This document shows, piece by piece, positions 1 through 64,000 of a stretch of DNA of 64,000 nucleotides (the stretch's first letter is position 1; each line of letters begins with the position of its first letter). The notes beneath the pieces are model-generated. The model did no database searches, was not told the DNA's origin, and saw only the letters and a list, made by a program, of their open reading frames with translations. Position numbers and translations under genes: made by a program. Source of the stretch: Methanolinea mesophila (GTDB lineage: Archaea; Halobacteriota; Methanomicrobia; Methanomicrobiales; Methanospirillaceae); NCBI RefSeq assembly GCF_017873855.1, contig NZ_JAGGKR010000001.1, positions 124,001 through 188,000 on the forward strand. Reading direction: 5' to 3'.

Positions 1-419
1 ACTCCCCCGATCTCGACAAAATCCCCTGCGGAGATCACCCGCTCCTGGTGGAGTGCGACCCCGGAGACGAAGTTCGAGATCACCTTCTGGCTTGATACGG
101 CGATAACCACCAGGATCCCGACGATCCCAATGAGCATGAATGTAAAGCTCACATCGAGGAAACTCGGCACGGCAATCCCGATCGCGATGACGAAGATGAG
201 AACCTGCACTATCCTTATGAAAAATTTCAGCTGGTCCTTCTTCATCCGGTGCCCGAACTTTTTCCGGAGATAGATCGCCACGATCTTCGCCACGATGAAC
301 GCGACGATAAGGCTGACAATAAACAGGGCGACCCGCGTATAGGTGATGTTCCCGAGGACGTGCTCCTCCCGGAGCTCGAAGATCTGGTTGACGGTAAAAT
401 TGAACGCTTCGGGGATCAT
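1..419 (-). CDS. MscS-family mechanosensitive channel, N-terminal part
   Basis: The gene runs off the left edge, so only about 139 N-terminal residues are visible. Translation from the ATG at 419 gives a soluble stretch (MIPEAFNFTVNQIFEL), then a membrane helix around residues 25-45, a basic loop, and two more hydrophobic helices. These lead into the VSSQKVISNFVSGV segment and the start of the beta domain (GDFVEIGG). This is the TM3/Yfb-like core of small-conductance mechanosensitive channels, which release solutes from the cytoplasm on hypo-osmotic shock. The start overlaps the stop of the upstream DUF432 gene as ATGA, so the two are probably translationally coupled. The C-terminal domain cannot be seen, so the subfamily is open. 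Confidence 0.85.
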   Translation of the reverse strand, partial: MIPEAFNFTVNQIFELREEHVLGNITYTRVALFIVSLIVAFIVAKIVAIYLRKKFGHRMKKDQLKFFIRIVQVLIFVIAIGIAVPSFLDVSFTFMLIGIVGILVVIAVSSQKVISNFVSGVALHQERVISAGDFVEIGG

Positions 420-1129
420 GCGACACCATGCTCCATGAGAAACCCTTTATGCTGCACGACGGGTATCTTCTGCGCTGAGTACAGGGGGAGGGATTCGGTA
501 AGACCGGGGAACGGAGCGCGGGGTGGGAACCTGGTCTGGGCAACGACGTGGGAATAGATCTCCATTACCGCGGCCATCGCCGCTATTTCACCGTAAAAGA
601 TCCTCATCTCGCTCCGTTCGAAGATCGTCCTCGAGACCTCGATATAATCTGCCGAACGATTCTTCAGGGTTAATTCAAGCACTCCCTCGCGATGCCTGTC
701 GGGTGCAGGCGGCGAGCCGCCGACCCTGCTGTAATACCATCGGGTGATAATCCCGGCGTTCGGAGTCCCGTACAGGGAAAATTTCACGGGTGCGAACGAG
801 AAAAGGTCCAGGATATCGTAATCTCCCTCGGCCCCCAGAAACACCCCAATCTCCACCGGGAAGGTGAGATAGACCTTCCGTTCGGTCCCCGGACGCAATA
901 CTATCGCAGGAAAGGCGATCTCAAGGTGCTTGCAGAGCGGCACGGGGAGGTTGATCGGCTCGACGGGATTGATGAGCAGTGATTTCTCGTCGTTTCCCAG
1001 GATCTTCTCCACCCGGCTCTCTCCTATCATCCTCCGGTAGGTCGTTGTTCCCTCGTGCGGTCCCGCCGAGATCGTGATGAGATCGTTCCGGTATTCATAA
1101 GGCAGTGGGTGGACCCCGTACACACCCAA
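416..1129 (-). CDS. DUF432 family protein
   Basis: A 237-residue soluble protein resembling the archaeal DUF432 family, recognised from its overall sequence (YGVHPLPYEYRNDLITIS at the N-terminus and the PVEPINLP and RTIFERSEMRIFY segments). No signal peptide, membrane helix or catalytic motif is visible. The function is unknown. DUF432 genes are often found beside mscS genes (family knowledge), and here the stop overlaps the MscS start in an ATGA, which supports a joint role in osmotic or ion homeostasis (inference). The first codon is TTG at 1129; a GTG two codons further in is an alternative, and no strong Shine-Dalgarno separates them. Confidence 0.75.
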   Translation of the reverse strand: MGVYGVHPLPYEYRNDLITISAGPHEGTTTYRRMIGESRVEKILGNDEKSLLINPVEPINLPVPLCKHLEIAFPAIVLRPGTERKVYLTFPVEIGVFLGAEGDYDILDLFSFAPVKFSLYGTPNAGIITRWYYSRVGGSPPAPDRHREGVLELTLKNRSADYIEVSRTIFERSEMRIFYGEIAAMAAVMEIYSHVVAQTRFPPRAPFPGLTESLPLYSAQKIPVVQHKGFLMEHGVA

Positions 1130-1182
1130 AGGTGACCGGTGGATAAAATAAAGGTGCTGATACCCTGTCGACCGCGATCCGG

Positions 1183-2643
1183 CTATTCACGGCGCGGTCC
1201 CGGCATACCTTCCCCGGGTCCGGCGTTCCGCATCGCCGAGAACAGGGTTCCGATGAAACAGAAGGCGGCCCCGATCACCATGATAACGCTTATGGATCCC
1301 GCGAGGAGGGTCGGGTCCGCTTTTGTGACCGGGCCGGTATACCCGGCGAGGAGGAGCTGGTATGCGAGCAGGATGCTGGAGAGAGATACTCCCAGGGTCA
1401 TCCCCAGGTTCCTGATGGTCGCAGAGAGGCTCGATGCGATCCCGAGCTGTTCCTTGGGGAGCGCCCGCATTATCTCGGTATTGTTGGGGCTCTGGAAGAG
1501 CGCACTTCCGATCGATAACGGTACGAAGGTGAGCACGATGGTCCCGAGGTCCATCGTGAGCGCCCCGTAACCCAGGAGGAGCATCGATATCCCGCAGAGG
1601 AAGATTCCCGCAGCCGCGGTGAACCTGTACTGATAGCGGTCATAGAGCCATCCGCTCACCGGAGAGGCGATGATCATGATGATCGGTGCGATCAGGAACA
1701 CGAGCCCCACCTGCGAAGGCTGCAGGCCCATGACCCCTTCGAAATAGAACGGTCCGACGAGGTTCACCATAAAAAACGCGATGAAGAGCAGTATCATCGC
1801 GATGCTCGGCAGGGTGAACAACCTGTTCCTGAATATGGAGAGGTCGAGGAGGGGATCCTTCTGCCGTCTCTCGTTCGCAAAGAACACCCCGAACGAGACG
1901 AGGAAAAGGATCAGGTACCCGATGGCTGCCGGGGTAATGCCCGTCCCTCCTGCAAGCTCTCCCATGAAGAGGATAATGGCGACCATGAACAGGATCATGG
2001 TGATTGCGCCGGCCCAGTCCATTTTCAGGCGGGCCTTCCTTTCTTCTCCGGGATGCATGTACTTCAGTGCAAGGGGGAAAATCACCGCCCCGATAGGGAC
2101 GTTGATCAGGAAGATGTACTCCCATCCCAGGGTATCGGTGAGAAAACCCCCGAGGACGGGTGCGATCATACTGGCGATTGCGATTGTCGCGCCCACGTAT
2201 CCCATGGCCCTTCCCTGCTCCCCGGTGGGGAAGATCTCGAAGAGCAGGGCGGCACTGATCGAAAAGAGCATCGCCCCTCCCGTTGCCTGGAGGACCCGGA
2301 AGAGGATCAGCTCGGAGAGGCTTCCCGAGAGGCCGCACGCGAGCGAGCTCAGCGTAAAGAGCGCGATGCCGGCCAGGAACAGCTTTCTTTTCCCAGTATA
2401 CTCGGATACTTTGCCGAAGATCAACAGAAGGGATGTCTCGGTCACCAGGTACCCGGTGATCACCCACTGGGACCCGGTCACCCCTACAGAGAAAAAATCG
2501 GTGATGGTGGGGAGGGCGATACTGACCACGATCCCGTCGACTACGGCCATTGCCGTGCCGATAAGGACCATGAGCATGATGAGGGTCCGGTTGCAGGCCC
2601 CTGGTGATAGTGATCCACTCCCGGTGCCCGGTTCGACCTTCAT
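1183..2643 (-). CDS. MFS drug/proton antiporter, DHA2 (EmrB/QacA) type
   Basis: A predicted integral membrane transporter of about 486 residues with some 14 hydrophobic segments, typical of the 14-TM DHA2 branch of the major facilitator superfamily. The N-terminal helix carries VVDGIVVSIALPTI, the usual D-x(n)-ALP motif of this branch, followed by QWVITGYLV and the loop SEYTGKRKLFLAG (motif A position). Such proteins export hydrophobic or cationic compounds against protons. I place the start at the ATG at 2643 because GAGGAG lies 8 nt upstream; a longer in-frame TTG start at 2694 lacks this. The gene stands alone, between DUF432/mscS and uspA on the same strand. The substrate is unknown. Confidence 0.9.
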   Translation of the reverse strand: MKVEPGTGSGSLSPGACNRTLIMLMVLIGTAMAVVDGIVVSIALPTITDFFSVGVTGSQWVITGYLVTETSLLLIFGKVSEYTGKRKLFLAGIALFTLSSLACGLSGSLSELILFRVLQATGGAMLFSISAALLFEIFPTGEQGRAMGYVGATIAIASMIAPVLGGFLTDTLGWEYIFLINVPIGAVIFPLALKYMHPGEERKARLKMDWAGAITMILFMVAIILFMGELAGGTGITPAAIGYLILFLVSFGVFFANERRQKDPLLDLSIFRNRLFTLPSIAMILLFIAFFMVNLVGPFYFEGVMGLQPSQVGLVFLIAPIIMIIASPVSGWLYDRYQYRFTAAAGIFLCGISMLLLGYGALTMDLGTIVLTFVPLSIGSALFQSPNNTEIMRALPKEQLGIASSLSATIRNLGMTLGVSLSSILLAYQLLLAGYTGPVTKADPTLLAGSISVIMVIGAAFCFIGTLFSAMRNAGPGEGMPGPRRE

Positions 2644-2749
2644 CAGCGCTGCTCCTCTTCCCGTGAGCGCATATTTTTCTTTCCGGTTATTCAAATATCT
2701 GCTGGTGGAACCGAAAAAAGCACCGATAAAAAAGAAGTTATGTGGTGGA

Positions 2750-3169
2750 TCAGGGCTTGACGACCAGGGTGGTGACCGGCGAATGGGTTACTACGTAAGT
2801 GCTCACGCTCCCGGCGAGCATCCGTTTTACCTGGCTTTTCCCTACTGAACCCACGATTACGAGGTCGGCATTGAGATCCCCGGCGGCCCTGACGATCTCC
2901 TCCCCGGCATGACCATGTTTTTTGTGGATGGTCACGACACCACCGTTGGCCTCGATCTCGTTCCGGATAGACCGGAGCAATGCATCGGAATCTTCTTCCA
3001 TCTCCCGGATGGTAAGTTCCCTGGCGACATCGCCCTCCGGCCACCCGGATTCGATCACATAGATCAGGTGCATCCCGGATCTCCAGATCTTCGCTTCATC
3101 GACCCCCACCTGCAGGACCTTGTGCGTAATAGGCGAACCGTCAATCGCGATGAGAATTGTATGGAACAT
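2750..3169 (-). CDS. Universal stress protein (UspA family)
   Basis: A complete 139-residue single Usp domain. It opens with FHTILIAIDGSP and ends with the nucleotide-binding pattern G-x2-G-x9-G-S (from GSVGKSQVKR to MLAGSVS) followed by HSPVTTLVVKP. This pattern marks the ATP-binding subgroup, which is thought to act as an ATP-gated stress or signalling protein in the cytoplasm. The gene is on the same strand as the MFS exporter, with about 106 bp between them. Confidence 0.93.
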   Translation of the reverse strand: MFHTILIAIDGSPITHKVLQVGVDEAKIWRSGMHLIYVIESGWPEGDVARELTIREMEEDSDALLRSIRNEIEANGGVVTIHKKHGHAGEEIVRAAGDLNADLVIVGSVGKSQVKRMLAGSVSTYVVTHSPVTTLVVKP

Positions 3170-3228
3170 TCTGACCGGATGTAGGATATCCCCCCGAGCT
3201 CATAAGTCCTTCCTATCCCGGTCGCCTT

Positions 3229-3936
3229 TCACTTCCCGTTCCGGATCCTTTCCAGGGCCGACTGTGCAGCGTTCTGTGTTGCTTCGGCCTTGCTGCTCCC
3301 CACGCCTTCCCCGTACAGCGTTCCCTCGATCAACACATGGTAGGTGAAGACCGGACGGTGATCCGGCCCGTCCTGGGAGGTGAACCTGTACACCGGGATG
3401 GGACGATGATGTTTCTGAAGGAATTCCTGCAGTTTCTTCTTGTGATTCCGTTCGGCGGAGAAATTTTTGAGCTCGTCGTTTAAAACCCCGAGCACGATCT
3501 TCTTGGTCTGCCGCATCCCGAGGTTCAGGTACAGGGCCCCGATAAACGCTTCAAAGGCCCCTGCGATAATCCTCGAGTTCGGCTCCTGGCCAGGGCCGAG
3601 CCGGATCAGAGTCTCGAGACCTATCCCCATGGTGGGAACGATGGCGGCGAGATTCTGGTTCATAGTGACCTCCATCCTCTGGGTCATCTCCCCCTCGCTC
3701 AGGTGATCCGCACGGTAGAGGTGCTCTGCTACGATAAGGTTGAGGACGCGGTCTCCCAGAAATTCCAGGCGTTCGTTATTCGCCTCGACACCCGCGGTTC
3801 CCTGATCCCCGGGAGTCGCGGAGCGGTGCGTAAGCGCCCTGTCATACAGTTCGAGGTCTTCGACAGAAATCTCTTTTAATCCGATTTCCGGTAAAAATAA
3901 AAGTTTTTCAAGCTCTTTACGTCGGTTTTCTTCCAT
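3229..3936 (-). CDS. rnc: Ribonuclease III-like protein with altered active site
   Basis: A 235-residue protein with the bacterial RNase III layout. The endonuclease domain (residues about 25-155) holds the signature ERLEFLGD at 55-62. A C-terminal double-stranded RNA-binding domain (about 165-232) ends with SSKAEATQNAAQSALERI. The family cleaves double-stranded RNA using four acidic metal ligands. Residues E58, D62 and E129 match E. coli E41, D45 and E117, but the position matching D114 is glycine (G126, codon GGG, in IIAGAFEAFIG). The protein may therefore be a weak or inactive nuclease that still binds dsRNA. RNase III is uncommon in archaea, so gene transfer from bacteria is plausible. 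The start at 3936 has a G-rich Shine-Dalgarno-like run upstream. Confidence 0.9.
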   Translation of the reverse strand: MEENRRKELEKLLFLPEIGLKEISVEDLELYDRALTHRSATPGDQGTAGVEANNERLEFLGDRVLNLIVAEHLYRADHLSEGEMTQRMEVTMNQNLAAIVPTMGIGLETLIRLGPGQEPNSRIIAGAFEAFIGALYLNLGMRQTKKIVLGVLNDELKNFSAERNHKKKLQEFLQKHHRPIPVYRFTSQDGPDHRPVFTYHVLIEGTLYGEGVGSSKAEATQNAAQSALERIRNGK

Positions 3937-3958
3937 GTAACCCCCCTCACATGTGGTG

Positions 3959-4435
3959 TTACCCGGATTTTTCGCCGGGCTTACTGTGTTTCAGGAGATC
4001 GATGATCTCGCTGACATCAGGAACAGAATGAATAGGATATATCCTGAAAAAAATCATCCGGTGTTCCTCGTCAAGTACGATATGTGCCCGCTCGGAGATT
4101 CCGTTCTTCTCGCGGAACAGCCGAAACATCGTGGCAACTGCACCGTGGGGCCAGAAATCCGCAAGCAACGGGGTCCGGGAGACTCCGAGCGTCTTTGCCC
4201 ATGCCCTCTTGGACTGGACAGAATCCACGCTGATCGCCACCGCGACGGTATTGAGCGATGAAAACATCGCTGCATGCTCCTCAAGAGCCAGGACCTGTCC
4301 GGCGCAGAACTCCGTCCACGCAAGAGGATGGAAAGAGAGAATAATCTTCTTTCCACGGTGATCGGAGAGGCGGAATTCAACGTCGTTCTGGTCCATCAAC
4401 CTGAAGTCGGGTGCGACTTCCCCCATGTGCCCCAT
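3959..4435 (-). CDS. Peroxiredoxin (AhpC/TSA, AhpE or Bcp-like)
   Basis: A 158-residue thioredoxin-fold peroxidase. The order is APDFRLMDQNDVEFRLSDHRGK, then FHPLAWTEFCAGQV, which is the P-x3-T-x2-C peroxidatic motif with its cysteine near residue 44. SVDSVQSKRAW and the usual C-terminal strands follow. There is no clear second (resolving) cysteine, which suggests a 1-Cys enzyme. It should reduce hydrogen peroxide or organic peroxides in the cytosol using an external thiol. It lies just upstream of the RNase III gene on the same strand (22 bp apart). The start could be the ATG at 4435 or the ATG three codons later. Confidence 0.9.
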   Translation of the reverse strand: MGHMGEVAPDFRLMDQNDVEFRLSDHRGKKIILSFHPLAWTEFCAGQVLALEEHAAMFSSLNTVAVAISVDSVQSKRAWAKTLGVSRTPLLADFWPHGAVATMFRLFREKNGISERAHIVLDEEHRMIFFRIYPIHSVPDVSEIIDLLKHSKPGEKSG

Positions 4436-4748
4436 ATAACTGCCCCTTTTCCGGAATATGTCTCGCTTGTATATGAGTTCTTTCCTCGTTCCGGAAAATA
4501 AAAAGGTTCAGGGTCCGGACTTCCGTGCGTTGAATCCCGTGGAGGGCTTGGCCCGGAGTGGCATTCGCCGCCGGTACGTTCCGGGGCTCCCCGGCATCCC
4601 GGCCGGGAATCACAATAATTCCGGTTTTGTAACCGATCTGTCGTAATTCACCCGGTATGACCCTGCCGTCCCTACCGCGGGCGGTCAGGGATGATCAGAG
4701 GGGGCCGTCAGGTATGCAATTTCTTTACCTCCGGAGCACCAGTACAGG
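4436..4748. other. Intergenic region, no gene seen
   Basis: This 313-base stretch lies between the divergent peroxiredoxin and trmO-like genes. The ORFs in it have no recognisable protein character. It presumably holds both promoters, but I cannot single out a convincing TATA box. Confidence 0.5.
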
Positions 4749-5240
4749 ATGGACCGTGAAGACGTGAAGAACGAGATGAATGGCATGCAACCCGTAACGT
4801 TTACTCTCCGGCCGATCGGCGTCGTCCGCTCGCCGTACCACTCCATGCGGGACGCCCCCCGCCAGGGCCGGCTGTCCCCCGGAGTGCTCTCGAAGATAGC
4901 CATATTCGAAGAATTCCGGCCGGGTGTGGGGGACCTGGGAGGAGTCCGGCATATTATCGTCCTCTACTGGCTCGACCGGGCCGAACGGGATCTCCTCCAT
5001 GCCACGCCTCCGGGGACTACCACGGAGAAACCCGTATTCGCAACCCGTTCGCCAAATCGTCCCAACCCCATCGGACTTTGCGTCGTGGAGGTCATGAAGA
5101 TCTCGGAGGGCTGCATCACCGTAGCGGGGCTCGATGCACTCGATATGACCCCGGTGCTCGATATCAAACCGTATTCACCGGGGATCGACGCCATTACGTG
5201 CGATGGGCCGGGTCAGAACACGCCGAACCAGGCCATGTAG
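4749..5240 (+). CDS. trmO: TrmO/TsaA-type tRNA methyltransferase
   Basis: A 163-residue protein of the UPF0066/TsaA family. The beta-barrel motifs are easy to follow: LRPIGVVRSPY, APRQGRLSPGV, GVRHIIVLYWLDRA, then the diagnostic FATRSPNRPNPIGL and PVLDIKPY. In bacteria TrmO uses S-adenosylmethionine to N6-methylate the t6A base in some tRNAs; archaeal members may act on tRNA too (inference). A t6A-synthesis gene (tsaC) is also in this window, but far away. The exact start is uncertain: ATGs at 4749, 4776 and 4785 are all in frame, and the conserved part begins after the last one. The 3' end overlaps the convergent zinc-finger gene by 28 bases. Confidence 0.85.
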   Translation: MDREDVKNEMNGMQPVTFTLRPIGVVRSPYHSMRDAPRQGRLSPGVLSKIAIFEEFRPGVGDLGGVRHIIVLYWLDRAERDLLHATPPGTTTEKPVFATRSPNRPNPIGLCVVEVMKISEGCITVAGLDALDMTPVLDIKPYSPGIDAITCDGPGQNTPNQAM

Positions 5241-5401
5241 GACACTATCACCATCACCACAAGGATGATGATCCCGATCTTCATCAGGCAGCCATGGCAG
5301 ATCCGGCTGCGGGTGTGGATGCACTCGTCGCAACATTCGCCTCCGCATATCCGGCACTTTTCGGCCGAAGGTTTTTCGTGGTGATGGACACAGTGGGTCA
5401 T
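5213..5401 (-). CDS. Small zinc-finger protein with C-terminal membrane helix
   Basis: A 62-residue protein with a dense Cys/His array in its first 40 residues (CVHH, CRICGGEC, CDEC, CHGC), similar in spacing to a B-box or FYVE-like zinc finger. A single hydrophobic helix (IGIIILVVMVIVSYMAWFGVF) completes the protein. It is probably a membrane-tethered zinc protein with the finger in the cytoplasm. The function is unknown. Its last codons overlap the end of the convergent trmO-like gene, so the two transcripts can pair. Confidence 0.7.
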   Translation of the reverse strand: MTHCVHHHEKPSAEKCRICGGECCDECIHTRSRICHGCLMKIGIIILVVMVIVSYMAWFGVF

Positions 5402-5456
5402 ACCATACTATTCGGGGGAAAAACGTTAAAATCTCTTCGAAATGAATGAAAAAAAG

Positions 5457-5945
5457 TTATATGTGCTCATTCGCCCTGTAGCGGGCCAGGAGCTGAGACG
5501 CGGTAGGGGTATTGCTCTTCCCGGCAACCAGGGTTGAAAAACTCCGGGCCGGCAGCACGTTGAAGACAAGTTCATAACGCTGGTCGTCCTCTTCGGCAGG
5601 CATCCACGCGGGGTGATAGGTAGCCGAAAACTCCTGGGTCCCTGCACCTGAGATTACATAGTCCCAGGTGCGCACTCCCCCGGCACCTTCTCTCGGCGGA
5701 TAGGAGAACGGTCTCTTGAATTCATCCGATTTCAGGGTAAGTCCATCGGTCGCCTGGACATCCCACCTATACCCGGTGGTAGGGTTCTCGTGGAGGGATA
5801 TGATCACCAGATCGTTCACCCGGGCGTCGACAACCCTTCCGTTATCCTCTTCGTCAAAATACATGATCTTTGCAGCAGCCGGCTGCACCGCGAGAAGGAT
5901 GCAGATTATCAGCAGCCCGCAATACACATACACCTTTTTTTGCAC
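5457..5945 (-). CDS. Secreted chagasin-like (I42) protease inhibitor
   Basis: A 162-residue protein with an N-terminal hydrophobic signal (about residues 5-25, ending AAAK), then a domain with the loop NPTTGYRW that defines the chagasin/I42 family, followed by YPPREGAGGVRTWDY and the C-terminal strands. Family members inhibit papain-type cysteine proteases by inserting three loops into the active site. In archaea the target is unknown; control of a self or foreign surface protease is a guess. The gene is a single-gene unit between short intergenic regions. Confidence 0.85.
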   Translation of the reverse strand: MQKKVYVYCGLLIICILLAVQPAAAKIMYFDEEDNGRVVDARVNDLVIISLHENPTTGYRWDVQATDGLTLKSDEFKRPFSYPPREGAGGVRTWDYVISGAGTQEFSATYHPAWMPAEEDDQRYELVFNVLPARSFSTLVAGKSNTPTASQLLARYRANEHI

Positions 5946-6064
5946 GGCTTCACCTCGGATCGCTACCAGATATCTTTGCCTCGTCCGCCATAAAGACTCT
6001 GCGTAACGGGTGGCGGACGTTTCGGACCCCCGGAAGGCGTGTCCTGTGGGCGGCCTCTCCCCTG

Positions 6065-6403
6065 CTATTCGACTTTTATCGGTTTTTTCTCTTCTTTCTG
6101 CCCCTCGGGCTTCATCGATTTCTTGGCTTCCCTGACCATGTCCTTGATCGCGGCATCGAAATTTTTCCCGGCATCGTCGATCTTCTTCTGGATTACCTTA
6201 TGCCCATCCTCGGTAGTGATGAGGTCATGAGCGAGGCTCACGATATTCCCCATGACCTTCGAAAAATCCGCAGATACCTGCTCGATCTTCTTTTCCATCT
6301 CTATGGCTTTTACCGCACTTTGCTTCGAAGGTTCGTCGGGGATCTTTTCTTCCACCCACACGCCGTTTTCAAAATGTCCTCGTGTCCCGGCCATAACTAT
6401 CAT
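6065..6403 (-). CDS. Conserved-looking small acidic/basic helical protein
   Basis: I do not recognise this 112-residue protein. After a short N-terminus (GTRGHFENGVWVEE) it is almost wholly charged and helical, with heptad-like runs over residues 25-90, and a Lys/Glu-rich tail ending KPIKVE. It is predicted cytoplasmic and possibly coiled coil. AGGAG lies 3 nt before the ATG at 6403 and 12 nt before the in-frame ATG at 6394, so the start is ambiguous. Confidence 0.6.
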   Translation of the reverse strand: MIVMAGTRGHFENGVWVEEKIPDEPSKQSAVKAIEMEKKIEQVSADFSKVMGNIVSLAHDLITTEDGHKVIQKKIDDAGKNFDAAIKDMVREAKKSMKPEGQKEEKKPIKVE

Positions 6404-6609
6404 TTTCTCCTGGATTATTCCTGTTTGTACCGGAACGTCTTTTCGTCCCGGGGCAAAGGATATACATACTTATTTCCAGGTAATATATCCTTTTTCCGGG
6501 TGATTTTCCCGTGGCGCCGGACAGGGTGCGGAGAAGAGGGGCGATGCGTCCTGGAAAAAATATGCGCGAGTGACCGGGTACGAGTTCCCGGGCCCGGGGC
6601 TGACGAGCG

Positions 6610-7173
6610 ATGACTGAAATGTTCGAAGAGCAGGGAAGGGATACACAAACCCTGGCGGACCACCGGAATGTGCTTTTCCATGGATTCCGTGCCGGCGTCT
6701 TTTTGTTCGCGGGGGTCCTCATGGTTCCGGCCCTAGTATCGCTGCTTTCGGGTGTCCCGTTCCCTCTTATCCTCGCAGTGATTGGGAGCACGCTCGTGAT
6801 AGAATATGCCGCGGTTGTCCCTGGTGCCGCGCTCCAGGTTCCGGCATACGTCACGGTCACGGTAGCGTTCTCGACTGCACTCGGGATCATCGCCGGGTCG
6901 CTCGAAATATTCGAGGCTTTATTCAGGACCTCCCCTGCCCTGTCGGGTTTTATCGCCCGTGCACGGAACAGGTCAGCGGGAAAATTCACGCGAAAATACG
7001 GGATATGGGGTCTTGTCCCGGCAATTCTTGCCGCCGGGTTCTACATAACCCCCGGGCTTGCGTTCGTCCTGGGAATGCCGAAATCGCGGTCTGTCGCCAT
7101 AATGTCCGGTGCATTTTTTCTCGGAGAACTCATAACCCTCGCCATTGCCACAGGTGTGCTCCGGTTGTTGTGA
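6610..7173 (+). CDS. Small multidrug-export-family membrane protein (COG2426-like)
   Basis: A 187-residue membrane protein with about five hydrophobic segments. The C-terminal half (GIWGLVPAILAAGFYITPG, then GMPKSRSVAIMSGAFFLGE) resembles the 'putative small multi-drug export protein' family. The true transport function of that family is poorly known. The middle has a basic cytoplasmic loop (ARARNRSAGKFTRKYG). It is a monocistronic gene; the start at 6610 follows a GAGCG-type weak ribosome site, and an ATG two codons later is an alternative. Confidence 0.7.
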   Translation: MTEMFEEQGRDTQTLADHRNVLFHGFRAGVFLFAGVLMVPALVSLLSGVPFPLILAVIGSTLVIEYAAVVPGAALQVPAYVTVTVAFSTALGIIAGSLEIFEALFRTSPALSGFIARARNRSAGKFTRKYGIWGLVPAILAAGFYITPGLAFVLGMPKSRSVAIMSGAFFLGELITLAIATGVLRLL

Positions 7174-7577
7174 GCACACCGGTCCTGGATCGCCCGCAGC
7201 GGCAGGTGCCGGGTCCGTCCTGAAATAAGGTTCCGGTCATTCCGCCAGATCCCCCCGCTGATACGAGTGTCTTCCGGGACTTCCAGGATCCCTCCGGGGG
7301 GACACCCTGCCTGAACAGATCCTGCAGTTCCGGGGGTACCAGGCGATTGTGAATATCCGTCTGTTATACTGACCCACCCGACGGCGGGTAACTGACCAGG
7401 ATGTATCCGGCCCTTCGTCACCACCTGTCATTCTGCATGCAATTTTCGTGATTTCCACGCCCGGAAAGGAGATATTTTCTCCATCAGGCCCCATTTTCCG
7501 GGATCGTGGTTCCGGAGGTATATCCAGGCCTGCATTACCTTTATTGTCTTTTCGCGCCGAGTCTAGATTGGTGGCAT
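7174..7577. other. Intergenic region, no gene seen
   Basis: This stretch of about 400 bases holds no ORF with protein-like character on either strand. It lies upstream of the PKD-dockerin gene and should carry its promoter, though no clear TATA box stands out. Confidence 0.5.
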
Positions 7578-8519
7578 ATGAGATATCGGTATTTTCGGGG
7601 AGCCATAGCTCCCGCAATAATTATATGTTGTTTTCTGGTATTTTCCAGCCCCGCAGCGGCTTTTGTTCCCCCTGCGGGTGAATATTACGGGACCGTCACC
7701 ATCGACGGTTCCCCTGCTCCGGCAGGAACCCAGATACAGGCGATCATCAACGGCCAGGTGAGGGGAAGCATCGTCACCTCCGTCCCCGGGCAGTACGGCT
7801 CGAGCTGTCTGTTCGCGACCCGGCTGATTGTACAGCCGACAGAGGCGGACAGCGCGAGTCATCAGCCGATTCGGCTGGAATTCCTGATCAACGGGGTGAA
7901 GGCGGACCAGACCATGTTCTTCTCAAGCGGAATTCGTTCGGTCTCACTGTCCATGCATCACCCGGATACCCCTTCGCCCACCCCGACTCCTACGGTGACC
8001 ACACAGCCTCCCACCGCTACGCCGACCCCTGAACCGACATTAAAAGCCCCCGTGGCTGAGATAAACGGGGATCCGTTGTCGGGAAATGCACCCCTCGACG
8101 TTTGGTTCAGGGATGTTTCCGGGAATGACCCTGCCCGCTGGAACTGGAGTTTCGGGGACGGGACCTTCTCTACGGAGCAGAATCCCACTCACCGCTACGT
8201 GTCCCCCGGGGCCTACACTGTGACCCTGACGGTCTGGAACGATGCGGGAAACGGATTTACCGCTGAGCCGGGTTTTGTCCGGGTCACTGGAACCCCGTTC
8301 CTCATGTTCCCGGGTTCCGGACGGTACCCGGACGACCTTGACGGTGATGGGAAATATGAAGACCTGAACGGCAATGGAGGGCTCGATTTTCTCGACGTCA
8401 TTCTCTACTTCAACAACATGGACTGGATCGCACAGAACGAGCCGGAAGGGATCTTCGATTATAACGGGAACGGGAATATCGACTTCAACGATCTGCTGAT
8501 CCTTTTTGACCGGGTATAG
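7578..8519 (+). CDS. Secreted protein with YG/PAP module, PKD domain and dockerin-like repeats
   Basis: A 313-residue exported protein. The ATG at 7578, preceded by GGTGG, starts a signal peptide with a hydrophobic core (APAIIICCFLVF) and cleavage near AAAF. Next comes a module of about 95 residues (GEYYGTVTIDGSPAPAGT ... MFFSSGIRS) shared with two other proteins in this window. A Thr/Pro linker follows, then a PKD domain (NWSFGDGTFSTEQNPTHRY). The C-terminus has two calcium-loop repeats, DLDGDGKYEDLNGNGGLD and DYNGNGNIDFND, with the spacing of a type I dockerin. It is probably attached to the cell surface through a cohesin or by calcium-dependent interaction (inference). No transmembrane anchor is visible. 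Confidence 0.85.
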   Translation: MRYRYFRGAIAPAIIICCFLVFSSPAAAFVPPAGEYYGTVTIDGSPAPAGTQIQAIINGQVRGSIVTSVPGQYGSSCLFATRLIVQPTEADSASHQPIRLEFLINGVKADQTMFFSSGIRSVSLSMHHPDTPSPTPTPTVTTQPPTATPTPEPTLKAPVAEINGDPLSGNAPLDVWFRDVSGNDPARWNWSFGDGTFSTEQNPTHRYVSPGAYTVTLTVWNDAGNGFTAEPGFVRVTGTPFLMFPGSGRYPDDLDGDGKYEDLNGNGGLDFLDVILYFNNMDWIAQNEPEGIFDYNGNGNIDFNDLLILFDRV

Positions 8520-8823
8520 ATTGCCGGTGCAGGAGTCCCCTGACGTGCAGGAGGGGGCGCCGGGGCTCCCCTCCTGTCCACCGGAAATTCAGGTTACCTA
8601 GGGACGGGCCGTGAATCAGCTATGGGAGGCAAGCCGGGTTTCCCCGCTCCTTCGTTGAAAAATTTTTGATCGTCCGAAAAAGGCGGTATTTCTGTCCAGC
8701 GGGAGGAAAGATCTTCGCTTCGTCATGCAGAGTTCCGGTGTCCCGGAGCCAGGACCTCTTTTCCCGGGGCCGGTCAACACGGGGCTATTAAGTTCCGGTT
8801 CACCCCGGGTGACGGCCTGCGGT
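8520..8823. other. Intergenic region between convergent genes
   Basis: Apart from the stem-loop at 8548-8576, this 304-base region between two converging genes shows no protein-like ORF or RNA gene. Confidence 0.5.
8548..8576. terminator. Stem-loop after the PKD-dockerin gene
   Basis: A perfect 9-bp inverted repeat, CAGGAGGGG and CCCCTCCTG, with an 11-nt loop begins 28 bases after the stop codon at 8519. No U-run follows, so it may stabilise or process the 3' end rather than act as a terminator. Confidence 0.4.
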
Positions 8824-9744
8824 TCAGATCAGACCCCGTATCAGGACCTTCACCCGGTCTTTCAGCCCGGGGACCCGGCGTATGTCTCCCAGTTCGTCGG
8901 TCCCGTCTACGAGTATCTCTCCCCGGGGTTCGATCCCGATATTTCTCATGAACGGGCCGATCACCTTTTGCACACACGTAAAGTTTTCCTGGCCGTTTCT
9001 CCCCGCGACCGCGAGCAGCACCCCGTATGTCGGTCTTCCATCCTCATGCGGGGCGATTGTTCTCTCGGCGTGATACGCCTGGAACCGGTCGATGAGCACC
9101 TTCAGTCCTCCCGGGACCGTATTGGTATAGACCGGGGTACAGACGACCAGGAGACGGCACTTCCGGACGTCGTCGATGGTCTCTGCCATTTCGTCCGCGA
9201 ACGTGCACGTGCCGGTATTATAGCACTGGTAGCAGCCGATGCAGGGAGAGATAGCCATGTCGTGGGGATAGATCACCTTCACAGTCCGTTCCAGCCCCGA
9301 TGCCTCCTCCATTGCCCAGGCCGCCATGATACTCGAGTTCCCGTCTCCGCGGGGACTTCCCTGGATTATCACCACCTCTGGTTCCGCCCCGGCGGGCGGG
9401 GGAGTACTCCTCCTTTGCACGATCCCGGACAGGAATTCACGGGTATCACCGCGAAGCGACTCCGACCAGATTTCCGCTTTCCGGTCGAGCGCCGCCTTGG
9501 CTTTCAGTGGGTCGAGGGGGCTGTACTCGTAGGTATTGGTCCGGAAGACCGCCAGTATGTCGCCTTTCTTTTCGAGTGTGAGTGTGTAACGCTTCAACCG
9601 GGGATAGACAGACGAGAGGTCTTCCTCTGCAAGGGTCAGCACGAATTCCCCTTCGTTCGTGAGGATGATTTCCTGTCTGATCAGGTGCTCCTTTCCCGCC
9701 ATTACCACGCATGAGACCCGGGTTCGTATATACGCTGCGATCAC
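8824..9744 (-). CDS. Flavodoxin-fold FMN-dependent oxidoreductase (iron-sulfur flavoprotein type)
   Basis: A protein of about 290-306 residues in two parts. Residues about 110-306 form an NADPH-dependent FMN reductase/flavodoxin-like domain: the phosphate loop GSPRGDGNSS, the ISF-like cysteine cluster SPCIGCYQCYNTGTC, and the flavin contact TPVYTNTVPGG. The Cys spacing (CxxCxxCxxxxxC) is typical of iron-sulfur flavoproteins common in methanogens, which take part in redox or oxidative-stress reactions. The N-terminal 100 residues are unrecognised and rich in beta strands. The start may be the GTG at 9744 or an ATG at 9702; neither has a strong ribosome site. Confidence 0.82.
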   Translation of the reverse strand: MIAAYIRTRVSCVVMAGKEHLIRQEIILTNEGEFVLTLAEEDLSSVYPRLKRYTLTLEKKGDILAVFRTNTYEYSPLDPLKAKAALDRKAEIWSESLRGDTREFLSGIVQRRSTPPPAGAEPEVVIIQGSPRGDGNSSIMAAWAMEEASGLERTVKVIYPHDMAISPCIGCYQCYNTGTCTFADEMAETIDDVRKCRLLVVCTPVYTNTVPGGLKVLIDRFQAYHAERTIAPHEDGRPTYGVLLAVAGRNGQENFTCVQKVIGPFMRNIGIEPRGEILVDGTDELGDIRRVPGLKDRVKVLIRGLI

Positions 9745-10146
9745 CGGGAGAGCGCCGGGGCTGATCTCCGGGCTTCGGGAAATTTCCGAGGGGTTTTTTA
9801 ATGTTCCGTTGACCTTTCCGCGAACCGGAGGAGCCCTTCCCGCCGAAGATCACTACTCCACGGCGCTCATTATCGCCGGGACGGACGTATAGGTCCTTGT
9901 TCCCTTGTGTTCTCCGCCATTCCCCGGATTTCCGGGTAAAAAATATCGTCGTGATGACGGGAGAATTCTCGGCAGGTTGTGTCCGGTACCGGGCTACCGC
10001 CGGTATCCCCAATTTTATAAGAGCGGGTGCGCGAGCGGGCAGACACCATATTCGGCTTCTTCCGGTATCGGGTGAGCGGAAAAATGTGCCCGTTCGTTAT
10101 AGCGGGTCAGACGGACCTCCCGTCATCTCCCGACGCTGCAGGACTG
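9745..10146. other. Intergenic region, no gene seen
   Basis: No convincing coding or RNA feature lies in these roughly 400 bases between two genes on the minus strand. The ORFs crossing it look like chance frames in GC-rich sequence. Confidence 0.5.
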
Positions 10147-10680
10147 TTACTCGAACATCGGCCCCGGTCCTCCGCCGGGTCCGGCAGGAGGTTCATGTTC
10201 GACCTGGAGTTCCTTGACCATCCAGCGGAGAAACGATATCCCGACCGCTCCGGTGCTGACTACCGCCTGGAGGGCCATGTCCAGTACCCGCATGGTGAAC
10301 TCGGGGTGGTAGGGATAGATATATTTCGTGACCGTGAATCCCACCACCCGGTTTCCGTCCAGTATCCGGGAGTACGCAGTGAGCGCGGAGGTAAACGCCC
10401 TGGTTAGTTCGTAGATGAATTTCGCGTCGTTCTTTTCATAGAACTCGTTGAGGTGGCCGATAGCGTGCTCGTCCGGGATGGTTATCTGGAACGCCACGAT
10501 GCAGTAATGGGACCCTTTCCGGTGGTCGATGAGGAGGGGGTATTCACCGAAACGGATCCAGAAGCCCCAGTTTCCTTTTTCCTCCATCTCATTGACGATT
10601 TCCACGTCCATGCTCGTGAGATACTGCCTAATGGCCTCCCGTGCTTCCTCATCCGTTCTAAGCCGGATCTCGCTGCTCAT
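10147..10680 (-). CDS. Conserved archaeal protein, possibly DUF2299-like
   Basis: A 177-residue soluble protein with an alpha/beta pattern: helix (TDEEAREAIRQYLTSM), strands (GNWGFWIRFGEYPLLID, YCIVAFQITIP), then two helices with EFYEKNDAKFIYELTRAF. The order resembles DUF2299 of methanogens, which has a secretion-chaperone-like fold, but I hold this only loosely. The C-terminal tail is Gly/Pro-rich (PPAGPGGGPGPMFE). A TATA-like run (complement of gatataatcatatac, about 10702-10716) about 25 bases upstream of the ATG and the lack of a ribosome site suggest a leaderless transcript. Confidence 0.65.
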   Translation of the reverse strand: MSSEIRLRTDEEAREAIRQYLTSMDVEIVNEMEEKGNWGFWIRFGEYPLLIDHRKGSHYCIVAFQITIPDEHAIGHLNEFYEKNDAKFIYELTRAFTSALTAYSRILDGNRVVGFTVTKYIYPYHPEFTMRVLDMALQAVVSTGAVGISFLRWMVKELQVEHEPPAGPGGGPGPMFE

Positions 10681-10728
10681 AGTGTTCAGCTGGGGTCGGG
10701 CATGATATAATCATATACACAGGCCGGA

Positions 10729-11226
10729 TCACGGGGGTATGACGAACCTCCAGCCACAGTAAAAACCCGGGACCGGGGGATCGGGCGGGCAGGAGATGCA
10801 CTCCACCCTTATCCGGGGGTCGATGACCCGGGCAAAACTGCGGTGCTCCACTTCCCCGAGCTCCCGGCAGGGGAACTTCGGGAGGCCCTTCCTGTCCCTC
10901 GCCTGCTGCGTACGACAGGTGACCAGGTAATATTCGAGTGTGCGGGGGTCCACTCTCGTCACGCGCTGCTCGTTTACGAATGAGAACAGCCGTTGCCGGA
11001 GAGCCTGTTCGAGGGCATCGAGTCTTCCGTTATCCGGGAGCTGCAACCGTTCCTTGATCCGCCGGGCTTCGATGGCCGAGAAACGCTCCCAGACCTCTTT
11101 GTCGCAGGATATCGCTGCTTCCATCCCGAACCTTGCCTCGACCGCGATGAACCAGAGCCCGTCGATCGCATGCCAGTTCTTTGCCGCATCCACGAGTTCC
11201 CTGCCGGCATGCCCCTGATTTGCCAT
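10729..11226 (-). CDS. Conserved hypothetical protein with a Cys pair
   Basis: A 165-residue protein that I recognise only as a type found in methanogens and some anaerobic bacteria. It begins with a helical region (NWHAIDGLWFIAVEARFGME), continues with charged helices, and has cysteines at TCRTQ, FPCREL, ECISCPP and YCGW that could bind a metal. No signal peptide is seen. GGTGA lies 9 nt before the ATG. It sits upstream of the DUF2299-like gene on the same strand, with about 48 bp between them, so an operon is possible. Confidence 0.7.
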   Translation of the reverse strand: MANQGHAGRELVDAAKNWHAIDGLWFIAVEARFGMEAAISCDKEVWERFSAIEARRIKERLQLPDNGRLDALEQALRQRLFSFVNEQRVTRVDPRTLEYYLVTCRTQQARDRKGLPKFPCRELGEVEHRSFARVIDPRIRVECISCPPDPPVPGFYCGWRFVIPP

Positions 11227-11692
11227 ATCAAACGTTCACCGGATTAAAGTGCACCGGGAAGGAAATATACCTCCCGGGAAGTCCCCGCCATGAAATATCT
11301 CTGGTAATCTCGCGTGTCCGGGAAAGAAGTGACATCATGAAAGTGCATCGGGAGGTGTCCGGATCCGTCGTCCGGGCATCCGTCGGGGTGGTGAGACGTT
11401 CCTGAATCTGCACTTTAACCAGGAAAAGTGGAACCCATTGACGCAGGGAGCGTCCCGCCGCAGCGGTGCCCTCATACGATTGGCCCGGTATTCTGTTATC
11501 GATCGGTATTCATCGGTATCATTCAGCCAGGATTACACTTTTACCCGCGATATTGCGCAACGGTGTGTTGCTGCACTGGCGGGGGGGAGCCTCGTGAACT
11601 TCACGAAGTGAGGACGTCAACAAACCTGTTTTTTCCCGGAATTACCTGTTGATCTTTTTGTAAGACTCATGAATTGTAAAAACCGCAGAATG
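11227..11692. other. Intergenic region with a short direct repeat
   Basis: No gene is seen in these 466 bases. A sequence of the form AAAGTGCAYCGGGA occurs at about 11246 and 11340, and TGCACTTT occurs in reverse near 11408. The significance is unknown. Confidence 0.4.
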
Positions 11693-12331
11693 TTACTGGA
11701 CATTCGAGAGTCTTCCCTTCACCTCGTCGATGCTGCAGTGCCGGGCTTCCATCATTGCCGTGATGATCGCATCGGAGAATATCAGCGCAGACGCCTCGTA
11801 CAGGGTTCCAAGCGGGGCAAACGAGGCGGAGGTCGATCTGTACTGCCCGGTGATCTGGCGGACTTCATAGCCGGCGGGCGCCTCCACGGTATAGGCGAGG
11901 GTTCCAGAAAGGACCACGGCACAATCTGCTATCCGCATAATCCTGGAATCTTCCGCCCCGGTGATCAGGCAGATCCTGGCACCGACATCCCGTGCCGTTT
12001 CGCATATGTCCACGATGGAATTCGTCTCACCCGATCCCGAGAATGCGACAAGGGTGTCCCCGGGGGACAACGCGGGGGTGATAGTCTCGCCAACTACGTA
12101 GGACTCGAACCCGATGTGCATGAGCCGCATCGCGAATGCCCTGGATACGAGGCCTGATCTCCCGGCCCCTGTCACATAGATCCTTTTCGCGGCGAGCATC
12201 TCGTCGAGAAAGCAGGATGTCTCCTTTCGTTCTAGATCAACTGCGATCCCCTTTATCCTGGTCGCCATCAACTGCATGAGTTCGCCGATGGAGTAACAGG
12301 AGGTCTCCAGATCCCTCTCCCCGTCTTTCAT
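11693..12331 (-). CDS. hxlB: 6-phospho-3-hexuloisomerase
   Basis: A 212-residue SIS-domain sugar isomerase. The phosphosugar-binding motifs GAGRSGLVSRAFAMRLMH and FSGSGETNSIVDICE are clear. In archaea lacking the oxidative pentose phosphate pathway this enzyme interconverts fructose 6-phosphate and 3-hexulose 6-phosphate, which the synthase (HxlA, often fused to Fae) splits to ribulose 5-phosphate and formaldehyde. It thus feeds pentose synthesis in the cytoplasm. No hxlA is nearby. pfkA and an aldolase, which use the same fructose phosphates, lie within 3 kb. Confidence 0.93.
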   Translation of the reverse strand: MKDGERDLETSCYSIGELMQLMATRIKGIAVDLERKETSCFLDEMLAAKRIYVTGAGRSGLVSRAFAMRLMHIGFESYVVGETITPALSPGDTLVAFSGSGETNSIVDICETARDVGARICLITGAEDSRIMRIADCAVVLSGTLAYTVEAPAGYEVRQITGQYRSTSASFAPLGTLYEASALIFSDAIITAMMEARHCSIDEVKGRLSNVQ

Positions 12332-12609
12332 CCCTGATCATTCTTGTGCTCCATCCCTACATCAGAATTTCGAGATCAGATCACTCCACCGTCCGGGGAG
12401 CGTCTATAAATCCGGACGAATAGGTGTATGGCGACAAGATGATGCGCCGGGGCAGCCCTCTGAATCCCTCAGCGTTCCCCCTGGTATGCGGAGTTATGGG
12501 CAGGTCTGCCGGTCCCCGCGTATACCGCCAAGGGGGTCCCGGCTCACCTTTGGTTTTTCCGGCCTGTTGCGGGAATCTTTATCCGTTAACAGGATATCTT
12601 AGCAATTGT

Positions 12610-13251
12610 ATGTTATCTCACGTTGCGGAGAAAGTAAAAGGCTTTCTCCTGAAACCTGCCGCTACATTCCAGGCTACCCGATCCGAGAGCCTGACCAGCG
12701 CCTTTCAGTACTACGTGGTTCTCCTTGTCATCTTCAGTATTCTTAATGCGATAGTATCGATCACCGTCGGTGTAGTATTCTTCACCGACTACGTAAACCA
12801 GATTGCAGCAACCGGTCTCCTCGGGACTATCGGCGCGAACGTCCTGTCGGTGTTCACGGGATTCGTGGCAACCCTCAGCCTGTTCATGGCCTATTTCCTC
12901 TTCCTGATCCTGCTCTTCGGGGTATTTCTGGACGGGTTCTTCTATCACGTATTCGTGTTGCTCTTCGGAGGGACGAAAGGAGTGGTACAGACTATCAAGA
13001 CCGTGATGTACGCGTCCACGCCGTTCTTTATCCTGGGGTGGATCCCTTACATCTCCATTATCGGAGTCATTTGGGCGTGGATCCTTCTCATCCTCGGGAT
13101 AAAGGAAAACCATGAGATGGTGCTCGGTCATGCAATCCTGGCGGTAGTCGTTCCCCTGGTGCTTGTCCTGATATTCGTGGTCCTGGGCATCGCGGTAGTG
13201 GGAACCTTCATGGCCGCCCTGATGAGTCTCGTCCCGGGCGGACCTTACTAA
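12610..13251 (+). CDS. Yip1-domain integral membrane protein
   Basis: A 213-residue membrane protein with about five hydrophobic helices, opening MLSHVAEKVKGFLLKPAATF, which is the usual short amphipathic start (KVKGFLLxPxxTF) of prokaryotic Yip1 proteins. The core includes FGGTKGVVQTIKTVMYASTP and the GWIPYISIIGVIWAWILLI helix pair. The function in archaea is unknown. I use the ATG at 12610 because the longer in-frame extension to 12424 has non-coding character. A T6 run follows the stop directly. Confidence 0.85.
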   Translation: MLSHVAEKVKGFLLKPAATFQATRSESLTSAFQYYVVLLVIFSILNAIVSITVGVVFFTDYVNQIAATGLLGTIGANVLSVFTGFVATLSLFMAYFLFLILLFGVFLDGFFYHVFVLLFGGTKGVVQTIKTVMYASTPFFILGWIPYISIIGVIWAWILLILGIKENHEMVLGHAILAVVVPLVLVLIFVVLGIAVVGTFMAALMSLVPGGPY

Positions 13252-13254
13252 CTC

Positions 13255-13260
13255 TTTTTT
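13255..13260 (+). terminator. Oligo-T terminator after the Yip1 gene
   Basis: A run of six T on the coding strand lies four bases after the stop codon, as expected for archaeal intrinsic termination. Confidence 0.5.
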
Positions 13261-13387
13261 CCGGTTATGAGGTACTTCAGGGGGTACAACCCGTCCTGAA
13301 CAGACCTCTCCTGCTTTGAGGAAATTTGTACTCCACGAGAGGACTGGCCATGTCCCCCGATTCCTCTCTCCATCCGGCCCCGGGGGT

Positions 13388-14359
13388 TTATTCCTCGGAT
13401 AATAGATTCTTCAGCATCACCAGATGAGAATCAAGGCTTTTTTTCTTCATCCAGGTCTCTTTCATCGGGGTCAGGACCTCATCTCCGTGGAGCTCCCCCG
13501 CGACACAGCCGGAACTGCCGTCCTGGAGCGCGTTCACCGCTGATGATCCCAGCATGCTCCCAAGGACTCTGTCCCTGGCCGTGGGCGACCCCCCGCGCTG
13601 GACATGTCCGAGCACACAGACCCTGGAATCAATCCCGGTCGCCTCGTGCACTTCCCTTGAGAGTCGGAAACTCCATCCCGGGTTATCCGCCTCCGCGACC
13701 ACGACGATGGCGCTTCGTTTCCCTGCCCGGAAGTACTCTCTGAGCCGGGAGATGAGCTCCCATTCGCTCATCGGGTCCTCAGGAATGAGCACCTCCTCTG
13801 CGCCGCCCGCGATCCCGCTTTCCAGCGCGATGAACCCCGTATCCCGTCCCATCACTTCGATAAAGAACAGGCGCTCGTGAGAAAGGGCGGTATCCCTGAT
13901 CCTGTCGATCGCCTCCAGTGCACAATTTATGGCGGAATCAAAGCCCACGCAGTAATCGGTTCCATAAACATCATTATCGATCGTCGCGGGGACACCCGCC
14001 ACCTCGATACCGGTCTCTTCCTGGAACAGGGTCCCGCCGTGGAATGTCCCGTCGCCTCCGATCAGCACCAGGCCATCGATCCCCGCATCCCTGACCATGG
14101 ATGCGGCACGCGACCTCCCCTCCCGGGTCTCAAACTCGGCCGAGCGCGACGTTTCGAGGATCGTGCCGCCCCTGTGTATGATATTGCAGATGACACTCCG
14201 GTCCAGAGGCGTGAATTCCCCGCGGATGAGCCCGGAAAAACCCCGGAGGACGCCGACAGGTTCGATGCCGGCGGCCAGCGCCGTCCGCACCGCCGAGCGT
14301 ATGCAGGCATTCATCCCCGGCGCGTCTCCTCCGCTGGTCAGAATCCCGATCTTTTTCAT
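13388..14359 (-). CDS. pfkA: ATP-type 6-phosphofructokinase of the bacterial PfkA family
   Basis: A complete 323-residue PFK-A family enzyme: GILTSGGDAPGMNACIR at the N-terminus, GGDGTFHG for nucleotide binding, PATIDNDVYGTDYCVGFDSA with the catalytic TIDND aspartates, VEVMGRDTGFIAL-type MGRDTG, and LGHVQRGGSPTARDR. The Gly after GGD is the residue found in ATP-dependent rather than PPi-dependent enzymes. It would phosphorylate fructose 6-phosphate in glycolysis or glycogen breakdown. Most methanogens with a PFK use an unrelated ADP-dependent enzyme, so this looks like a gene acquired from bacteria. An AAGG sequence stands 7 nt before the ATG. It is divergent from the aldolase gene. Confidence 0.93.
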   Translation of the reverse strand: MKKIGILTSGGDAPGMNACIRSAVRTALAAGIEPVGVLRGFSGLIRGEFTPLDRSVICNIIHRGGTILETSRSAEFETREGRSRAASMVRDAGIDGLVLIGGDGTFHGGTLFQEETGIEVAGVPATIDNDVYGTDYCVGFDSAINCALEAIDRIRDTALSHERLFFIEVMGRDTGFIALESGIAGGAEEVLIPEDPMSEWELISRLREYFRAGKRSAIVVVAEADNPGWSFRLSREVHEATGIDSRVCVLGHVQRGGSPTARDRVLGSMLGSSAVNALQDGSSGCVAGELHGDEVLTPMKETWMKKKSLDSHLVMLKNLLSEE

Positions 14360-14869
14360 CGTTGAGCCTTTTCACCTGCCTTTCCAGATAAACCTTTTCT
14401 TAAAGGATTCGTACGGGTTGTTTCCACAGCCGGAAATAGCAAAATTCCTTGAGAATGTTGCGTTCCTATGGTCAAGGTACCATCCGGACGCTGCTGGCGG
14501 GCAGGCGAACAATTTCATTGAACTGCAGTCCGGCTGGTGAGCACTTATTTCTGCCCGGGAACCGCCCAGTCAGAAGGGTCCGGACCCGCCGGATTCTCCC
14601 CGGGCCCTCGGAACTATCGCAGCGTGGCCCGCCGAAAAGAACGAAACCATTGTAACGGGGGTCCCGGGGCCGGGGAGATCACCATTCCAGGACTCCCCGG
14701 GAAGTGTCGAAGGTCGGGGAGGACGCCGGCGGTCATGCTCCCTGTGGAGAGTCCCACTCCCAGGCGGCGGACACCCCGGTGGATGTCTCATATCCGGCAG
14801 GCTGGAACGACCGGCTTCACCCTTCTCAGGCCGAAAAGAACAATAACGGGAACGACAGGATGAATTGCC
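14360..14869. other. Divergent intergenic region pfkA/fba
   Basis: Some 510 bases separate the divergent phosphofructokinase and aldolase genes. The ORFs here look non-coding. The region should hold both promoters and is a natural place for joint control, but I see no clear operator. Confidence 0.5.
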
Positions 14870-15784
14870 ATGAAGATTGGGGATGAGGGCTTCGTCCCGC
14901 TCGATGTGCCGGTGGAGACGCGGGATATATATCGCGAAAATTACAGGGAGATAACTCACGGGCGCGGACGGCTGATGCTCTTTGCAGGCGACCAGAAGAT
15001 CGAACATTTAAACGACGACTTCATGGGACCGGGAATCCATCCGGATGATGCCGATCCCGAGCACCTTTTCCGGATCGCCGCGAGAGGAAGGATAGGCGTG
15101 TTTGCCACTCAGCTCGGGCTGATCTCCCGGTACGGCATGGACTACGGGAATGTCCCGTACCTGGTGAAACTGAACTCCAAGACAAACCTTCGAAAAACCG
15201 CCGACCAGGACCCCTTCAGTCCGATGCTCCACACGGTCGGGGACGTAGTACGGTTCAGGGATCGGAGCGGGCTCTCAATTCGTGCCGTGGGATATACGGT
15301 CTATCCCGGTTCCGAGTTCGAGTCGGAGATGCTCCGGCAGGCGGCCCGGATCGTGGTCAGTGCTCACCGCTACGGGCTGGTGACGGTACTCTGGATGTAC
15401 CCGCGGGGAAAAAGCGTCCGTGACGAGACCGCTCCCCACCTCGTCGCCGGGGCTGCCGGCATCGCCGCGGCGCTGGGAAGTGACTTTGCGAAGGTGAACG
15501 TGCCTGAAAAAGACGGGGTCCAGGTCCCGGAATTGCTAAAAGAGGCCACTAATGCCGGGGGGCGGACGAAGATCATCTGTTCGGGGGGACCGAGCGTGGA
15601 CGAAGCGCAGTTCCTGAAAGGTCTCTATAACCAGATCCATCTCGGAGGGACAAGCGGGAACGCCACCGGGCGGAACATCCACCAGAAGTCTCTTCAGGAG
15701 GCTGTCAGGATGTGTGATGCCATTGCTGCCATCTCTCTCGATGATACCGGCCCGGATGAGGCTTTGAAAATTATCGGAAAGTAG
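14870..15784 (+). CDS. Archaeal class I fructose-bisphosphate aldolase-like (DeoC/LacD family)
   Basis: A 304-residue TIM-barrel aldolase of the archaeal class I (DhnA-like) type. Visible motifs are LFAGDQKIEHLNDDF near the N-terminus, VPYLVKLNSKTNL, VLWMYPRG, the Schiff-base strand SDFAKVNVP with its lysine, and the phosphate-binding end ICSGGPSVDE and GGTSGNATGRNIHQ. It should cleave or form fructose 1,6-bisphosphate in the cytoplasm; a related substrate is possible. AGGATGA precedes the ATG by 6 nt. Next to pfkA it gives two consecutive steps of the glycolytic/gluconeogenic path. Confidence 0.85.
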   Translation: MKIGDEGFVPLDVPVETRDIYRENYREITHGRGRLMLFAGDQKIEHLNDDFMGPGIHPDDADPEHLFRIAARGRIGVFATQLGLISRYGMDYGNVPYLVKLNSKTNLRKTADQDPFSPMLHTVGDVVRFRDRSGLSIRAVGYTVYPGSEFESEMLRQAARIVVSAHRYGLVTVLWMYPRGKSVRDETAPHLVAGAAGIAAALGSDFAKVNVPEKDGVQVPELLKEATNAGGRTKIICSGGPSVDEAQFLKGLYNQIHLGGTSGNATGRNIHQKSLQEAVRMCDAIAAISLDDTGPDEALKIIGK

Positions 15785-15822
15785 ATCCCGTTTGGGTACG
15801 CGAGGCAGGGATCCCTTTTCCT

Positions 15823-16171
15823 TCAATCTGCGGGCAAATTTCCCCCGGGTTTTCCACTCTCTTTTACCAGGATGCCCGAAGGTTCCCTGCCGAATACGCG
15901 GTAGGCGAGCAGCTTCACCCGGTCCTGGAAGAAAAACATGACCAGGGTGTATCCATACGATCCCGGCGAGCTCCCAGCCGATAGGGGTCATAAAAATTCC
16001 ATACACGGCAATGAGCGTGGCCGGAAACTGGGTGCCGATAACCGCGAACAGGAGGATTTTTGCGGGAGGTATGGACCAGAACGGCCCCCGGGTGCGTGCG
16101 ACAAGCACCGTGAGATGCCCGCCGACGGAAAGGTTAAGGTAGACCATGGTCTGCACCATGTCCTGGGACAG
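15823..16171 (-). pseudogene. C-terminal remnant of a P-type H+-ATPase, frameshifted
   Basis: Reading the minus strand from 16171 gives LSQDMVQTMVYLNLSVGGHL, then TRGPFWSIPPAKILL, FAVIGTQFPATLIAVYG and MTPIGWELAGIVW. These are the last membrane helices of plasma-membrane-type proton ATPases. At about 15953 the frame breaks. Shifting it restores the normal ending: YTLVMFFFQDRVKLLAYRVF, then GRE and a stop at 15823. The break fits a loss of two bases in the codons for the expected W-G-Y. Only about 116 of roughly 800 residues remain, and no catalytic domain is found upstream. This is a dead fragment, not a gene. Confidence 0.75.
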
Positions 16172-16744
16172 GTGCGGTAGGTTTCAAGCCTCGGTGCGGC
16201 CTCTTCAGGTGTCAGGCCGATGAAAGAGCGGGATAGTTTCTTATCCAGTTCTTAGGCCGTGAGCATCTCCCCCGCGGACTCGCGGTCTCGATCCCGTATA
16301 TTTTCCGGCTTCCTGGCGTGCATTTTCATCTCCCGGATCGCGGGAATGGTCTCACTCCGGTCAACCAGGATCTTGTCTTGTGGTAATCCGGGCAATCCCG
16401 CCGGTTTACATCCTGACAAAACCCACATGTGACCGGTCATCATCATGTGATCGACCATAGGGTCATACCGACTGTGCCTGTCACGGTACCATTTTAAGAA
16501 TGTTTCCCAGGATTACGGGTGTCGCCGGGCCTGCGTTATCATTCCCGGCACCCCTGCATGTGTCAGGGTAATGAATAGAAGTTCCGATGGGAGCGTATGC
16601 AGGTGCCGCATGGACAAAATATATATGCTTGCCACACGGTATCCGGGCTGATCATCTGCCTTCCGGGGGAATGTGGGAGAAGAACCGGTTCCGGGTCCTT
16701 TCATTCTTCTTTCGGCAGACGCATCGTAATCGGAGGTGATCCAC
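16172..16744. other. Intergenic region with promoter of the repeat lipoprotein
   Basis: No intact gene is seen. A minus-strand ORF at 16252-16458 may be more decayed sequence linked to the ATPase remnant, but it gives no firm match. A TATA-like AAATATATATGC lies at 16617-16628, about 120 bases before the lipoprotein start. Confidence 0.45.
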
Positions 16745-18100
16745 ATGAACAGGTACGCGGGCACCATTGTCCTTCTCGCATTCCTGCTGGTTACCCTGGG
16801 GACCGCGTCAGGTTGCATCAGCACAATGGATACCGCAGGCACGGGATTCCCCCTCCAGAATGACACCCCTCCGGTACCTGCACAGGAATCCGCCGTCGTC
16901 AACCTCACTGGTAATCAACCGGATTATTCAGCAGGATCTGAGAACGAATCCATGCCGGCAGACGAAGCCCCGCAGGAGAATTCATCCTTTACGGGCACAC
17001 TCGTTAATTACTCCCTGAATGAATCCCTCATTATCCCCGCCGACGGATCCGGCAACTCAAATCTTTCAGGGGAACTGTCGAACGATTCCCTCAACGAATC
17101 CCTCATTATTCCCGCCGACGGGTCCGGCAACTCAAATCTCTCAGGGGAACTGTCGAACAATTCCCTCAACGAATCCCTCATCATTCCCGCCGACGGGTCC
17201 GGCAACTCAAATCTTTCAGGGGAACTGTCGAACAATTCCCTCAACGAATCCCTGACCTACCAGGAAGAAGGATCAGCAAACACCACTCTGACCGGTGATC
17301 AGGAAACCTCACTGCGCCTTGAGGTGATCCGCTTCCTCCCGTCAACTCCGCCGGTTTCATCCAGGTTCGCATTCCCCCTCAACGGGACGTTATCCGCAGG
17401 GATATCCGGGATTTCCTCCCGCCAGGTCGAGTATGCATGGGATATCAACGGGGACGACTACCCGGAGTATACCTCAGAAAACCCGGCCCACTCCTACGGG
17501 GCCCCCGGCGAATACGAGGTTACGCTCACTGTTATCGACACCACAAGCGGGCGTAACGCTACCCGGACCGACCTTCTCTGGGTCCCTGAATACCTTGTGC
17601 CGCTCCACCCTGGGTGGAACTTTATCTCGGTACCGCGGGAGCTCGCACCATACGCCATCCTCGGAAAGATCATGGACCTGAACCTCACCGGAAACCACCC
17701 GGTGCTCGGGTATCAGCCACTGACCGGGTGGGAACCGCTTGATGGCGGGACGCGGGTCAGGCCGCTTGACGGGATCTGGATCTATTCCACGGAAGAGAGC
17801 GAACTCTCGTTGATCTTCAGCACCGATCCCGCGCACCCCCCGGCGGTCAAGGAGCTCTTCTCCGGGTGGAATGCCGTCGGTTTCACCGATATCGCACCGG
17901 TCCCGGCAAACGAGACTCTTTCATCCCTGGGCGACCTGTGGACCAGTTGCACCGGGTATAACGCTTCAACCCAGACGTATGACTCTTCGATACTCAGGGA
18001 TTCGAAGGGAGCGAGCAATGATTCCGGCCTGCTTCGCCCCGGCCAGGGTTATTGGGTGTACGTCTCCGGAAACGGAACTCTTGCAGCCATCGGAGCATGA
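16745..18100 (+). CDS. Secreted lipoprotein with tandem Asn/Ser repeats, PKD-like domain and GWN module
   Basis: A 451-residue exported protein starting at the ATG preceded by a near-perfect GGAGGTGATC ribosome site. The hydrophobic signal ends in LGTASGC, a lipobox that could anchor it to the membrane by the cysteine. Residues about 90-170 hold three near-identical 25-residue repeats (SLNESLIIPADGSG...) full of N-x-S sequons. A PKD-like domain follows (EYAWDINGDDYPEY, ENPAHSYGAPGEYEVTLTV). The C-terminal 165 residues form a bipartite module, HPGWNFISVPRELAP to GQGYWVYVSGNGT, also found in three other proteins here. It is probably a glycosylated surface protein; its function is unknown. Confidence 0.85.
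   Translation: MNRYAGTIVLLAFLLVTLGTASGCISTMDTAGTGFPLQNDTPPVPAQESAVVNLTGNQPDYSAGSENESMPADEAPQENSSFTGTLVNYSLNESLIIPADGSGNSNLSGELSNDSLNESLIIPADGSGNSNLSGELSNNSLNESLIIPADGSGNSNLSGELSNNSLNESLTYQEEGSANTTLTGDQETSLRLEVIRFLPSTPPVSSRFAFPLNGTLSAGISGISSRQVEYAWDINGDDYPEYTSENPAHSYGAPGEYEVTLTVIDTTSGRNATRTDLLWVPEYLVPLHPGWNFISVPRELAPYAILGKIMDLNLTGNHPVLGYQPLTGWEPLDGGTRVRPLDGIWIYSTEESELSLIFSTDPAHPPAVKELFSGWNAVGFTDIAPVPANETLSSLGDLWTSCTGYNASTQTYDSSILRDSKGASNDSGLLRPGQGYWVYVSGNGTLAAIGA
17012..17254 (+). repeat. 75-bp tandem repeat, three full copies plus a partial
   Basis: Units begin at 17012, 17087 and 17162, each encoding 25 residues (S-L-N-E-S-L-I-I-P-A-D-G...). A fourth, truncated copy of 18 bases starts at 17237. 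Copies two and three differ by only a few bases, which points to recent expansion. Confidence 0.95.
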
Positions 18101-18197
18101 TTCTTTTGTCCCGCGAAAAAAACGGTTATCCGCCCCTGCCTGGAGGGGACTTCTCCGAGGAAGGGGAAGGCAGCGCCCGGGCTTTTCTGCCCGCGCT

Positions 18198-18440
18198 TCA
18201 GGCGCTCTCTTTAAGAATTCGTTTCAGTTCCGGGACATCAGCGACACGACCGGAGACTTTCAGCTCCCCGTCCACTGCGAGCGCCGGGGTGAGCATCACC
18301 CCGCGGTCAATTATCTCGGTGATGTCATCCACTTTCCTGACCTCGGCCTCGATCCCGAGCTCCTTTACCGCGATCTCCACGTTCTTCAGCAAACGCGTGC
18401 ATTTCATGCAACCCGTTCCGATCACTTCGATTGTTTTCAT
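18198..18440 (-). CDS. Small thioredoxin-fold protein (redox-active disulfide type), copy 1
   Basis: An 80-residue single-domain protein: strand KTIEVIGTGCMKCTRLLKNV with a CxxC active site (CMKC), then GVMLTPALAVDGELKVSGRV with the cis-Pro TPAL motif, and a final helix. This is the archaeal/bacterial small thioredoxin or 'redox-active disulfide protein 2' family, which may shuttle electrons to metalloid or metal enzymes. It is the last gene of a four-gene minus-strand cluster headed by a permease, and is paralogous to the gene just upstream. Confidence 0.85.
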   Translation of the reverse strand: MKTIEVIGTGCMKCTRLLKNVEIAVKELGIEAEVRKVDDITEIIDRGVMLTPALAVDGELKVSGRVADVPELKRILKESA

Positions 18441-18483
18441 AGATATACCCCTGTAGATTCCGCCGTCCTTTTTCCTTTATTGG

Positions 18484-18720
18484 TCATTCCTGTATCATCT
18501 CCTCGATCTCCTCCACGCAGGGGATTCTTCCCTCAGCCCTTATAACCCCGTCGATAACCAGGGCAGGAGTGAGCATAACTCCCCGATCGGCGATGGAATT
18601 TATGTCTTTTACCTGGATAACCTCCGCATCCGCCCCGGTCTTTTTCACCGCCTCGAGGACGTTCGCATGCATCCTGCTGCACTTCACGCACCCGGTCCCG
18701 AGCACCTCGATCCTGATCAT
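18484..18720 (-). CDS. Small thioredoxin-fold protein, copy 2
   Basis: A 78-residue protein closely like the next gene downstream: IRIEVLGTGCVKCSRMHANV with CVKC in the active site, and DRGVMLTPALVIDG with the same cis-Pro motif. The two genes are 43 bp apart and probably arose by tandem duplication. They lie in the permease operon and could supply it or a partner enzyme with reducing power (inference). Confidence 0.85.
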   Translation of the reverse strand: MIRIEVLGTGCVKCSRMHANVLEAVKKTGADAEVIQVKDINSIADRGVMLTPALVIDGVIRAEGRIPCVEEIEEMIQE

Positions 18721-18732
18721 CGCTGTTCTCCC

Positions 18733-19005
18733 TCAGGCCCCCGGGGGCCTGTACTCGCGGTACTCCCTGAGGAGAGCCTCGGCATATGCGGGTGCAGCCG
18801 CCCGCGGGACGTAATTGTACACCTTTACTTTCTCAAGGAGGGTTTCCTTAAGGCGGGCTTCATCCGATATTCCCAGTGCGTTTACCTCCGAAAATACCTT
18901 CTCCATCATGGCAATCCCGGTGGGTATGCCGTTGACGGATATGGTCTTTACCTGCCGGAGGGCGTCAGCCGCACAGCAGGGCGGTTTATCATAGAGATTT
19001 GTCAT
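18733..19005 (-). CDS. Small permease-linked protein with vicinal cysteines
   Basis: A 90-residue protein that I do not recognise by family. Near the N-terminus it has KPPCCAADAL, a vicinal cysteine pair of the sort that binds thiophilic metals or arsenic(III). The rest is mixed helix and strand (VNGIPTGIAMMEKVF; RLKETLLEKVKVYNYVP). It lies 6 bp downstream of the permease gene and 12 bp upstream of a thioredoxin-like gene, so it is almost surely cotranscribed with both. Confidence 0.75.
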   Translation of the reverse strand: MTNLYDKPPCCAADALRQVKTISVNGIPTGIAMMEKVFSEVNALGISDEARLKETLLEKVKVYNYVPRAAAPAYAEALLREYREYRPPGA

Positions 19006-19011
19006 CGCGGT

Positions 19012-20091
19012 TCACAACCCCAGCGCCCCGAAGAGGTAACCCCCCACAGTGGCGAATATGATCACGAGCACGGCATATGCAACCGTCTTCTTCCCCCCGA
19101 TGACCCTGTAGATGACCAGGAGGCTCGGCAGGCTGATGGTAGGGCCGGAGAGGAGGAGTGCGAGTGCCGGTCCTTTTGCCATCACCCCAGAGAGGTACCC
19201 CAGCGTCGTCCCGATGATCGGGACCTCCAGAAGGGTGGGCATGTAAAGAATTGCCCCCACGAGCGCAGCCAAAAAGCATGAGAACAGGTCGTTCGACCCG
19301 AAGTAAGGCTGGAACGTCTCCGGGGGGAGAAAATACGCAAGCACCCCGAGGGCAAAGGTCCCCACGATAAGGAGGGGCAATATCTTCTTCGTAAGGTCCC
19401 AGGTTTCCAGCCCCCAGATGGTCACCTCGTCCCGGGTGAAGTAATAGATAAGCAGCACCGCGATACCCATAGTCAGGAAGTAGACGACGAACAGCCGGAC
19501 AAGCACGTCCAGGAACCCTGAAGTCGCCACCAGGAGCACCGCGACGAGAAGAACGAAGAAGAGCGGCACCACCCAGCGGGGGCGTTCCTCCTCGCAGGGC
19601 GCGGCGTCGGAGCGGGGAGCACCGCTCCCTTTCTTCTGTCCGTCCTGGACTTCGTGCCGGAAGAGCCAGGCCATGATCAACCCGATGGCGATCGCACTCA
19701 CCACCGCGACCACCGCACGGGCGAATCCGAGGTCAAGGCCCAGGACATTTGCGGTATAGACGATTGCGAGGATATTTATCGCAGGCCCGGCGTAAAGGAA
19801 GGTGATCGCGGGTCCGAGTCCGGCGCCTTTCTTCAGGATTCCCGCGAACATGGGGAGGATGGTGCAGGAGCACACCGCAAGGACCGTCCCGGATACCGAG
19901 GCGATACCATAGGCGACGGATTTCTTTGCATCGGGACTGAAATATTTTAGAATTGCCTCTTTTTTGAGGAATGCAGCGATCCCGCCGGCAATGAAGAATG
20001 CCGGCACAAGGCAGGTCAGCACGTGCTGGCTAAGATAGGAATACAGGGTATCCCAGCCGGCAAGAAGCGAGCCGGTGAGGGGGTCAGTCAT
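19012..20091 (-). CDS. Two-part permease (DUF318/COG0701; ArsP or SO_0444-like)
   Basis: A 359-residue membrane protein with eight to ten hydrophobic helices in two similar halves split by a hydrophilic loop (residues about 150-175, EVQDGQKKGSGAPRSDAAP). The first half has SGTVLAVCSCTILPMFAGI, the cysteine-bearing signature of this permease family; the second repeats GAILYMPTLLEVPIIGTTLG and GLLSGPTISLPSL-like sequence. Members export organoarsenicals or are linked to copper and arsenic stress. Here the partners are two CxxC thioredoxins and a CC-protein. GGAGG lies 9 nt before the ATG. A perfect palindrome at 20209-20230 is the likely repressor site. Confidence 0.85.
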   Translation of the reverse strand: MTDPLTGSLLAGWDTLYSYLSQHVLTCLVPAFFIAGGIAAFLKKEAILKYFSPDAKKSVAYGIASVSGTVLAVCSCTILPMFAGILKKGAGLGPAITFLYAGPAINILAIVYTANVLGLDLGFARAVVAVVSAIAIGLIMAWLFRHEVQDGQKKGSGAPRSDAAPCEEERPRWVVPLFFVLLVAVLLVATSGFLDVLVRLFVVYFLTMGIAVLLIYYFTRDEVTIWGLETWDLTKKILPLLIVGTFALGVLAYFLPPETFQPYFGSNDLFSCFLAALVGAILYMPTLLEVPIIGTTLGYLSGVMAKGPALALLLSGPTISLPSLLVIYRVIGGKKTVAYAVLVIIFATVGGYLFGALGL

Positions 20092-20208
20092 CCCGGGCAG
20101 GCCTCCTTCACCGGGACTCTCCCCACACCTTTCCGCGTATCCTTCATTCCATATTCCTCATCGCATATACCTCGTGCACCCCGGGTGTCCGGTGTGGGAG
20201 GGGTTCAC

Positions 20209-20230
20209 TATTTCAACTATATTTGAAATA
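20209..20230. promoter_or_regulatory. Palindromic operator upstream of the permease operon
   Basis: Perfect inverted repeat TATTTCAA-N6-TTGAAATA, centred about 130 bases upstream of the permease start. The TTCAA-N6-TTGAA form is like the sites of ArsR/SmtB-type metalloregulators. No such regulator gene is in the window. Confidence 0.6.
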
Positions 20231-20341
20231 TTCCGGTATAAACCTTATCACCCGGATGTATTTCCGTCCGGGGGCCGGCGTTATCATTCACCGGGCCGGG
20301 CCGGCAGTTTCAAAAAATGTTGTTTGAACCGGAATCCCTGC

Positions 20342-21475
20342 CTACCGCCCGGTTCCGGACTTGGGACGCGGGACCATATACACATTCTTCGTGACCAGGT
20401 AGCCTACCAGCGTGGCCACGATCACGACGAGGATGATCCCCCACTGGAAAAAGATGAGGATAAGGAGCGGGATCACCACGAATGGTGACTTGAGGATGCA
20501 GACGATCATTCCTGCCATGACCGCGGTGATGCCAACCGTCAGCGGGATGACGGGAAATACGAGGCTTATTGCCATCCCGAGGGTCCCACCGGCAAAAATC
20601 AGGGGAAAGATTGGGCCGCCTTTGAATATCGTGGCCATGCACCATGTACTCGCGAGGATCTTCGCCACCACCAGGAGAAACAACGTGGCCGCCCCGAGCG
20701 CAGCCCCCTCGATGAGTACCGTCTGGAATTCATACTGACCGGAGAAGAGGATCAGCGGAGCAGCAATACCCAGGAGGCCCAGCACAAGTCCGCCGAGAAC
20801 TCCCCGGAGAACCGGTCTCCCGGCCAGGGGGGTCATCGCGCGGGAGAAGATACGGTAAGAATATACCAATGCGAGACCGGCGACACCCCCTATGAGACCA
20901 AGCACGGCGGCATAGAGGAGGTCGATCGGAATGAACTCCGCATAGGAAGGAACAGGATACAGCGCTCCGGACGTGGTCGCGGTCGCCCCCAGGAATACCC
21001 CGAACCCGACCAGGGCTCCGCTGATCCCGATCAGGCTCAGTATTCTGATATTTTTTGTCGTATCCTTCGTTTTATCACCGGACCAGGTCCCCACGCTCCC
21101 GCCCATATCGACGGCCGCCATCTCGGGTCCGAGGCTTGCGCCGAAGATCAGGGATAAGAATATCGCAAGCAGCCCCCCGGGGAGGTACTTTGGTTCGAAC
21201 CTCCCCGACTCCCGGAACATGAACAGGGTCTGCTGGAGAAGCCCGACATGATCGCCAAAATGCCGGAGTGTCAGTCCGACCACAAGTCCCCCGAGGATCG
21301 TCATCGCCAGGATGAAGAACGGACTGTACCGGGTCCCCTGCCAGATGAATCCTGTCACTGTCGTCTGGGCGGCAAGGAATACCACCATTGCGCCTGTAGT
21401 GACCAGGAACAGGAGTAGTGCGACCACGAAAAACTTCCCCGAGGGCATGGGTCCGCGTAGGCGGGGAATTTTCAT
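20342..21475 (-). CDS. ClC-family chloride channel/transporter
   Basis: A 377-residue membrane protein with about ten hydrophobic segments. It has ClC ion-pathway motifs: GASLGPEMAAVD in place of the classic GREGP region, and FKGGPIFPLIFAGG matching the GxFxP motif near the second half. The gating glutamate could be the E in GPEM. It lacks the cytoplasmic CBS domains. It should move chloride or another anion, perhaps with proton exchange. The family is clear but the length is slightly short. It stands alone; the permease operator region lies just beyond its 3' end. Confidence 0.85.
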   Translation of the reverse strand: MKIPRLRGPMPSGKFFVVALLLFLVTTGAMVVFLAAQTTVTGFIWQGTRYSPFFILAMTILGGLVVGLTLRHFGDHVGLLQQTLFMFRESGRFEPKYLPGGLLAIFLSLIFGASLGPEMAAVDMGGSVGTWSGDKTKDTTKNIRILSLIGISGALVGFGVFLGATATTSGALYPVPSYAEFIPIDLLYAAVLGLIGGVAGLALVYSYRIFSRAMTPLAGRPVLRGVLGGLVLGLLGIAAPLILFSGQYEFQTVLIEGAALGAATLFLLVVAKILASTWCMATIFKGGPIFPLIFAGGTLGMAISLVFPVIPLTVGITAVMAGMIVCILKSPFVVIPLLILIFFQWGIILVVIVATLVGYLVTKNVYMVPRPKSGTGR

Positions 21476-22256
21476 GAATCCCCCGCCATAGAGGAGGCGA
21501 TCAGCGTACCTGCATAAACTCCCCGTCCGCCGTCCACCACGGGGGTTTTACCGGAACGCCTGAATGAAAGCCCCTGCATCAGTTTCGTCGTCATTCGATA
21601 CTCCCGTGGGCCGAACATGCGAAGATCATGGTAGCGTATCTGGGAATTCAGGGGTTATATTTTTTCATGACGAGGTCGTGAACCATTGGCCGCTGATCCA
21701 CGGTGTGCCTGACGGATATACGGTGAATCCGGGGCTGCCCAGGGAGGAGGGAAATCGGTTCGTTCTTAAGAGCGATTAAATTGTTACTCACTCCATAGGA
21801 GTTGTTTTTCCAGGATATGAACCGGTATCCCGGTCCATCGTAACGAGGGGATCCTGCCCTTTACAAGGCACACTGTGAAGGCGACCCCCATGACGAGATC
21901 GTTTCGTGGGAATCGGCACCCGGACTGCGGGCGCATCACGCTTTTTGTTACCGCAGTGATTGCCTGAAACCTTCCTGCCCCGGCAACGGTAGGTTCCACA
22001 AATCATGAGAAAATTGTGTATTTTCGGCAGATCCCTCTACCAGTTGGAAATTACCAGATTTCCGGACGATGGTGATTCGATCCGGCCGCGGGGTCCTATC
22101 TTCCTTCATCGACACGTTCATGAACTTTTTCCAATGGAATTTCCTCTTTTCGGAGTGTAAATTGAGGGTAAAACTCCACATGGTAGTAAGAGAAGCCACC
22201 GTTTTGGGGATATATATAAATACCAGCAGCTCTTTTAGTATTTTGAGGTAATCAAG
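21476..22256. other. Long intergenic region before the histone gene
   Basis: Nearly 780 bases without a recognisable gene. Short ORFs around 21564-21779 and 21784-22199 have no family features. The end holds the histone promoter. Confidence 0.5.
22211..22222 (+). promoter_or_regulatory. TATA box of the histone gene
   Basis: TATATATAAATA lies 35-46 bases upstream of the GTG start, in an AT-rich patch of an otherwise GC-rich region, a typical strong archaeal promoter. Confidence 0.75.
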
Positions 22257-22463
22257 GTGGCAGATTTACCTATCGCTGCAGTCGTAAGGATTGCCAAGCA
22301 GAACGGAGCAGAGAGAGTCGGTAGCGATGCCGCGGCTGCTCTTGTCGCAAAGACCGAAGACTACATTGCAAACCTGGTCAAGGAAGCAAACCGGCTTGCG
22401 ATGCACGCAGGCAGAAAGACTATCAAGGAAGAGGACGTGGATCTCGCGGCAAAGTCCGCGTAA
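22257..22463 (+). CDS. Archaeal histone
   Basis: A 68-residue histone-fold protein. The three-helix layout is plain: ADLPIAAVVRIAKQNGAERV, the long central helix SDAAAALVAKTEDYIANLVK, and GRKTIKEEDVDLAAK, with the RKT loop that contacts DNA. It packages chromosomal DNA as HMf-type dimers and longer oligomers. The start is GTG at 22257, with GAGGT seven bases upstream. The short size and absence of tails are normal for the family. Confidence 0.97.
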   Translation: MADLPIAAVVRIAKQNGAERVGSDAAAALVAKTEDYIANLVKEANRLAMHAGRKTIKEEDVDLAAKSA

Positions 22464-22748
22464 ATCCACCCTCTCTTTCTTTCGTTTCCTGGAATTTTAA
22501 AAGCCCTGGCGGAAGCGCTCTTTTCGTGAACAATCACGCCCCTGGATGAATACCGCGATCATCCTCCTGATCATGGCCCAGGTACTTTCCCTGGCCGATC
22601 GACTGGTCGGGGAAATTGAGAGAACCCGGCATCCCGGTAAAAACATAAATTTCGCCTGGGTTTAACGTCATCTCCGTCACACGGGATCACAGGGCTTCCC
22701 GGGATTGATCAGTACCGCCCTTGGAGGACTCACCGGGGAAGGGACGGG

Positions 22749-25700
22749 TCAGGAGAACGTATCCCCTGCCGGGATTGTGAATGCGAAGGTCGAACCCTTA
22801 CCGATATCGGATTCCACCCATATCCTCCCTCCATGTCGTTCCACGATCCTCCGGGAGATCGCGAGCCCGATACCGGTTCCCGGGTACTGCTCCTTGGTGT
22901 GAAGCCGCTTGAAGATCTCAAATATGGTCTCGGCATAGTCAGGATCGATCCCTATCCCGTTGTCCCGGACTGAAAAGACCCAGAACTCATCCTTACGGGT
23001 GGCTCCAATCCGGATCCAGGGGACATCCTCCCCCCTGAACTTGATCGCGTTGGAGATCAGGTTCTGGAATACCTGGGCGATCTGCGTGCGGTCCACAGGG
23101 ACCGTGGGAAGATATCCCACCTCGATCCTCGCCCCGCTCTCCTTCGTGGAGACCGAGAGGCTTTTGAGGGCATCCTCCACCACTACGTTCATGTCGGTCG
23201 GGGCAAGCGGTCTTGCCCTTGAATTGATCCTGGAGAACTCGAGGAGGTCGTTTACCAGGGCGTCCATCCTTTTTCCGCCCTCGACCACGTAATCGATGAA
23301 CTCGTCCGCATCGGCATCGAGTTTTCCCTGGTAGCGCTGCTGGAGCAGCTGGGAGAAACTCGTCACCATGCGAAGCGGTTCGCGGAGGTCGTGGGACGCC
23401 ACGTACGCGAAACGCTCCAGTTCTTCGTTCGATCTCGCGAGCTCTTCGGCTTTCCTCCGAAGTCTTGCGTCCATCTCTTTCCGGCCCGTGATATCCTGCC
23501 CCTGGGCGATCACGGAGTGGACGGTGGTCCCGTCCGGTTCGTACAACGTGGCAGAGTTCCACAACACCGTCCGAATCTCCCCGGTGTTCGTAACAACCGG
23601 GATTTCCACGGATTCCCACCGCTCTCCCTTCGAGGTCTTCCGGATCAGGTTCATGTTCGCATCCCTGCATCTGCCGGGAAACAGGCTCTCGAGGGGCATT
23701 CCCACCACTTCCTCCGCATTTTTCCCTACAAGTACCTCGAACGCCCGGTTGAACCGTGTGATCCGGTACTCAGGGTTCCATACGATGATCGGGGCATTGG
23801 CATATCCGATCAGGTTCTCCAGGTACTGTGTAGTCTCCCGGAGCGTGCGTTCGCTCTTCCCGAGTTCGTCCAGGTTCTGGCGGAGCTCTTCCTCCTTCTC
23901 CGCGAGGTCCTCGTTCAGGACGACAAGTTCCTCGTTCTTGGCGGCAAGTTCCTGGTTCTTGGCGGCAAGTTCTTCGGCCGCCCGGATCCTCCCGGTGATA
24001 TCGTGCACCATTCCGACCGACCTGATGATCGAGCCTGTCCCGTCCCGGTAATGTTCGCACTTTTCGTGGACAGATCTCACCTCGCCGGTGTCTTTCCGTA
24101 CGATCCTGTGCTCGATCTCGTAGTGATCCACGCCCTCGCGAAGGGACCCCAGGTATGCAGCGTCCACCGCGTCGCGATCATCAGGGTGCACCGCGTCCAG
24201 GAAGGCCTCATATGTCGCGCCGAATACACCCGGTTCGAGGCCGAATATCCGGTACACTTCATCCGACCAGGTAAGACGGTTGGTACGCACATCAAGATCC
24301 CAGCTCCCGAGGTGGGCAATTGATTCCGCTTTGGAGAACAGTATTGTACTCTCACGGAGCGCACGTTCGCCTCTCACGATCTCATCATAGTTCTGGCGCA
24401 GTTCTTCCTCGATCTCGGCAAGCTCTTCATAGAGGACGTTCAGTTTCCGGTTCATATCCGAGAGTTCGGTGTTTTTCCGGAGCAGCTCCTCTTCCACCCT
24501 CCGTTTTGCGGTGATGTCACGGATGGTCTCGATGGCCCCGATGGTTCTGCCCTCGTCGTCCCTGATCACCGATGCTTTTGCCCAGAGATGTGCTCCGCTT
24601 CCGTTATTGAACCCGGGAGCGAACGTCTCGGCGATCACGACGTCATCGCGGTCCTCGAAGATATCGTAAAGATGCCCGATGTCCCGCTTTCCGGTGATGA
24701 CGAAGTCATTCAGCATAGGCCTCTCCTCCCCGTAGAACGGGATGGAGTACAGGTAGTTCCCCTTCCCGAGGATATTCTCCTTCGGGACAGAAGTCATCGT
24801 CTCAATTGCCCTGTTCCAGGCGATGACCTGCTGGCGGTCGTCAAGGACAAAGGTCGCGTCCGGGAGGAACTCGATGATGTCCATCAGCTCACGATGGGAT
24901 TTTTTCAGATCCCGTTCGGCCACCTTCATCCTGGTGATGTCCCTTGAGGTGACCAGCGCGGTCTTCTGGTCTCCGCTCTCGTCGCGTAACGGATGGATGG
25001 TATAAAGCCGCCACCTGATCCCTTCCGGATCGCGGAAGACATTCTCCCCGGTCTTCGATGTCCCGGTCAGAAATGCAGCGGCGAGGTCTGCCCGGAATGA
25101 CCCGATGGATTCCATCACCACGCCTGCCCGGTCCCAGATATCCTCGACCGATCTCCCGCAAAGATCGGCGGGCTCACCGGAAACTGCCTTTGCCACCGCG
25201 GCATTCACATATACACACGTACCGTCCCGGTCCACGATGTACACGAAGTCTTCCATCGAGGATAGTATACCCTGGAGTTTTCTCTCCTGGAAGGCGACCT
25301 TCTCGGAGAACAGGTGAAGTTCATCGTTCTGGGATCTCAGTTCTTCGTTTGCGACCTCGTACTCTTCGTGCAACAGCTGGTAACGGTCCGCAAGGGCCTG
25401 GAGATCTTCTTCGGCCTTCTTTCTCACCGTGATGTCCCGGTTGCTCCCGCGGCGACCGATAAATTCTCCCCGGTCGTCGAACAACGGCCTGCAACAATGG
25501 TTTATCCATCGGATCTCCCCGTCACGGGCTATTATCCGGAAGTCCAGGCAGCAGGTTTCATCCCTGAATTCATGAAAAATTCGATCCCGGTGTTCTTTCA
25601 GGATTCTCCCGTCTTCGGGATGGACGATCGATTCCAACAGGTCCGGGTCCGCAATAAATTCTTCCGGGGAATATCCCGTAATGCGCTCGCACGCCGGAGA

Positions 25701-25793
25701 GAGGTAGATATACAGGTTATCCGGTCCAAGCAGCTCTTCCCAGTCATGGCTGGTATCGATCAGGTTCCGAAAGAATTGTTCCTCATTATTCAC
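22749..25793 (-). CDS. Multi-PAS sensor histidine kinase
   Basis: A kinase of about 1014 residues. I take the GTG at 25793 because GGAGAGGAG lies just upstream, rather than the in-frame TTG at 25841. About five PAS domains run from the N-terminus (starting at FFRNLIDTSHDWEELLG; YIVDRDGTCVYVN; EFLPDATFVLDD; SIAHLGSWDLDVR; YANAPIIVWNPEY), joined by charged coiled coils such as AAKNQELAAKNEELVV. The HisKA domain has FAYVASHDLREPLRM with the phosphorylated His near residue 801. The ATPase domain has the N-box FQNLISNAIKFRG, DNGIGIDPDY and GTGIGLAISRRIV. No membrane helix is seen, so it is a cytoplasmic sensor, possibly of redox or small ligands. No response regulator is adjacent. Confidence 0.93.
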   Translation of the reverse strand: MNNEEQFFRNLIDTSHDWEELLGPDNLYIYLSPACERITGYSPEEFIADPDLLESIVHPEDGRILKEHRDRIFHEFRDETCCLDFRIIARDGEIRWINHCCRPLFDDRGEFIGRRGSNRDITVRKKAEEDLQALADRYQLLHEEYEVANEELRSQNDELHLFSEKVAFQERKLQGILSSMEDFVYIVDRDGTCVYVNAAVAKAVSGEPADLCGRSVEDIWDRAGVVMESIGSFRADLAAAFLTGTSKTGENVFRDPEGIRWRLYTIHPLRDESGDQKTALVTSRDITRMKVAERDLKKSHRELMDIIEFLPDATFVLDDRQQVIAWNRAIETMTSVPKENILGKGNYLYSIPFYGEERPMLNDFVITGKRDIGHLYDIFEDRDDVVIAETFAPGFNNGSGAHLWAKASVIRDDEGRTIGAIETIRDITAKRRVEEELLRKNTELSDMNRKLNVLYEELAEIEEELRQNYDEIVRGERALRESTILFSKAESIAHLGSWDLDVRTNRLTWSDEVYRIFGLEPGVFGATYEAFLDAVHPDDRDAVDAAYLGSLREGVDHYEIEHRIVRKDTGEVRSVHEKCEHYRDGTGSIIRSVGMVHDITGRIRAAEELAAKNQELAAKNEELVVLNEDLAEKEEELRQNLDELGKSERTLRETTQYLENLIGYANAPIIVWNPEYRITRFNRAFEVLVGKNAEEVVGMPLESLFPGRCRDANMNLIRKTSKGERWESVEIPVVTNTGEIRTVLWNSATLYEPDGTTVHSVIAQGQDITGRKEMDARLRRKAEELARSNEELERFAYVASHDLREPLRMVTSFSQLLQQRYQGKLDADADEFIDYVVEGGKRMDALVNDLLEFSRINSRARPLAPTDMNVVVEDALKSLSVSTKESGARIEVGYLPTVPVDRTQIAQVFQNLISNAIKFRGEDVPWIRIGATRKDEFWVFSVRDNGIGIDPDYAETIFEIFKRLHTKEQYPGTGIGLAISRRIVERHGGRIWVESDIGKGSTFAFTIPAGDTFS

Positions 25794-25997
25794 GAGATCT
25801 CCTCTCCGATGCGTCGCAGTATTGTTGTTGTTCCCCGGCAAAATTAAAATTTATTATTGACCGATTTACGGACTTCTTTTTCAATTTCCCGGCGGTTGAT
25901 ATTCTGTTTCACTCAGAGATATTAAACACGTCTATTTGGGGTTCTCATAGGCAGGTGTGATGTAAAAGGTTGGGATTCACCCGCCTCCTGCAAAAAA

Positions 25998-26006
25998 CTA
26001 TAAATA
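25998..26006 (+). promoter_or_regulatory. TATA box of the multicopper oxidase gene
   Basis: CTATAAATA within aaaaactataaataccaa, about 40 bases before the GTG start; a transcription start near 26027 would leave a short leader containing the GGTGGT ribosome site. Confidence 0.65.
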
Positions 26007-26044
26007 CCAATTGTCCGGAGTCATCATAACGAAGGTGGTGTGGT

Positions 26045-28987
26045 GTGCGATACATAGCGTACTTATCGTTAGTAATCCTGCTCCTTTTCCTCTCGGGTGC
26101 GGGGACGGCATCTGCCGACCCCATCCCTCCTCTCGTGGCAGGTTTTTCCGCAAATCAGACTTCAGGATTCTCCCCCCTCACGGTGCAGTTCACCGATACG
26201 TCGACCGGGACAGGCATCTTCAGTTATATGTGGAACTTCGGTGACGGTTCTCCTATCGGGACCTATCCCGACCCGATCCATACGTTCACGGCCGAAAGCT
26301 CCACGGTCTATAATGTGACCCTCGTAGTGACCAATTTCGAGACTTCGAGCACAGCCTCGACATTTATCACCGTGAATGTCTCCGGCCCGCCGCCCGAGCC
26401 CCCGGTGGCTGAGTTCGACGCCGATCCGGATCAGGGACCTTCCCCTCTCGAGGTGCATTTCACCGATCTCTCGACCGGGACCCCTCCCTTGAGCTACCTA
26501 TGGGACTTTGGGGACGGGGGCCCGGTCTCCACCCAGGAGAACCCGGTTCATATCTTTACCTCGGACTACACCCGGACATTTCCCGTCACTCTCACGGTGA
26601 CGAATACCGCCGGGTCAAGTTTCGTGGTGCACAATGTGGTCGTAGAGTCCTCCTGCCCGCCCGCTCCCGGACGGCACTTCAACGTCACTTTGCCGAGCGG
26701 ATGGAACCTCTTCTCGACCCCGATCCTGCTCGACCCGGACCAGGCGAAACTGGAACGGCTTCTCCGGTTCTCCGGCGACGATTGTCTCATCGTCCTTGGG
26801 TGGAATGATGGGTCCTGGTTCATTCCTTCCGGGGATTACACCCTCTCCCCGCTCGATGCCCTCTATATCAAGATGAAACGCGCCGGGATAGTCTCCCTGT
26901 ATCCCTCCGACGAGGTCTCCGCACCCCCGACGAGGGTGCTCGACGCCGGGATAAACCTGATAGGCCCGGCTCCGGCGTTCACTTCCGGCGTGTTCCCTGC
27001 GATGCCGCTCGACCAGGCCCTGATCAGCATTCAGGAAGGTGCAAACCACGGACTCGGGTACCTCATGGTGATCAGCCCGTCCCTGAATCAGCCGGGATGG
27101 GGGTATGCCAGGGGCGGGCCGGTCCAGGACCTGCTTCCCTATAAGGGCTACTGGGTCGTGATGCAGAACGCAGGGACCCTTATCGGGTTCTCGACCACTC
27201 CTCTCCCTCCCGAACCGGCACTGCCAATCGATCCGCACACTATTCCCAAATGGGTGAACCAACTGAACGGACCGCCGCCGGTCTACGTGGGGGACGAGGA
27301 TGGACGCTACGAAATTACCATGTCAAGTTTCTGCCAGCAGATCCTCCCCCCGCCATTCCCGGAGACCGAGGTCTGGGGCTACGGCGGTGAGGCGAAGGAT
27401 GGTGTTACCGGTCAGCCCCTCGGATTTGTGAGGAACTCTCCCGCCCCCAGCTTCGAAGCAGAGAAAGACATACCGGTCACGGTGAAGTGGGAGAACCAGA
27501 TTGAGGACCCCCACCTGTTCGCCGTGGATCCCACGCTCCACTGGGCAAATCCGAACCAGATGCCGCACCCGATCCCGCCGTTCAACCCCTATCCGCCCGG
27601 TTATCCCGATGCGCAGTATCCTGTCCCGCTGGTAACCCACCTCCACGGAGCGGAAGTCCAGTCCACTTCGGACGGAGGCCCGGAACAGTGGTTCACCTCG
27701 ACCGGACTGCACGGGATGGACTACCGGACTGAAGAGCCGACAGACCCGGATTCCGCGGTGTACATCTATCCCAACAGCCAGCAGCCGGCGACCCTGTGGT
27801 ATCATGACCATGCGCTCGGCATCACCAGGATCAACGTGATGTCCGGACTCGCCGGGTTCTATCTCTTAAGAGACGAGGACGACCCGGTTGGTGCGGTCCT
27901 TCCGCAGGGGAAGTACGAGGTACCCCTTGCAATCCAGGACCGTGTGTTCCTCTCTGACGGCTCCATATTCTTCCCGTCCGTTGGAAACGTCCCGGACGTC
28001 CACCCCTACTGGAACCCCGAGTTCTTCGGCGATACCATCATGGTGAACGGGATGGTCTGGCCGAACATGAACGTGGACAGGGCGGCATACCGGTTCAGGC
28101 TGCTCGACGGGTCCAATGCACGGTTCTACACACTCACGCTGTCGAACGGCATGAATTTCACCCAGATTGGGAGCGATGGCGGATATCTCAAGACGGCGGC
28201 GGAGCAAAACGAGCTCACCATCGCCCCGGGAGAGCGTGCGGATATCCTGATTGACTTCTCGAGCCTTGCTCCCGGGACAAAGGTGATCCTGATGAACGAC
28301 GCACCGACGCCGTTCCCCAGCGGGGATGCCGTCGACCCCGCCACGACAGGCCAGATCATCCAGTTCACCGTGACGTCGGGCGTGGGGCCGGGGATGCCCG
28401 TCCTCCCCGCCGAATTGAACCCGACCCTGAACGGGACCTTCCCCACCCTCCCTGATCCGGTGAACACCAGGATCCTGACCCTCCAGGAGGTCGTGAGTCC
28501 GGAAGACGAACCGCTGGAGATTCTCCTTGACGGGCAGAAGTGGATGGCGCCGGTATCAGAACTTCCGGTCCAGGGAACCACCGAGGAGTGGATGATCGTT
28601 AATCCCACCATGGATACCCACCCCATTCACCTCCACCTGGTACAGTTCCAGCTGGTCAGCAGGCAGGCGTTCGATGTCGACACTTACCAGACCGACTGGA
28701 TCGCCCTGAACGGCGAGCCCCCGCTCGACCATCCCACGATAAACGTGCCCAACCTTACGCCTTACCTGCTTGGAAGCCCGTCGGGGCCACTCCCGAGCGA
28801 GACCGGGTGGAAGGATACCGTCCAGATGAACCCCGGTGAAGTGACTACCATCAGGATCCGCTGGGCCCAGCAGGACGGCGACGAATATCCGTTCGATCCC
28901 ACGATCGGACCGGGATATGTATGGCACTGCCACATCATCGACCACGAGGATAACGAGATGATGCGGCCCTACATGGTAGTCGCCTGA
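26045..28987 (+). CDS. PKD-GWN-multicopper oxidase fusion, secreted
   Basis: A 980-residue exported protein. After a signal peptide (LSLVILLLFLSGAGTASA) come two PKD domains (residues about 30-115 and 118-200), each with a WxFGDG core, then a GWN module (about 216-390, LPSGWNLFSTP to YKGYWVVMQNAG), then a multicopper oxidase (about 400-980). All copper motifs are intact: HLHG (H532, H534), WYHDH (H587, H589), HPIHLH (H859, H862, H864) and HCHIIDHEDNEMM (H961-M973). The last supplies the type 1 Cys962, His and Met ligands. The enzyme resembles CotA/bilirubin-oxidase-type laccases, which oxidise metals or phenols and reduce O2 to water. This is striking for a presumed strict anaerobe. GTG start; GGTGGT upstream. 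Confidence 0.92.
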   Translation: MRYIAYLSLVILLLFLSGAGTASADPIPPLVAGFSANQTSGFSPLTVQFTDTSTGTGIFSYMWNFGDGSPIGTYPDPIHTFTAESSTVYNVTLVVTNFETSSTASTFITVNVSGPPPEPPVAEFDADPDQGPSPLEVHFTDLSTGTPPLSYLWDFGDGGPVSTQENPVHIFTSDYTRTFPVTLTVTNTAGSSFVVHNVVVESSCPPAPGRHFNVTLPSGWNLFSTPILLDPDQAKLERLLRFSGDDCLIVLGWNDGSWFIPSGDYTLSPLDALYIKMKRAGIVSLYPSDEVSAPPTRVLDAGINLIGPAPAFTSGVFPAMPLDQALISIQEGANHGLGYLMVISPSLNQPGWGYARGGPVQDLLPYKGYWVVMQNAGTLIGFSTTPLPPEPALPIDPHTIPKWVNQLNGPPPVYVGDEDGRYEITMSSFCQQILPPPFPETEVWGYGGEAKDGVTGQPLGFVRNSPAPSFEAEKDIPVTVKWENQIEDPHLFAVDPTLHWANPNQMPHPIPPFNPYPPGYPDAQYPVPLVTHLHGAEVQSTSDGGPEQWFTSTGLHGMDYRTEEPTDPDSAVYIYPNSQQPATLWYHDHALGITRINVMSGLAGFYLLRDEDDPVGAVLPQGKYEVPLAIQDRVFLSDGSIFFPSVGNVPDVHPYWNPEFFGDTIMVNGMVWPNMNVDRAAYRFRLLDGSNARFYTLTLSNGMNFTQIGSDGGYLKTAAEQNELTIAPGERADILIDFSSLAPGTKVILMNDAPTPFPSGDAVDPATTGQIIQFTVTSGVGPGMPVLPAELNPTLNGTFPTLPDPVNTRILTLQEVVSPEDEPLEILLDGQKWMAPVSELPVQGTTEEWMIVNPTMDTHPIHLHLVQFQLVSRQAFDVDTYQTDWIALNGEPPLDHPTINVPNLTPYLLGSPSGPLPSETGWKDTVQMNPGEVTTIRIRWAQQDGDEYPFDPTIGPGYVWHCHIIDHEDNEMMRPYMVVA

Positions 28988-29327
28988 ACTCCACATTTTT
29001 TAGCGTCCGGGCTCGGATCCCGGATGTTTTCAAAAGAATTTACTTTGCTGTACCCTGTCACCCTATACGTTTTTGTTTTTAATTTAGCCCTGGCGAAACC
29101 TTTGAAAATGCAGGAATACTTGAAAGAAAACATGGATCTGACAGAGCCGAAGAATTTACCGCTCACGCCTGCCGTGCGGAAACCGGGGGGGAGAACCGGG
29201 ATATCAATTGTATACCCGGGACCGACCCCTCCTTCCATAAGGCACGGACGCAAGTCGGAAACGGTCAGCTGGGAACCAGTTTGAAAAAGAGGTAAATAAT
29301 ATGCCGGCGTGTCCCCTGGCCGCGGGA
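28988..29327. other. Intergenic region after the oxidase gene
   Basis: About 340 bases between converging genes. It begins with an oligo-T terminator and continues with AT-richer sequence; no coding feature is convincing. Confidence 0.5.
28996..29001 (+). terminator. Oligo-T terminator after the oxidase gene
   Basis: Six T in a row starting nine bases after the stop codon at 28987. Confidence 0.5.
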
Positions 29328-29753
29328 CTACGGGACCCACTCGTATACGATATCGCGGGCTTCAGGCGACCCGCTCTTGCCTTCACCTTCAGTGATGAAT
29401 ACCATCTCGTTCATCCATGCCAGGTTCTTGGCCATGGTCATGTAGGTGACAGGTCCCACCCATGCCTGGACTCCGGGGCTCTTCATTCTCCCGGCAAACA
29501 TGAATTTCCATACCGCCGTCTCTCCTCCGGTGAAATTTATGAACCCCTGCCCGTTTCCTGTGGTGATTCCACCTGGTCCGACGATATCCTGGAATGTTAT
29601 CACGGCCATCCCCTTCAGGCCCTTTGCGGGTCCGAACCCGGTCACTTCCCCGCTTGCGGTCATCTCCATGGTCATACCTTCGGGGCCCACGGCCTTTACC
29701 GACATTCCCATGCTTTTCCACTCGATTTGAAAGACTTTCTGTCCGATTGGCAA
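29328..29753 (-). CDS. Unrecognised protein with a TTG start
   Basis: I do not recognise this 141-residue protein. It is rich in beta-type sequence with many Gly, Met and aromatic residues (KSMGMSVKAVGPEGMTMEM; GNGQGFINFTGGETAVWKF; AWVGPVTYMTM) and has no signal peptide or cysteines. It resembles a single beta-barrel or allene-oxide-cyclase-like fold in pattern, which is a guess. The TTG start at 29753 is supported by a full AAGGAGG seven bases upstream. Confidence 0.65.
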   Translation of the reverse strand: MPIGQKVFQIEWKSMGMSVKAVGPEGMTMEMTASGEVTGFGPAKGLKGMAVITFQDIVGPGGITTGNGQGFINFTGGETAVWKFMFAGRMKSPGVQAWVGPVTYMTMAKNLAWMNEMVFITEGEGKSGSPEARDIVYEWVP

Positions 29754-30002
29754 GATATTGCCTCCTTGTCTTTATAATCACGTAGCTCGCCGGAGTGCTC
29801 CCCGGTCAGGCACCCCTCACCCTGTGAGTTTAAGTAGTTTATGCCGGTGGAGCGGATGCATTCCGAAACCGGGGAAACCCTTCCGAGCGGGCCCGGACCG
29901 ATCGGGTTTTGGGCGCTCTGTCAACAGGCTGCAGGTCTGCATCTATTGTGACAGCCCGCAAGCTGCGGGAAAATACGCATAAAAGAGATATTAGGAAATA
30001 AT

Positions 30003-31247
30003 TCAGTGTTTCCGGCGCCGGACCCGTACCGATTCCGCGTGGGCGAACAGTCCTTCCGCCTCCGCGATCGTTTCGACGATGTCCCCGATCGCCTCGAGAC
30101 CGGTCCGGTCTACCATCTCGACCGATGCCGTTTTACAGAAGTGGTTCACATCGAGTCCTGAGTAAAGTTTCGCGTATCCTGCGGTCGGAAGGACGTGGTT
30201 TGTCCCTACAGCATAATCACCGCTCGCGACCGCCGAGAACCGCCCGACAAAAATCGCCCCTGCATTCTCAACCCGGGTCACCAGGGCAAGGGAGTCCTCG
30301 GTCTGGATCGAGAGATGTTCGGGGGCGACCTGGTCAGAGAGCGCGACCGCCTCATCGAGGTTCCGGACGACCACATACCCGGAATTCAGCAATGCTTTCT
30401 CGATTATCTCACGCCGGGGGGCATTCTGTGTCATTGCGGCGACCGCCTTCCCTACCTTCCCGGGCAGGTCCCGGTCCGTGGTGATCAGGAGGCAGGCCGC
30501 ATCGGGGTCGTGCTCCGCCTGGGCGAGGATGTCGGATGCCACGATCTCGGGATCGGCGGTGCGGTCCGCGATGATCGCGACCTCGCTCGGGCCTGCGGGA
30601 AAGTCGATCTCCACCTTCTCCCGGAGCATCATCTTCGCCATGGTGACATACACGTTTCCCGGTCCGACGATCTTCTGCACCGGGCGGACCGTTTCGGTAC
30701 CGAGCGCCATTGCGGCGATCGCCTGTGCCCCGCCCGCGTTGTAAATTTCGGTCACACCGGCGATGTCGAGGGCGACAAGGGTAAGCGGTTTGACGGGGGG
30801 AGGCGAGCAGGCGCATATCTCGCGGACTCCCGCCACCCGTGCGGGTACCGAGCACATCAGGGCGGTCGATGGATAGGCGGCGCGGCCGCCGGGCACGTAG
30901 ATGCCGACCCTGTGCAGGGGGGTCGTCTTGACCCCGAATACGATCCCCGGTTCGATCGAGTCGAGCCAGAGGCCCCGGGGCCTCTGGAGTTCGTGGAACT
31001 GCTCGATGCGTGCCTCGGCCTCGATGAGCCGCTCCACGACCGCATCATCGACGCTCTCGTACGCGGCTGCGATCTCCTCTTCATGCACCGCGACGTCCTC
31101 CAGCACCACGTGACGGGACATGGCCTTCAGCGCGGCATCGCCTTCATTCCGCACCCTTTCGATGATCCCGGCTACATTCTGCCGTACATCCTCAAGACTG
31201 GAGGCTCTCCCTGCAATCCAGGTGTCGATAGAGACTTCCTTCCACAT
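30003..31247 (-). CDS. hisD: Histidinol dehydrogenase
   Basis: A 414-residue enzyme that oxidises L-histidinol to L-histidine with two NAD+, the last two steps of histidine synthesis. Motifs are intact: YVPGGRAAYPSTALM, IVGPGNVYVTMAKMM, the signature EIDFPAGPSEVAIIAD, SDILAQAEHDPDA with the zinc-binding Gln and His, VAPEHLSI, and GTNHVLPTAGYAK near the C-terminus. The length is normal. The start is the ATG at 31247; an upstream in-frame extension to 31334 looks non-coding. No other his gene is close. Confidence 0.96.
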   Translation of the reverse strand: MWKEVSIDTWIAGRASSLEDVRQNVAGIIERVRNEGDAALKAMSRHVVLEDVAVHEEEIAAAYESVDDAVVERLIEAEARIEQFHELQRPRGLWLDSIEPGIVFGVKTTPLHRVGIYVPGGRAAYPSTALMCSVPARVAGVREICACSPPPVKPLTLVALDIAGVTEIYNAGGAQAIAAMALGTETVRPVQKIVGPGNVYVTMAKMMLREKVEIDFPAGPSEVAIIADRTADPEIVASDILAQAEHDPDAACLLITTDRDLPGKVGKAVAAMTQNAPRREIIEKALLNSGYVVVRNLDEAVALSDQVAPEHLSIQTEDSLALVTRVENAGAIFVGRFSAVASGDYAVGTNHVLPTAGYAKLYSGLDVNHFCKTASVEMVDRTGLEAIGDIVETIAEAEGLFAHAESVRVRRRKH

Positions 31248-31383
31248 TGTGAGAACACTTCGGCAGAATGGCTTGTTAAGGTTCCGGGAGGATGAGAGGA
31301 CCCGTGGGTCGCCGGATCCGGGCTGATGCCTCATTCCGGTTTGCCAAAATTAATGAGATTCTATTCCTAGAGAGGATACTAGT

Positions 31384-34300
31384 GTGATACGCGTCCTCTA
31401 TGTCGACGACGAGCCCGGTTTGCTCGAACTCGCCAGGCTCTTCATAGAGAAACTGGGAAATTTCTCCGTCGATACGGTGGAGTCCGCGTATGGTGCCCTC
31501 GAAAAGATCGACATCGGGGACTACGACGTAATCGTCTCTGATTACCAGATGCCGGGCATGGACGGGCTCGAACTCCTCAAAAAACTCCGTGCTTCGGGAG
31601 ATACCACCCCCTTCCTCATCTTCACCGGGAAAGGGCGTGAAGAGGTTGTCATCAAGGCATTCGAGAACGGGGCCGACTTTTATATCCAGAAAGGGGGCGA
31701 CCCGAATGCACAGTTCGCGGAACTCTCTCACAAGATCCGGCAGGTGATGAACCTCCGCCAGGCGGAAACAGCGCTCCGCGAGAACGAGGAAAAATACCGG
31801 AATCTCGTGGAGAAAGCGAACGAGGCGATCCTCATCGCCCAGGACGGGATAATCCTGTTCGCGAACCCGCGTCTGGCGGAGATACTCGGAATCCCGGCGA
31901 ATGACCTCGAAGGAACGCAGGTTTCGGACTACGTCCACCAGGACGACCTCGAGATGGTGATGTCCCGGCATGTCCACAGGCTCTCGGGAGAGGACGTCCC
32001 TGATACCTACGAATTCAGGGTTATCGGCTCCAATGGACAAATTTACTGGGTAGTCGTGCACGCTACGAGGATCCAGTGGAAAGAAAGACCCGCCCTTCTC
32101 ATACTGCTCGACGACGTGACCGCCCGGAAACAGGCAGAAGAGGAACTCCTGGCCTCGAACGAACAACTGGCAGCTGCAAACGAGGAATTGAAACACCAGT
32201 TCCATCTCCTTTCCCAGAAGAACGAGGAACTTCACGGAGCGTACGAACAGCTCGCTGCGGCCGAGGAGGAACTCCGGCAGAATTACGACGAGCTCGCCCA
32301 GAACCAGAAACTGCTCACGGAGAGCGAGGGGAGGTTCCGGCGGATAATCGAGACCGCATTCGAAGGCGTCTGGCAGATGGACGACCAGCTCCGCACCACG
32401 TTTGTCAACAGCAGAATGGCGGAGATGCTCGGGTATACCCCCGAAGAGATGCTCGGGAGGAAGATCACCGCCTTCATGCCGGAAGAAGAACTCCCCGGCC
32501 ACGAAGCCCTGATAGAGCGAAGGCACAGGGGCAACGGTGACCATTACGAACGGCGCCTCATCCGGAAGGATGGCAGGGTGATCTGGACACTGGTATCGGC
32601 AACCGCGGTTACGGACCGGGATGGGCGGTTCCTCGGTTCGTTCGCCATGCTCTCGGACATCACCGACCGGAAGAAGGCCGAGGAGGAACTGCGCGAGAGC
32701 AGGGAACGGCTGGAGAACATCATCGATTTCCTCCCGGACGCAACGTTCGTGATCGACCCCGGGGGCAGGGTGATAGCCTGGAACAGGGCCATCGAGGAGA
32801 TGACCGGGATCAAGGCGGAAGATATCCTCGGCAAAGGGAATTACGAATATGCACTTCCCTTCTACCGGGAACGCCGGCCGATACTCGTCGACCTTGTCTT
32901 AAAAGACGACCCGGACGTGGCGGCACAGTATCCTTTCATCATCCAGGACGGGGAGAAGCTGATCTCCGAAGTCACCCTCCCCCAGTTCCATGAAGGAAAG
33001 GGGGGTCATTTCTGGTTCACCTCGACTCCCCTGTATGATACGAATGGCTCGATCGCCGGGGCTATAGAATCCATCCGGGACATCACCGACCGGAAACAGG
33101 CGGAGGACGAGCTGCAGCGGGAGACGTACGAACTGGGGGCTGCATACGAGGAACTCGCCGCATCGGAAGAGGAACTGGCCCAGAGCTTCGACGAGATGCA
33201 AAAGAGTCATGCGAGGCTCGAGCGGAGCGAGAGAAGGTTCCGGCAGCTCTTCGAGGCGATGTTCGAGGGGGTTGCGCTCCACGAAATCGTGTATGACAAG
33301 GACGGGGCCCCGTCCGACTATCGAATCCTCGCGGTAAATCCCTCGTTCGAGAGAATTTTAGGCATCGGACGTGAAAGTGTCCGCGGTAAAACCAGCAGGG
33401 CTGTATATGGAATGGCAGAGCCTCCCTTTCTCGATATTTACGCCCGGGTGGTGGAATCCGGGGTGCCGGAATCATTCGAAACCTATGTCCCGGGGATGGA
33501 CAAATATTTCCGGATATCTGTATATTCCCCGCATATCCACCAGTTTGTCACGATCTTCGAGGACATCACCGACCGGAAAACCGCCGAGATAGCCCTCACC
33601 GAGGCTCGGGATCAGGTGAACGCCACGCACCGGCTCGCCCACATCGGGGTATTTTCGTGGAATGCTGAAAAGGACATCATTACGTGGTCGCCCGAACTCT
33701 ATCGTATCCTGGGAAGAGACCCGGCCTGTCCCATTCCCTCGTTCCAGGGACTGGAACCGTGCTTTACCCCCGCGAGCTGGAAGGATCTCAAGGCCGTATC
33801 TTTGCGGACACTGGACCAGGGAGAACCGATCGACATAGAACTGGAGATTGTCCGCCCCGATGGGACAATCTGCCTGACGCATACCATCGGCGGTCCGATC
33901 CGCGACAGTTCGGGAAGAATTACCGGCATCCACGGAACGGTCCAGGACACGACACGGCGCAGACAGGCGGAGAATGAACTTCGTGAACGGGAGCGGTTCC
34001 TCTCTACGCTGATCAGCAACCTCCCCGGCTTTGCCTACCGGTGCAGGAATGACCGGGACTGGACGATGGAGTTCATCAGCGACGGGTGCGAGGCGGTCAC
34101 CGGGTATTCACCGGTGGACTTCATCGGAAACGCCACCCTGGCATTCAACGACATCATTCATCCGGAGTACCGGGACAAGCTCTGGGATACCTGGCAGGAA
34201 GATCTCGAACACAGGACTGTCTTTGAGGAAGAATACCCCATAATAACCCGTGACGGGAATATCCGCTGGGTGTGGGAGCGGGGACGCGGGGTATTTTCCG

Positions 34301-35025
34301 GGGACGGGACGCTGCTCTTCCTCGAAGGGTTCATCACCGATATCACCGGGCGCAAGCAGGCGGAGGAGGCGCTCAGGCAGGCATACCGTCAATTGAAGAT
34401 CCTCACCGGCATCACCCGCCACGATATCCTCAACAGCATCATGGTCGCCGAGGGTTACCTCCAGATCATGGAAGGGTCGGACGGCGCCAGACAGGGAGAG
34501 TGCTGCAAAAAGGTCCACCAGTCCATCAGGAAGATCCAGCGGCAGATCGAGTTCACCCGGGAATACGAGGACCTCGGGTCGAACGAACCGATCTGGCACC
34601 CGCTCCCTGCAATCCTCCGTGACATGGATATCCCTGACGCGATGAATCCGCAGATCGATGTCGCCGGGGTGGAGATCCTTGCCGACCCTGCACTCCCGAA
34701 GGTCTTCGAGAACCTTCTCGACAACACGCTCCGTCACGGGGGGAAGAAGGTCTCCGGGGTCCGGGTCACCTGCGAGGTCTGTGAGGACGAGCTTCTGGTC
34801 ACCTGGGAGGACGACGGGGTCGGTGTCCCGGAGGATGAGAAAGAAAGGATATTCGACCGCGGTTACGGGAAAAATACCGGTCTCGGGCTGTTCCTGGCCC
34901 AGGAGGTCCTTGGAGTGACAGGGATCGGGATCAATGAGAAAGGAATCCCCGGGGATGGAGCCCGGTTCGTGATCCGGGTGCCGAGAGGCGGGTACCGCTT
35001 CACTACAGGTTCAGGCAGGGATTAG
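31384..35025 (+). CDS. Hybrid REC-multi-PAS histidine kinase
   Basis: A 1213-residue cytoplasmic signalling protein. It starts with a receiver domain (residues 1-120, VLYVDDEPGLLE, phospho-acceptor Asp53 in VSDYQMPGMDG, Lys in FTGKG). About six PAS domains follow at roughly 136-255, 317-430, 440-570, 617-735, 745-865 and 870-1000, with coiled-coil linkers between them. The H-box is ITRHDILNSIMVAEG with His1013, a form frequent in Methanomicrobia, and the ATPase domain has FENLLDNTLRHGG, DDGVGVPEDE and KNTGLGLFLAQEV. The N-terminal receiver implies input from another kinase. GTG start at 31384; GAGAGG lies about 8 nt upstream. The third PAS resembles the third PAS of the other kinase in the window. 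Confidence 0.93.
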   Translation: MIRVLYVDDEPGLLELARLFIEKLGNFSVDTVESAYGALEKIDIGDYDVIVSDYQMPGMDGLELLKKLRASGDTTPFLIFTGKGREEVVIKAFENGADFYIQKGGDPNAQFAELSHKIRQVMNLRQAETALRENEEKYRNLVEKANEAILIAQDGIILFANPRLAEILGIPANDLEGTQVSDYVHQDDLEMVMSRHVHRLSGEDVPDTYEFRVIGSNGQIYWVVVHATRIQWKERPALLILLDDVTARKQAEEELLASNEQLAAANEELKHQFHLLSQKNEELHGAYEQLAAAEEELRQNYDELAQNQKLLTESEGRFRRIIETAFEGVWQMDDQLRTTFVNSRMAEMLGYTPEEMLGRKITAFMPEEELPGHEALIERRHRGNGDHYERRLIRKDGRVIWTLVSATAVTDRDGRFLGSFAMLSDITDRKKAEEELRESRERLENIIDFLPDATFVIDPGGRVIAWNRAIEEMTGIKAEDILGKGNYEYALPFYRERRPILVDLVLKDDPDVAAQYPFIIQDGEKLISEVTLPQFHEGKGGHFWFTSTPLYDTNGSIAGAIESIRDITDRKQAEDELQRETYELGAAYEELAASEEELAQSFDEMQKSHARLERSERRFRQLFEAMFEGVALHEIVYDKDGAPSDYRILAVNPSFERILGIGRESVRGKTSRAVYGMAEPPFLDIYARVVESGVPESFETYVPGMDKYFRISVYSPHIHQFVTIFEDITDRKTAEIALTEARDQVNATHRLAHIGVFSWNAEKDIITWSPELYRILGRDPACPIPSFQGLEPCFTPASWKDLKAVSLRTLDQGEPIDIELEIVRPDGTICLTHTIGGPIRDSSGRITGIHGTVQDTTRRRQAENELRERERFLSTLISNLPGFAYRCRNDRDWTMEFISDGCEAVTGYSPVDFIGNATLAFNDIIHPEYRDKLWDTWQEDLEHRTVFEEEYPIITRDGNIRWVWERGRGVFSGDGTLLFLEGFITDITGRKQAEEALRQAYRQLKILTGITRHDILNSIMVAEGYLQIMEGSDGARQGECCKKVHQSIRKIQRQIEFTREYEDLGSNEPIWHPLPAILRDMDIPDAMNPQIDVAGVEILADPALPKVFENLLDNTLRHGGKKVSGVRVTCEVCEDELLVTWEDDGVGVPEDEKERIFDRGYGKNTGLGLFLAQEVLGVTGIGINEKGIPGDGARFVIRVPRGGYRFTTGSGRD

Positions 35026-35139
35026 CTTCCGTTAACTATTCGGGGAGCGAGACCCGCTCACGACGGGATCAGAAGGGGAGAAGAAGTCCGGTCGAGGATT
35101 TGTGCTCCGTACCGGGGCTCATCAGGCCCTCCTGAATCG

Positions 35140-36183
35140 TTACACCTCTTTTACGAGTCCCATCAGGCAGTACTGGTAGGGCAGCCCCTGCGGCACTTCA
35201 TAAAACCGGTCCTCCAGACGCTTATAAATTTCATCGACAAGACCGGCATGCCCGGGCGACAGCCCCACACGCAGGGAGGACTCGCTCCACGCCCGTACCA
35301 CCCGGGCAAGGGAATGCGCCAGCCGGTGTCTTTGGCCTGCGTCATGCAAGGATCCGCACGCTCGTGAAAAATATGCGCAGGGGACGGTCATCGTGTCCAT
35401 GTACTTCAGCGAAAAGTGCTGCCTGATGGCATCTTCTTCGACCAGGTTTCTCATCTCTTCCGGAGTGGCAAAATAATCGGGAATGAAAATATTATCGAGC
35501 TCTTCCCGTGAAATACAGCCCTCATCATAAAGGGTGCGGCATATATCCCGGAGGTTATTGTATCCTGGCGACGCCGGCCACTGATCGCCGCCGAAACTGG
35601 TCAGGTTCGCAAGCCACAGCATTCCTCCTCCGACCAGTTCACGTGAGCGTTCGCGAAAGAATGACCGCCAGTCGGACTTCCATTTTTCAACGAATTTTCT
35701 TCGATCGTACCCGGACAACTGGTTCGCCTGGATGCAGGCAGGGTGCCGGAAGAACCCTGCGGAAATGGTTTTGGTGTCCAGCCAGTGCAGTGACGTGGAA
35801 GAAAAGCCGATATGTACGCTGCCGGCCGATCCAAGCGGTTCGTAAAAAGATCTCCGGATATACTGCGCCTCGATATTCTCCATTTCCGCAAGATGAGACT
35901 GTGCCCAGAACCGATTGAACGGGGCCGGATCTGCAATATCTACATAGACCAGTCTGATTCTTCGTTGTGGGTGTACCTTCCTGATGTACCCGATACTATT
36001 CCCGAACAGCCGGCTTGAATTCGCTCCGTCGGCCGCCCCGTAATCCGCGATCGTAAAGGGAGTTTCGGCCGGCATGCCGGCCAGAACGGGGTGTATCGAT
36101 TCGAGGTACTCCAAAATCCGCGGTTCAACAAGATGTTCGACCCGCTTCGCGGTATCAGATACCTGGCTGTAATCCGTGGTCAT
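35140..36183 (-). CDS. SABATH-type SAM-dependent carboxyl methyltransferase
   Basis: A protein of about 347 residues of the Methyltransf_7 (SABATH) family. The SAM site reads FTIADYGAADGANSSRLFG; the family's acidic-loop and substrate segments follow (VYVDIADPAPFNRFW, then SVHIGFSSTSLHWLDTKT, matching the SSxSLxWL motif). The rest shows SFFRERSRELVGGGMLWLAN. Plant members methylate carboxyl groups of salicylate, jasmonate, gibberellin or xanthine-type compounds; microbial members are less known. The substrate here cannot be named. I prefer the ATG at 36183 over the one at 36243, whose extra residues are Pro-rich and unlike the family. Confidence 0.8.
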   Translation of the reverse strand: MTTDYSQVSDTAKRVEHLVEPRILEYLESIHPVLAGMPAETPFTIADYGAADGANSSRLFGNSIGYIRKVHPQRRIRLVYVDIADPAPFNRFWAQSHLAEMENIEAQYIRRSFYEPLGSAGSVHIGFSSTSLHWLDTKTISAGFFRHPACIQANQLSGYDRRKFVEKWKSDWRSFFRERSRELVGGGMLWLANLTSFGGDQWPASPGYNNLRDICRTLYDEGCISREELDNIFIPDYFATPEEMRNLVEEDAIRQHFSLKYMDTMTVPCAYFSRACGSLHDAGQRHRLAHSLARVVRAWSESSLRVGLSPGHAGLVDEIYKRLEDRFYEVPQGLPYQYCLMGLVKEV

Positions 36184-36380
36184 GCTCGGCACGTAGCACC
36201 GCGATTCCGGGTCGGGAGGGTTATCGGGAGGCACAGGAATCATCCGGTGACAAATGGCACAGTCATCCTTTCAGCACCATCCCGGGGGATGTGTTTCCGC
36301 TGCACTTCTCTGCATGCTCTTTTACGGGAGATCGTTCCGGGAGACATATATCTGTGAAAAAGTCTGGGTTTCCAAAGTCT

Positions 36381-36779
36381 TCAGCGCACCGCTTTCTTCA
36401 CGAGTGCCGCGATCCTCGCCTCTTCGGCGTTAGTCACCTCTTTTATCGCAAAGGCGACCGGCCACATTGCGCCTTCGTCAAGGTTTGCCTCGTGCAGAAA
36501 GCCGAGGGTCGCATACCGGGTACTGAACTTTTCCGCGCTCTGGAAGAAGCAGACGATCTTACCGTTCCTGGTATACGCAGGCATCCCGTACCAGAGCTTT
36601 GGCGAGAGGACGGGCGCGCTGGCCTTGATAATGGCGTGGATCCGCTCGCCAATGACCCGATCCGGATCCTGCATCGTGGCAATCTTCTCGAGCACGGCGC
36701 CTTCCCCGTTCTCCTTGTCTGCTTTAGGGACGGGCTTCTTTTGATCGGGGCTTGGAGTTTCTTTTGCTGTTTTTTTCAT
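36381..36779 (-). CDS. DUF1801-family (YdhG-like) protein
   Basis: A 132-residue protein. A Lys/Pro-rich N-terminal tail ([19 protein letters not shown]) precedes the core domain: [38 protein letters not shown] and [20 protein letters not shown]. The WYGMPAY motif is typical of DUF1801 (iron-chaperone-like fold). The function is uncertain. The start is the ATG at 36779, with AAGG shortly before; a longer frame to 36893 is unlikely. Confidence 0.8.
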
Positions 36780-37236
36780 AAATTGCCTTGCAATACCTGG
36801 AAGATTAATAAATTTACCTGTTTCCACAATTACTTTGATCTTATCGACCAAACTGGGGCGAGACCAAGGTATGATCAGAGGTGAGCAGGTCAAATGTTTT
36901 ACTGTGGAGTGGCCAGTCGACTAAATATACATTTCTGACACATCGAACACCGGCGAGGTATTTTATGCGAATATTGAACCCCGGATTCTTCTGGTTGAAG
37001 ATACCATGTTGTTGCACGGTTCCCGGAGCAAGACCTCGAATTTATGGGTATCGGGGCAGTTGCACGCAAACGCCAGATCCGGTTCTCACAACAGGTTTGG
37101 AGAAAATGATGATATCCTGGGAATCTATTAAAAAAACTGGAGCCTATTGAAGGGTAACGACTCCGTGCGTGGTGTGCCTGGATTCAATCCAACTGATATC
37201 ATTCAAATTTGCCCAGGAGATTGAGGTACGATGATA
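36780..37236. other. Intergenic region before tRNA-Thr
   Basis: About 450 bases that are AT-richer than the surroundings. A plus-strand ORF at 36881-37150 has no recognisable features and is not called a gene. Confidence 0.5.
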
Positions 37237-37308
37237 AGCCGCCAGGGGGACTTGAACCCCCGACCTGCTGATTACGAATCAGCCGCTATACCGCTAAGCC
37301 ATGGCGGC
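37237..37308 (-). tRNA. tRNA-Thr (anticodon CGT)
   Basis: The minus strand folds into a cloverleaf: acceptor GCCGCCA paired with TGGCGGC, D arm GCTTAGCGGTATAGC, anticodon stem GCTGA/TCAGC with loop TTCGTAA (anticodon CGT, reading ACG), and T arm GGGGGTTCAAGTCCCCC. The discriminator base is T, as usual for archaeal threonine tRNA. No CCA is encoded and there is no intron. Confidence 0.95.
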
Positions 37309-37367
37309 GCTCTCTCATAGTATGGTGTTCTCTGGTAATTAATATTGACAAAAGAGGGGTGACGCGG

Positions 37368-37667
37368 TCAAGAATATCCCCTGATGGTGGTCACGTTCTC
37401 GGCCGGCTGCGCACCGGTCTGCTCGATCTTTCCGAACTTCCCTTCGTAATCTGCCATGGTCTTGGTGAGCACCGCAAGGAGGTTCTTCGCGTGGCGGGGG
37501 GTGATGCTCACGATCGCCTTTGCCTTGGCCTGGTTGATCCCCGGGATCTGGTGGAGGAATATGAACGTGAACTCGTCGTCCTTGTAGGCGATCTGTATCA
37601 TATTGGAATAGACCGGGTCGAGCGTCTGGGGGACGTTCACCGCGATCTCGTGCGGTTGTTGTGCCAT
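37368..37667 (-). CDS. DUF3467 family protein
   Basis: A 99-residue protein of the DUF3467 family: MAQQPHEIAVNVPQTLDPVY, SNMIQIAYKDDEFTFIFLHQ and the C-terminal SITPRHAKNLLAVLTKTMAD. It is small, cytoplasmic and of unknown function. Tertiary structure is expected to be a beta sandwich, and binding to a partner has been suggested for the family. The ATG at 37667 is the natural start; the ORF extends upstream without homology. tRNA-Thr follows 59 bases downstream on the same strand. Confidence 0.85.
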   Translation of the reverse strand: MAQQPHEIAVNVPQTLDPVYSNMIQIAYKDDEFTFIFLHQIPGINQAKAKAIVSITPRHAKNLLAVLTKTMADYEGKFGKIEQTGAQPAENVTTIRGYS

Positions 37668-38033
37668 GAATAGTACTATTCCCTTCCTTTCGGATAAATA
37701 CATTCGGGAAAACAGGAATCGGGGCAATTTTTCGGTTTAATTGCAGGAGCGGCTGCTCGCGACCGGAACCGGTGTGTGTCCGATATTGGCGATGCGATGA
37801 CGATGAAATGAGCGAAAGAGATCACAAGAGAGATCGTGCCGGATGCGCGAGCCAATGGATAATCCGCGAGTGGGACCTGAGTTTCATCCACTCAGGTCAT
37901 CGTTAACGGCAGAATTCAGACAATCCCGGAAGTCATCCCTGATATTTTTACACGGTAATCCGGACCTTCGATATAAAAAAAGGAACATGACATACCGTAC
38001 GACATATCCCGGTCCGGGGCTCGTCCGGCTCAT
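37668..38033. other. Intergenic region, no gene seen
   Basis: Some 366 bases with no convincing ORF on either strand. Confidence 0.5.
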
Positions 38034-38339
38034 TCAGTTCGTTGTCGAAAAACGGCGGGATATGCGGTCGATCGCTCCCTGGCTCGCGGCCTGGATGCAC
38101 TCGTCCTCGTCGAACGCAGAGGTGCGCAACGGTCCCAGTGCCTGCGAGCTCCCGATCTTTCCGAGGACCCATATGGCGAGCAGCCTGACTCCGGTATCGT
38201 CATCGTAGATCTTCCGGAGCAGCGGCTCGAGCGCGGTCTCCCCGCATTCGGTAAGTTGTCGGGCGGCCTTCCACCGGAGATTGATATCCCGGCACCTGAG
38301 CATGCGGATCAGGCGCATAACCTCCCCCTGGTCTTGCAT
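38034..38339 (-). CDS. Small HEAT-repeat protein
   Basis: A 101-residue helical protein made of about three HEAT (PBS-lyase type) repeats: RWKAARQLTECGETALEPLL, VRLLAIWVLGKIGSSQALGP and ECIQAASQGAIDRISRR. Such proteins serve as binding scaffolds; the partner is unknown. The start at 38339 has no marked ribosome site. Confidence 0.8.
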   Translation of the reverse strand: MQDQGEVMRLIRMLRCRDINLRWKAARQLTECGETALEPLLRKIYDDDTGVRLLAIWVLGKIGSSQALGPLRTSAFDEDECIQAASQGAIDRISRRFSTTN

Positions 38340-38687
38340 TCTTCATCATCCCCAAACAAGTCTGTTACATGTTAGCATTGTGCAGGCTGAGGGAGATAAA
38401 ACTTCTCCCATTGCAGATCTCCCCGGCAATGAATCCTCGAGGGAGATGAAAACCATATTTCCCGCGGATTTTTTTAAGATCCCGGGGCGTTCCCGAACTT
38501 TTCCCTTCGGGAGGACTCCCCTGGCTTTTCAGGCAAAGGTTTATACGTCCTTTATACGTTGTATCTGTTTGGCATATCCTGGGATTTTCGGGTTTGCGGC
38601 ACGCGGTGCTCCGGTAGTGGCAGAGATATATGCCGGCGCAGCAGCGGATGCAATGGGACGATTCCGGGATATTACAAGGTGGCAAAT
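38340..38687 (+). promoter_or_regulatory. Promoter region of the Ig-like surface protein gene
   Basis: A 348-base divergent region without a gene. Two TTTATACG elements at about 38539-38559 look like TATA boxes, some 130-150 bases upstream of the ATG at 38688. That would give a long leader unless a nearer promoter is used. Confidence 0.4.
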
Positions 38688-40679
38688 ATGTGCGAAATCA
38701 ACAGGCGACTCCTTCTACTTGCGGGAGTCCTGACTCTGGTCCTTCTCTTCAGTACGGCCCCGGCAATGGCATCACGGCCGACCGTACTGACATTCCAGGC
38801 CATGCCGGACGAGATCACCGCCGGCGGGTTCGTGGAGCTCTCGGGAATACTCAAGGATTCTTCCGGATCCGGGCTCACCGCGCAGCCGGTGCTGATCGAG
38901 GTATCGAACGATGCGCTCACCTGGAAGACCCTCTCCATTGCGACCACGCGGCTCGGGAATTACTCCGCGGTCAAGACACTTACCGATCCTGGATACTATT
39001 ATTTCCGGGCGAGTTATGCCGGGAACATCATGTACGGGGCCTCGGCGAGTCCTCCGGCACTCGTTGTGGTGACCTCGCCGGCGGGACCCGGGGAATCGAC
39101 CATCTCGCTCGAAGTCACTCCCGGTTCGGTTGACCTCGGGGAGACGCTCACGTTCACCGGAACCCTGGCGAACGCCACATCGATGGAGGGCCTCGGCGGG
39201 CAGCCGATATTCCTGGACTATTCAACCGACGGGGTAAGCTATTCCATTCTCACGCTGCTGACTTCGGATCCCGATGGAAACTACACCTTCAGCCAGGCCC
39301 AGTATGCTCCCGGTGAGTTCTGGTTCAGGGCCAGGTTCGAGGGCAACTCCATGTATTCCGGGTCCGGGAGCGGGATCGCAGACGCGACCGTGAACGGTAC
39401 CCCGGAGGCCCTCGCCACAACGCTCACGATCACTGCAGATCCGACGAGCGTCGTTACCGGGACGCCCGTGAAGATCACCGGAAAACTTACCGCGACCGCG
39501 AGCGGCATGCCGATAAAAGACCAGTTAATCTTCCTACAGGTCTCCAATAACGGGGTGAACTGGAAGCCGGCCGGTCTTTTCACCACCTTCGCAGACGGGA
39601 ATTATACCGTATACCAGTCCATGGTCAACCCCGGGACGTACTACTTCCGGGCAGAATACCAGGGAAGCGACGGTACCTACCTCCCCTCAGGGAGCGGAAC
39701 CGTGATGGTGACGGTGACCGGGAAGACGGCGAAGTCGACCATGCTCACCGCAGAGGCAACTCCTGACTCCATCGACCTCGGCCAGCAGGTGAAAATCTCC
39801 GGGAACCTCACCGAGACTTCGGGCGGGAAGGGACTCTCCGGCCTCGCGGTGAAAGTCTACTACTCGACCGACGGGTCGGAATGGAAGGCCGCAGGCCTGT
39901 CCGCGGCCCGTCTGGGTGAATACCAGGTCAGACATACGCCATCCACGGCCGGAACCTACTATTACAAGGCGGTCTTCTCCGGGAGCGTGGCGTATTCCCC
40001 GAGCGAAAGCCCTGTCGTGACGGTTGAGGTCAACGGTCCGCCTCCCCCGAAAGCCACAGCGCTTACCGTAACCACGGATACATCGAACCCCGGGATCGGG
40101 CAGATGATCGCCCTTCAGGTAAGGCTCGCGGAAGAGGAGAGCGGCACCGGGATCGGAGGGAGAACCATACACCTCCGCCAGTCCAAGGACGGGGTGAACT
40201 ATAATTCCGGATGGATATTCACGACCTATGCCAACGGGAATTATACCTTCCTCATTTCGCTCGCAGACGGAGGGAACTACTTCTTCCAGGCGACCTTCGA
40301 TGGCGACTCTTCGTACCTCGCATCGCAGAGCCAGCCCCTGCAGGTCGTGGTGAAGAAGCAGTCTGCCCTCACCATGGACATATCCCCGGTGGTACAGGAG
40401 GAGAACGGTGACTACCAGGTAACCGGAAGGCTGACCGAGGCATTGACCGGGAATGGTATCGGAGGAGCCGAGATCGATATCGAACGATCCGCCGATACCA
40501 CGAATTGGACCGAGATCGGCTTTGCTACCTCGCTGCAGGACGGAAGTTACCAGTTCACGGGGACTGCAGATGAGGCGGGGACGTTCTATTACAGGACCGA
40601 ATTCGAAGGATCCGTCCCTTACACCGAATCGGTAAGCAACTCGATAGGGGTTATCGTCAACCCGACGTTCGAGGAATGA
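38688..40679 (+). CDS. Secreted protein of six Ig-like repeats
   Basis: A 663-residue exported protein. The ATG at 38688 follows AAGGTGG by five bases and starts a signal peptide (LLLLAGVLTLVLLFSTAPAMA). The rest is six tandem domains of about 100 residues, each opening with a strand like TLTFTGTL, KITGKLTATASG or KISGNLTETSGG and closing with GNYT...G.YYFRA.F.G...Y. This is the pattern of Ig-like (Big/carboxypeptidase-regulatory-like) surface domains. No membrane anchor, sortase motif or PGF-type tail is seen at the C-terminus, so it may be released or bound non-covalently. A likely adhesin or S-layer-associated protein. Confidence 0.85.
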   Translation: MCEINRRLLLLAGVLTLVLLFSTAPAMASRPTVLTFQAMPDEITAGGFVELSGILKDSSGSGLTAQPVLIEVSNDALTWKTLSIATTRLGNYSAVKTLTDPGYYYFRASYAGNIMYGASASPPALVVVTSPAGPGESTISLEVTPGSVDLGETLTFTGTLANATSMEGLGGQPIFLDYSTDGVSYSILTLLTSDPDGNYTFSQAQYAPGEFWFRARFEGNSMYSGSGSGIADATVNGTPEALATTLTITADPTSVVTGTPVKITGKLTATASGMPIKDQLIFLQVSNNGVNWKPAGLFTTFADGNYTVYQSMVNPGTYYFRAEYQGSDGTYLPSGSGTVMVTVTGKTAKSTMLTAEATPDSIDLGQQVKISGNLTETSGGKGLSGLAVKVYYSTDGSEWKAAGLSAARLGEYQVRHTPSTAGTYYYKAVFSGSVAYSPSESPVVTVEVNGPPPPKATALTVTTDTSNPGIGQMIALQVRLAEEESGTGIGGRTIHLRQSKDGVNYNSGWIFTTYANGNYTFLISLADGGNYFFQATFDGDSSYLASQSQPLQVVVKKQSALTMDISPVVQEENGDYQVTGRLTEALTGNGIGGAEIDIERSADTTNWTEIGFATSLQDGSYQFTGTADEAGTFYYRTEFEGSVPYTESVSNSIGVIVNPTFEE

Positions 40680-40695
40680 AGAGACCGGATAATCC

Positions 40696-40701
40696 TTTTT
40701 T
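40696..40701 (+). terminator. Oligo-T run after the Ig-like protein gene
   Basis: Six T lie 16 bases after the stop codon and just before the start of the Cas4-like gene. Partial readthrough would link the two genes. Confidence 0.4.
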
Positions 40702-40713
40702 CGGCCGGTACGC

Positions 40714-41403
40714 ATGAAAAAGAAGGAACGAACTGAGCAGGGCTTGTCCTTGTCCTCGGTAATTACCGCTTCGATCTGCCCTCTCAAGTTATATTACGGC
40801 TATTCCCCCGATGAACGAGCACTCTGGCGTCATGCCGTCTGCAGGCAGGTCTCGTCCCACCTGGAGCACGACCCCGTGGGGGATACGGTATGGGAGGAGA
40901 TCCAGTCAATCTATCCCGGGATAGCACCCGAGTTCCGGGAGTACTTGGACCATTGCATCGCCGCCTGTGCGGCCCTGCCCCGCGGGAGAGAGTGGTCGGA
41001 GTCGGATGTTCCCGTACGTTCGGAACGGCTGAACGTGTTCGGTAATATTGACAAGATGTTCTCCTCCCCGCCGTTTTTTGCTGTTACCAGGTCTTCCCAC
41101 GCACCCCGTGCAGGGATCTATGCCACCGACCGGTTGAGGGTGGCCGGCTATGCCATGTGCCTGGAGGAGATGGAGGGAAGGGAAGTAACCTCCGGCATCG
41201 TGGAGTATATCCCCGACGGGATCGTGAGGACCTGCATGCTGCAACCCATCGACAGGAGGCGTTTCCTCGCCGCTCTCGGGAGTGCCCGCCGCGTCGCCGC
41301 GGGTGAGACGCCGTCCAGGTCCAGAAATGCTCCCTGCGATCGCTGCGGTCACCGGGAGCGGTGTGCTCCCCGGGGAAAAAGACTCTCCGACCTCCTGGGG
41401 TGA
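40714..41403 (+). CDS. Cas4/PD-(D/E)XK-like protein with degenerate nuclease site
   Basis: A 229-residue protein with the Cas4 fold layout. One N-terminal cysteine lies in ICPLKLYYGY (C22) and three lie in the C-terminal cluster CDRCGHRERC (C208, C211, C217), enough to hold an iron-sulfur cluster. The central nuclease motifs are worn. GNIDK keeps the aspartate (D113), but where Cas4 has E-x-K the sequence is AVTRSS (Val124, Arg126), and the QxxxY glutamine is Arg142 (LRVAGY). It may bind DNA without cutting. No CRISPR array or other cas gene is in the window. Confidence 0.65.
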   Translation: MKKKERTEQGLSLSSVITASICPLKLYYGYSPDERALWRHAVCRQVSSHLEHDPVGDTVWEEIQSIYPGIAPEFREYLDHCIAACAALPRGREWSESDVPVRSERLNVFGNIDKMFSSPPFFAVTRSSHAPRAGIYATDRLRVAGYAMCLEEMEGREVTSGIVEYIPDGIVRTCMLQPIDRRRFLAALGSARRVAAGETPSRSRNAPCDRCGHRERCAPRGKRLSDLLG

Positions 41404-41513
41404 CCGGCCCGCATCTTCTTCTGCCCGAAATCGTAAAACCTAACGGTCTTCAGGGAGAAAACTGGTTCAGGAAAGAGGGGTAGGCACTACCCCGGGAATT
41501 CAGGGTGACGAGC

Positions 41514-43019
41514 ATGAAAAAGACACTTCGGTACGGAGCAATCGCGATAATCGTAATTATTCTCATGTGCATCTTTGCGGGCTGCGTGGACCGGCAGACC
41601 GCTCCGGCCCTCGCGTCGGGAGAAACCATCCCGATCCGGGTGATCACAGAGGAATTTCCTCCGTATAATTATGCAGGCCCCGACGGAGCCGTGACAGGCC
41701 AGTCCACCGCGGTGGTGCAGGAGATCATGCGAAGGACCGGGGTATCGTATCCCATCGAGATCCTTCCCCTCAGCGAGGGTCTCGAGGCTGCCAGGACCGG
41801 ACCCTCCACCGCCATCTACTCGCTCGCAGTGACCCCGGAGAGAAGAGACAACTTCACCTGGGTGGGGCCAATCGGGACCTACACCATGACATTCTTCGCC
41901 AGGAACGGGTCCGGCATCCAGGTCCGGAATATCGACGATATCAGGTCTTCCGGTCCGGTAGGGGTAGTCCAGGGGGACCAGAGAGTGGAAGTGCTGAAAG
42001 AGAACCGGGTGACGGACCTCTCGTTCTGCACCAATGACACCGAGTGCCTCCTGCGGGTCGCCGCCGGCGAAGAACCCCTCTGGCTCGGGTCGAAAGAGGG
42101 ACTGGCATACGACCTCGCGAAGGCCGGACTCGCCCCCGATGCAGTCGTCCCCGTATATACTCTTCAACAGACCGAGCTCTTCATCGCCTTTTCCAGGGAT
42201 ACGCCGGCGAATGTCACTGATGGCTGGCAGCAGGCACTGGACTCGATGTACAAGGACGGCACGTTCCACCAGATCATGGACCGGTGGCAGACACCCGCTT
42301 CCGGGATTTCACCGCCGGAGGTGGTCGGATCCGCCGATCAGGACGTAATCCTCGCTGCGGTCACATCCCTCACCGATACGACCCTCGAAGGGGTCCATTC
42401 CCTCCTCCGGGCACTGGCCTCCACCGGGGACGTCCGTTCGGGGGATCCCGCAAAAATCGTGCCGGTCCTCAAGTCAGTCCAGGCGGACAACCCTGACATC
42501 CTGGTATGGTACTCGTACCCCAACGGGACCTACTTCACCTCGAACGGCCTGGTAAGCGAGAGCCTCGCGGACCGCCCCTACTTCCCCACCCTGCTCTCGG
42601 GGACCGAGGTCCTCGGCTATCCGGTGACGAGCAGGTCTACCGGCAGGCTCTCGGCCGTCATTGCGGTCCCGGTCACTGAAGGCGGAGCCGTTACGGGGAT
42701 CATGGGGTCTTCGGTCTACCTTGACCTGCTGACGGAGAAGATCGCCCGGGCCCTCCCGCTCCCGCCTTCGCTGGAATTCTATGCCCTGACCCCGGACGGT
42801 CATTACGTGATACACTCGGTGGAGGCCAGGATCCTCCAGGACCCGGCGCTTCTCGGGAACCGGACCTCCTTCGGGCGGGCAATCCAGGACATACTCCATG
42901 GCGGGAATGGCACCGTCGCGTACGACCTGGAAGGAACGTCATGGAATGCCACGTACGGTACTTCCTCCTTCACCGGCTGGAAGTTCGTGGTGGCGGAACC
43001 TGATCCGGTTACGACCTGA
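41514..43019 (+). CDS. Lipoprotein with solute-binding (SBP_bac_3) and Cache domains
   Basis: A 501-residue exported protein. GGTGA five bases before the ATG at 41514 fixes the start. The signal ends in IFAGC, a lipobox. Residues about 35-255 form a family 3 solute-binding domain (IRVITEEFPPYNYAGPDG; SLAVTPERRDNFTWVGP; GVVQGDQRVEVL; DSMYKDGTFHQIMDRW). Residues about 275-490 look like a Cache ligand-sensing domain (SLADRPYFPTLLSG; GIMGSSVYLDLL). There is no membrane helix or signalling domain after it, so it probably hands its ligand (an amino acid is typical) to a separate transporter or sensor. No ABC partner is adjacent. Confidence 0.85.
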   Translation: MKKTLRYGAIAIIVIILMCIFAGCVDRQTAPALASGETIPIRVITEEFPPYNYAGPDGAVTGQSTAVVQEIMRRTGVSYPIEILPLSEGLEAARTGPSTAIYSLAVTPERRDNFTWVGPIGTYTMTFFARNGSGIQVRNIDDIRSSGPVGVVQGDQRVEVLKENRVTDLSFCTNDTECLLRVAAGEEPLWLGSKEGLAYDLAKAGLAPDAVVPVYTLQQTELFIAFSRDTPANVTDGWQQALDSMYKDGTFHQIMDRWQTPASGISPPEVVGSADQDVILAAVTSLTDTTLEGVHSLLRALASTGDVRSGDPAKIVPVLKSVQADNPDILVWYSYPNGTYFTSNGLVSESLADRPYFPTLLSGTEVLGYPVTSRSTGRLSAVIAVPVTEGGAVTGIMGSSVYLDLLTEKIARALPLPPSLEFYALTPDGHYVIHSVEARILQDPALLGNRTSFGRAIQDILHGGNGTVAYDLEGTSWNATYGTSSFTGWKFVVAEPDPVTT

Positions 43020-43027
43020 TCCAATCC

Positions 43028-43034
43028 TTTTTTT
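43028..43034 (+). terminator. Oligo-T terminator after the SBP-Cache gene
   Basis: Seven T on the coding strand, nine bases after the stop. Confidence 0.55.
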
Positions 43035-43131
43035 AAATCCAGTGGTGATTCGAAATCCGCCTGGCGCCCTGGATTTTTTTGAGACCGAAAGATCCCTGGC
43101 CCGATTGAAGCAGGGACCGGAACGCCGGGGT

Positions 43132-44073
43132 TTAATGTTTCTGCTGTTCCAGCAGGGTCAGTGAACGGATATATTCACCGCGGGCTTCCCGGGTTGTCCC
43201 TACGATGAGCCACTTCTCGCCGCCGTGCCGCTCGCATACGCCCCGGGCCTCGATGGTCTCGCCTGCGAGGGCCTGCCCGCTGTAGGTATGGGTGAAAGAC
43301 AGGACCTTCGAGATCTCCGGGTGTCGCACCAGGTAGACCGCAGGATTATCAAAAGCAAGCGATGCGTCCGTGACTATGGCCCGGAGGGTCATCGTCCCGT
43401 CCTTCTCCCCCGGTCCGGGGATCATCCGGTCCAGCTCGCCGTAGGAACGGGTGTAAAGCAGGTCGAAGTACGTGTCCCCGATCACCCCGCGGTTCCATTT
43501 CCGCACTTCGTGAAGCATGAACTCATCGAACGAGGTCTCGGGGTTTCTCTTCCTGTACACCCGGTGCCACATCTCGTCGTCGAGGTCCATGACGACCCTC
43601 TTTGATATCGCCGTACGGAGGGTTTCCTGGGCCGAGAACCAGGTGGGGCCATAGACCACGAGGTCGATGTCCGATGTCCCGATCTCGAGGCCGCAGAGAA
43701 ACGAGCCGGTGATCCCCATACACCCCGGGGGGAGCCCGAAGATCTCCAGGAGCGCCCCGATCCGTCGGTCTCTCCGTGCACAACCGGGAAGCTCTTCCTC
43801 CGGCTTGAACACCCTCCTGATATCTTCGTAGGGGACCCGCTGTATCCGGTCTGAATACGAAGGTTTCTCCGATGCGATCAGGGCATACGCCTCCTCGAAC
43901 TCGAGTTTCCGGTAGCGTTGGCCCTCCCGGTTGCTTCGTTCACCACGAGGGTCGGGGACGTACCGGAGCACGCACCCCACCCGGTCCGCATTATCGTACG
44001 CGGAGACCGCATAGAGCCAGCCGTCCCGGTCCTCTACAAAGTCCCGCAGGCGTATCGGTTTTTTGGCGTTCAT
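43132..44073 (-). CDS. Predicted nucleotidyltransferase (COG1665-like)
   Basis: A protein of about 313 residues. The centre has GITGSFLCGLEIGTSDIDLVVYG, the GS-x(n)-SDIDLVV signature of the DNA polymerase beta-like nucleotidyltransferase fold, whose aspartates bind metal. The N-terminal region (RLRDFVEDRDGWLYAVSAYD) is a small beta domain. Archaeal COG1665 proteins have this layout; the nucleotide acceptor is unknown. The start is the ATG at 44073, overlapping the stop of tsaC as ATGA, so it is translated with the tsaC/ACT operon. An RNA- or tRNA-related role would fit that company (inference). Confidence 0.85.
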   Translation of the reverse strand: MNAKKPIRLRDFVEDRDGWLYAVSAYDNADRVGCVLRYVPDPRGERSNREGQRYRKLEFEEAYALIASEKPSYSDRIQRVPYEDIRRVFKPEEELPGCARRDRRIGALLEIFGLPPGCMGITGSFLCGLEIGTSDIDLVVYGPTWFSAQETLRTAISKRVVMDLDDEMWHRVYRKRNPETSFDEFMLHEVRKWNRGVIGDTYFDLLYTRSYGELDRMIPGPGEKDGTMTLRAIVTDASLAFDNPAVYLVRHPEISKVLSFTHTYSGQALAGETIEARGVCERHGGEKWLIVGTTREARGEYIRSLTLLEQQKH

Positions 44074-44651
44074 TTCCTTGCAGCTCCGGCCAGGAATCCG
44101 GCGACCTCCTCCAGCATCGCCCCGGGCCTGACGATCTCCATGGAGGTAAGGTCGACCACGGTGCTCGGGGTTCCCGGAAGTCTCCCCCCGTCGATAAGGA
44201 GGTCGTGGGGTGCCCGGCATTCCTCCGGGGTGACCGGGTCCCGGCCACCGGAAATATTTGCCGAGGTGGCCGTGATCGGAGCATCGAACCGGTCGATCAG
44301 CTGCAGGGCGAGGGGGTGGTCCGGGAACCGGATCCCGACCTTTCCGAGGCCCACGGTGAGCATCTCGGGGATGACCTTCTTAGCCGGGAGAATTACCGTG
44401 ACAGGCCCGGGAAGGAACCGGTCAATGAACTCGCCGGCGAGGTCGTCCACCCTTGCAACCCAGCAGATCATCTCTTCGCTCGAGACCGCGATGGATATGG
44501 GCTTCGAGAGGAGACGCTGTTTCGCCTCGTAGACCTTTAAAATTGCCTCTTCGGAGAGTGCGTCCCCTCCGAGGCCGTAAATGGTCTCGGTGGGATAGAC
44601 CACGAGCCCGTCCTGCCGGAGCACCTGGACGGCCCTGTCGATGATATCCAT
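44070..44651 (-). CDS. tsaC: Threonylcarbamoyl-AMP synthase (TsaC/Sua5/YrdC)
   Basis: A 193-residue YrdC-domain protein: VVYPTETIYGLGGDAL at the nucleotide site, KQRLLSKPISIAV, FLPGPVTVILP, VGIRFPDHPLALQL and TSANISGG, all hallmark motifs. It makes threonylcarbamoyl-AMP from threonine, bicarbonate and ATP, the first step of t6A37 synthesis in tRNAs that read ANN codons. It lacks the extra C-terminal Sua5 domain. It overlaps the upstream ACT gene by one base (TAATG) and the downstream gene by four, a tight operon. Confidence 0.95.
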   Translation of the reverse strand: MDIIDRAVQVLRQDGLVVYPTETIYGLGGDALSEEAILKVYEAKQRLLSKPISIAVSSEEMICWVARVDDLAGEFIDRFLPGPVTVILPAKKVIPEMLTVGLGKVGIRFPDHPLALQLIDRFDAPITATSANISGGRDPVTPEECRAPHDLLIDGGRLPGTPSTVVDLTSMEIVRPGAMLEEVAGFLAGAARK

Positions 44652-45331
44652 TAAAATTCCTGGCCCCTGACCCTGGTGATATCAAAGACGGCCTTGGTCG
44701 AGACGTGCATGACCGCGAACACGCCTGCCTGGAGCGGGTCGGTGACCACCATGTCCGCATGCCGGGGGACGCTGCCCGCCATCTTCAATGCGATCACGGG
44801 GATTCCGGCATCCCGAACGCGGTCCACCGCCCGTGAGATCTCTCCTCCCATCAGGGACCCTGCGAGCACCAGGATCGATGCCCTGGGGAGTCTCGCTACC
44901 GCATCGACCGCCTCGGCAACCGTCTTTTCCCCGACGAGGGGGATGGTGTCCACCGAGATACGTTCTCCCCGGATATTGTGCCTGTCGGCCTCGTTCACCG
45001 CTCCCATGGCGACCTGCGCCACCTGTGCGCCGCCCCCGATGATGATCACCCTCGTCCCATAGATATGGGAAAAAGATTCCGTGCGGGTGATGTCCCGGAC
45101 CGAGGAGATCCCGCTCAGTTCGCAGATCATCTGGTCCTGGTCCACGCCGTCCTCATACTCCACGTAGAGTTCGGCCATCCCCTTCCAGGGACCCGAGTCG
45201 AAGATCTCCTGGTGGACCATGAGCACATTTGCCCGGCAATGTGCGACAACCGTAAAAATGTCCTTCAGAACGCCTTTTCTGTTCTCGGCAATGATCCTGA
45301 CGGCGTACACGCCGCTGGAAACCTCGTTCAT
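44651..45331 (-). CDS. ACT-domain amino-acid-binding protein with DUF5612
   Basis: A 226-residue protein. Residues about 8-80 form an ACT domain (YAVRIIAENRKGVLKDIFTV). The C-terminal 140 residues form the DUF5612 part with a glycine loop IIIGGGAQVAQVAMGAV and LVLAGSLMGGEISRAVDRV. It probably senses an amino acid (threonine, given its tsaC neighbour, is an inference). The ATG lies only eight bases from the 3' end of tRNA-Gly, so processing of a joint transcript would leave an almost leaderless mRNA. Confidence 0.85.
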   Translation of the reverse strand: MNEVSSGVYAVRIIAENRKGVLKDIFTVVAHCRANVLMVHQEIFDSGPWKGMAELYVEYEDGVDQDQMICELSGISSVRDITRTESFSHIYGTRVIIIGGGAQVAQVAMGAVNEADRHNIRGERISVDTIPLVGEKTVAEAVDAVARLPRASILVLAGSLMGGEISRAVDRVRDAGIPVIALKMAGSVPRHADMVVTDPLQAGVFAVMHVSTKAVFDITRVRGQEF

Positions 45332-45339
45332 GAACGAAA

Positions 45340-45410
45340 TGCGATAACCGGGATTCGAACCCGGGCTAGAGGCTTGGGAAGCCCCTGTCCTACCACTAGA
45401 CTATTATCGC
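45340..45410 (-). tRNA. tRNA-Gly (anticodon CCC)
   Basis: Minus-strand cloverleaf: acceptor GCGATAA with TTATCGC, D arm with GTCTAGTGGTAGGAC, anticodon stem GGGGC/GCCTC and loop TTCCCAA (anticodon CCC, reading GGG), T arm CCGGGTTCGAATCCCGG, discriminator A. No CCA is encoded and there is no intron. It lies between the glycosyltransferase and ACT genes, all on one strand. Confidence 0.95.
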
Positions 45411-45445
45411 CCGCTGATGCATAATCTTATTGCGGCCATTCTGTC

Positions 45446-46411
45446 TTAAAACTTGTTTTCGTGGTTTGATGAACAGTTCTCCGATCCGTGGTTCCTGCTG
45501 TGTCCGCCAGCCGTAAGCTGTATCTCCCTGATGACCTCCCGGTGATACGCGAGCAGCATATCGCTGATCACTCCGAACATGAAGACCTGGAACCCCACGA
45601 CGATCAGGAGCACCGTGAGGATGGTGAGGGGCAGGTGGTCGATATGCTGGAACCATTCGTAGAGGACGTAGGCGCCGGTCACAAACCCGGCGATCATGAT
45701 GACAATCCCGATTATGCCGAAATAAAACAGGGGATTGTTCATCTTCGCGAGCCGGTATATGGTGGAGGTGATCTTGAGCCCGTCGTGAAATGGATTCAGT
45801 TTTGTCGGCGTGCCCGGCCTCTTCCTGTACCGGACCGGGACGATGGCGATCTTCTGGTTCATCCGGACCGCCTCCGCGGAGATCTCGGTCTCGATTCCGA
45901 ACCCGCCCTCGTGGAGCTGCATCTGCCGGACCGCTTCCCCGGAAAATGCACGGTATCCGGAGAGGATGTCGTTCAGGTAGCGGGCGTGCGCGAGTTTGAA
46001 AAGTCGGTTAAGAACCTGGTTCCCGAAAAAGTTCAGCCTCGAGAACGCCTCCCGGTTCTGATCGGTCAGCCGGTCCCCGATGACGTGATCGCAGCCTGAG
46101 AAGAGGGGCTCGAGCATCCTGTCCGCATCCTCCGGAAGATACGTCCCGTCCCCGTCGACCATGAGGATATAGGGCTTCTCAATCAGGTCGAATGCCTGGA
46201 TGAGGGCATTACCCTTCCCTTTTCCTGACTGGACCACGACACGTGCTCCTTCGTGCTCCGCGACCGACCGGGTGTTGTCACTGCTCCCCCCGTCGATGAC
46301 CAGGATGTCACGGTAGCCCTGTTCTCCGAGCTCCCGGATCAGGGAACCGACGGTGAGCCCCTCGTTAAGGGTCGGGATAAGCACGGTGACCTGGTCTTTT
46401 TGCACGCTCAT
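45446..46411 (-). CDS. GT2 glycosyltransferase, dolichol-phosphate/S-layer N-glycosylation type
   Basis: A 321-residue family 2 glycosyltransferase: VTVLIPTLNEGLTVGSL, VIDGGSSDNTRSVAE, GKGKGNALIQAF, MVDGDGTYLPEDADRM (the DxD-like DGD), and SGYRAFSGEAV with FGIETEIS. The C-terminal 90 residues hold two hydrophobic helices and a charged tail. This is the layout of archaeal enzymes such as AglJ that load a sugar onto dolichol phosphate for protein N-glycosylation, working on the cytoplasmic face of the membrane. Many sequon-rich secreted proteins here would be clients (inference). Confidence 0.88.
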   Translation of the reverse strand: MSVQKDQVTVLIPTLNEGLTVGSLIRELGEQGYRDILVIDGGSSDNTRSVAEHEGARVVVQSGKGKGNALIQAFDLIEKPYILMVDGDGTYLPEDADRMLEPLFSGCDHVIGDRLTDQNREAFSRLNFFGNQVLNRLFKLAHARYLNDILSGYRAFSGEAVRQMQLHEGGFGIETEISAEAVRMNQKIAIVPVRYRKRPGTPTKLNPFHDGLKITSTIYRLAKMNNPLFYFGIIGIVIMIAGFVTGAYVLYEWFQHIDHLPLTILTVLLIVVGFQVFMFGVISDMLLAYHREVIREIQLTAGGHSRNHGSENCSSNHENKF

Positions 46412-46417
46412 CGGGAT

Positions 46418-46429
46418 ATTATTTAAATG
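46418..46429 (+). promoter_or_regulatory. TATA box for a leaderless DUF99 transcript
   Basis: ATTATTTAAATG lies in the 38-bp gap between divergent genes. Its centre is about 25 bases from the ATG at 46450, and no ribosome site is present, as expected for a leaderless archaeal mRNA. Confidence 0.55.
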
Positions 46430-46449
46430 CTCTTCACATAAGTCCTTGC

Positions 46450-47019
46450 ATGCATCTCCAGAAAAAAGGGGTGCGCGTACTCGGAATCGCAGAAAGCTTC
46501 GCGTCCAGGAAGACTTCAGTGCTCGCCGGGGTGGTGATGCGGCGGGACCGGAGGATCGACGGGTTCAGGTGTGCCGCGGTGACTGTCGGCGGCGTGGACG
46601 CAACGGATGCGGTCCTTTCTCTCTACGCGGAGATGGATCGCAGGGATATCAACGCGATCATGCTTTCCGGCTGCGTCATCGCGTGGTATAATATCATCGA
46701 TCCTGCGACGGTTGCGGAAAAGACCGGCCTCCCGGTCGTGGTGGTGACCTACGAGGATTCCACCGGGCTGGAAGAGGACCTTGCGAAACATTTTCCCGGG
46801 GATTCAGACCGACTGGAGCGTTACCGGGACCTCGGGTCACGGGAGGCGTTCTCCCTGCACACCGGGCATACCCTCTTTCTCCGGGCATTCGGCATCGATT
46901 TCCGTGAAGCGGGAAGGCTCTGCGACATCTTCACCCTCGACGGGAAGATCCCCGAGCCGCTCCGGGTCGCCCGGCTCTGTGCCCGGGGAGTCATGCATTA
47001 TACGCAAAACTGGAGATGA
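46450..47019 (+). CDS. DUF99 (UPF0215) family protein
   Basis: A 189-residue protein of the archaeal DUF99 family, with RNase H/endonuclease V-like fold: RVLGIAESFASRKTSVLAGV, VTVGGVDATDAVLSLYAEM, INAIMLSGCVIAWYNIID and FGIDFREAGRLCDIFTLDGK. A nuclease role on DNA or RNA is suspected for the family but unproven. It starts 38 bp from a divergent glycosyltransferase, and its end overlaps the convergent pilin gene by 29 bases. Confidence 0.85.
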   Translation: MHLQKKGVRVLGIAESFASRKTSVLAGVVMRRDRRIDGFRCAAVTVGGVDATDAVLSLYAEMDRRDINAIMLSGCVIAWYNIIDPATVAEKTGLPVVVVTYEDSTGLEEDLAKHFPGDSDRLERYRDLGSREAFSLHTGHTLFLRAFGIDFREAGRLCDIFTLDGKIPEPLRVARLCARGVMHYTQNWR

Positions 47020-47509
47020 TCCGGTTTCCGGGCCGGTAGTAGACGTCCATCCTGATAGTATCGCCGGGCCGGAACGTCCCGTCGGTAAAATCTACCAGGA
47101 TTTTCTCGCGCGGGTTCCATGAGAGCCCCGAACATCCCATTCCTCCCATATACTGGACGCCGAAATGGTGTGTGGAGATGAAATTGTACCCGTTGAAGGT
47201 CTCTATTGCGCAGTTCACCCGCTCGCCGTTCCGGAAGAACTCGGCCCGAAGATCGTCGTTTGTAAAAGACGCCGTTCCATTGTGGATGAGGAGCACCCGG
47301 GAGTCGTAGTTCAGGACGCCGTACTCGTTCGAATGGTAAACTGCCCTGATCTCCATGAACGACGGGACGAACGGGTCACCGGGACCGAACCAGTTCACGA
47401 AGCCGAGGAGCACCGCAAGGAGGATCGCCCCGAGCATGATGGTGAGCGCTATCATGATGAGCACCCCGGTGGTCTGGGAGTCGCCGGATTCGGGATCAGG
47501 ACGCGTCAA
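46991..47509 (-). CDS. Archaeal type IV pilin-like protein
   Basis: A 172-residue protein with a class III signal: a short charged leader (MTRPDPESGDS) followed by QTTGVLIMIALTIMLGAILL, the hydrophobic helix that forms the pilus core after cleavage by an EppA/PibD-type peptidase. The rest is an extracellular beta domain (RAVYHSNEYGVLNYDSRVLL; SFTNDDLRAEFFRNGE; DTIRMDVYYRPGN). It matches the archaeal pilin N-terminal (DUF1628) type. It likely builds an adhesion pilus. No pilus motor genes are in the window. Confidence 0.85.
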   Translation of the reverse strand: MTRPDPESGDSQTTGVLIMIALTIMLGAILLAVLLGFVNWFGPGDPFVPSFMEIRAVYHSNEYGVLNYDSRVLLIHNGTASFTNDDLRAEFFRNGERVNCAIETFNGYNFISTHHFGVQYMGGMGCSGLSWNPREKILVDFTDGTFRPGDTIRMDVYYRPGNRIISSFAYNA

Positions 47510-47712
47510 ACTATTCGAGGTTCATTCCGGGTTCAATAAATTTGCCGGAATGATCCCGGGAGCAGTACCGGACCTGTGCCATTATGAGTATTTAATCCCG
47601 GATCGCCTCCCTGACCATGGCGAACCGGGTTCACTCCGTGATCCTGCGTGAACCGGTTCGTTGCACGTGCCCCTGTTCCGGGGCCCGGATCTCAAAGGAT
47701 GTAACAGGACGG

Positions 47713-50091
47713 TCAGGACGGAGGGATGAACGTCCGGTTCTCCCTCATAAAGACCCAGTAGCCTTTTCCGGGGACGATGATCTGACTATCGCTGTGCACC
47801 CCGCTCCCTCCCTGGATGATGGACGGTTCGTATACCTGGCCGACGGCATCGAACCCTATCATCATCACCCAGGACGAGTTCACCGGCGCCATGCCGTTCG
47901 CCGCGGTTGCGCTCGTCATACCGGGGATGCCGAACCCGTTCCACCCGGCCACCAGCGGCCTGCCTGCGTACGTCTGGTTATCCGAGAGGACCAGGCCGAC
48001 ACGCATCGGGTCCCGTGAATAAATCCAGATATTGTCCATCGCACTCAGGTTGTCATCCCTCGCCAGGGTCACCCATTCTTCCGAGGTCGCATTATAGGAG
48101 AACAGGCTGTGTGCCATGGTATCGACGCCGAAGAACACCACCCCGGGGGTGTTATACCCTGGTTCCAGGTTGACCGGGATAGAGATGAAGTTCCAGCCGG
48201 TGTAGAGCGTCAGGTTCCCCCCCGAGGGAGGCGGGGGCGTAGGGGTCGTGGGCAGTGTGGTCGGTGTCCCGGTCGCGGTGGGGCTCGTGGTCGGAGTGGT
48301 GGTGATCGTAGTGAGCGTGGGCGTAGGGCTCAGGGTAGTCGACGTCGGCGTGGGTGTGGCCGTGGTCGGGGTCGGGGTCACGGTAAAGGTGGGTGGAGGG
48401 GAGAGCGTGGGGGATATCGTCGGGGTCGGCGTTATCGGGACCAGAGTGGCGATTACCGTCGTGGTAGAGCCCGCCTGGATGGATACCTGGGTCTCGAAGC
48501 GTTGATACCCGGTCTTCTCTATTGCCACGCTGTGGGTTCCCGCCTGGACCCCCGGCAGGAACAGCGGGGTGGTCCCCACGACCACATTGTCCAGTATGAC
48601 CGAGGCATCCGTCGGCGATGAGAACACCTGGAGGGTTCCGCCCCCGGTACCGGTCGTTGTCGGAGTCGGGGTCATTGTCGTTACCGTTGGCGTGGGGGTG
48701 CCCGTTGTCGGGGTCGGAGTCACCGTTGTTACTGTCGGGGTAGGAGTGCCCGTTGTCGGGGTTGGGGTTACGGTCGTTACCGTCGGTGTCGGTGTACCCG
48801 TTGTCGGAGTCGGGGTTAACGTCGTGACTGTCGGCGTTGGAGTTCCCGTAGTCGGGGTAGGGGTTAGGGTAAATGTGGGAGGCGGGGACAGGGTGGGGGA
48901 TATCGTCGGGGTCGGCGTTATCGGGACCAGGGTTGCAATCACCGTCGTGGTAGAGCCCGCCTGGATGGACGCCTGTGTCTCGAAGCGATGATACCCGGTC
49001 TTCTCTATTGCCACGCTGTGGGTTCCCGCCTGGACCCCCGGCAGGAACAGCGGTGTCACCCCCACCGGAACATTATCGATGAAGACCTGTGCATCGGACG
49101 GGGATGAGAATACCTGGAGTGTCCCGGACAAGGTGCCCGTTTGAGTCGGGGTTACCGTCGGTGTCGGTGTACCCGTTGTCGGGGTGGGAGTTATTGTCGT
49201 AGTGGTGGGCGTCGGGGTTATCGTTGTCGGGGTTGGGGTTACGGTCGTCACTGTCGGGGTAGGGGTACCGGTTGTCGGGGTCGGGGTTGCTGTCGTTACC
49301 GTGGTCGTCGGGGTAACTGTTGTCACGGTGGGGGTCGGGGTGGAAGACCCCGCGGTCAGTCCCAGTTCACGTACCGATCCCGACTGGAAGACCGCGGTCT
49401 GGCCGGCAGGGAGTCCGCCCACGGTAAACTGAATGACCGGCGCTCCCCCTGAGAAATCCTGCTCATACGCATGGATGACGAGCCGGGGATCGAAGGGTCC
49501 GCTCCCGCCGTATGTCCCCGTCGTCGTTACCGTGATACTCCCCCGGAGTTCTCCGTTAATGTACCCCGACACGACGGTTCCCGGGGGGGCGGAGGCCCCG
49601 TTCAGGATGACCGGACCGTAGAACTCCGACGGGGGTACCTCGGGACCGAGAGTCGGGGTTGGGGTAGGAGTTGTCGTCGTGGGAGAAACGGTCGTTGTCG
49701 GGGTCGCGGTGGTTACGCTAGTCGTCGGGGTGGGGGTGGGGATCGGCCCGGAGGTGACCTGGATATAGTCGTATTTGATCAGGGAATGCGACCCGAATTC
49801 ATCGCTCCGGTCCATCCGTACCGAGTAAATGCCGGGGTCGATATACTCGTGAACTACCTGTGCGTCCATGGTTGGGCTTACAGTCCCGTCCCCAAAGTTC
49901 CAGCTCCGGAACCGGACCTCCCCGGGAACGGTCGAGATATCGGTAAATTCGACCACAAGCGGAGCTTCCCCGAGGGTGATGTTTGCAATGAAATCGATCA
50001 CGTATTCCTGGTCCTGGGCCACCACCGGGGAAAAAATCAGGAGGATTGCCAGAGTTCCAAGAATAATGCCGGCGGAATCGGACAGGGTCAT
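47713..50091 (-). CDS. Large secreted PKD-PEGA protein with Thr/Pro linkers and GWN module
   Basis: A 792-residue exported protein. After a signal (GIILGTLAILLIFSPVVA) come: a PKD domain (about 30-115, FRSWNFGDGTVSP), a Thr/Pro linker, a YG/PAP module (about 152-250, PSEFYGPVILNGASAPPGT), a long TPTPT linker, PEGA domain 1 (about 320-395), another linker, PEGA domain 2 (about 485-560), a third linker, and a GWN module (about 630-792, LYTGWNFISIP to GKGYWVFM). The linkers are likely O-glycosylated wall-spanning stalks. No anchor is seen. It is probably a surface adhesin or scaffold. The two PEGA regions are nearly the same, a recent internal duplication. Confidence 0.85.
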   Translation of the reverse strand: MTLSDSAGIILGTLAILLIFSPVVAQDQEYVIDFIANITLGEAPLVVEFTDISTVPGEVRFRSWNFGDGTVSPTMDAQVVHEYIDPGIYSVRMDRSDEFGSHSLIKYDYIQVTSGPIPTPTPTTSVTTATPTTTVSPTTTTPTPTPTLGPEVPPSEFYGPVILNGASAPPGTVVSGYINGELRGSITVTTTGTYGGSGPFDPRLVIHAYEQDFSGGAPVIQFTVGGLPAGQTAVFQSGSVRELGLTAGSSTPTPTVTTVTPTTTVTTATPTPTTGTPTPTVTTVTPTPTTITPTPTTTTITPTPTTGTPTPTVTPTQTGTLSGTLQVFSSPSDAQVFIDNVPVGVTPLFLPGVQAGTHSVAIEKTGYHRFETQASIQAGSTTTVIATLVPITPTPTISPTLSPPPTFTLTPTPTTGTPTPTVTTLTPTPTTGTPTPTVTTVTPTPTTGTPTPTVTTVTPTPTTGTPTPTVTTMTPTPTTTGTGGGTLQVFSSPTDASVILDNVVVGTTPLFLPGVQAGTHSVAIEKTGYQRFETQVSIQAGSTTTVIATLVPITPTPTISPTLSPPPTFTVTPTPTTATPTPTSTTLSPTPTLTTITTTPTTSPTATGTPTTLPTTPTPPPPSGGNLTLYTGWNFISIPVNLEPGYNTPGVVFFGVDTMAHSLFSYNATSEEWVTLARDDNLSAMDNIWIYSRDPMRVGLVLSDNQTYAGRPLVAGWNGFGIPGMTSATAANGMAPVNSSWVMMIGFDAVGQVYEPSIIQGGSGVHSDSQIIVPGKGYWVFMRENRTFIPPS
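48380..49125 (-). repeat. Duplicated PEGA-linker unit inside the surface protein gene
   Basis: Two copies of a unit of about 250 bases (roughly 48380-48640 and 48868-49125), each encoding a PEGA domain with LFLPGVQAGTHSVAIEKTGY followed by an ITPTPTISPTLSPPPTF linker. They are separated by low-complexity Thr/Pro codons. This is a likely site of slippage and recombination. Confidence 0.85.
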
Positions 50092-50462
50092 TGTAGTGCT
50101 CCACGGTGGACGAATGAAATAATATATTAAGATTTCATAGGGGGTGGGGAATATTTACTCTTTTGCAGGTTCGTCGCCCGGTCGGCCTCCCGGCGGAGCA
50201 TAACTCCCGTGCCCCCTCCCGATCCTGTACAATTATATTTTCGGTAAAACTGCGTGTTTTAATCGGATTTTTGAAACTATTCAGTATTTTTTGCAGGAGA
50301 TATTCTCCCATACGATATAATGACCATCGACCGGGAATCAGGAGAACCTGCAGATTGAATGAAAGATAAAAAGAAGGGTATGTGAGAGGTGGAGAGGCCC
50401 GGCCGGACAAGTGGCAGCCTTCGCCCCGGTCCCGGCGCGAAGGCGGGCTTGTCGCTGACTGA
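50092..50462. other. Intergenic region, no gene seen
   Basis: About 370 AT-richer bases between the surface protein gene and glnK1, both on the minus strand. It should hold the surface gene promoter (a TATA-like aataatatattaag lies near 50117). No coding feature is seen. Confidence 0.5.
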
Positions 50463-50792
50463 TCACTTGTTCTCGTCGCCGGTCCTGATCCGTATCGAAC
50501 GTTCGACCGGGAGAACGAAGATCTTCCCGTCACCGATCTTCCCGGTCATCGCAGTCTCCTTTACGACCTGGATCACCATCTCGGAGTCCTTCTCCGGCAC
50601 GATGATCTCCATGACCACCTTGGGCAGGAGGTCCACCCTCATGGCTCTCCCCCGGTACTGGAGGTTGATGCCCCGCTGGTCGCCACGGCCCATGACCTCG
50701 TACACGGTCATTCCGTAGATGTTACGGTCTTCGAGCGCCTTTTTTACAAATTCAAACCGCTCGGGTCTGATTACCGCCTTGATCATCTTCAT
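50463..50792 (-). CDS. glnK: PII signal protein GlnK, copy 1
   Basis: A 109-residue PII protein: MIKAVIRPERFEFVKKALED, T-loop GRGDQRGINLQYRG, LLPKVVMEIIVPEKDSE and TGKIGDGKIFVLPVE, the PII C-terminal signature. It binds ATP/ADP and 2-oxoglutarate and plugs the ammonium channel when nitrogen is ample. The T-loop keeps Tyr46 but has Met in place of Tyr51, so bacterial-type uridylylation is not expected. GGAGGTG stands five bases before the ATG at 50792. It follows amtB by 12 bp, the classic amtB-glnK pair. Confidence 0.96.
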   Translation of the reverse strand: MKMIKAVIRPERFEFVKKALEDRNIYGMTVYEVMGRGDQRGINLQYRGRAMRVDLLPKVVMEIIVPEKDSEMVIQVVKETAMTGKIGDGKIFVLPVERSIRIRTGDENK

Positions 50793-50804
50793 CGGCACAC
50801 CTCC

Positions 50805-52001
50805 TTACACTCTCTCCCCATGCTGGGAGATATCGAGTCCCACGTACTCTTCCTCCTCGGATACCCGCATCCCGATGGTCTTGTTCAGCACCCACGCGAT
50901 GATGAAGGTTACCACGAACGCATAGATCAGTGCCGCGAACGCCCCGGTCGCATTGGCGAGGAACTGCTGGACGTTCCCTTCTATCAACCCCGAGTATCCG
51001 CCGATTGCCGCGACGGCAAAGATACCGGTGGCAATCGCTCCCCATAGACCTCCCATGCCGTGAACGGCCCAGGCATCCAGGCTCTCATCGAGGCCTTTGT
51101 TGATCCGGTAGAGCATGGCGCCGTAGCAGATCAATCCGGCAATCGCTCCGATCGCGATTGATCCCATGGTGTTCACGTATCCTGCGGCAGGAGTGATCGC
51201 CACCAGGCCCGCAATCGCCCCGCTGACCATACCGAGGGAGCTCGGCCTTCCCCTCACCCAGCTCGCGGCAAGCCATGCGAGCGCCCCTGCAGCAGCCGAA
51301 ATATTGGTCACCACAAACGCGTTTGCGGCGATGCTGTTGGCCGCGAGGGCACTTCCGGCGTTAAACCCGAACCAGCCGAACCAGAGGAGGGCCGCTCCGA
51401 GCAGGGTCATGGGGATGTTATGCGGTTCCATGGTATACTGGCCGAAGCCCGCCCGTTTTCCTATGATGAGCGCCACCGCAAGGGCTGCAAACCCGGAACT
51501 GATATGCACGACCGTTCCTCCTGCAAAGTCCAGGGATCCGAACGCACCGGCCCAGCCGCCGCCCCATGCCCAGTGTGCGAGGGGATCGTAGACCAGCGTG
51601 GTCCAGAGCAGGGCGAACAGGACGAAGGCCGAAAGTTTCACCCGTTCCGCAAACCCTGATGTCACGATCGCCATGGCGATGGCGGCGAACATCAGCTGGA
51701 ACGCCATGAACAGGATTGGGGGATACCCTGCGTCCCCGGCCTCCAGCCCGACGTTGTTCAGGCCCAGGAAATCAAGGTTCCCGATGAAGCCTCCCAGATC
51801 CTGCCCGAATGAGAGCGAGTACCCGAGGATTACCCACTGGATGCTCACCAGTGCGAAGGCGATGAATGAAAGCGCCACCATGGAGATGAAGTTCTTGCGC
51901 CGTACGAGACCCCCGTAGAAGAAGCCCACCCCGGGGGTCATCAGCATCACCATTGCGGTTGCTGTCAGGAGCCAGGCCGTTGTTCCGGTATCCAATGCCA
52001 T
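50805..52001 (-). CDS. amtB: Ammonium transporter
   Basis: A 398-residue channel with eleven predicted helices. Family motifs are present: [20 protein letters not shown] at the first helix, [13 protein letters not shown] with the first pore histidine, [21 protein letters not shown], and [18 protein letters not shown] with the second. It conducts ammonium/ammonia through the cytoplasmic membrane under nitrogen limitation. It is the first gene of the amtB-glnK unit. Unlike bacterial AmtB it lacks an obvious signal peptide. Confidence 0.96.
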
Positions 52002-52668
52002 ATTCAGTTGCCTCGTTCGTCCAATGTTACAGGGTTCTTAAAGTTGAGCTCGTCGTGACGCCCGATGGATCGGACGCATAGTTACAACCGGGAACATCTC
52101 ATGATGAAAGTTTCCGTCATCACGGGTCCCGGGTGGTGCCGGAGGATTCTCTCGCAGTCACCGGTTGATCAGGATCGGTTCAATGCCGGTTCGTTATTTC
52201 CGGCAGTTCATCCGGGATGAGCCTGTAGATTTACAGATTTTCCCGGGGGTTCCCGTTACGGGTGAAATCCGTACCGGGAGCAGATTGGTTCGAAATTACC
52301 ACACACATCTTTTTTCAGTTCCATTTGATAGAAGGAAGTTGTTTTCTATGTATTATTAAATTATCTATTTTTCAAAGGACTCATATATAAATTTATTTGA
52401 AAAAACTACGAAAAAAGGGGCGTCGTCAGCACACGTTCCGTACTTTTTGAGCACCGGGTCGTGATCTCATGTACACTGGATCTACAAAAACACCAAAATT
52501 TAAAAAGCACCGTCATAAAAACACTAATATCCGCCGGGAAATTCCGGGCGGCCATATCAGAAGGAGCCCGGAAATCCCGCATGATTCCCGGGCCCCATAG
52601 AGCAAAGTTTGCAACCATTGTTGCATCGGAGAGAATTTATTTTGGGAGGCCTGAAATGCCGCTACATA
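52002..52668. other. Long intergenic region upstream of amtB
   Basis: About 670 bases with no gene. It contains two AT-rich blocks (52310-52400 and 52480-52530) that probably carry promoters for amtB. No NrpR-like palindrome is exact here. Confidence 0.5.
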
Positions 52669-52998
52669 TCAGACCTCCACTTCGCCCGTGCGAATCCTGG
52701 TCGACCCTTCAACCGGGAGCACGAATATTCTGCCATCACCGATCTTGCCGGTCCTGGCCGAATTGATCACCGCCTCTACCGCGTCATTCTCTTTTTCAGC
52801 AGGTACGAAGACCTCCATGCACACCTTAGGGAGAAGGTCGATCGCGAACACCCCGCCCCGGAACTGGAGATGGAGCCCTTTCTGTTCGCCACGCCCCTTT
52901 ACTTCCCATACGGACATCCCGTGGATCCCCTTCTCCTCCAGTGCCTTCTGGACAAACGGAAGGCGTTCTTCACGGATTATCGCCTTTATCAGTTTCAT
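52669..52998 (-). CDS. glnK: PII signal protein GlnK, copy 2
   Basis: A second 109-residue PII: MKLIKAIIREERLPFVQKAL, T-loop GRGEQKGLHLQFRG, DLLPKVCMEVFVPAEKEND and TGKIGDGRIFVLPVE. The T-loop has Phe where Tyr46 stands in E. coli, so it too lacks the uridylylation site. It has no amtB of its own; its upstream neighbour is an overlapping small ORF, and glnA lies beyond. A role in direct control of glutamine synthetase would fit this position (inference). GGAG lies seven bases before the ATG. Confidence 0.95.
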   Translation of the reverse strand: MKLIKAIIREERLPFVQKALEEKGIHGMSVWEVKGRGEQKGLHLQFRGGVFAIDLLPKVCMEVFVPAEKENDAVEAVINSARTGKIGDGRIFVLPVEGSTRIRTGEVEV

Positions 52999-53204
52999 TC
53001 CATCGCTCCGTCCTTCCCGGAACACACGGACGAATCTCCTTCTCCCGGTACTCCCTGAAACATGACGTCGGCCGTTTCCTGGTCTTTCCTGAATATGGGC
53101 AGCCATTTGAGCCCCGCTTTCTTCAGCGTGGCGCTTATCAGCTGAACTGGCTGCTCTTCGTGCCCGGAACCTTCTGAATACGGCTGTCCGTCGATCGGAG
53201 ACAC
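52995..53204 (-). CDS. Small ORF coupled to glnK2
   Basis: A 69-residue ORF that I do not recognise. It starts with GTG at 53204, eight bases after AGAGGT, and its stop overlaps the glnK2 start as ATGA. The sequence has a plausible folded core (QPVQLISATLKKAGLKWLPI; KDQETADVMFQG) and an acidic/polar tail with one cysteine. Coupling and a promoter directly upstream suggest it is translated and works with GlnK or glutamine synthetase. Small proteins that modulate GlnA or GlnK are known in methanogens (general knowledge), but no homology is claimed. Confidence 0.55.
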   Translation of the reverse strand: MSPIDGQPYSEGSGHEEQPVQLISATLKKAGLKWLPIFRKDQETADVMFQGVPGEGDSSVCSGKDGAME

Positions 53205-53247
53205 GGTAAGGTACCTCTGTGCTTAGTGGAAGGAAGTAGTTGGTTTG

Positions 53248-53260
53248 TATATATAATATT
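53248..53260 (-). promoter_or_regulatory. TATA box for the small ORF-glnK2 operon
   Basis: On the minus strand AATATTATATATAC lies about 45-55 bases upstream of the GTG at 53204. It directly follows the T8 terminator of glnA. Confidence 0.65.
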
Positions 53261-53278
53261 TTTGTTTTTTCTACGCGC

Positions 53279-53286
53279 AAAAAAAA
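53279..53286 (-). terminator. T8 terminator of glnA
   Basis: Eight T (minus strand) follow the glnA stop codon with no gap. Confidence 0.65.
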
Positions 53287-54615
53287 TTAGTAGGTTGCCA
53301 GGTAGCGGTCAAGCTCCCAGGGGTGGACCGTGAGCCGGAATGCGTCGCTCTCCATTATCGCGATGCTTTCCAGGCACTCCATCACATGGCTTCCCATCGC
53401 CTTGGAGAGCACGGTGTTCTTGGAGAGTTCCGCCTGTGCTTCCATGAGGCTGCCGGGGAGCATGGAGATGCCCATCTTCTTCCGCTCTTCTGCGGTGAGG
53501 TGATAGATGTTCTTGTCGGTGCTCTCAGGAGGCATGATCTTGTTCTTGATCCCGTCCATTCCTGCGGCGAGCATCGCGGCGAAGGTAAGGTAGGGGTTGC
53601 ACATCGGATCGGGGCTCCGGAACTCTGCACGGGTGCTGTTGCCACGTGCCGCGGGTACCCGGACCAGTGCCGACCGGTTCGCAGTGCTCCAGGTGATATA
53701 CACCGGGGCCTCGTATCCGGGAACCAGCCGCTTGTAGGAGTTGATCGTCGGGTTCGCAACACGGGTAATCGCCCGGGCGTGCTTGAGCAGACCGCCGATA
53801 TAGTACAGGCAGGTGTCCGAGAGCTGCTTCGGTCCGTCGGGGTCATAGAACGCATTCTTGCCGTCCTTCATCAGCGAGCCGTGGGTGTGCATTCCGCTCC
53901 CGTTGATCCCGCCGATGGGCTTGGCCATGAAAGTCGCGTGGAGGTTCTCTTTCAGCGCGAGGGTCTTTGTGGCGAACTTGAAAGTGATCACCTTGTCGGC
54001 GGTGTCGAGCGCATCGCTGTATTTGAAGTCGATCTCGTGCTGGCTCTCTGCGACCTCGTGGTGGGATGCCTCGATCTCGAATCCCATGTTGGTCAGGGCA
54101 AAGACGATGTCCCTCCGGACGTTCTCGGCCGAGTCGGTGGGGGCGAGATCGAAATACCCGCCGTAGTCCTGGAATTCGACCGAGGGTCTGCCGTTGCACA
54201 TCTTGAAGAGGAAGAACTCGAGTTCGGGGCCGGTATTGAACTTATACCCCATCTGGGCCGCCTCTGCCAGGGTCTTTTTCAGGATGAACCGGGGGTCTCC
54301 CTCGAACGGCTTGTTCCCGTACGTGTAGATGTCACAGATGAAGCGGGCCACCCGTGCATCCGCCGGCCTCCAGGGAAGGATCGCGTAGGTGTTGAGGTCC
54401 GGTTTGAGGAGCATGTCGGACTCTTCGATCCGGGCGAAACCTTCGATTGAGGAGCCGTCAAACCAGATCCCCTCGGTGAGAGCCTTCTCAGCCTGCTCCA
54501 CCGGGATGGCCACGTTCTTGGGCTGCCCCTGGATGTCAGTGAACTGAAGCCGCAAAAATTTTACCAGATCGGCGTCAATTCGTTCAAGCATTTCCGATAC
54601 GACATCTTTGGTCAT
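53287..54615 (-). CDS. glnA: Glutamine synthetase, type I
   Basis: A 442-residue GSI enzyme that makes glutamine from glutamate, ammonia and ATP. Motifs in order: LRLQFTDIQGQPKNVAIP, DGSSIEGFARIEESDM (latch region), GPELEFFLF, ASHHEVAESQHEIDF, NGSGMHTHGSL, PGYEAPVYITWSTANRSALV and RAEFRSPDPMCNPYL. It lacks the adenylylation tyrosine loop of the GSI-beta class, so it is the alpha type, controlled by feedback or by PII-like proteins. The TATA box lies about 25-35 bases upstream, so the message is nearly leaderless. Confidence 0.97.
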   Translation of the reverse strand: MTKDVVSEMLERIDADLVKFLRLQFTDIQGQPKNVAIPVEQAEKALTEGIWFDGSSIEGFARIEESDMLLKPDLNTYAILPWRPADARVARFICDIYTYGNKPFEGDPRFILKKTLAEAAQMGYKFNTGPELEFFLFKMCNGRPSVEFQDYGGYFDLAPTDSAENVRRDIVFALTNMGFEIEASHHEVAESQHEIDFKYSDALDTADKVITFKFATKTLALKENLHATFMAKPIGGINGSGMHTHGSLMKDGKNAFYDPDGPKQLSDTCLYYIGGLLKHARAITRVANPTINSYKRLVPGYEAPVYITWSTANRSALVRVPAARGNSTRAEFRSPDPMCNPYLTFAAMLAAGMDGIKNKIMPPESTDKNIYHLTAEERKKMGISMLPGSLMEAQAELSKNTVLSKAMGSHVMECLESIAIMESDAFRLTVHPWELDRYLATY

Positions 54616-54617
54616 AT

Positions 54618-54631
54618 GGAAATTAGCTTCT
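54618..54631. promoter_or_regulatory. Possible NrpR-like operator at the glnA start
   Basis: GGAAATTAGCTTCT matches the GGAA-N6-TTCC nitrogen-repressor site of methanogens except for the last base. It sits where transcription of glnA should begin. It is a weak call, since a short site can arise by chance. Confidence 0.3.
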
Positions 54632-54637
54632 ACCCAA

Positions 54638-54650
54638 TTATATTTATACT
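54638..54650 (-). promoter_or_regulatory. TATA box of glnA
   Basis: On the minus strand GTATAAATATAA, 23-35 bases upstream of the ATG at 54615. Confidence 0.7.
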
Positions 54651-54716
54651 TACTTAAGCATACATAATAAGGGCAGTCAATACAATTTTCCCGAATTAGC
54701 GAGATCTGTGATTTGA

Positions 54717-55769
54717 ATGTGTGGAATCATTGGTGTGATCGACCGCGGCCGCGAACTGATGGACGGGAGTGCGATACGTACAGCTCTCGCCCGGATGGAT
54801 GAGCGCGGAAGCGGTGAAGGAGCCGGATACGTGGCGTATGGCGTGTACCCCGATTATGCCGATTACTATGCCCTTCATATCTTCTATGACAATGTCCACG
54901 AGACCAAGAAGGCCGTGGAACAGGAACTATGCAAATGGGGCATGATCGAGCATCAGGAGGCCATTCCAACCTACGAACAGGGCAATATTCGAAAAGTGCA
55001 TATTCCGTGGCGATATTTCTTCAAACCCGACCCGCTGCTGATGCCGAAGAGCACCACCCCGGAAGACGATATCGTGATGCACCTGGTGATGAAGGTAAAC
55101 ACCACCATCCCCGGTGCACTGATTTATTCGTCGGGAAAGAACCTGGGAGTGTTCAAGGCATCCGGATGGCCCGAGGAAGTAGCCGATTTTTACCGGATCC
55201 AGGACTATAAAGGATACATCTGGCTCGCCCACAACCGGTATCCCACCAACACCCCCGGCTGGTGGGGAGGGGCCCACCCGTTCAACCTCCTCCACTGGAG
55301 CGTGGTGCACAACGGGGAGATCACCTCCTACGGTACCAACAGGAGATACATCGAGAGTTTCGGCTACAGCTGCAGCATGTTCACCGACACCGAGGTCGTG
55401 GCCTACCTCTTCGACCTCCTCGTCCGGAGGCACGGGCTCGCCCCTGAAATGGCGGTGAAGGCCATGGCGCCAGCGTTCTGGGACGAGATCGACCGGATGC
55501 CCGCGAAAGAGCAGCAGATCAACCGGGCCATCAGGATGGCGTACGGGTCGGCGCTGATGAACGGCCCCTTCGCCATCGTGGTCGCCAAGCCCGATGCCAT
55601 CGTGGGGTTCACCGACCGGATCAAGCTCCGCCCCCTGGTCACGGGCGAATGCGGCGACCGTCTGTACATCTCCAGCGAGGAAGCGGCGATACGGGCGATG
55701 GAGCCGGCAGTGGAAAAGATCGCCATGCCCCGTGCGGGCGAACCGGTGATCGGGAGAGTCTACGTATGA
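54717..55769 (+). CDS. Glutamate synthase, glutaminase (N-terminal) subunit
   Basis: A 350-residue class II glutamine amidotransferase. Met-Cys-Gly at the start (MCGIIGVIDRGRELMDG) supplies the catalytic Cys2; WLAHNRYPTNTPGWWGGAHP and SVVHNGEITSYGTNRRY are the glutamine-binding motifs, and TDTEVVAYLFDLL follows. It releases ammonia from glutamine for the FMN subunit encoded next. In archaea the large bacterial glutamate synthase is split into three proteins. It begins 101 bases from the divergent glnA and overlaps the next gene by four bases (ATGA). Confidence 0.93.
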   Translation: MCGIIGVIDRGRELMDGSAIRTALARMDERGSGEGAGYVAYGVYPDYADYYALHIFYDNVHETKKAVEQELCKWGMIEHQEAIPTYEQGNIRKVHIPWRYFFKPDPLLMPKSTTPEDDIVMHLVMKVNTTIPGALIYSSGKNLGVFKASGWPEEVADFYRIQDYKGYIWLAHNRYPTNTPGWWGGAHPFNLLHWSVVHNGEITSYGTNRRYIESFGYSCSMFTDTEVVAYLFDLLVRRHGLAPEMAVKAMAPAFWDEIDRMPAKEQQINRAIRMAYGSALMNGPFAIVVAKPDAIVGFTDRIKLRPLVTGECGDRLYISSEEAAIRAMEPAVEKIAMPRAGEPVIGRVYV

Positions 55770-57274
55770 CCATCGGGAGCGTTCCCCTGAAATTCAAGGT
55801 CAGCGTAGATGCCGAGCAGTGCATGCTCTGCGAGCGGTGCATCGAGAACTGTCCCTACGGGGTGTTCCGGAGGGAAGGCGACCAGCTCCGGATCAATTCC
55901 CGCCAGTGCGTGGCCTGCCACCGGTGCGTTGCCATGTGCCCCCGCGATGCGATCTCCATCGAGGAGCGGCCGATGGACTACAGGTCTCATCCCCTGTGGA
56001 CACCGGAGGTCCGGGAGGCGATCTACAACCAGGCGAGGACCGGCAGGATAATCCTCTCCGGGATGGGCAACGCCCTTCCCTACCCGGTAATCTTCGACAG
56101 CCTCGTCCTCGATGCCTGCCAGGTCACCAATCCGAGCATCGATCCCCTGCGGGAACCGATGGAGATGCGTACCTACATCGGGAAAAAACCCTCAAGGCTC
56201 GAGTTCGTATCCCATAACGGCGATGTCGACCTGGTCACCCAGCTCGTGCCGAACCTCCAGCTCGAGACCCCCATCATGATCGGGCACATGAGCTACGGAG
56301 CGATCAGCCTCAATGCGCAGAAGAGCCTTGCCAGGGCGGTGACCGCGTCCGGGACCTTCATGGGGACCGGGGAAGGTGGACTGCACCAGGACCTCTACCC
56401 CTACCAGGACCACATGATCGTCCAGGTTGCCTCGGGCCGTTTCGGGGTGGACATCAACTACCTCGAACGGGGAGCGGCGATCGAGATCAAGATCGGCCAG
56501 GGAGCGAAGCCAGGTATAGGCGGGCACCTGCCCGGAGAGAAGGTATGTGCCGACGTCTCCTGCACCCGGATGATACCGCTCGGGAGCGATGCGATCAGCC
56601 CGGCCCCGCACCATGACATCTACAGTATCGAGGACCTCAAACAGCTGGTCCGGAGCCTGAAAGAGGCGACCGAGTGGAAAAAGCCGGTCTTCGTCAAGAT
56701 CGCAGCGGTGCACAACTCCGCCGCGATCGCGGCCGGGATCGCCCGTTCGGCCGCGGACGCAGTGGTCATCGACGGGTTCCGCGGCGGCACGGGTGCTGCC
56801 CCGCGGGTCTTCCGCGACCACGTGGGGATACCCGTGGAAGCGGCCATCGCGAGCGTGGACGCAAAACTCCGGTCCCAGGGGATCCGGAACGAGGTGTCGC
56901 TCATCGCGAGCGGCGGGATCCGGGAGAGTGCGGATATCGCCAAGATCATCGCACTCGGCGCGGATGCAGTATACATAGGGACCGCGGCGCTCGTTGCCAT
57001 GGGGTGCAGGGTATGCGGGACCTGCTACAAGGGCCTCTGCCCGTGGGGGATCGCCACCCAGCGGGAAGACCTTGTCGCGAGGCTCGACCCCGAAGTCGCC
57101 TCGAAAAACGTGGAAAACCTCATCCATGCCTGGACCCTGGAGCTCTCCGAACTGATGGGCGCCGCGGGGATCAACAGCATCGAGAGCCTGCGGGGCAACC
57201 GGGACAGGCTCCGGGGATACCTGCTCGATGAGTCCATTCTCAAGGTGCTCGACGTGAAACCCGTGGGGGCCTGA
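55766..57274 (+). CDS. Glutamate synthase, FMN/iron-sulfur (central) subunit
   Basis: A 502-residue subunit. The N-terminus carries two [4Fe-4S] ferredoxin motifs (CMLCERCIENCPYG and CVACHRCVAMCPRD), followed by the FMN-binding glutamate synthase barrel: QLETPIMIGHMSYGAIS, TGEGGLHQDLYPY, QVASGRFGVD, IKIGQGAKPGIGGHLPG and VVIDGFRGGTGAAPRVF. Near the end CRVCGTCYKGLCPWGIATQ supplies the 3Fe-4S cysteines. It joins ammonia to 2-oxoglutarate and reduces the product to glutamate. The start is the ATG at 55766, which overlaps the previous stop; the longer frame upstream is spurious. Confidence 0.95.
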   Translation: MTIGSVPLKFKVSVDAEQCMLCERCIENCPYGVFRREGDQLRINSRQCVACHRCVAMCPRDAISIEERPMDYRSHPLWTPEVREAIYNQARTGRIILSGMGNALPYPVIFDSLVLDACQVTNPSIDPLREPMEMRTYIGKKPSRLEFVSHNGDVDLVTQLVPNLQLETPIMIGHMSYGAISLNAQKSLARAVTASGTFMGTGEGGLHQDLYPYQDHMIVQVASGRFGVDINYLERGAAIEIKIGQGAKPGIGGHLPGEKVCADVSCTRMIPLGSDAISPAPHHDIYSIEDLKQLVRSLKEATEWKKPVFVKIAAVHNSAAIAAGIARSAADAVVIDGFRGGTGAAPRVFRDHVGIPVEAAIASVDAKLRSQGIRNEVSLIASGGIRESADIAKIIALGADAVYIGTAALVAMGCRVCGTCYKGLCPWGIATQREDLVARLDPEVASKNVENLIHAWTLELSELMGAAGINSIESLRGNRDRLRGYLLDESILKVLDVKPVGA

Positions 57275-57279
57275 ACAGC

Positions 57280-58026
57280 ATGAGCGGGAACACAGTGCAC
57301 ATCGACGCGAAGGGGATGCACTACACCCCCCTGAACCAGGCCGTGAGGAAGGCGGTCGCCGAGGGAGCCGGGGAGGTCATCCTCGAGAATGTCCTCGGGC
57401 AGCGGTTCATCGCCGACGGGCTGAAGGGCAACGTCCACCTCGTCATCCACGGAGTCCCCGGGGGCGATCTCTGCATGTTCATGAGCGGCCCGACCTGCAC
57501 GGTCTACGGGAACTGCGAACACGCACCGGGAAATACCATGGATGCCGGGAAGATTGTCATCCACGGGAGTGCGGGCGACGCGGTGGCCCACTCCATGCGG
57601 GGGGGAAAGATCTTCGTCCGGGACAATATCGGATACAGGGGCGGGATCCATATGAAGGAATACCAGGAGAAACGACCGGTGCTTGTCGTCGGAGGCTATG
57701 CGAGAGCATTCCTCGGCGAGTACATGGCCGGAGGGACTATCCTCGTCCTGGGACTTGATTCTCCGCAGGCGGTCGGGGAACGGGGTGTAGGGTCGGGAAT
57801 CCACGGGGGTGAGATCATCCTCCGGGGTGACATCGACGATCTCCTCCTCGGGGTCGGCGCCCGGAAAACGCCGCTCGATGAGCACGAAAAGACCAGGATC
57901 GAACCACTCATCCGCGAATTCTGCGACCATTTCGGCAGAGATCCCGAACCGCTCTACCGGGACCGCTACGTCAGGATCACCCCGTCATCCAGCAGGCCGT
58001 TCGCGAACAAATATACATGGGAGTGA
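57280..58026 (+). CDS. Glutamate synthase, GXGXG (C-terminal) subunit
   Basis: A 248-residue beta-helix protein matching the C-terminal domain of glutamate synthase, which is structural and helps form the ammonia tunnel. GEVILENVLGQRFIADGLKG and the repeating glycine pattern (PGNTMDAGKIVIHGSAGD; GGKIFVRDNIGYRGGIH; MAGGTILVLGL; GIHGGEIILRG) are evident. It starts five bases after the central subunit and is followed four bases later by the FrhB-like gene, so the four genes form one operon. Confidence 0.93.
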   Translation: MSGNTVHIDAKGMHYTPLNQAVRKAVAEGAGEVILENVLGQRFIADGLKGNVHLVIHGVPGGDLCMFMSGPTCTVYGNCEHAPGNTMDAGKIVIHGSAGDAVAHSMRGGKIFVRDNIGYRGGIHMKEYQEKRPVLVVGGYARAFLGEYMAGGTILVLGLDSPQAVGERGVGSGIHGGEIILRGDIDDLLLGVGARKTPLDEHEKTRIEPLIREFCDHFGRDPEPLYRDRYVRITPSSSRPFANKYTWE

Positions 58027-58030
58027 ACCG

Positions 58031-59053
58031 ATGGAGACCAGAAATTATCAGGATCTGAAGAAAGAGGTCTGGGACGCAGGCATCTGTGCAGGCTGCGGTG
58101 CCTGTGTCGCGGTCTGCCCTGCGGATGCGCTCTGTTTCGGAAAACCCGGCCAGGAGACCTGCCCGACGAATACCGGGTACTGCAAGAGCGCGAGCGACCA
58201 GGTCGCCTGCGGCGCATGCTACTATGCCTGCCCCAGGACCTCGGAGGGCCCGGGAGAGATCATCGGGCCGAACCTGGAGATCATCTCCGCGAAGGCCGGC
58301 TTTCCGGTCCCCCGCCGCCAGAGCGGGGGTGCGGTCACCGCACTCCTGGTCAATGCGCTCGAAGAGGGGATGATCGATGCGATCGTCACGGTCAGCGAGG
58401 ACCGGTGGACCATGAAACCCTCTTCGGTGGTGATCACCTCGACGGAGGAGCTCGTATTCCAGGCGGGAAGCAGGTACAACTGGTGGGTGCCGCTGCTCAG
58501 CGCCCTGAAGACCGCGGTGGTCCGGAAGAAGTACCAGCGGATTGCGGTGGTGGGAGTACCATGCGTGGTGCAGGCGATCCAGAAGATCCGGGAGAGCGAC
58601 CTTGATCTTCTCCGCCCTTACGCGAAGTCCATCCGCCTGGTCATCGGACTTTTCTGCACCGAGAGTTTCGATTACCACGCCCTCATGGAGAAGACCCTGA
58701 AGGAGACGTATAAGGTCGATACCTGGCAGATTGAGAAGATGGACGTCAAGGGGAAACTCGAGGTGACCATGAAGGACGGCTCGACCCTTGTGGTGCCACT
58801 GCCCGAGCTCGAGGAGACCATCCGGCCCGGATGCCGGTACTGCAGGGACCTCACCTCGGTATACGCGGATATCTCCGCCGGAGCGTTAGGAAGCCCCCGG
58901 GGAGAGACCACCCTCATCATCAGGAATCGTACCGGTGAGATCTTCGTAAAGAGCGCGGAAAAAACCGGCCGGCTGGTTACCGGTGCCGGAGTGGATCTTG
59001 CCCCGATAGAGAAACTGGGTCGGGCGAAACAGGCACGCCCCTGCAAGCCCTGA
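58031..59053 (+). CDS. FrhB-like F420-interacting flavoprotein of the glutamate synthase operon
   Basis: A 340-residue protein of the coenzyme F420 hydrogenase/dehydrogenase beta family. The N-terminus has ferredoxin-type cysteines (CAGCGACVAVCPADAL; CGACYYACPRTSEGP), then RRQSGGAVTALLVNALE with the flavin/F420-binding region, VVGVPCVVQAIQKIRE and GLFCTESFDYHALME, and CRYCRDLTSVYADISAGALG near the end. FrhB oxidises or reduces F420 through FAD and iron-sulfur centres. Its place as the last gene of the operon suggests that F420H2 supplies electrons to glutamate synthase (inference). Confidence 0.92.
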   Translation: METRNYQDLKKEVWDAGICAGCGACVAVCPADALCFGKPGQETCPTNTGYCKSASDQVACGACYYACPRTSEGPGEIIGPNLEIISAKAGFPVPRRQSGGAVTALLVNALEEGMIDAIVTVSEDRWTMKPSSVVITSTEELVFQAGSRYNWWVPLLSALKTAVVRKKYQRIAVVGVPCVVQAIQKIRESDLDLLRPYAKSIRLVIGLFCTESFDYHALMEKTLKETYKVDTWQIEKMDVKGKLEVTMKDGSTLVVPLPELEETIRPGCRYCRDLTSVYADISAGALGSPRGETTLIIRNRTGEIFVKSAEKTGRLVTGAGVDLAPIEKLGRAKQARPCKP

Positions 59054-59493
59054 ATTAACTCTTAAATTCTCTTATTTTCTTTAACCGACTGCATTTCTCA
59101 CCTTAAATCATACCCGGGAAAAATAAAAACCCTGATTTTTTTTATTTTGTATTTTCAATATTATACAAAAGGAGAATGATTTTCTGCCTCTCAAATACCA
59201 TTCCAAACCCCGAACAGAAGCATTTAGTCGTGAAAAACGGCGCAAGGTTTATAAGGTATGATTTCATACGCACACATATTCCCTTTTCGGACGGGGGACC
59301 ATCCATACTCCGTGATCGCGAAACGGAGGATGATGAACTAAGTACATCCGGAAACTCGCAGGAAAAGCGAGATACAATCAAGGTGGCTGAAAATTATAGG
59401 ATTTGGTGCGTCCAAGGTGGCTCTACTACTGTCATCTCCGTGCTGCAGAGCGACAGGGTAGCCGGCGGACCCAACCATGGGGAGTAAAAGAAT
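59054..59493 (+). promoter_or_regulatory. Intergenic region with promoter and palindrome upstream of the surface-protein pair
   Basis: No large gene is seen. A TATA-like TTTATAAGG lies at about 59248-59256, followed at once by the perfect inverted repeat GTATGA-TT-TCATAC (59256-59269), which may be an operator. A 34-codon frame from a GTG at 59383 to 59487 ends six bases before the next ATG and could be a leader peptide, but nothing confirms it. Confidence 0.45.
59136..59143 (+). terminator. T8 terminator after the glutamate synthase operon
   Basis: Eight T on the coding strand, some 80 bases after the last stop, in an AT-rich stretch. Confidence 0.55.
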
Positions 59494-62400
59494 ATGAGTA
59501 CTTCGACGAAGCGATCGCGGCGGTCCTATCAGCTGGTGCTGCTGGCTGCCGTGCTCTGCTGTATGGCATTTATTCTCCCGGCCTCGGCAGGCCCGGGTGA
59601 TCCGACACATGTTGTTCTCAACATTTCGCCGGATATCGTATGTGCAGAAGACCATCAGATCAATATTACGTTCCATGCAAACTCGGGTATGAGTGCCGGG
59701 GTGAACGGTTTCCTGATCGGGTTCGACGAGGAGGAGATCGACCTCGAAGACATCACCCCACAGTGTATCACCGTCTATAATAACGGCCAGAGCGGGTCTC
59801 CCTCTGAAATCATCGTCTTCGAGACACCGGACCCCGAATACACTCAGTATTATTTCCCGGACGGTCTCACGGTGATAAAACTGTGGACTCCGATACCGAT
59901 CACGTTCAATACCGACGTGACCATCATCATCGACTGCGCCGAGATCGAATGCCCGTGCAATTGTTCGGGTTACTTTGCATGGGTGGCCCGCGACGGTGGA
60001 ACCGCGGTCATGAGCTCTCCCGACTACCTGAATGTCCAGATCGACGTGCATTCCGGGCAGAACGGTACCGTGGAGCTGCAGCCTGCAGGACCCGAAGCAC
60101 CTCCGGACTTCACCGCAACCTTCCCGTGCTGCGATGACGCGACGTTCGAGATCGAGGCCGACCCGTGCTATTACATCTCGTCCGTGATTGTCACCCCGCT
60201 CTGCGGAGAGGATGACGAGGAGGAGTGCGTGTTCATTCCGCCGAATCCTGACGATTATTTCGGGGAGAGCGAGTACACTTACACGTTCACCAACCTGACA
60301 TGCTGCTATGCCCTCGACGCGGAATTTGAGGCTCGCCAGTGCAATATCACCGCGGAGGCCTGCATGGGTGGCCGGATCCAGTCCCCCGACATGACCTGGT
60401 CCCCGCCCAACTACACCATGTCGTTCTATTGCGGTGATACTCCGACGTACTTCATCAAGCCGGACCTCTCCAACAAGATCTCCGATGTGACGGTCGACGG
60501 CGAGTCGGTCTACGATGACCTTGTGTTCTTCCAGAACGGAAGTGCGACCTACACGTTCGACCCGCTGGTGTGCGACGGGCAGGACATCGTCATCCGGGCC
60601 TGCTTCGAGCTTGCCCCCGTGGACGCCTTCCTGAAGTACCAGAACGCGACCCGGGACTGCCGGGGCGTGACCGAGGTCCAGGTCTACGGTGCCGATAACA
60701 TCCAGGCGGTCCTCGATTATGTCGACCAGGTCTACCTGAGTGGCAACACTTCCTCGTTCGACATCAACGGGACCAGCACCGGGACTCATTTCGGTTCCTA
60801 TTCTGCCGGGGTCTACGTTGACGATGCGACGAGCGGTGTCGGCGATACCCTGACCATCAACGTGCTCTCGCTGCCGTCGGTAAACCCGGAGACCTACAAG
60901 GTGACCTACGATGACGGGACGACGACCCGGTATGCAACGCTCACCATCCTGCTCGACGGAACCCCGGTCTGGGCCCCTGCCCCACCGGTCGGTGTCAGGG
61001 ACGTGATCGACGTACAGGCCCAGATACCGGCATGGAACATGGTGACACAGGCGTACCTCGATGCGAACCCCGACTTTGAAGGGCTCATCGGCGCCGTCAT
61101 CTATGTGGATGACGGGGACTACAACGAAGTCATCGAGGTCGACACCCCGGGGCTCCACCTGGTCAACATGACCGGGGCGTTCCCCGAGATCGATGCCGAA
61201 GGCCTGACTCCCGCCGGGAGCGGGGACACCAGGTCCGCGGTCTTCCTCTCAGCGGGGTGCACCGGCATCCAGGGCTTCGAGATTGAGGGTGCCGGAGAAG
61301 ACGCCGGCGTGAACGCAAGCGGTATTGCGGTCTACCCGTCCAGCGAGAAGTGCCAGAGTGCATTTATCTGGGACTACGACCCGGTATCCGAGCAAAACAT
61401 CCAGGTCCCGTGCCACTACGGCAGGGTGAACATTCTGGATAACGAGATCCATGAAAACACCGCAAGGGGTATCCGTGCGATCAACTGCAGTGTCCTGATC
61501 AGCGGCAACATGATCTATGAGAACGGTTTCGACGGGATCGCCGGTGAGGACCTGTTCACCGGAGTCGAGTGCATCGACCCGTTCGCATACACTCACAGCC
61601 CCGCCTCGAGCGAGATCATCTTCAACGATATCTTCGATAACGGCCCGAGCGGAAGAGGAGTCTGGGTCGTGTGGGACCCGGTCAGCCAGACGTACCGGTT
61701 CACCAGCAATGCGACCGCGTGCGGTACGCTGCCCGGCTGGACCGATTCGGGTATCGAGATCGATGAGATGAGCGAACCCGGCCTCGTCCCGGACCAGGTG
61801 CTCTACATCAAGCACAACTGGATCAACGGCAACTATCACGCGGGGATCTTCCTCATGGAAGACTCGACCGATGAGGCGCTGAACAACACTATCCTGATCG
61901 ACGGGAACGACATCGAGTACAACGGTGTGTTCGGTATCTCCACGTTCGCAGGTGAACCCAGCCAGGTGACCGTCATCTACAACAACATCGTAGGGAACAG
62001 GTTCTGGGGAATCAAGAACTGGGAGACCGAGGACGAGGACGATGTCCTGATCGCCAAGGAGAACTTCTGGGGACCCGACGTAGGATCCGGGATCCCGTCG
62101 GGCGGACCGCACTGGGGTCCCGAGCCGATCACATCCCCCCTCATTCCCCCCTGCTACTGCCATGAGCCCGACCAGCGGAGCGATGCACTCGGCAACGGTG
62201 ACAACGTGAGCCACTGGGTGGAGTACAACCCGTGGCTGTACTTCCCGTCCGATGAGATCTTCATGGACGATACCAACCCCATGTGGATGATGCGGGTGCT
62301 CGGGTCCGACACCCTCGAACTCCAGAAAGGCTGGAATACTCTCTCCGTCCCCTGCACCCTCTATACCAAGGCAGACACGATATCCGAGATCTCCACGCTC

Positions 62401-62952
62401 GGTGACTTCATCACCAACAACAACATGGTGATCGCATATTCCTGGAACGCGACCTCGGGTCTGTGGGAGAATATCGGTGCGAGTAATGCGAAGATCATCC
62501 CCAGCCAGGGATACTACATCAAGATGAAGGCTCCCACCAAGTTCCCGGTGCTCTATAGCAACAGCACGTCACCCGGGCTTCCCACCTACCCTGTGGTCCA
62601 GGGATGGAACCTTATCGGCGCTCCCTGGGGTATCGACCGGGTCGATGACGGCTACGGTGACGAAGGCCGCTGGGCAGTCGCAAGTCCCGAACTCGGCGAC
62701 CCCGAGGCGTTCATGATGGTCTGGCAGTCGCTCGAATCCATCAAGGAAGGCAGCGGCGGGACCAAGGGAGTGGCCATCGTGATCAGCCCCTCGGTGCCCG
62801 GGCAGTACGCCATCTGGAGCGAGTCGGTAACCAGCGGGTTCTGGCAGATCACGAACACCAGGGAGATGGTGACCGGAGAAGGGTACTGGGTCTACATGGT
62901 GAACCCCTCGACCTACGCCGGATTCGAGATCACCCCGTTCTACTACACGTGA
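59494..62952 (+). CDS. Giant secreted protein with Cys-rich repeats, beta-helix and GWN module
   Basis: A 1152-residue exported protein. The signal has YQLVLLAAVLCCMAFILPAS. Residues about 35-180 resemble a cohesin-like/beta-sandwich domain. From 185 to 385 there are InlB-B-like repeats in which paired cysteines replace the usual glycines (FPCCDDATFEIEADPCYYIS; FYCGDTPTYFIKPD). Residues about 500-860 form a right-handed parallel beta-helix (IYVDDGDYNEVIEVDTPG; RVNILDNEIHENTARGIRAI; ILIDGNDIEYNGVFGI), as in NosD or periplasmic copper-binding/carbohydrate-active proteins. The last 200 residues are a GWN module (LQKGWNTLSVPCTLY to GEGYWVYMVNPST). The start has GGGGAG upstream. It is cotranscribed with the next gene, 22 bases away. 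Confidence 0.88.
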   Translation: MSTSTKRSRRSYQLVLLAAVLCCMAFILPASAGPGDPTHVVLNISPDIVCAEDHQINITFHANSGMSAGVNGFLIGFDEEEIDLEDITPQCITVYNNGQSGSPSEIIVFETPDPEYTQYYFPDGLTVIKLWTPIPITFNTDVTIIIDCAEIECPCNCSGYFAWVARDGGTAVMSSPDYLNVQIDVHSGQNGTVELQPAGPEAPPDFTATFPCCDDATFEIEADPCYYISSVIVTPLCGEDDEEECVFIPPNPDDYFGESEYTYTFTNLTCCYALDAEFEARQCNITAEACMGGRIQSPDMTWSPPNYTMSFYCGDTPTYFIKPDLSNKISDVTVDGESVYDDLVFFQNGSATYTFDPLVCDGQDIVIRACFELAPVDAFLKYQNATRDCRGVTEVQVYGADNIQAVLDYVDQVYLSGNTSSFDINGTSTGTHFGSYSAGVYVDDATSGVGDTLTINVLSLPSVNPETYKVTYDDGTTTRYATLTILLDGTPVWAPAPPVGVRDVIDVQAQIPAWNMVTQAYLDANPDFEGLIGAVIYVDDGDYNEVIEVDTPGLHLVNMTGAFPEIDAEGLTPAGSGDTRSAVFLSAGCTGIQGFEIEGAGEDAGVNASGIAVYPSSEKCQSAFIWDYDPVSEQNIQVPCHYGRVNILDNEIHENTARGIRAINCSVLISGNMIYENGFDGIAGEDLFTGVECIDPFAYTHSPASSEIIFNDIFDNGPSGRGVWVVWDPVSQTYRFTSNATACGTLPGWTDSGIEIDEMSEPGLVPDQVLYIKHNWINGNYHAGIFLMEDSTDEALNNTILIDGNDIEYNGVFGISTFAGEPSQVTVIYNNIVGNRFWGIKNWETEDEDDVLIAKENFWGPDVGSGIPSGGPHWGPEPITSPLIPPCYCHEPDQRSDALGNGDNVSHWVEYNPWLYFPSDEIFMDDTNPMWMMRVLGSDTLELQKGWNTLSVPCTLYTKADTISEISTLGDFITNNNMVIAYSWNATSGLWENIGASNAKIIPSQGYYIKMKAPTKFPVLYSNSTSPGLPTYPVVQGWNLIGAPWGIDRVDDGYGDEGRWAVASPELGDPEAFMMVWQSLESIKEGSGGTKGVAIVISPSVPGQYAIWSESVTSGFWQITNTREMVTGEGYWVYMVNPSTYAGFEITPFYYT

Positions 62953-62974
62953 ACGGATGGGACCAGGGGTAACC

Positions 62975-64000
62975 ATGTCTGAACATCACAAGAGGAAGGG
63001 GGAACAAGACTCCCCGCCTTCCTCCCCTCGCGGGGCGATGAAGCAGGGACAGAACTGGAATTTCGTGGTGCTCGTAGGAGCAGTGATATTCAGCTTCATC
63101 ATCTGCGCATCGTTCATCGCCGCGGCGGACAGTTCCCCTATCCTCCCCGCCCGGTTCTACGGCAGCGTAACCATCAACGATCAGCCTGCCCCTCCGGGCA
63201 CTCTGGTCACTGCCGTGGTCCAGGGAGGCGGGGGGAGCTATACGACGACGGTCCCCGGACGGTATGGAAGCACGTACTTCACCGATCCGAGATTCGAGGT
63301 CCAGGGGCAGATCAGCGACGGTGAGCCGATCTCGTTCTTCGTGAATGGGATACGGGCTGAATGTTACCCTGTGGCGACCCATGGGCCATGGCAGGACACG
63401 TATCCCTTCTACGCTGACGAGGAGATCAACCTCGACCTCCGGGCGGAGGGGCAGATGTGGACCATCGTAGCCTCAGCCGGAGCGGGCGGGACCATATCCC
63501 CGTCTGGCAATGTCCAGGTCATCGACGGTGCCGACCAGACGTTCTGCATCACCCCGGCCTCCTGCTACCGGATCTACGATGTCCTGGTCGACGGATCGTC
63601 CGTGGGAGCGGTCTCTGCATATACCTTCGAGGATGTGGACCGCAACCATACCATCGCCGCCAGTTTCTCACCGATCACCTACACCCTGTCCGGGTCGGCG
63701 GGATACGGCGGATCGATAAGTCCCCAGGGGAGCATGACCGTTCCCTGCGGCGGATCGCAGAACTTCACCATCACCCCCGACGAATGTTACAGGATCGCCG
63801 ATGTCCTTGTCAACGGGTATTCGGTGGGGCCGCTCGATGTTGTAGTGCTCACCAACGTCCACCAGGATTACAGCGTTGAGGCATTCTTTGCACCCATCGT
63901 CTACAGCATCTCGTCCAGTGCGGGGGCCGGAGGGTCCATTGATCCATTGGGAGAGGTCCCGGTGGCGTGCGGGGACGACCAGACCTTCATCATAGCTCCC
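62975..64000 (+). CDS. Secreted protein with YG/PAP module and InlB-like repeats, partial
   Basis: The frame stays open to the window end; about 342 residues are visible. A cytoplasmic N-terminus rich in charged residues (MSEHHKRKGEQDSPPSSPRG) precedes one membrane helix (FVVLVGAVIFSFIICASFIA), a possible signal anchor. Next comes a YG/PAP module (ARFYGSVTINDQPAPPGT ... TVPGRYGSTYFTDPRF), then tandem repeats of about 72 residues, each GGSISP.G...V.CG...F.I.P..CYRI.DVLV.G.SVG, of the divergent InlB B-repeat (Flg_new_2) class but with two cysteines per unit. It follows a related surface-protein gene. Confidence 0.85.
   Translation, partial: MSEHHKRKGEQDSPPSSPRGAMKQGQNWNFVVLVGAVIFSFIICASFIAAADSSPILPARFYGSVTINDQPAPPGTLVTAVVQGGGGSYTTTVPGRYGSTYFTDPRFEVQGQISDGEPISFFVNGIRAECYPVATHGPWQDTYPFYADEEINLDLRAEGQMWTIVASAGAGGTISPSGNVQVIDGADQTFCITPASCYRIYDVLVDGSSVGAVSAYTFEDVDRNHTIAASFSPITYTLSGSAGYGGSISPQGSMTVPCGGSQNFTITPDECYRIADVLVNGYSVGPLDVVVLTNVHQDYSVEAFFAPIVYSISSSAGAGGSIDPLGEVPVACGDDQTFIIAP

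Follow-up and report, generated by a model that had tools for sequence, protein, structure and literature searches.

Is a multicopper oxidase (MCO) joined to surface-protein modules in a methanogen genome a genuine and intact enzyme, and what might such a protein do outside the cell of a presumed anaerobe? The question is raised by a single gene in the window, the 64,000-nucleotide stretch of Methanolinea mesophila DNA that was analysed as a whole. The source genome (2.66 Mb in two contigs, 98.98% complete) contains mcrA, so the organism is a methanogen, as had been supposed from the sequence at the outset; its lineage is presumed to be anaerobic. A 2008 survey classed 21 of 21 anaerobic archaea as copper non-users and placed CotA in no archaea (PMC2147054). 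In ANME-2d archaea, MCO domains have been described (PMC5244752). In literature of incomplete coverage, no report of methanogen MCOs joined to surface modules was found, nor any paper that combines a PKD domain, an MCO and archaea. What the locus presents is a new domain architecture built around a known kind of enzyme, in an unexpected organism.

Domain architecture and genomic setting

The initial annotation read the gene as one frame in which a signal peptide, two PKD domains, a module termed GWN and a CotA/laccase-like oxidase follow one another. That architecture is confirmed, and the four copper motifs are exactly those first given (Table 1). Pfam recognizes the two PKD stretches (PF18911, E 5e-21). 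The view that the protein is secreted and joined to surface-protein modules agrees with its signal peptide and with the occurrence of PKD and GWN in surface proteins. The further proposal, that an oxidase is here joined to parts otherwise present only in structural surface proteins, stands within the window but not beyond it, as elsewhere in the genome PKD is also fused to a second MCO. Neither a lipobox nor a C-terminal transmembrane segment was seen in the sequence or hydropathy profile, and no wall or membrane anchor was recognized in the protein; attachment would therefore rest on the GWN and PKD parts, whose function is putative.

Table 1. Features of the PKD-GWN-MCO gene (window coordinates) and the other MCO genes of the genome (coordinates within their own loci)
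Feature	Coordinates	Strand	Details	Basis
TATA-like box	25998..26006	+	CTATAAATA; putative, position fits an archaeal promoter	sequence
Shine-Dalgarno-like element	26032..26037	+	AAGGTG (GGTG site just 5' of the gene)	sequence
Whole gene	26045..28987	+	980 aa, GTG start	single open frame
Signal peptide	26045..26116	+	residues 1-24, probable cleavage between ...TASA and DPI, no lipobox	sequence; hydropathy peak at residues 1-20
PKD domain 1	26129..26383	+	limits approximate, WNFGDG motif	Pfam and motif
PKD domain 2	26399..26623	+	residues 119-193, WDFGDG motif	Pfam and motif
GWN module	26669..27205	+	~180 aa, duplicated GWNxxSxP ... GYWV pattern	genome and family matches
Proline-rich linker	27206..27226	+	junction of two ancestral parts	homologue searches, sequence
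CotA-type three-domain multicopper oxidase	27227..28984	+		Pfam, CotA match, model, Foldseek
Copper motif HLHG	27638..27649	+	residues 532-535	motif scan, alignment
Copper motif WYHDH	27797..27811	+	residues 585-589	motif scan, alignment
Copper motif HPIHLH	28619..28636	+	residues 859-864	motif scan, alignment
Copper motif HCHIIDHEDNEMM	28925..28963	+	residues 961-973, type 1 Cys962, axial Met972	motif scan, alignment
MCO gene L087	contig C2, L087:3416-9337		1973 aa; signal peptide, ~ten Ig/IPT-like repeats, five PKD domains, MCO	
MCO gene L088			630 aa; MCO and signal peptide only, unfused	
MCO gene L089	L089:3851-8593, genome C1 ~949-954 kb		1580 aa; distant MCO, Thr-rich N-terminus, FG-GAP-like repeats, complete copper motifs	

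Pfam holds no model for the GWN module, and an AlphaFold model built from the four window copies was poor (mean pLDDT 46.5). There are 13 matches to the module in the source genome, of which four are weak (E above 0.001), and 36 of 100 genomes in the family carry it; the modules closest to that of the window protein are 44-56% identical to it. In every other full GWN protein read the module forms the extreme C-terminus, and the closest of these proteins end in ...GF(S/C)TTP. GWN is a candidate surface-attachment domain, uncharacterized and about 180 amino acids long, found at the C-terminus of many secreted proteins. Other GWN proteins are encoded in the window at 16736-18100 (+), 47713-50091 (-) and 59494-62952 (+), and at family loci L124-L130. 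The window protein has the signal peptide, the PKD domains and the GWN module of these PKD-GWN surface proteins, but in it the module is not the end of the chain, the MCO starting at residue 395.

The surroundings of the gene offer little guide to its function. No copper or O2 gene adjoins it, and an operon, or an argument from guilt by association, is rejected because no neighbour is conserved across the ~70 related loci compared. Two large sensory proteins are encoded near the MCO gene (window 22749-25841, - strand, and 31384-35025, + strand), namely a multi-PAS histidine kinase and a response-regulator/PAS/kinase-like protein, the latter classified by eye; there is no evidence that these two nearby proteins control the MCO.

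Authenticity and origin of the fusion

Misassembly at ~27.2 kb, where a PKD-GWN gene and an MCO gene might have been wrongly joined, had been raised by the initial annotation against its own proposal, and it was checked from the sequence. The artefact would account for the finding that the PKD-GWN-MCO order, which the same annotation proposed to seek in other Methanomicrobiales, occurs in no other genome among 232 of the order. Against it, frame, GC and third-position GC are continuous through the junction, and the join is in frame and exactly at a domain boundary with no long exact repeat. The two nearest MCO paralogues share a DNA identity of only 80% and 70% with the window MCO, the longest exact words in common with L087 and L088 are 38 and 48 bp and lie far from the junction, and with the two nearest GWN genes the shared words reach 21 and 17 bp; a misjoin via repeats is therefore unlikely. 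With parallel PKD-MCO and Ig-MCO fusions on record and a nearly complete genome in two contigs, an assembly artefact is highly improbable.

The matches to the whole protein fall into two groups that adjoin at the linker. Those to residues 31-389 are separate surface proteins (e.g., G007, G046 and G229, at 41-43% identity), and those from residue ~382 onward are separate MCOs. The homologues of the N-terminal part (31-389) end in ...GFSTTPL, and the MCO of the window protein begins 14 residues past the start of that same sequence. Because GWN is C-terminal in the full GWN proteins read and the MCO comes right after GFSTTPL, the simplest history would be that a complete PKD-GWN surface protein gained an MCO, presumably of the archaeal secreted type, at its C-terminus. 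Judged by a comparison of the window MCO with its 86%-identical counterpart in L087 (dN 0.085, dS 1.16, ratio 0.07), strong purifying selection acts on the enzyme part; such a ratio between two fused copies indicates function.

The genome holds three more MCO genes, four in all, each with complete copper motifs. In L087 the Ig/IPT-like repeats were counted by eye, Pfam yielding only DUF7497 and other partial matches. Several further genomes of the family have open frames (951-1738 aa) with matches related to L089. A different genus of the family supplies L120, in which three Big_5 domains, a Big_9 domain and a bacterial surface Ig domain are joined to an MCO. By these domain assignments the fusion is not isolated, as the family has at least three fusions of an MCO to surface modules, this one included, and the parallel cases of L087 and L120, with other such modules, suggest selection for tethering. 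Cu-oxidase_2 was found in 13 of the 232 genomes of the order (3 of the 135 high-quality ones) and in neither control, Methanocaldococcus jannaschii or Methanosarcina acetivorans; most genomes of the order have no MCO, which makes the function dispensable.

Class and fold of the oxidase

The domains Cu-oxidase_2 and Cu-oxidase_3 are found by Pfam in the window protein (E 1.8e-18 and 2.5e-7), and residues 402-976 match CotA of Bacillus subtilis (1gsk) with an E value of 1e-93. In the AlphaFold model pLDDT exceeds 90 over most of the MCO, and confidence is low in the N-terminal half, for which the alignment had no rows. Foldseek superposes the model on CotA with a TM score of 0.91 by target length. 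All 12 copper ligands (10 His, 1 Cys and 1 axial Met) are present, and they are invariant wherever covered among 82 relatives, two of whose rows stop short of the last motif. Also invariant, among 30 sequences, are D543 and E968, the equivalents of Asp116 and Glu498 of CotA; these residues are near the trinuclear site, and CotA mutants at both have structure entries among the Foldseek matches listed. The original reading of an intact CotA/laccase-like oxidase is supported by the CotA match, the ligand conservation and the CotA fold, and by sequence and predicted fold the window enzyme is an intact CotA-type multicopper oxidase. A Met-rich segment over the type 1 site, as in CueO, is absent (at most 4 Met per 40 residues), which argues against a CueO-type cuprous oxidase. 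The NCBIfam model for CueO gives a score of 161 where the cut-off is 525, and the phenoxazinone synthase/PhsA equivalog gives 234 bits where the cut-off is 950.

Relationship to other multicopper oxidases

In a tree of 82 sequences, whose support values derive from a rapid search and whose deep forks are in several cases unsettled, the window MCO pairs with that of L087 (support 99), and L088 joins them next (99). The eight Methanomicrobiales rows, the window MCO included, form one clade (96) nested among sequences from Bathyarchaeota, Thermoplasmata and other archaeal metagenome-assembled genomes, while 35 Bacillota, mostly anaerobic clostridia, lie in a separate clade. L009 and L116, the latter from the same family as the source genome, are identical in the tree. 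In the phylogeny that had been proposed as a check, the window enzyme thus groups with archaeal relatives and not inside the bacterial clade, the compared set being one that leaves out the haloarchaeal enzymes. A recent transfer from bacteria is unsupported, since the Methanomicrobiales clade sits inside an archaeal-rich group; deeper transfers are likely on this tree because the archaeal phyla are not monophyletic in it.

A crude hydropathy test scored a signal peptide in none of 39 Bacillota relatives, several of which were borderline, whereas signal-peptide-like N-termini occur in nearly all archaeal relatives with a readable N-terminus. Among those positive by hydropathy are all seven Bathyarchaeota and the relatives from the order, together with every full-length Methanobacteriota row but L080, which falls just under the threshold. 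With signal peptides in the archaeal relatives and not in the Bacillota, secretion appears to characterize the archaeal branch. The Bacillota relatives (L007-L086), one MCO clade without clear signal peptides, are perhaps spore-coat proteins like CotA.

Possible role at the cell surface

In CotA-type MCOs, electrons enter at the type 1 copper and O2 is reduced at the trinuclear site. Since the residues for O2 reduction are intact and the protein is predicted to be exported, its likeliest role would be to oxidize, at the envelope, a reductant from outside the cell by means of trace O2. The product would be one secreted protein, a CotA-type laccase or metallo-oxidase tethered to the cell envelope by the PKD-PKD-GWN scaffold that the lineage uses for its surface proteins. 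Its type 1 copper may take electrons from an outside reductant such as Cu(I), Fe(II) or humic and phenolic compounds, and its trinuclear site would reduce O2 to water, so that during oxic episodes trace O2 could be destroyed, toxic metal ions oxidized at the cell surface, or both. A surface-tethered oxidase that uses trace O2 on extracellular Cu(I), Fe(II) or phenolics, in a protective capacity, is on balance the probable reading. In favour of this reading, the genome has further genes linked to O2 and copper, two for copper P-type ATPases and one for a CydA-like membrane protein (L185:4905-6461, PF01654, E 2e-26), the latter not adjacent to the MCO. With no cydB beside the gene and no GRQPW motif (read by eye), the CydA-like protein is not accepted as proof of O2 respiration. 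A haem catalase partner was rejected, such a gene being absent from the genome.

The enzyme might instead serve in copper detoxification, as a CueO-like cuprous oxidase at the surface that keeps Cu(I) out and for which O2 use is incidental, and the two copper P-type ATPases, neither encoded next to the MCO, would fit this, while the protein has a weak similarity to CueO. The CueO Met-rich segment is missing, however, the best match is CotA rather than CueO, no recurring copper genes lie beside the gene or its relatives, and O2 would still be required; in such a habitat, moreover, copper is mostly sulfide-bound. Detoxification of copper as the main role is accordingly rather unlikely. Less likely again is a role in growth or nutrient access rather than defence, through mineral coating or the recycling of humic acceptors, with Fe(II), Mn(II) or humic phenols oxidized outside the cell. 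CotA-type enzymes do take both phenolics and metals, tethering by PKD and GWN could place the enzyme on its substrates, and there are several MCO copies, but linked metabolic genes are not conserved and no pathway for the product was found.

Four intact MCO genes in a presumed anaerobic lineage could also be explained by an enzyme that works without O2, reducing N2O, NO or a like acceptor as is reported for the archaeal McoP of Pyrobaculum; a paper cited in PMC11111587 announces in its title that McoP from P. aerophilum has nitrous oxide reductase activity. The O2-related residues of CotA are conserved in the window MCO, which speaks against this explanation; it is improbable. The broader proposal, that the copper oxidases on surface scaffolds make up a dedicated O2-free envelope system in which electrons of external donors reach N2O, NO or another acceptor, is slightly more improbable still.

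Comparison with known systems

A methanogen that has four intact MCO genes, in two of which the oxidase is joined to surface modules, each by its own arrangement, contrasts with the 2008 picture of copper non-users, and it permits a direct test of the idea that extracellular copper enzymes shield some methanogens against O2 or metals. The GWN module becomes a candidate scaffold for the display of enzymes on methanogen surfaces.

CotA of B. subtilis is a spore-coat protein without a signal peptide. The window enzyme shares with that laccase (PDB 1gsk) the three-domain MCO fold, the four copper motifs and the equivalents of Asp116 and Glu498, and differs from it in being only ~36% identical, probably secreted, fused to PKD-PKD-GWN and furnished with extra loops. 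Nearest in the tree are the stand-alone archaeal secreted MCOs (L088, L116, L117 and L118), which are 61-71% identical and have a signal peptide and the same ligands but, unlike the window protein, are without accessory domains. The PKD-GWN surface proteins of the family (e.g., L124, L181 and those at window 16736-18100 and 47713-50091) likewise have the signal peptide, PKD and GWN, but with GWN at the end; among those read, none has an enzyme domain except for a subtilase-like sequence in L130. The laccase-like genes of anaerobic bacteria described in 2011, whose products are thought to be active at a distance from the cell, where conditions are more oxic, are likewise MCOs of anaerobes (Ausec et al., PMC3192119). 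Those genes are bacterial, and the Bacillota relatives compared here are without clear signal peptides, whereas the present enzyme belongs to an archaeal clade of apparently secreted enzymes and carries fused modules.
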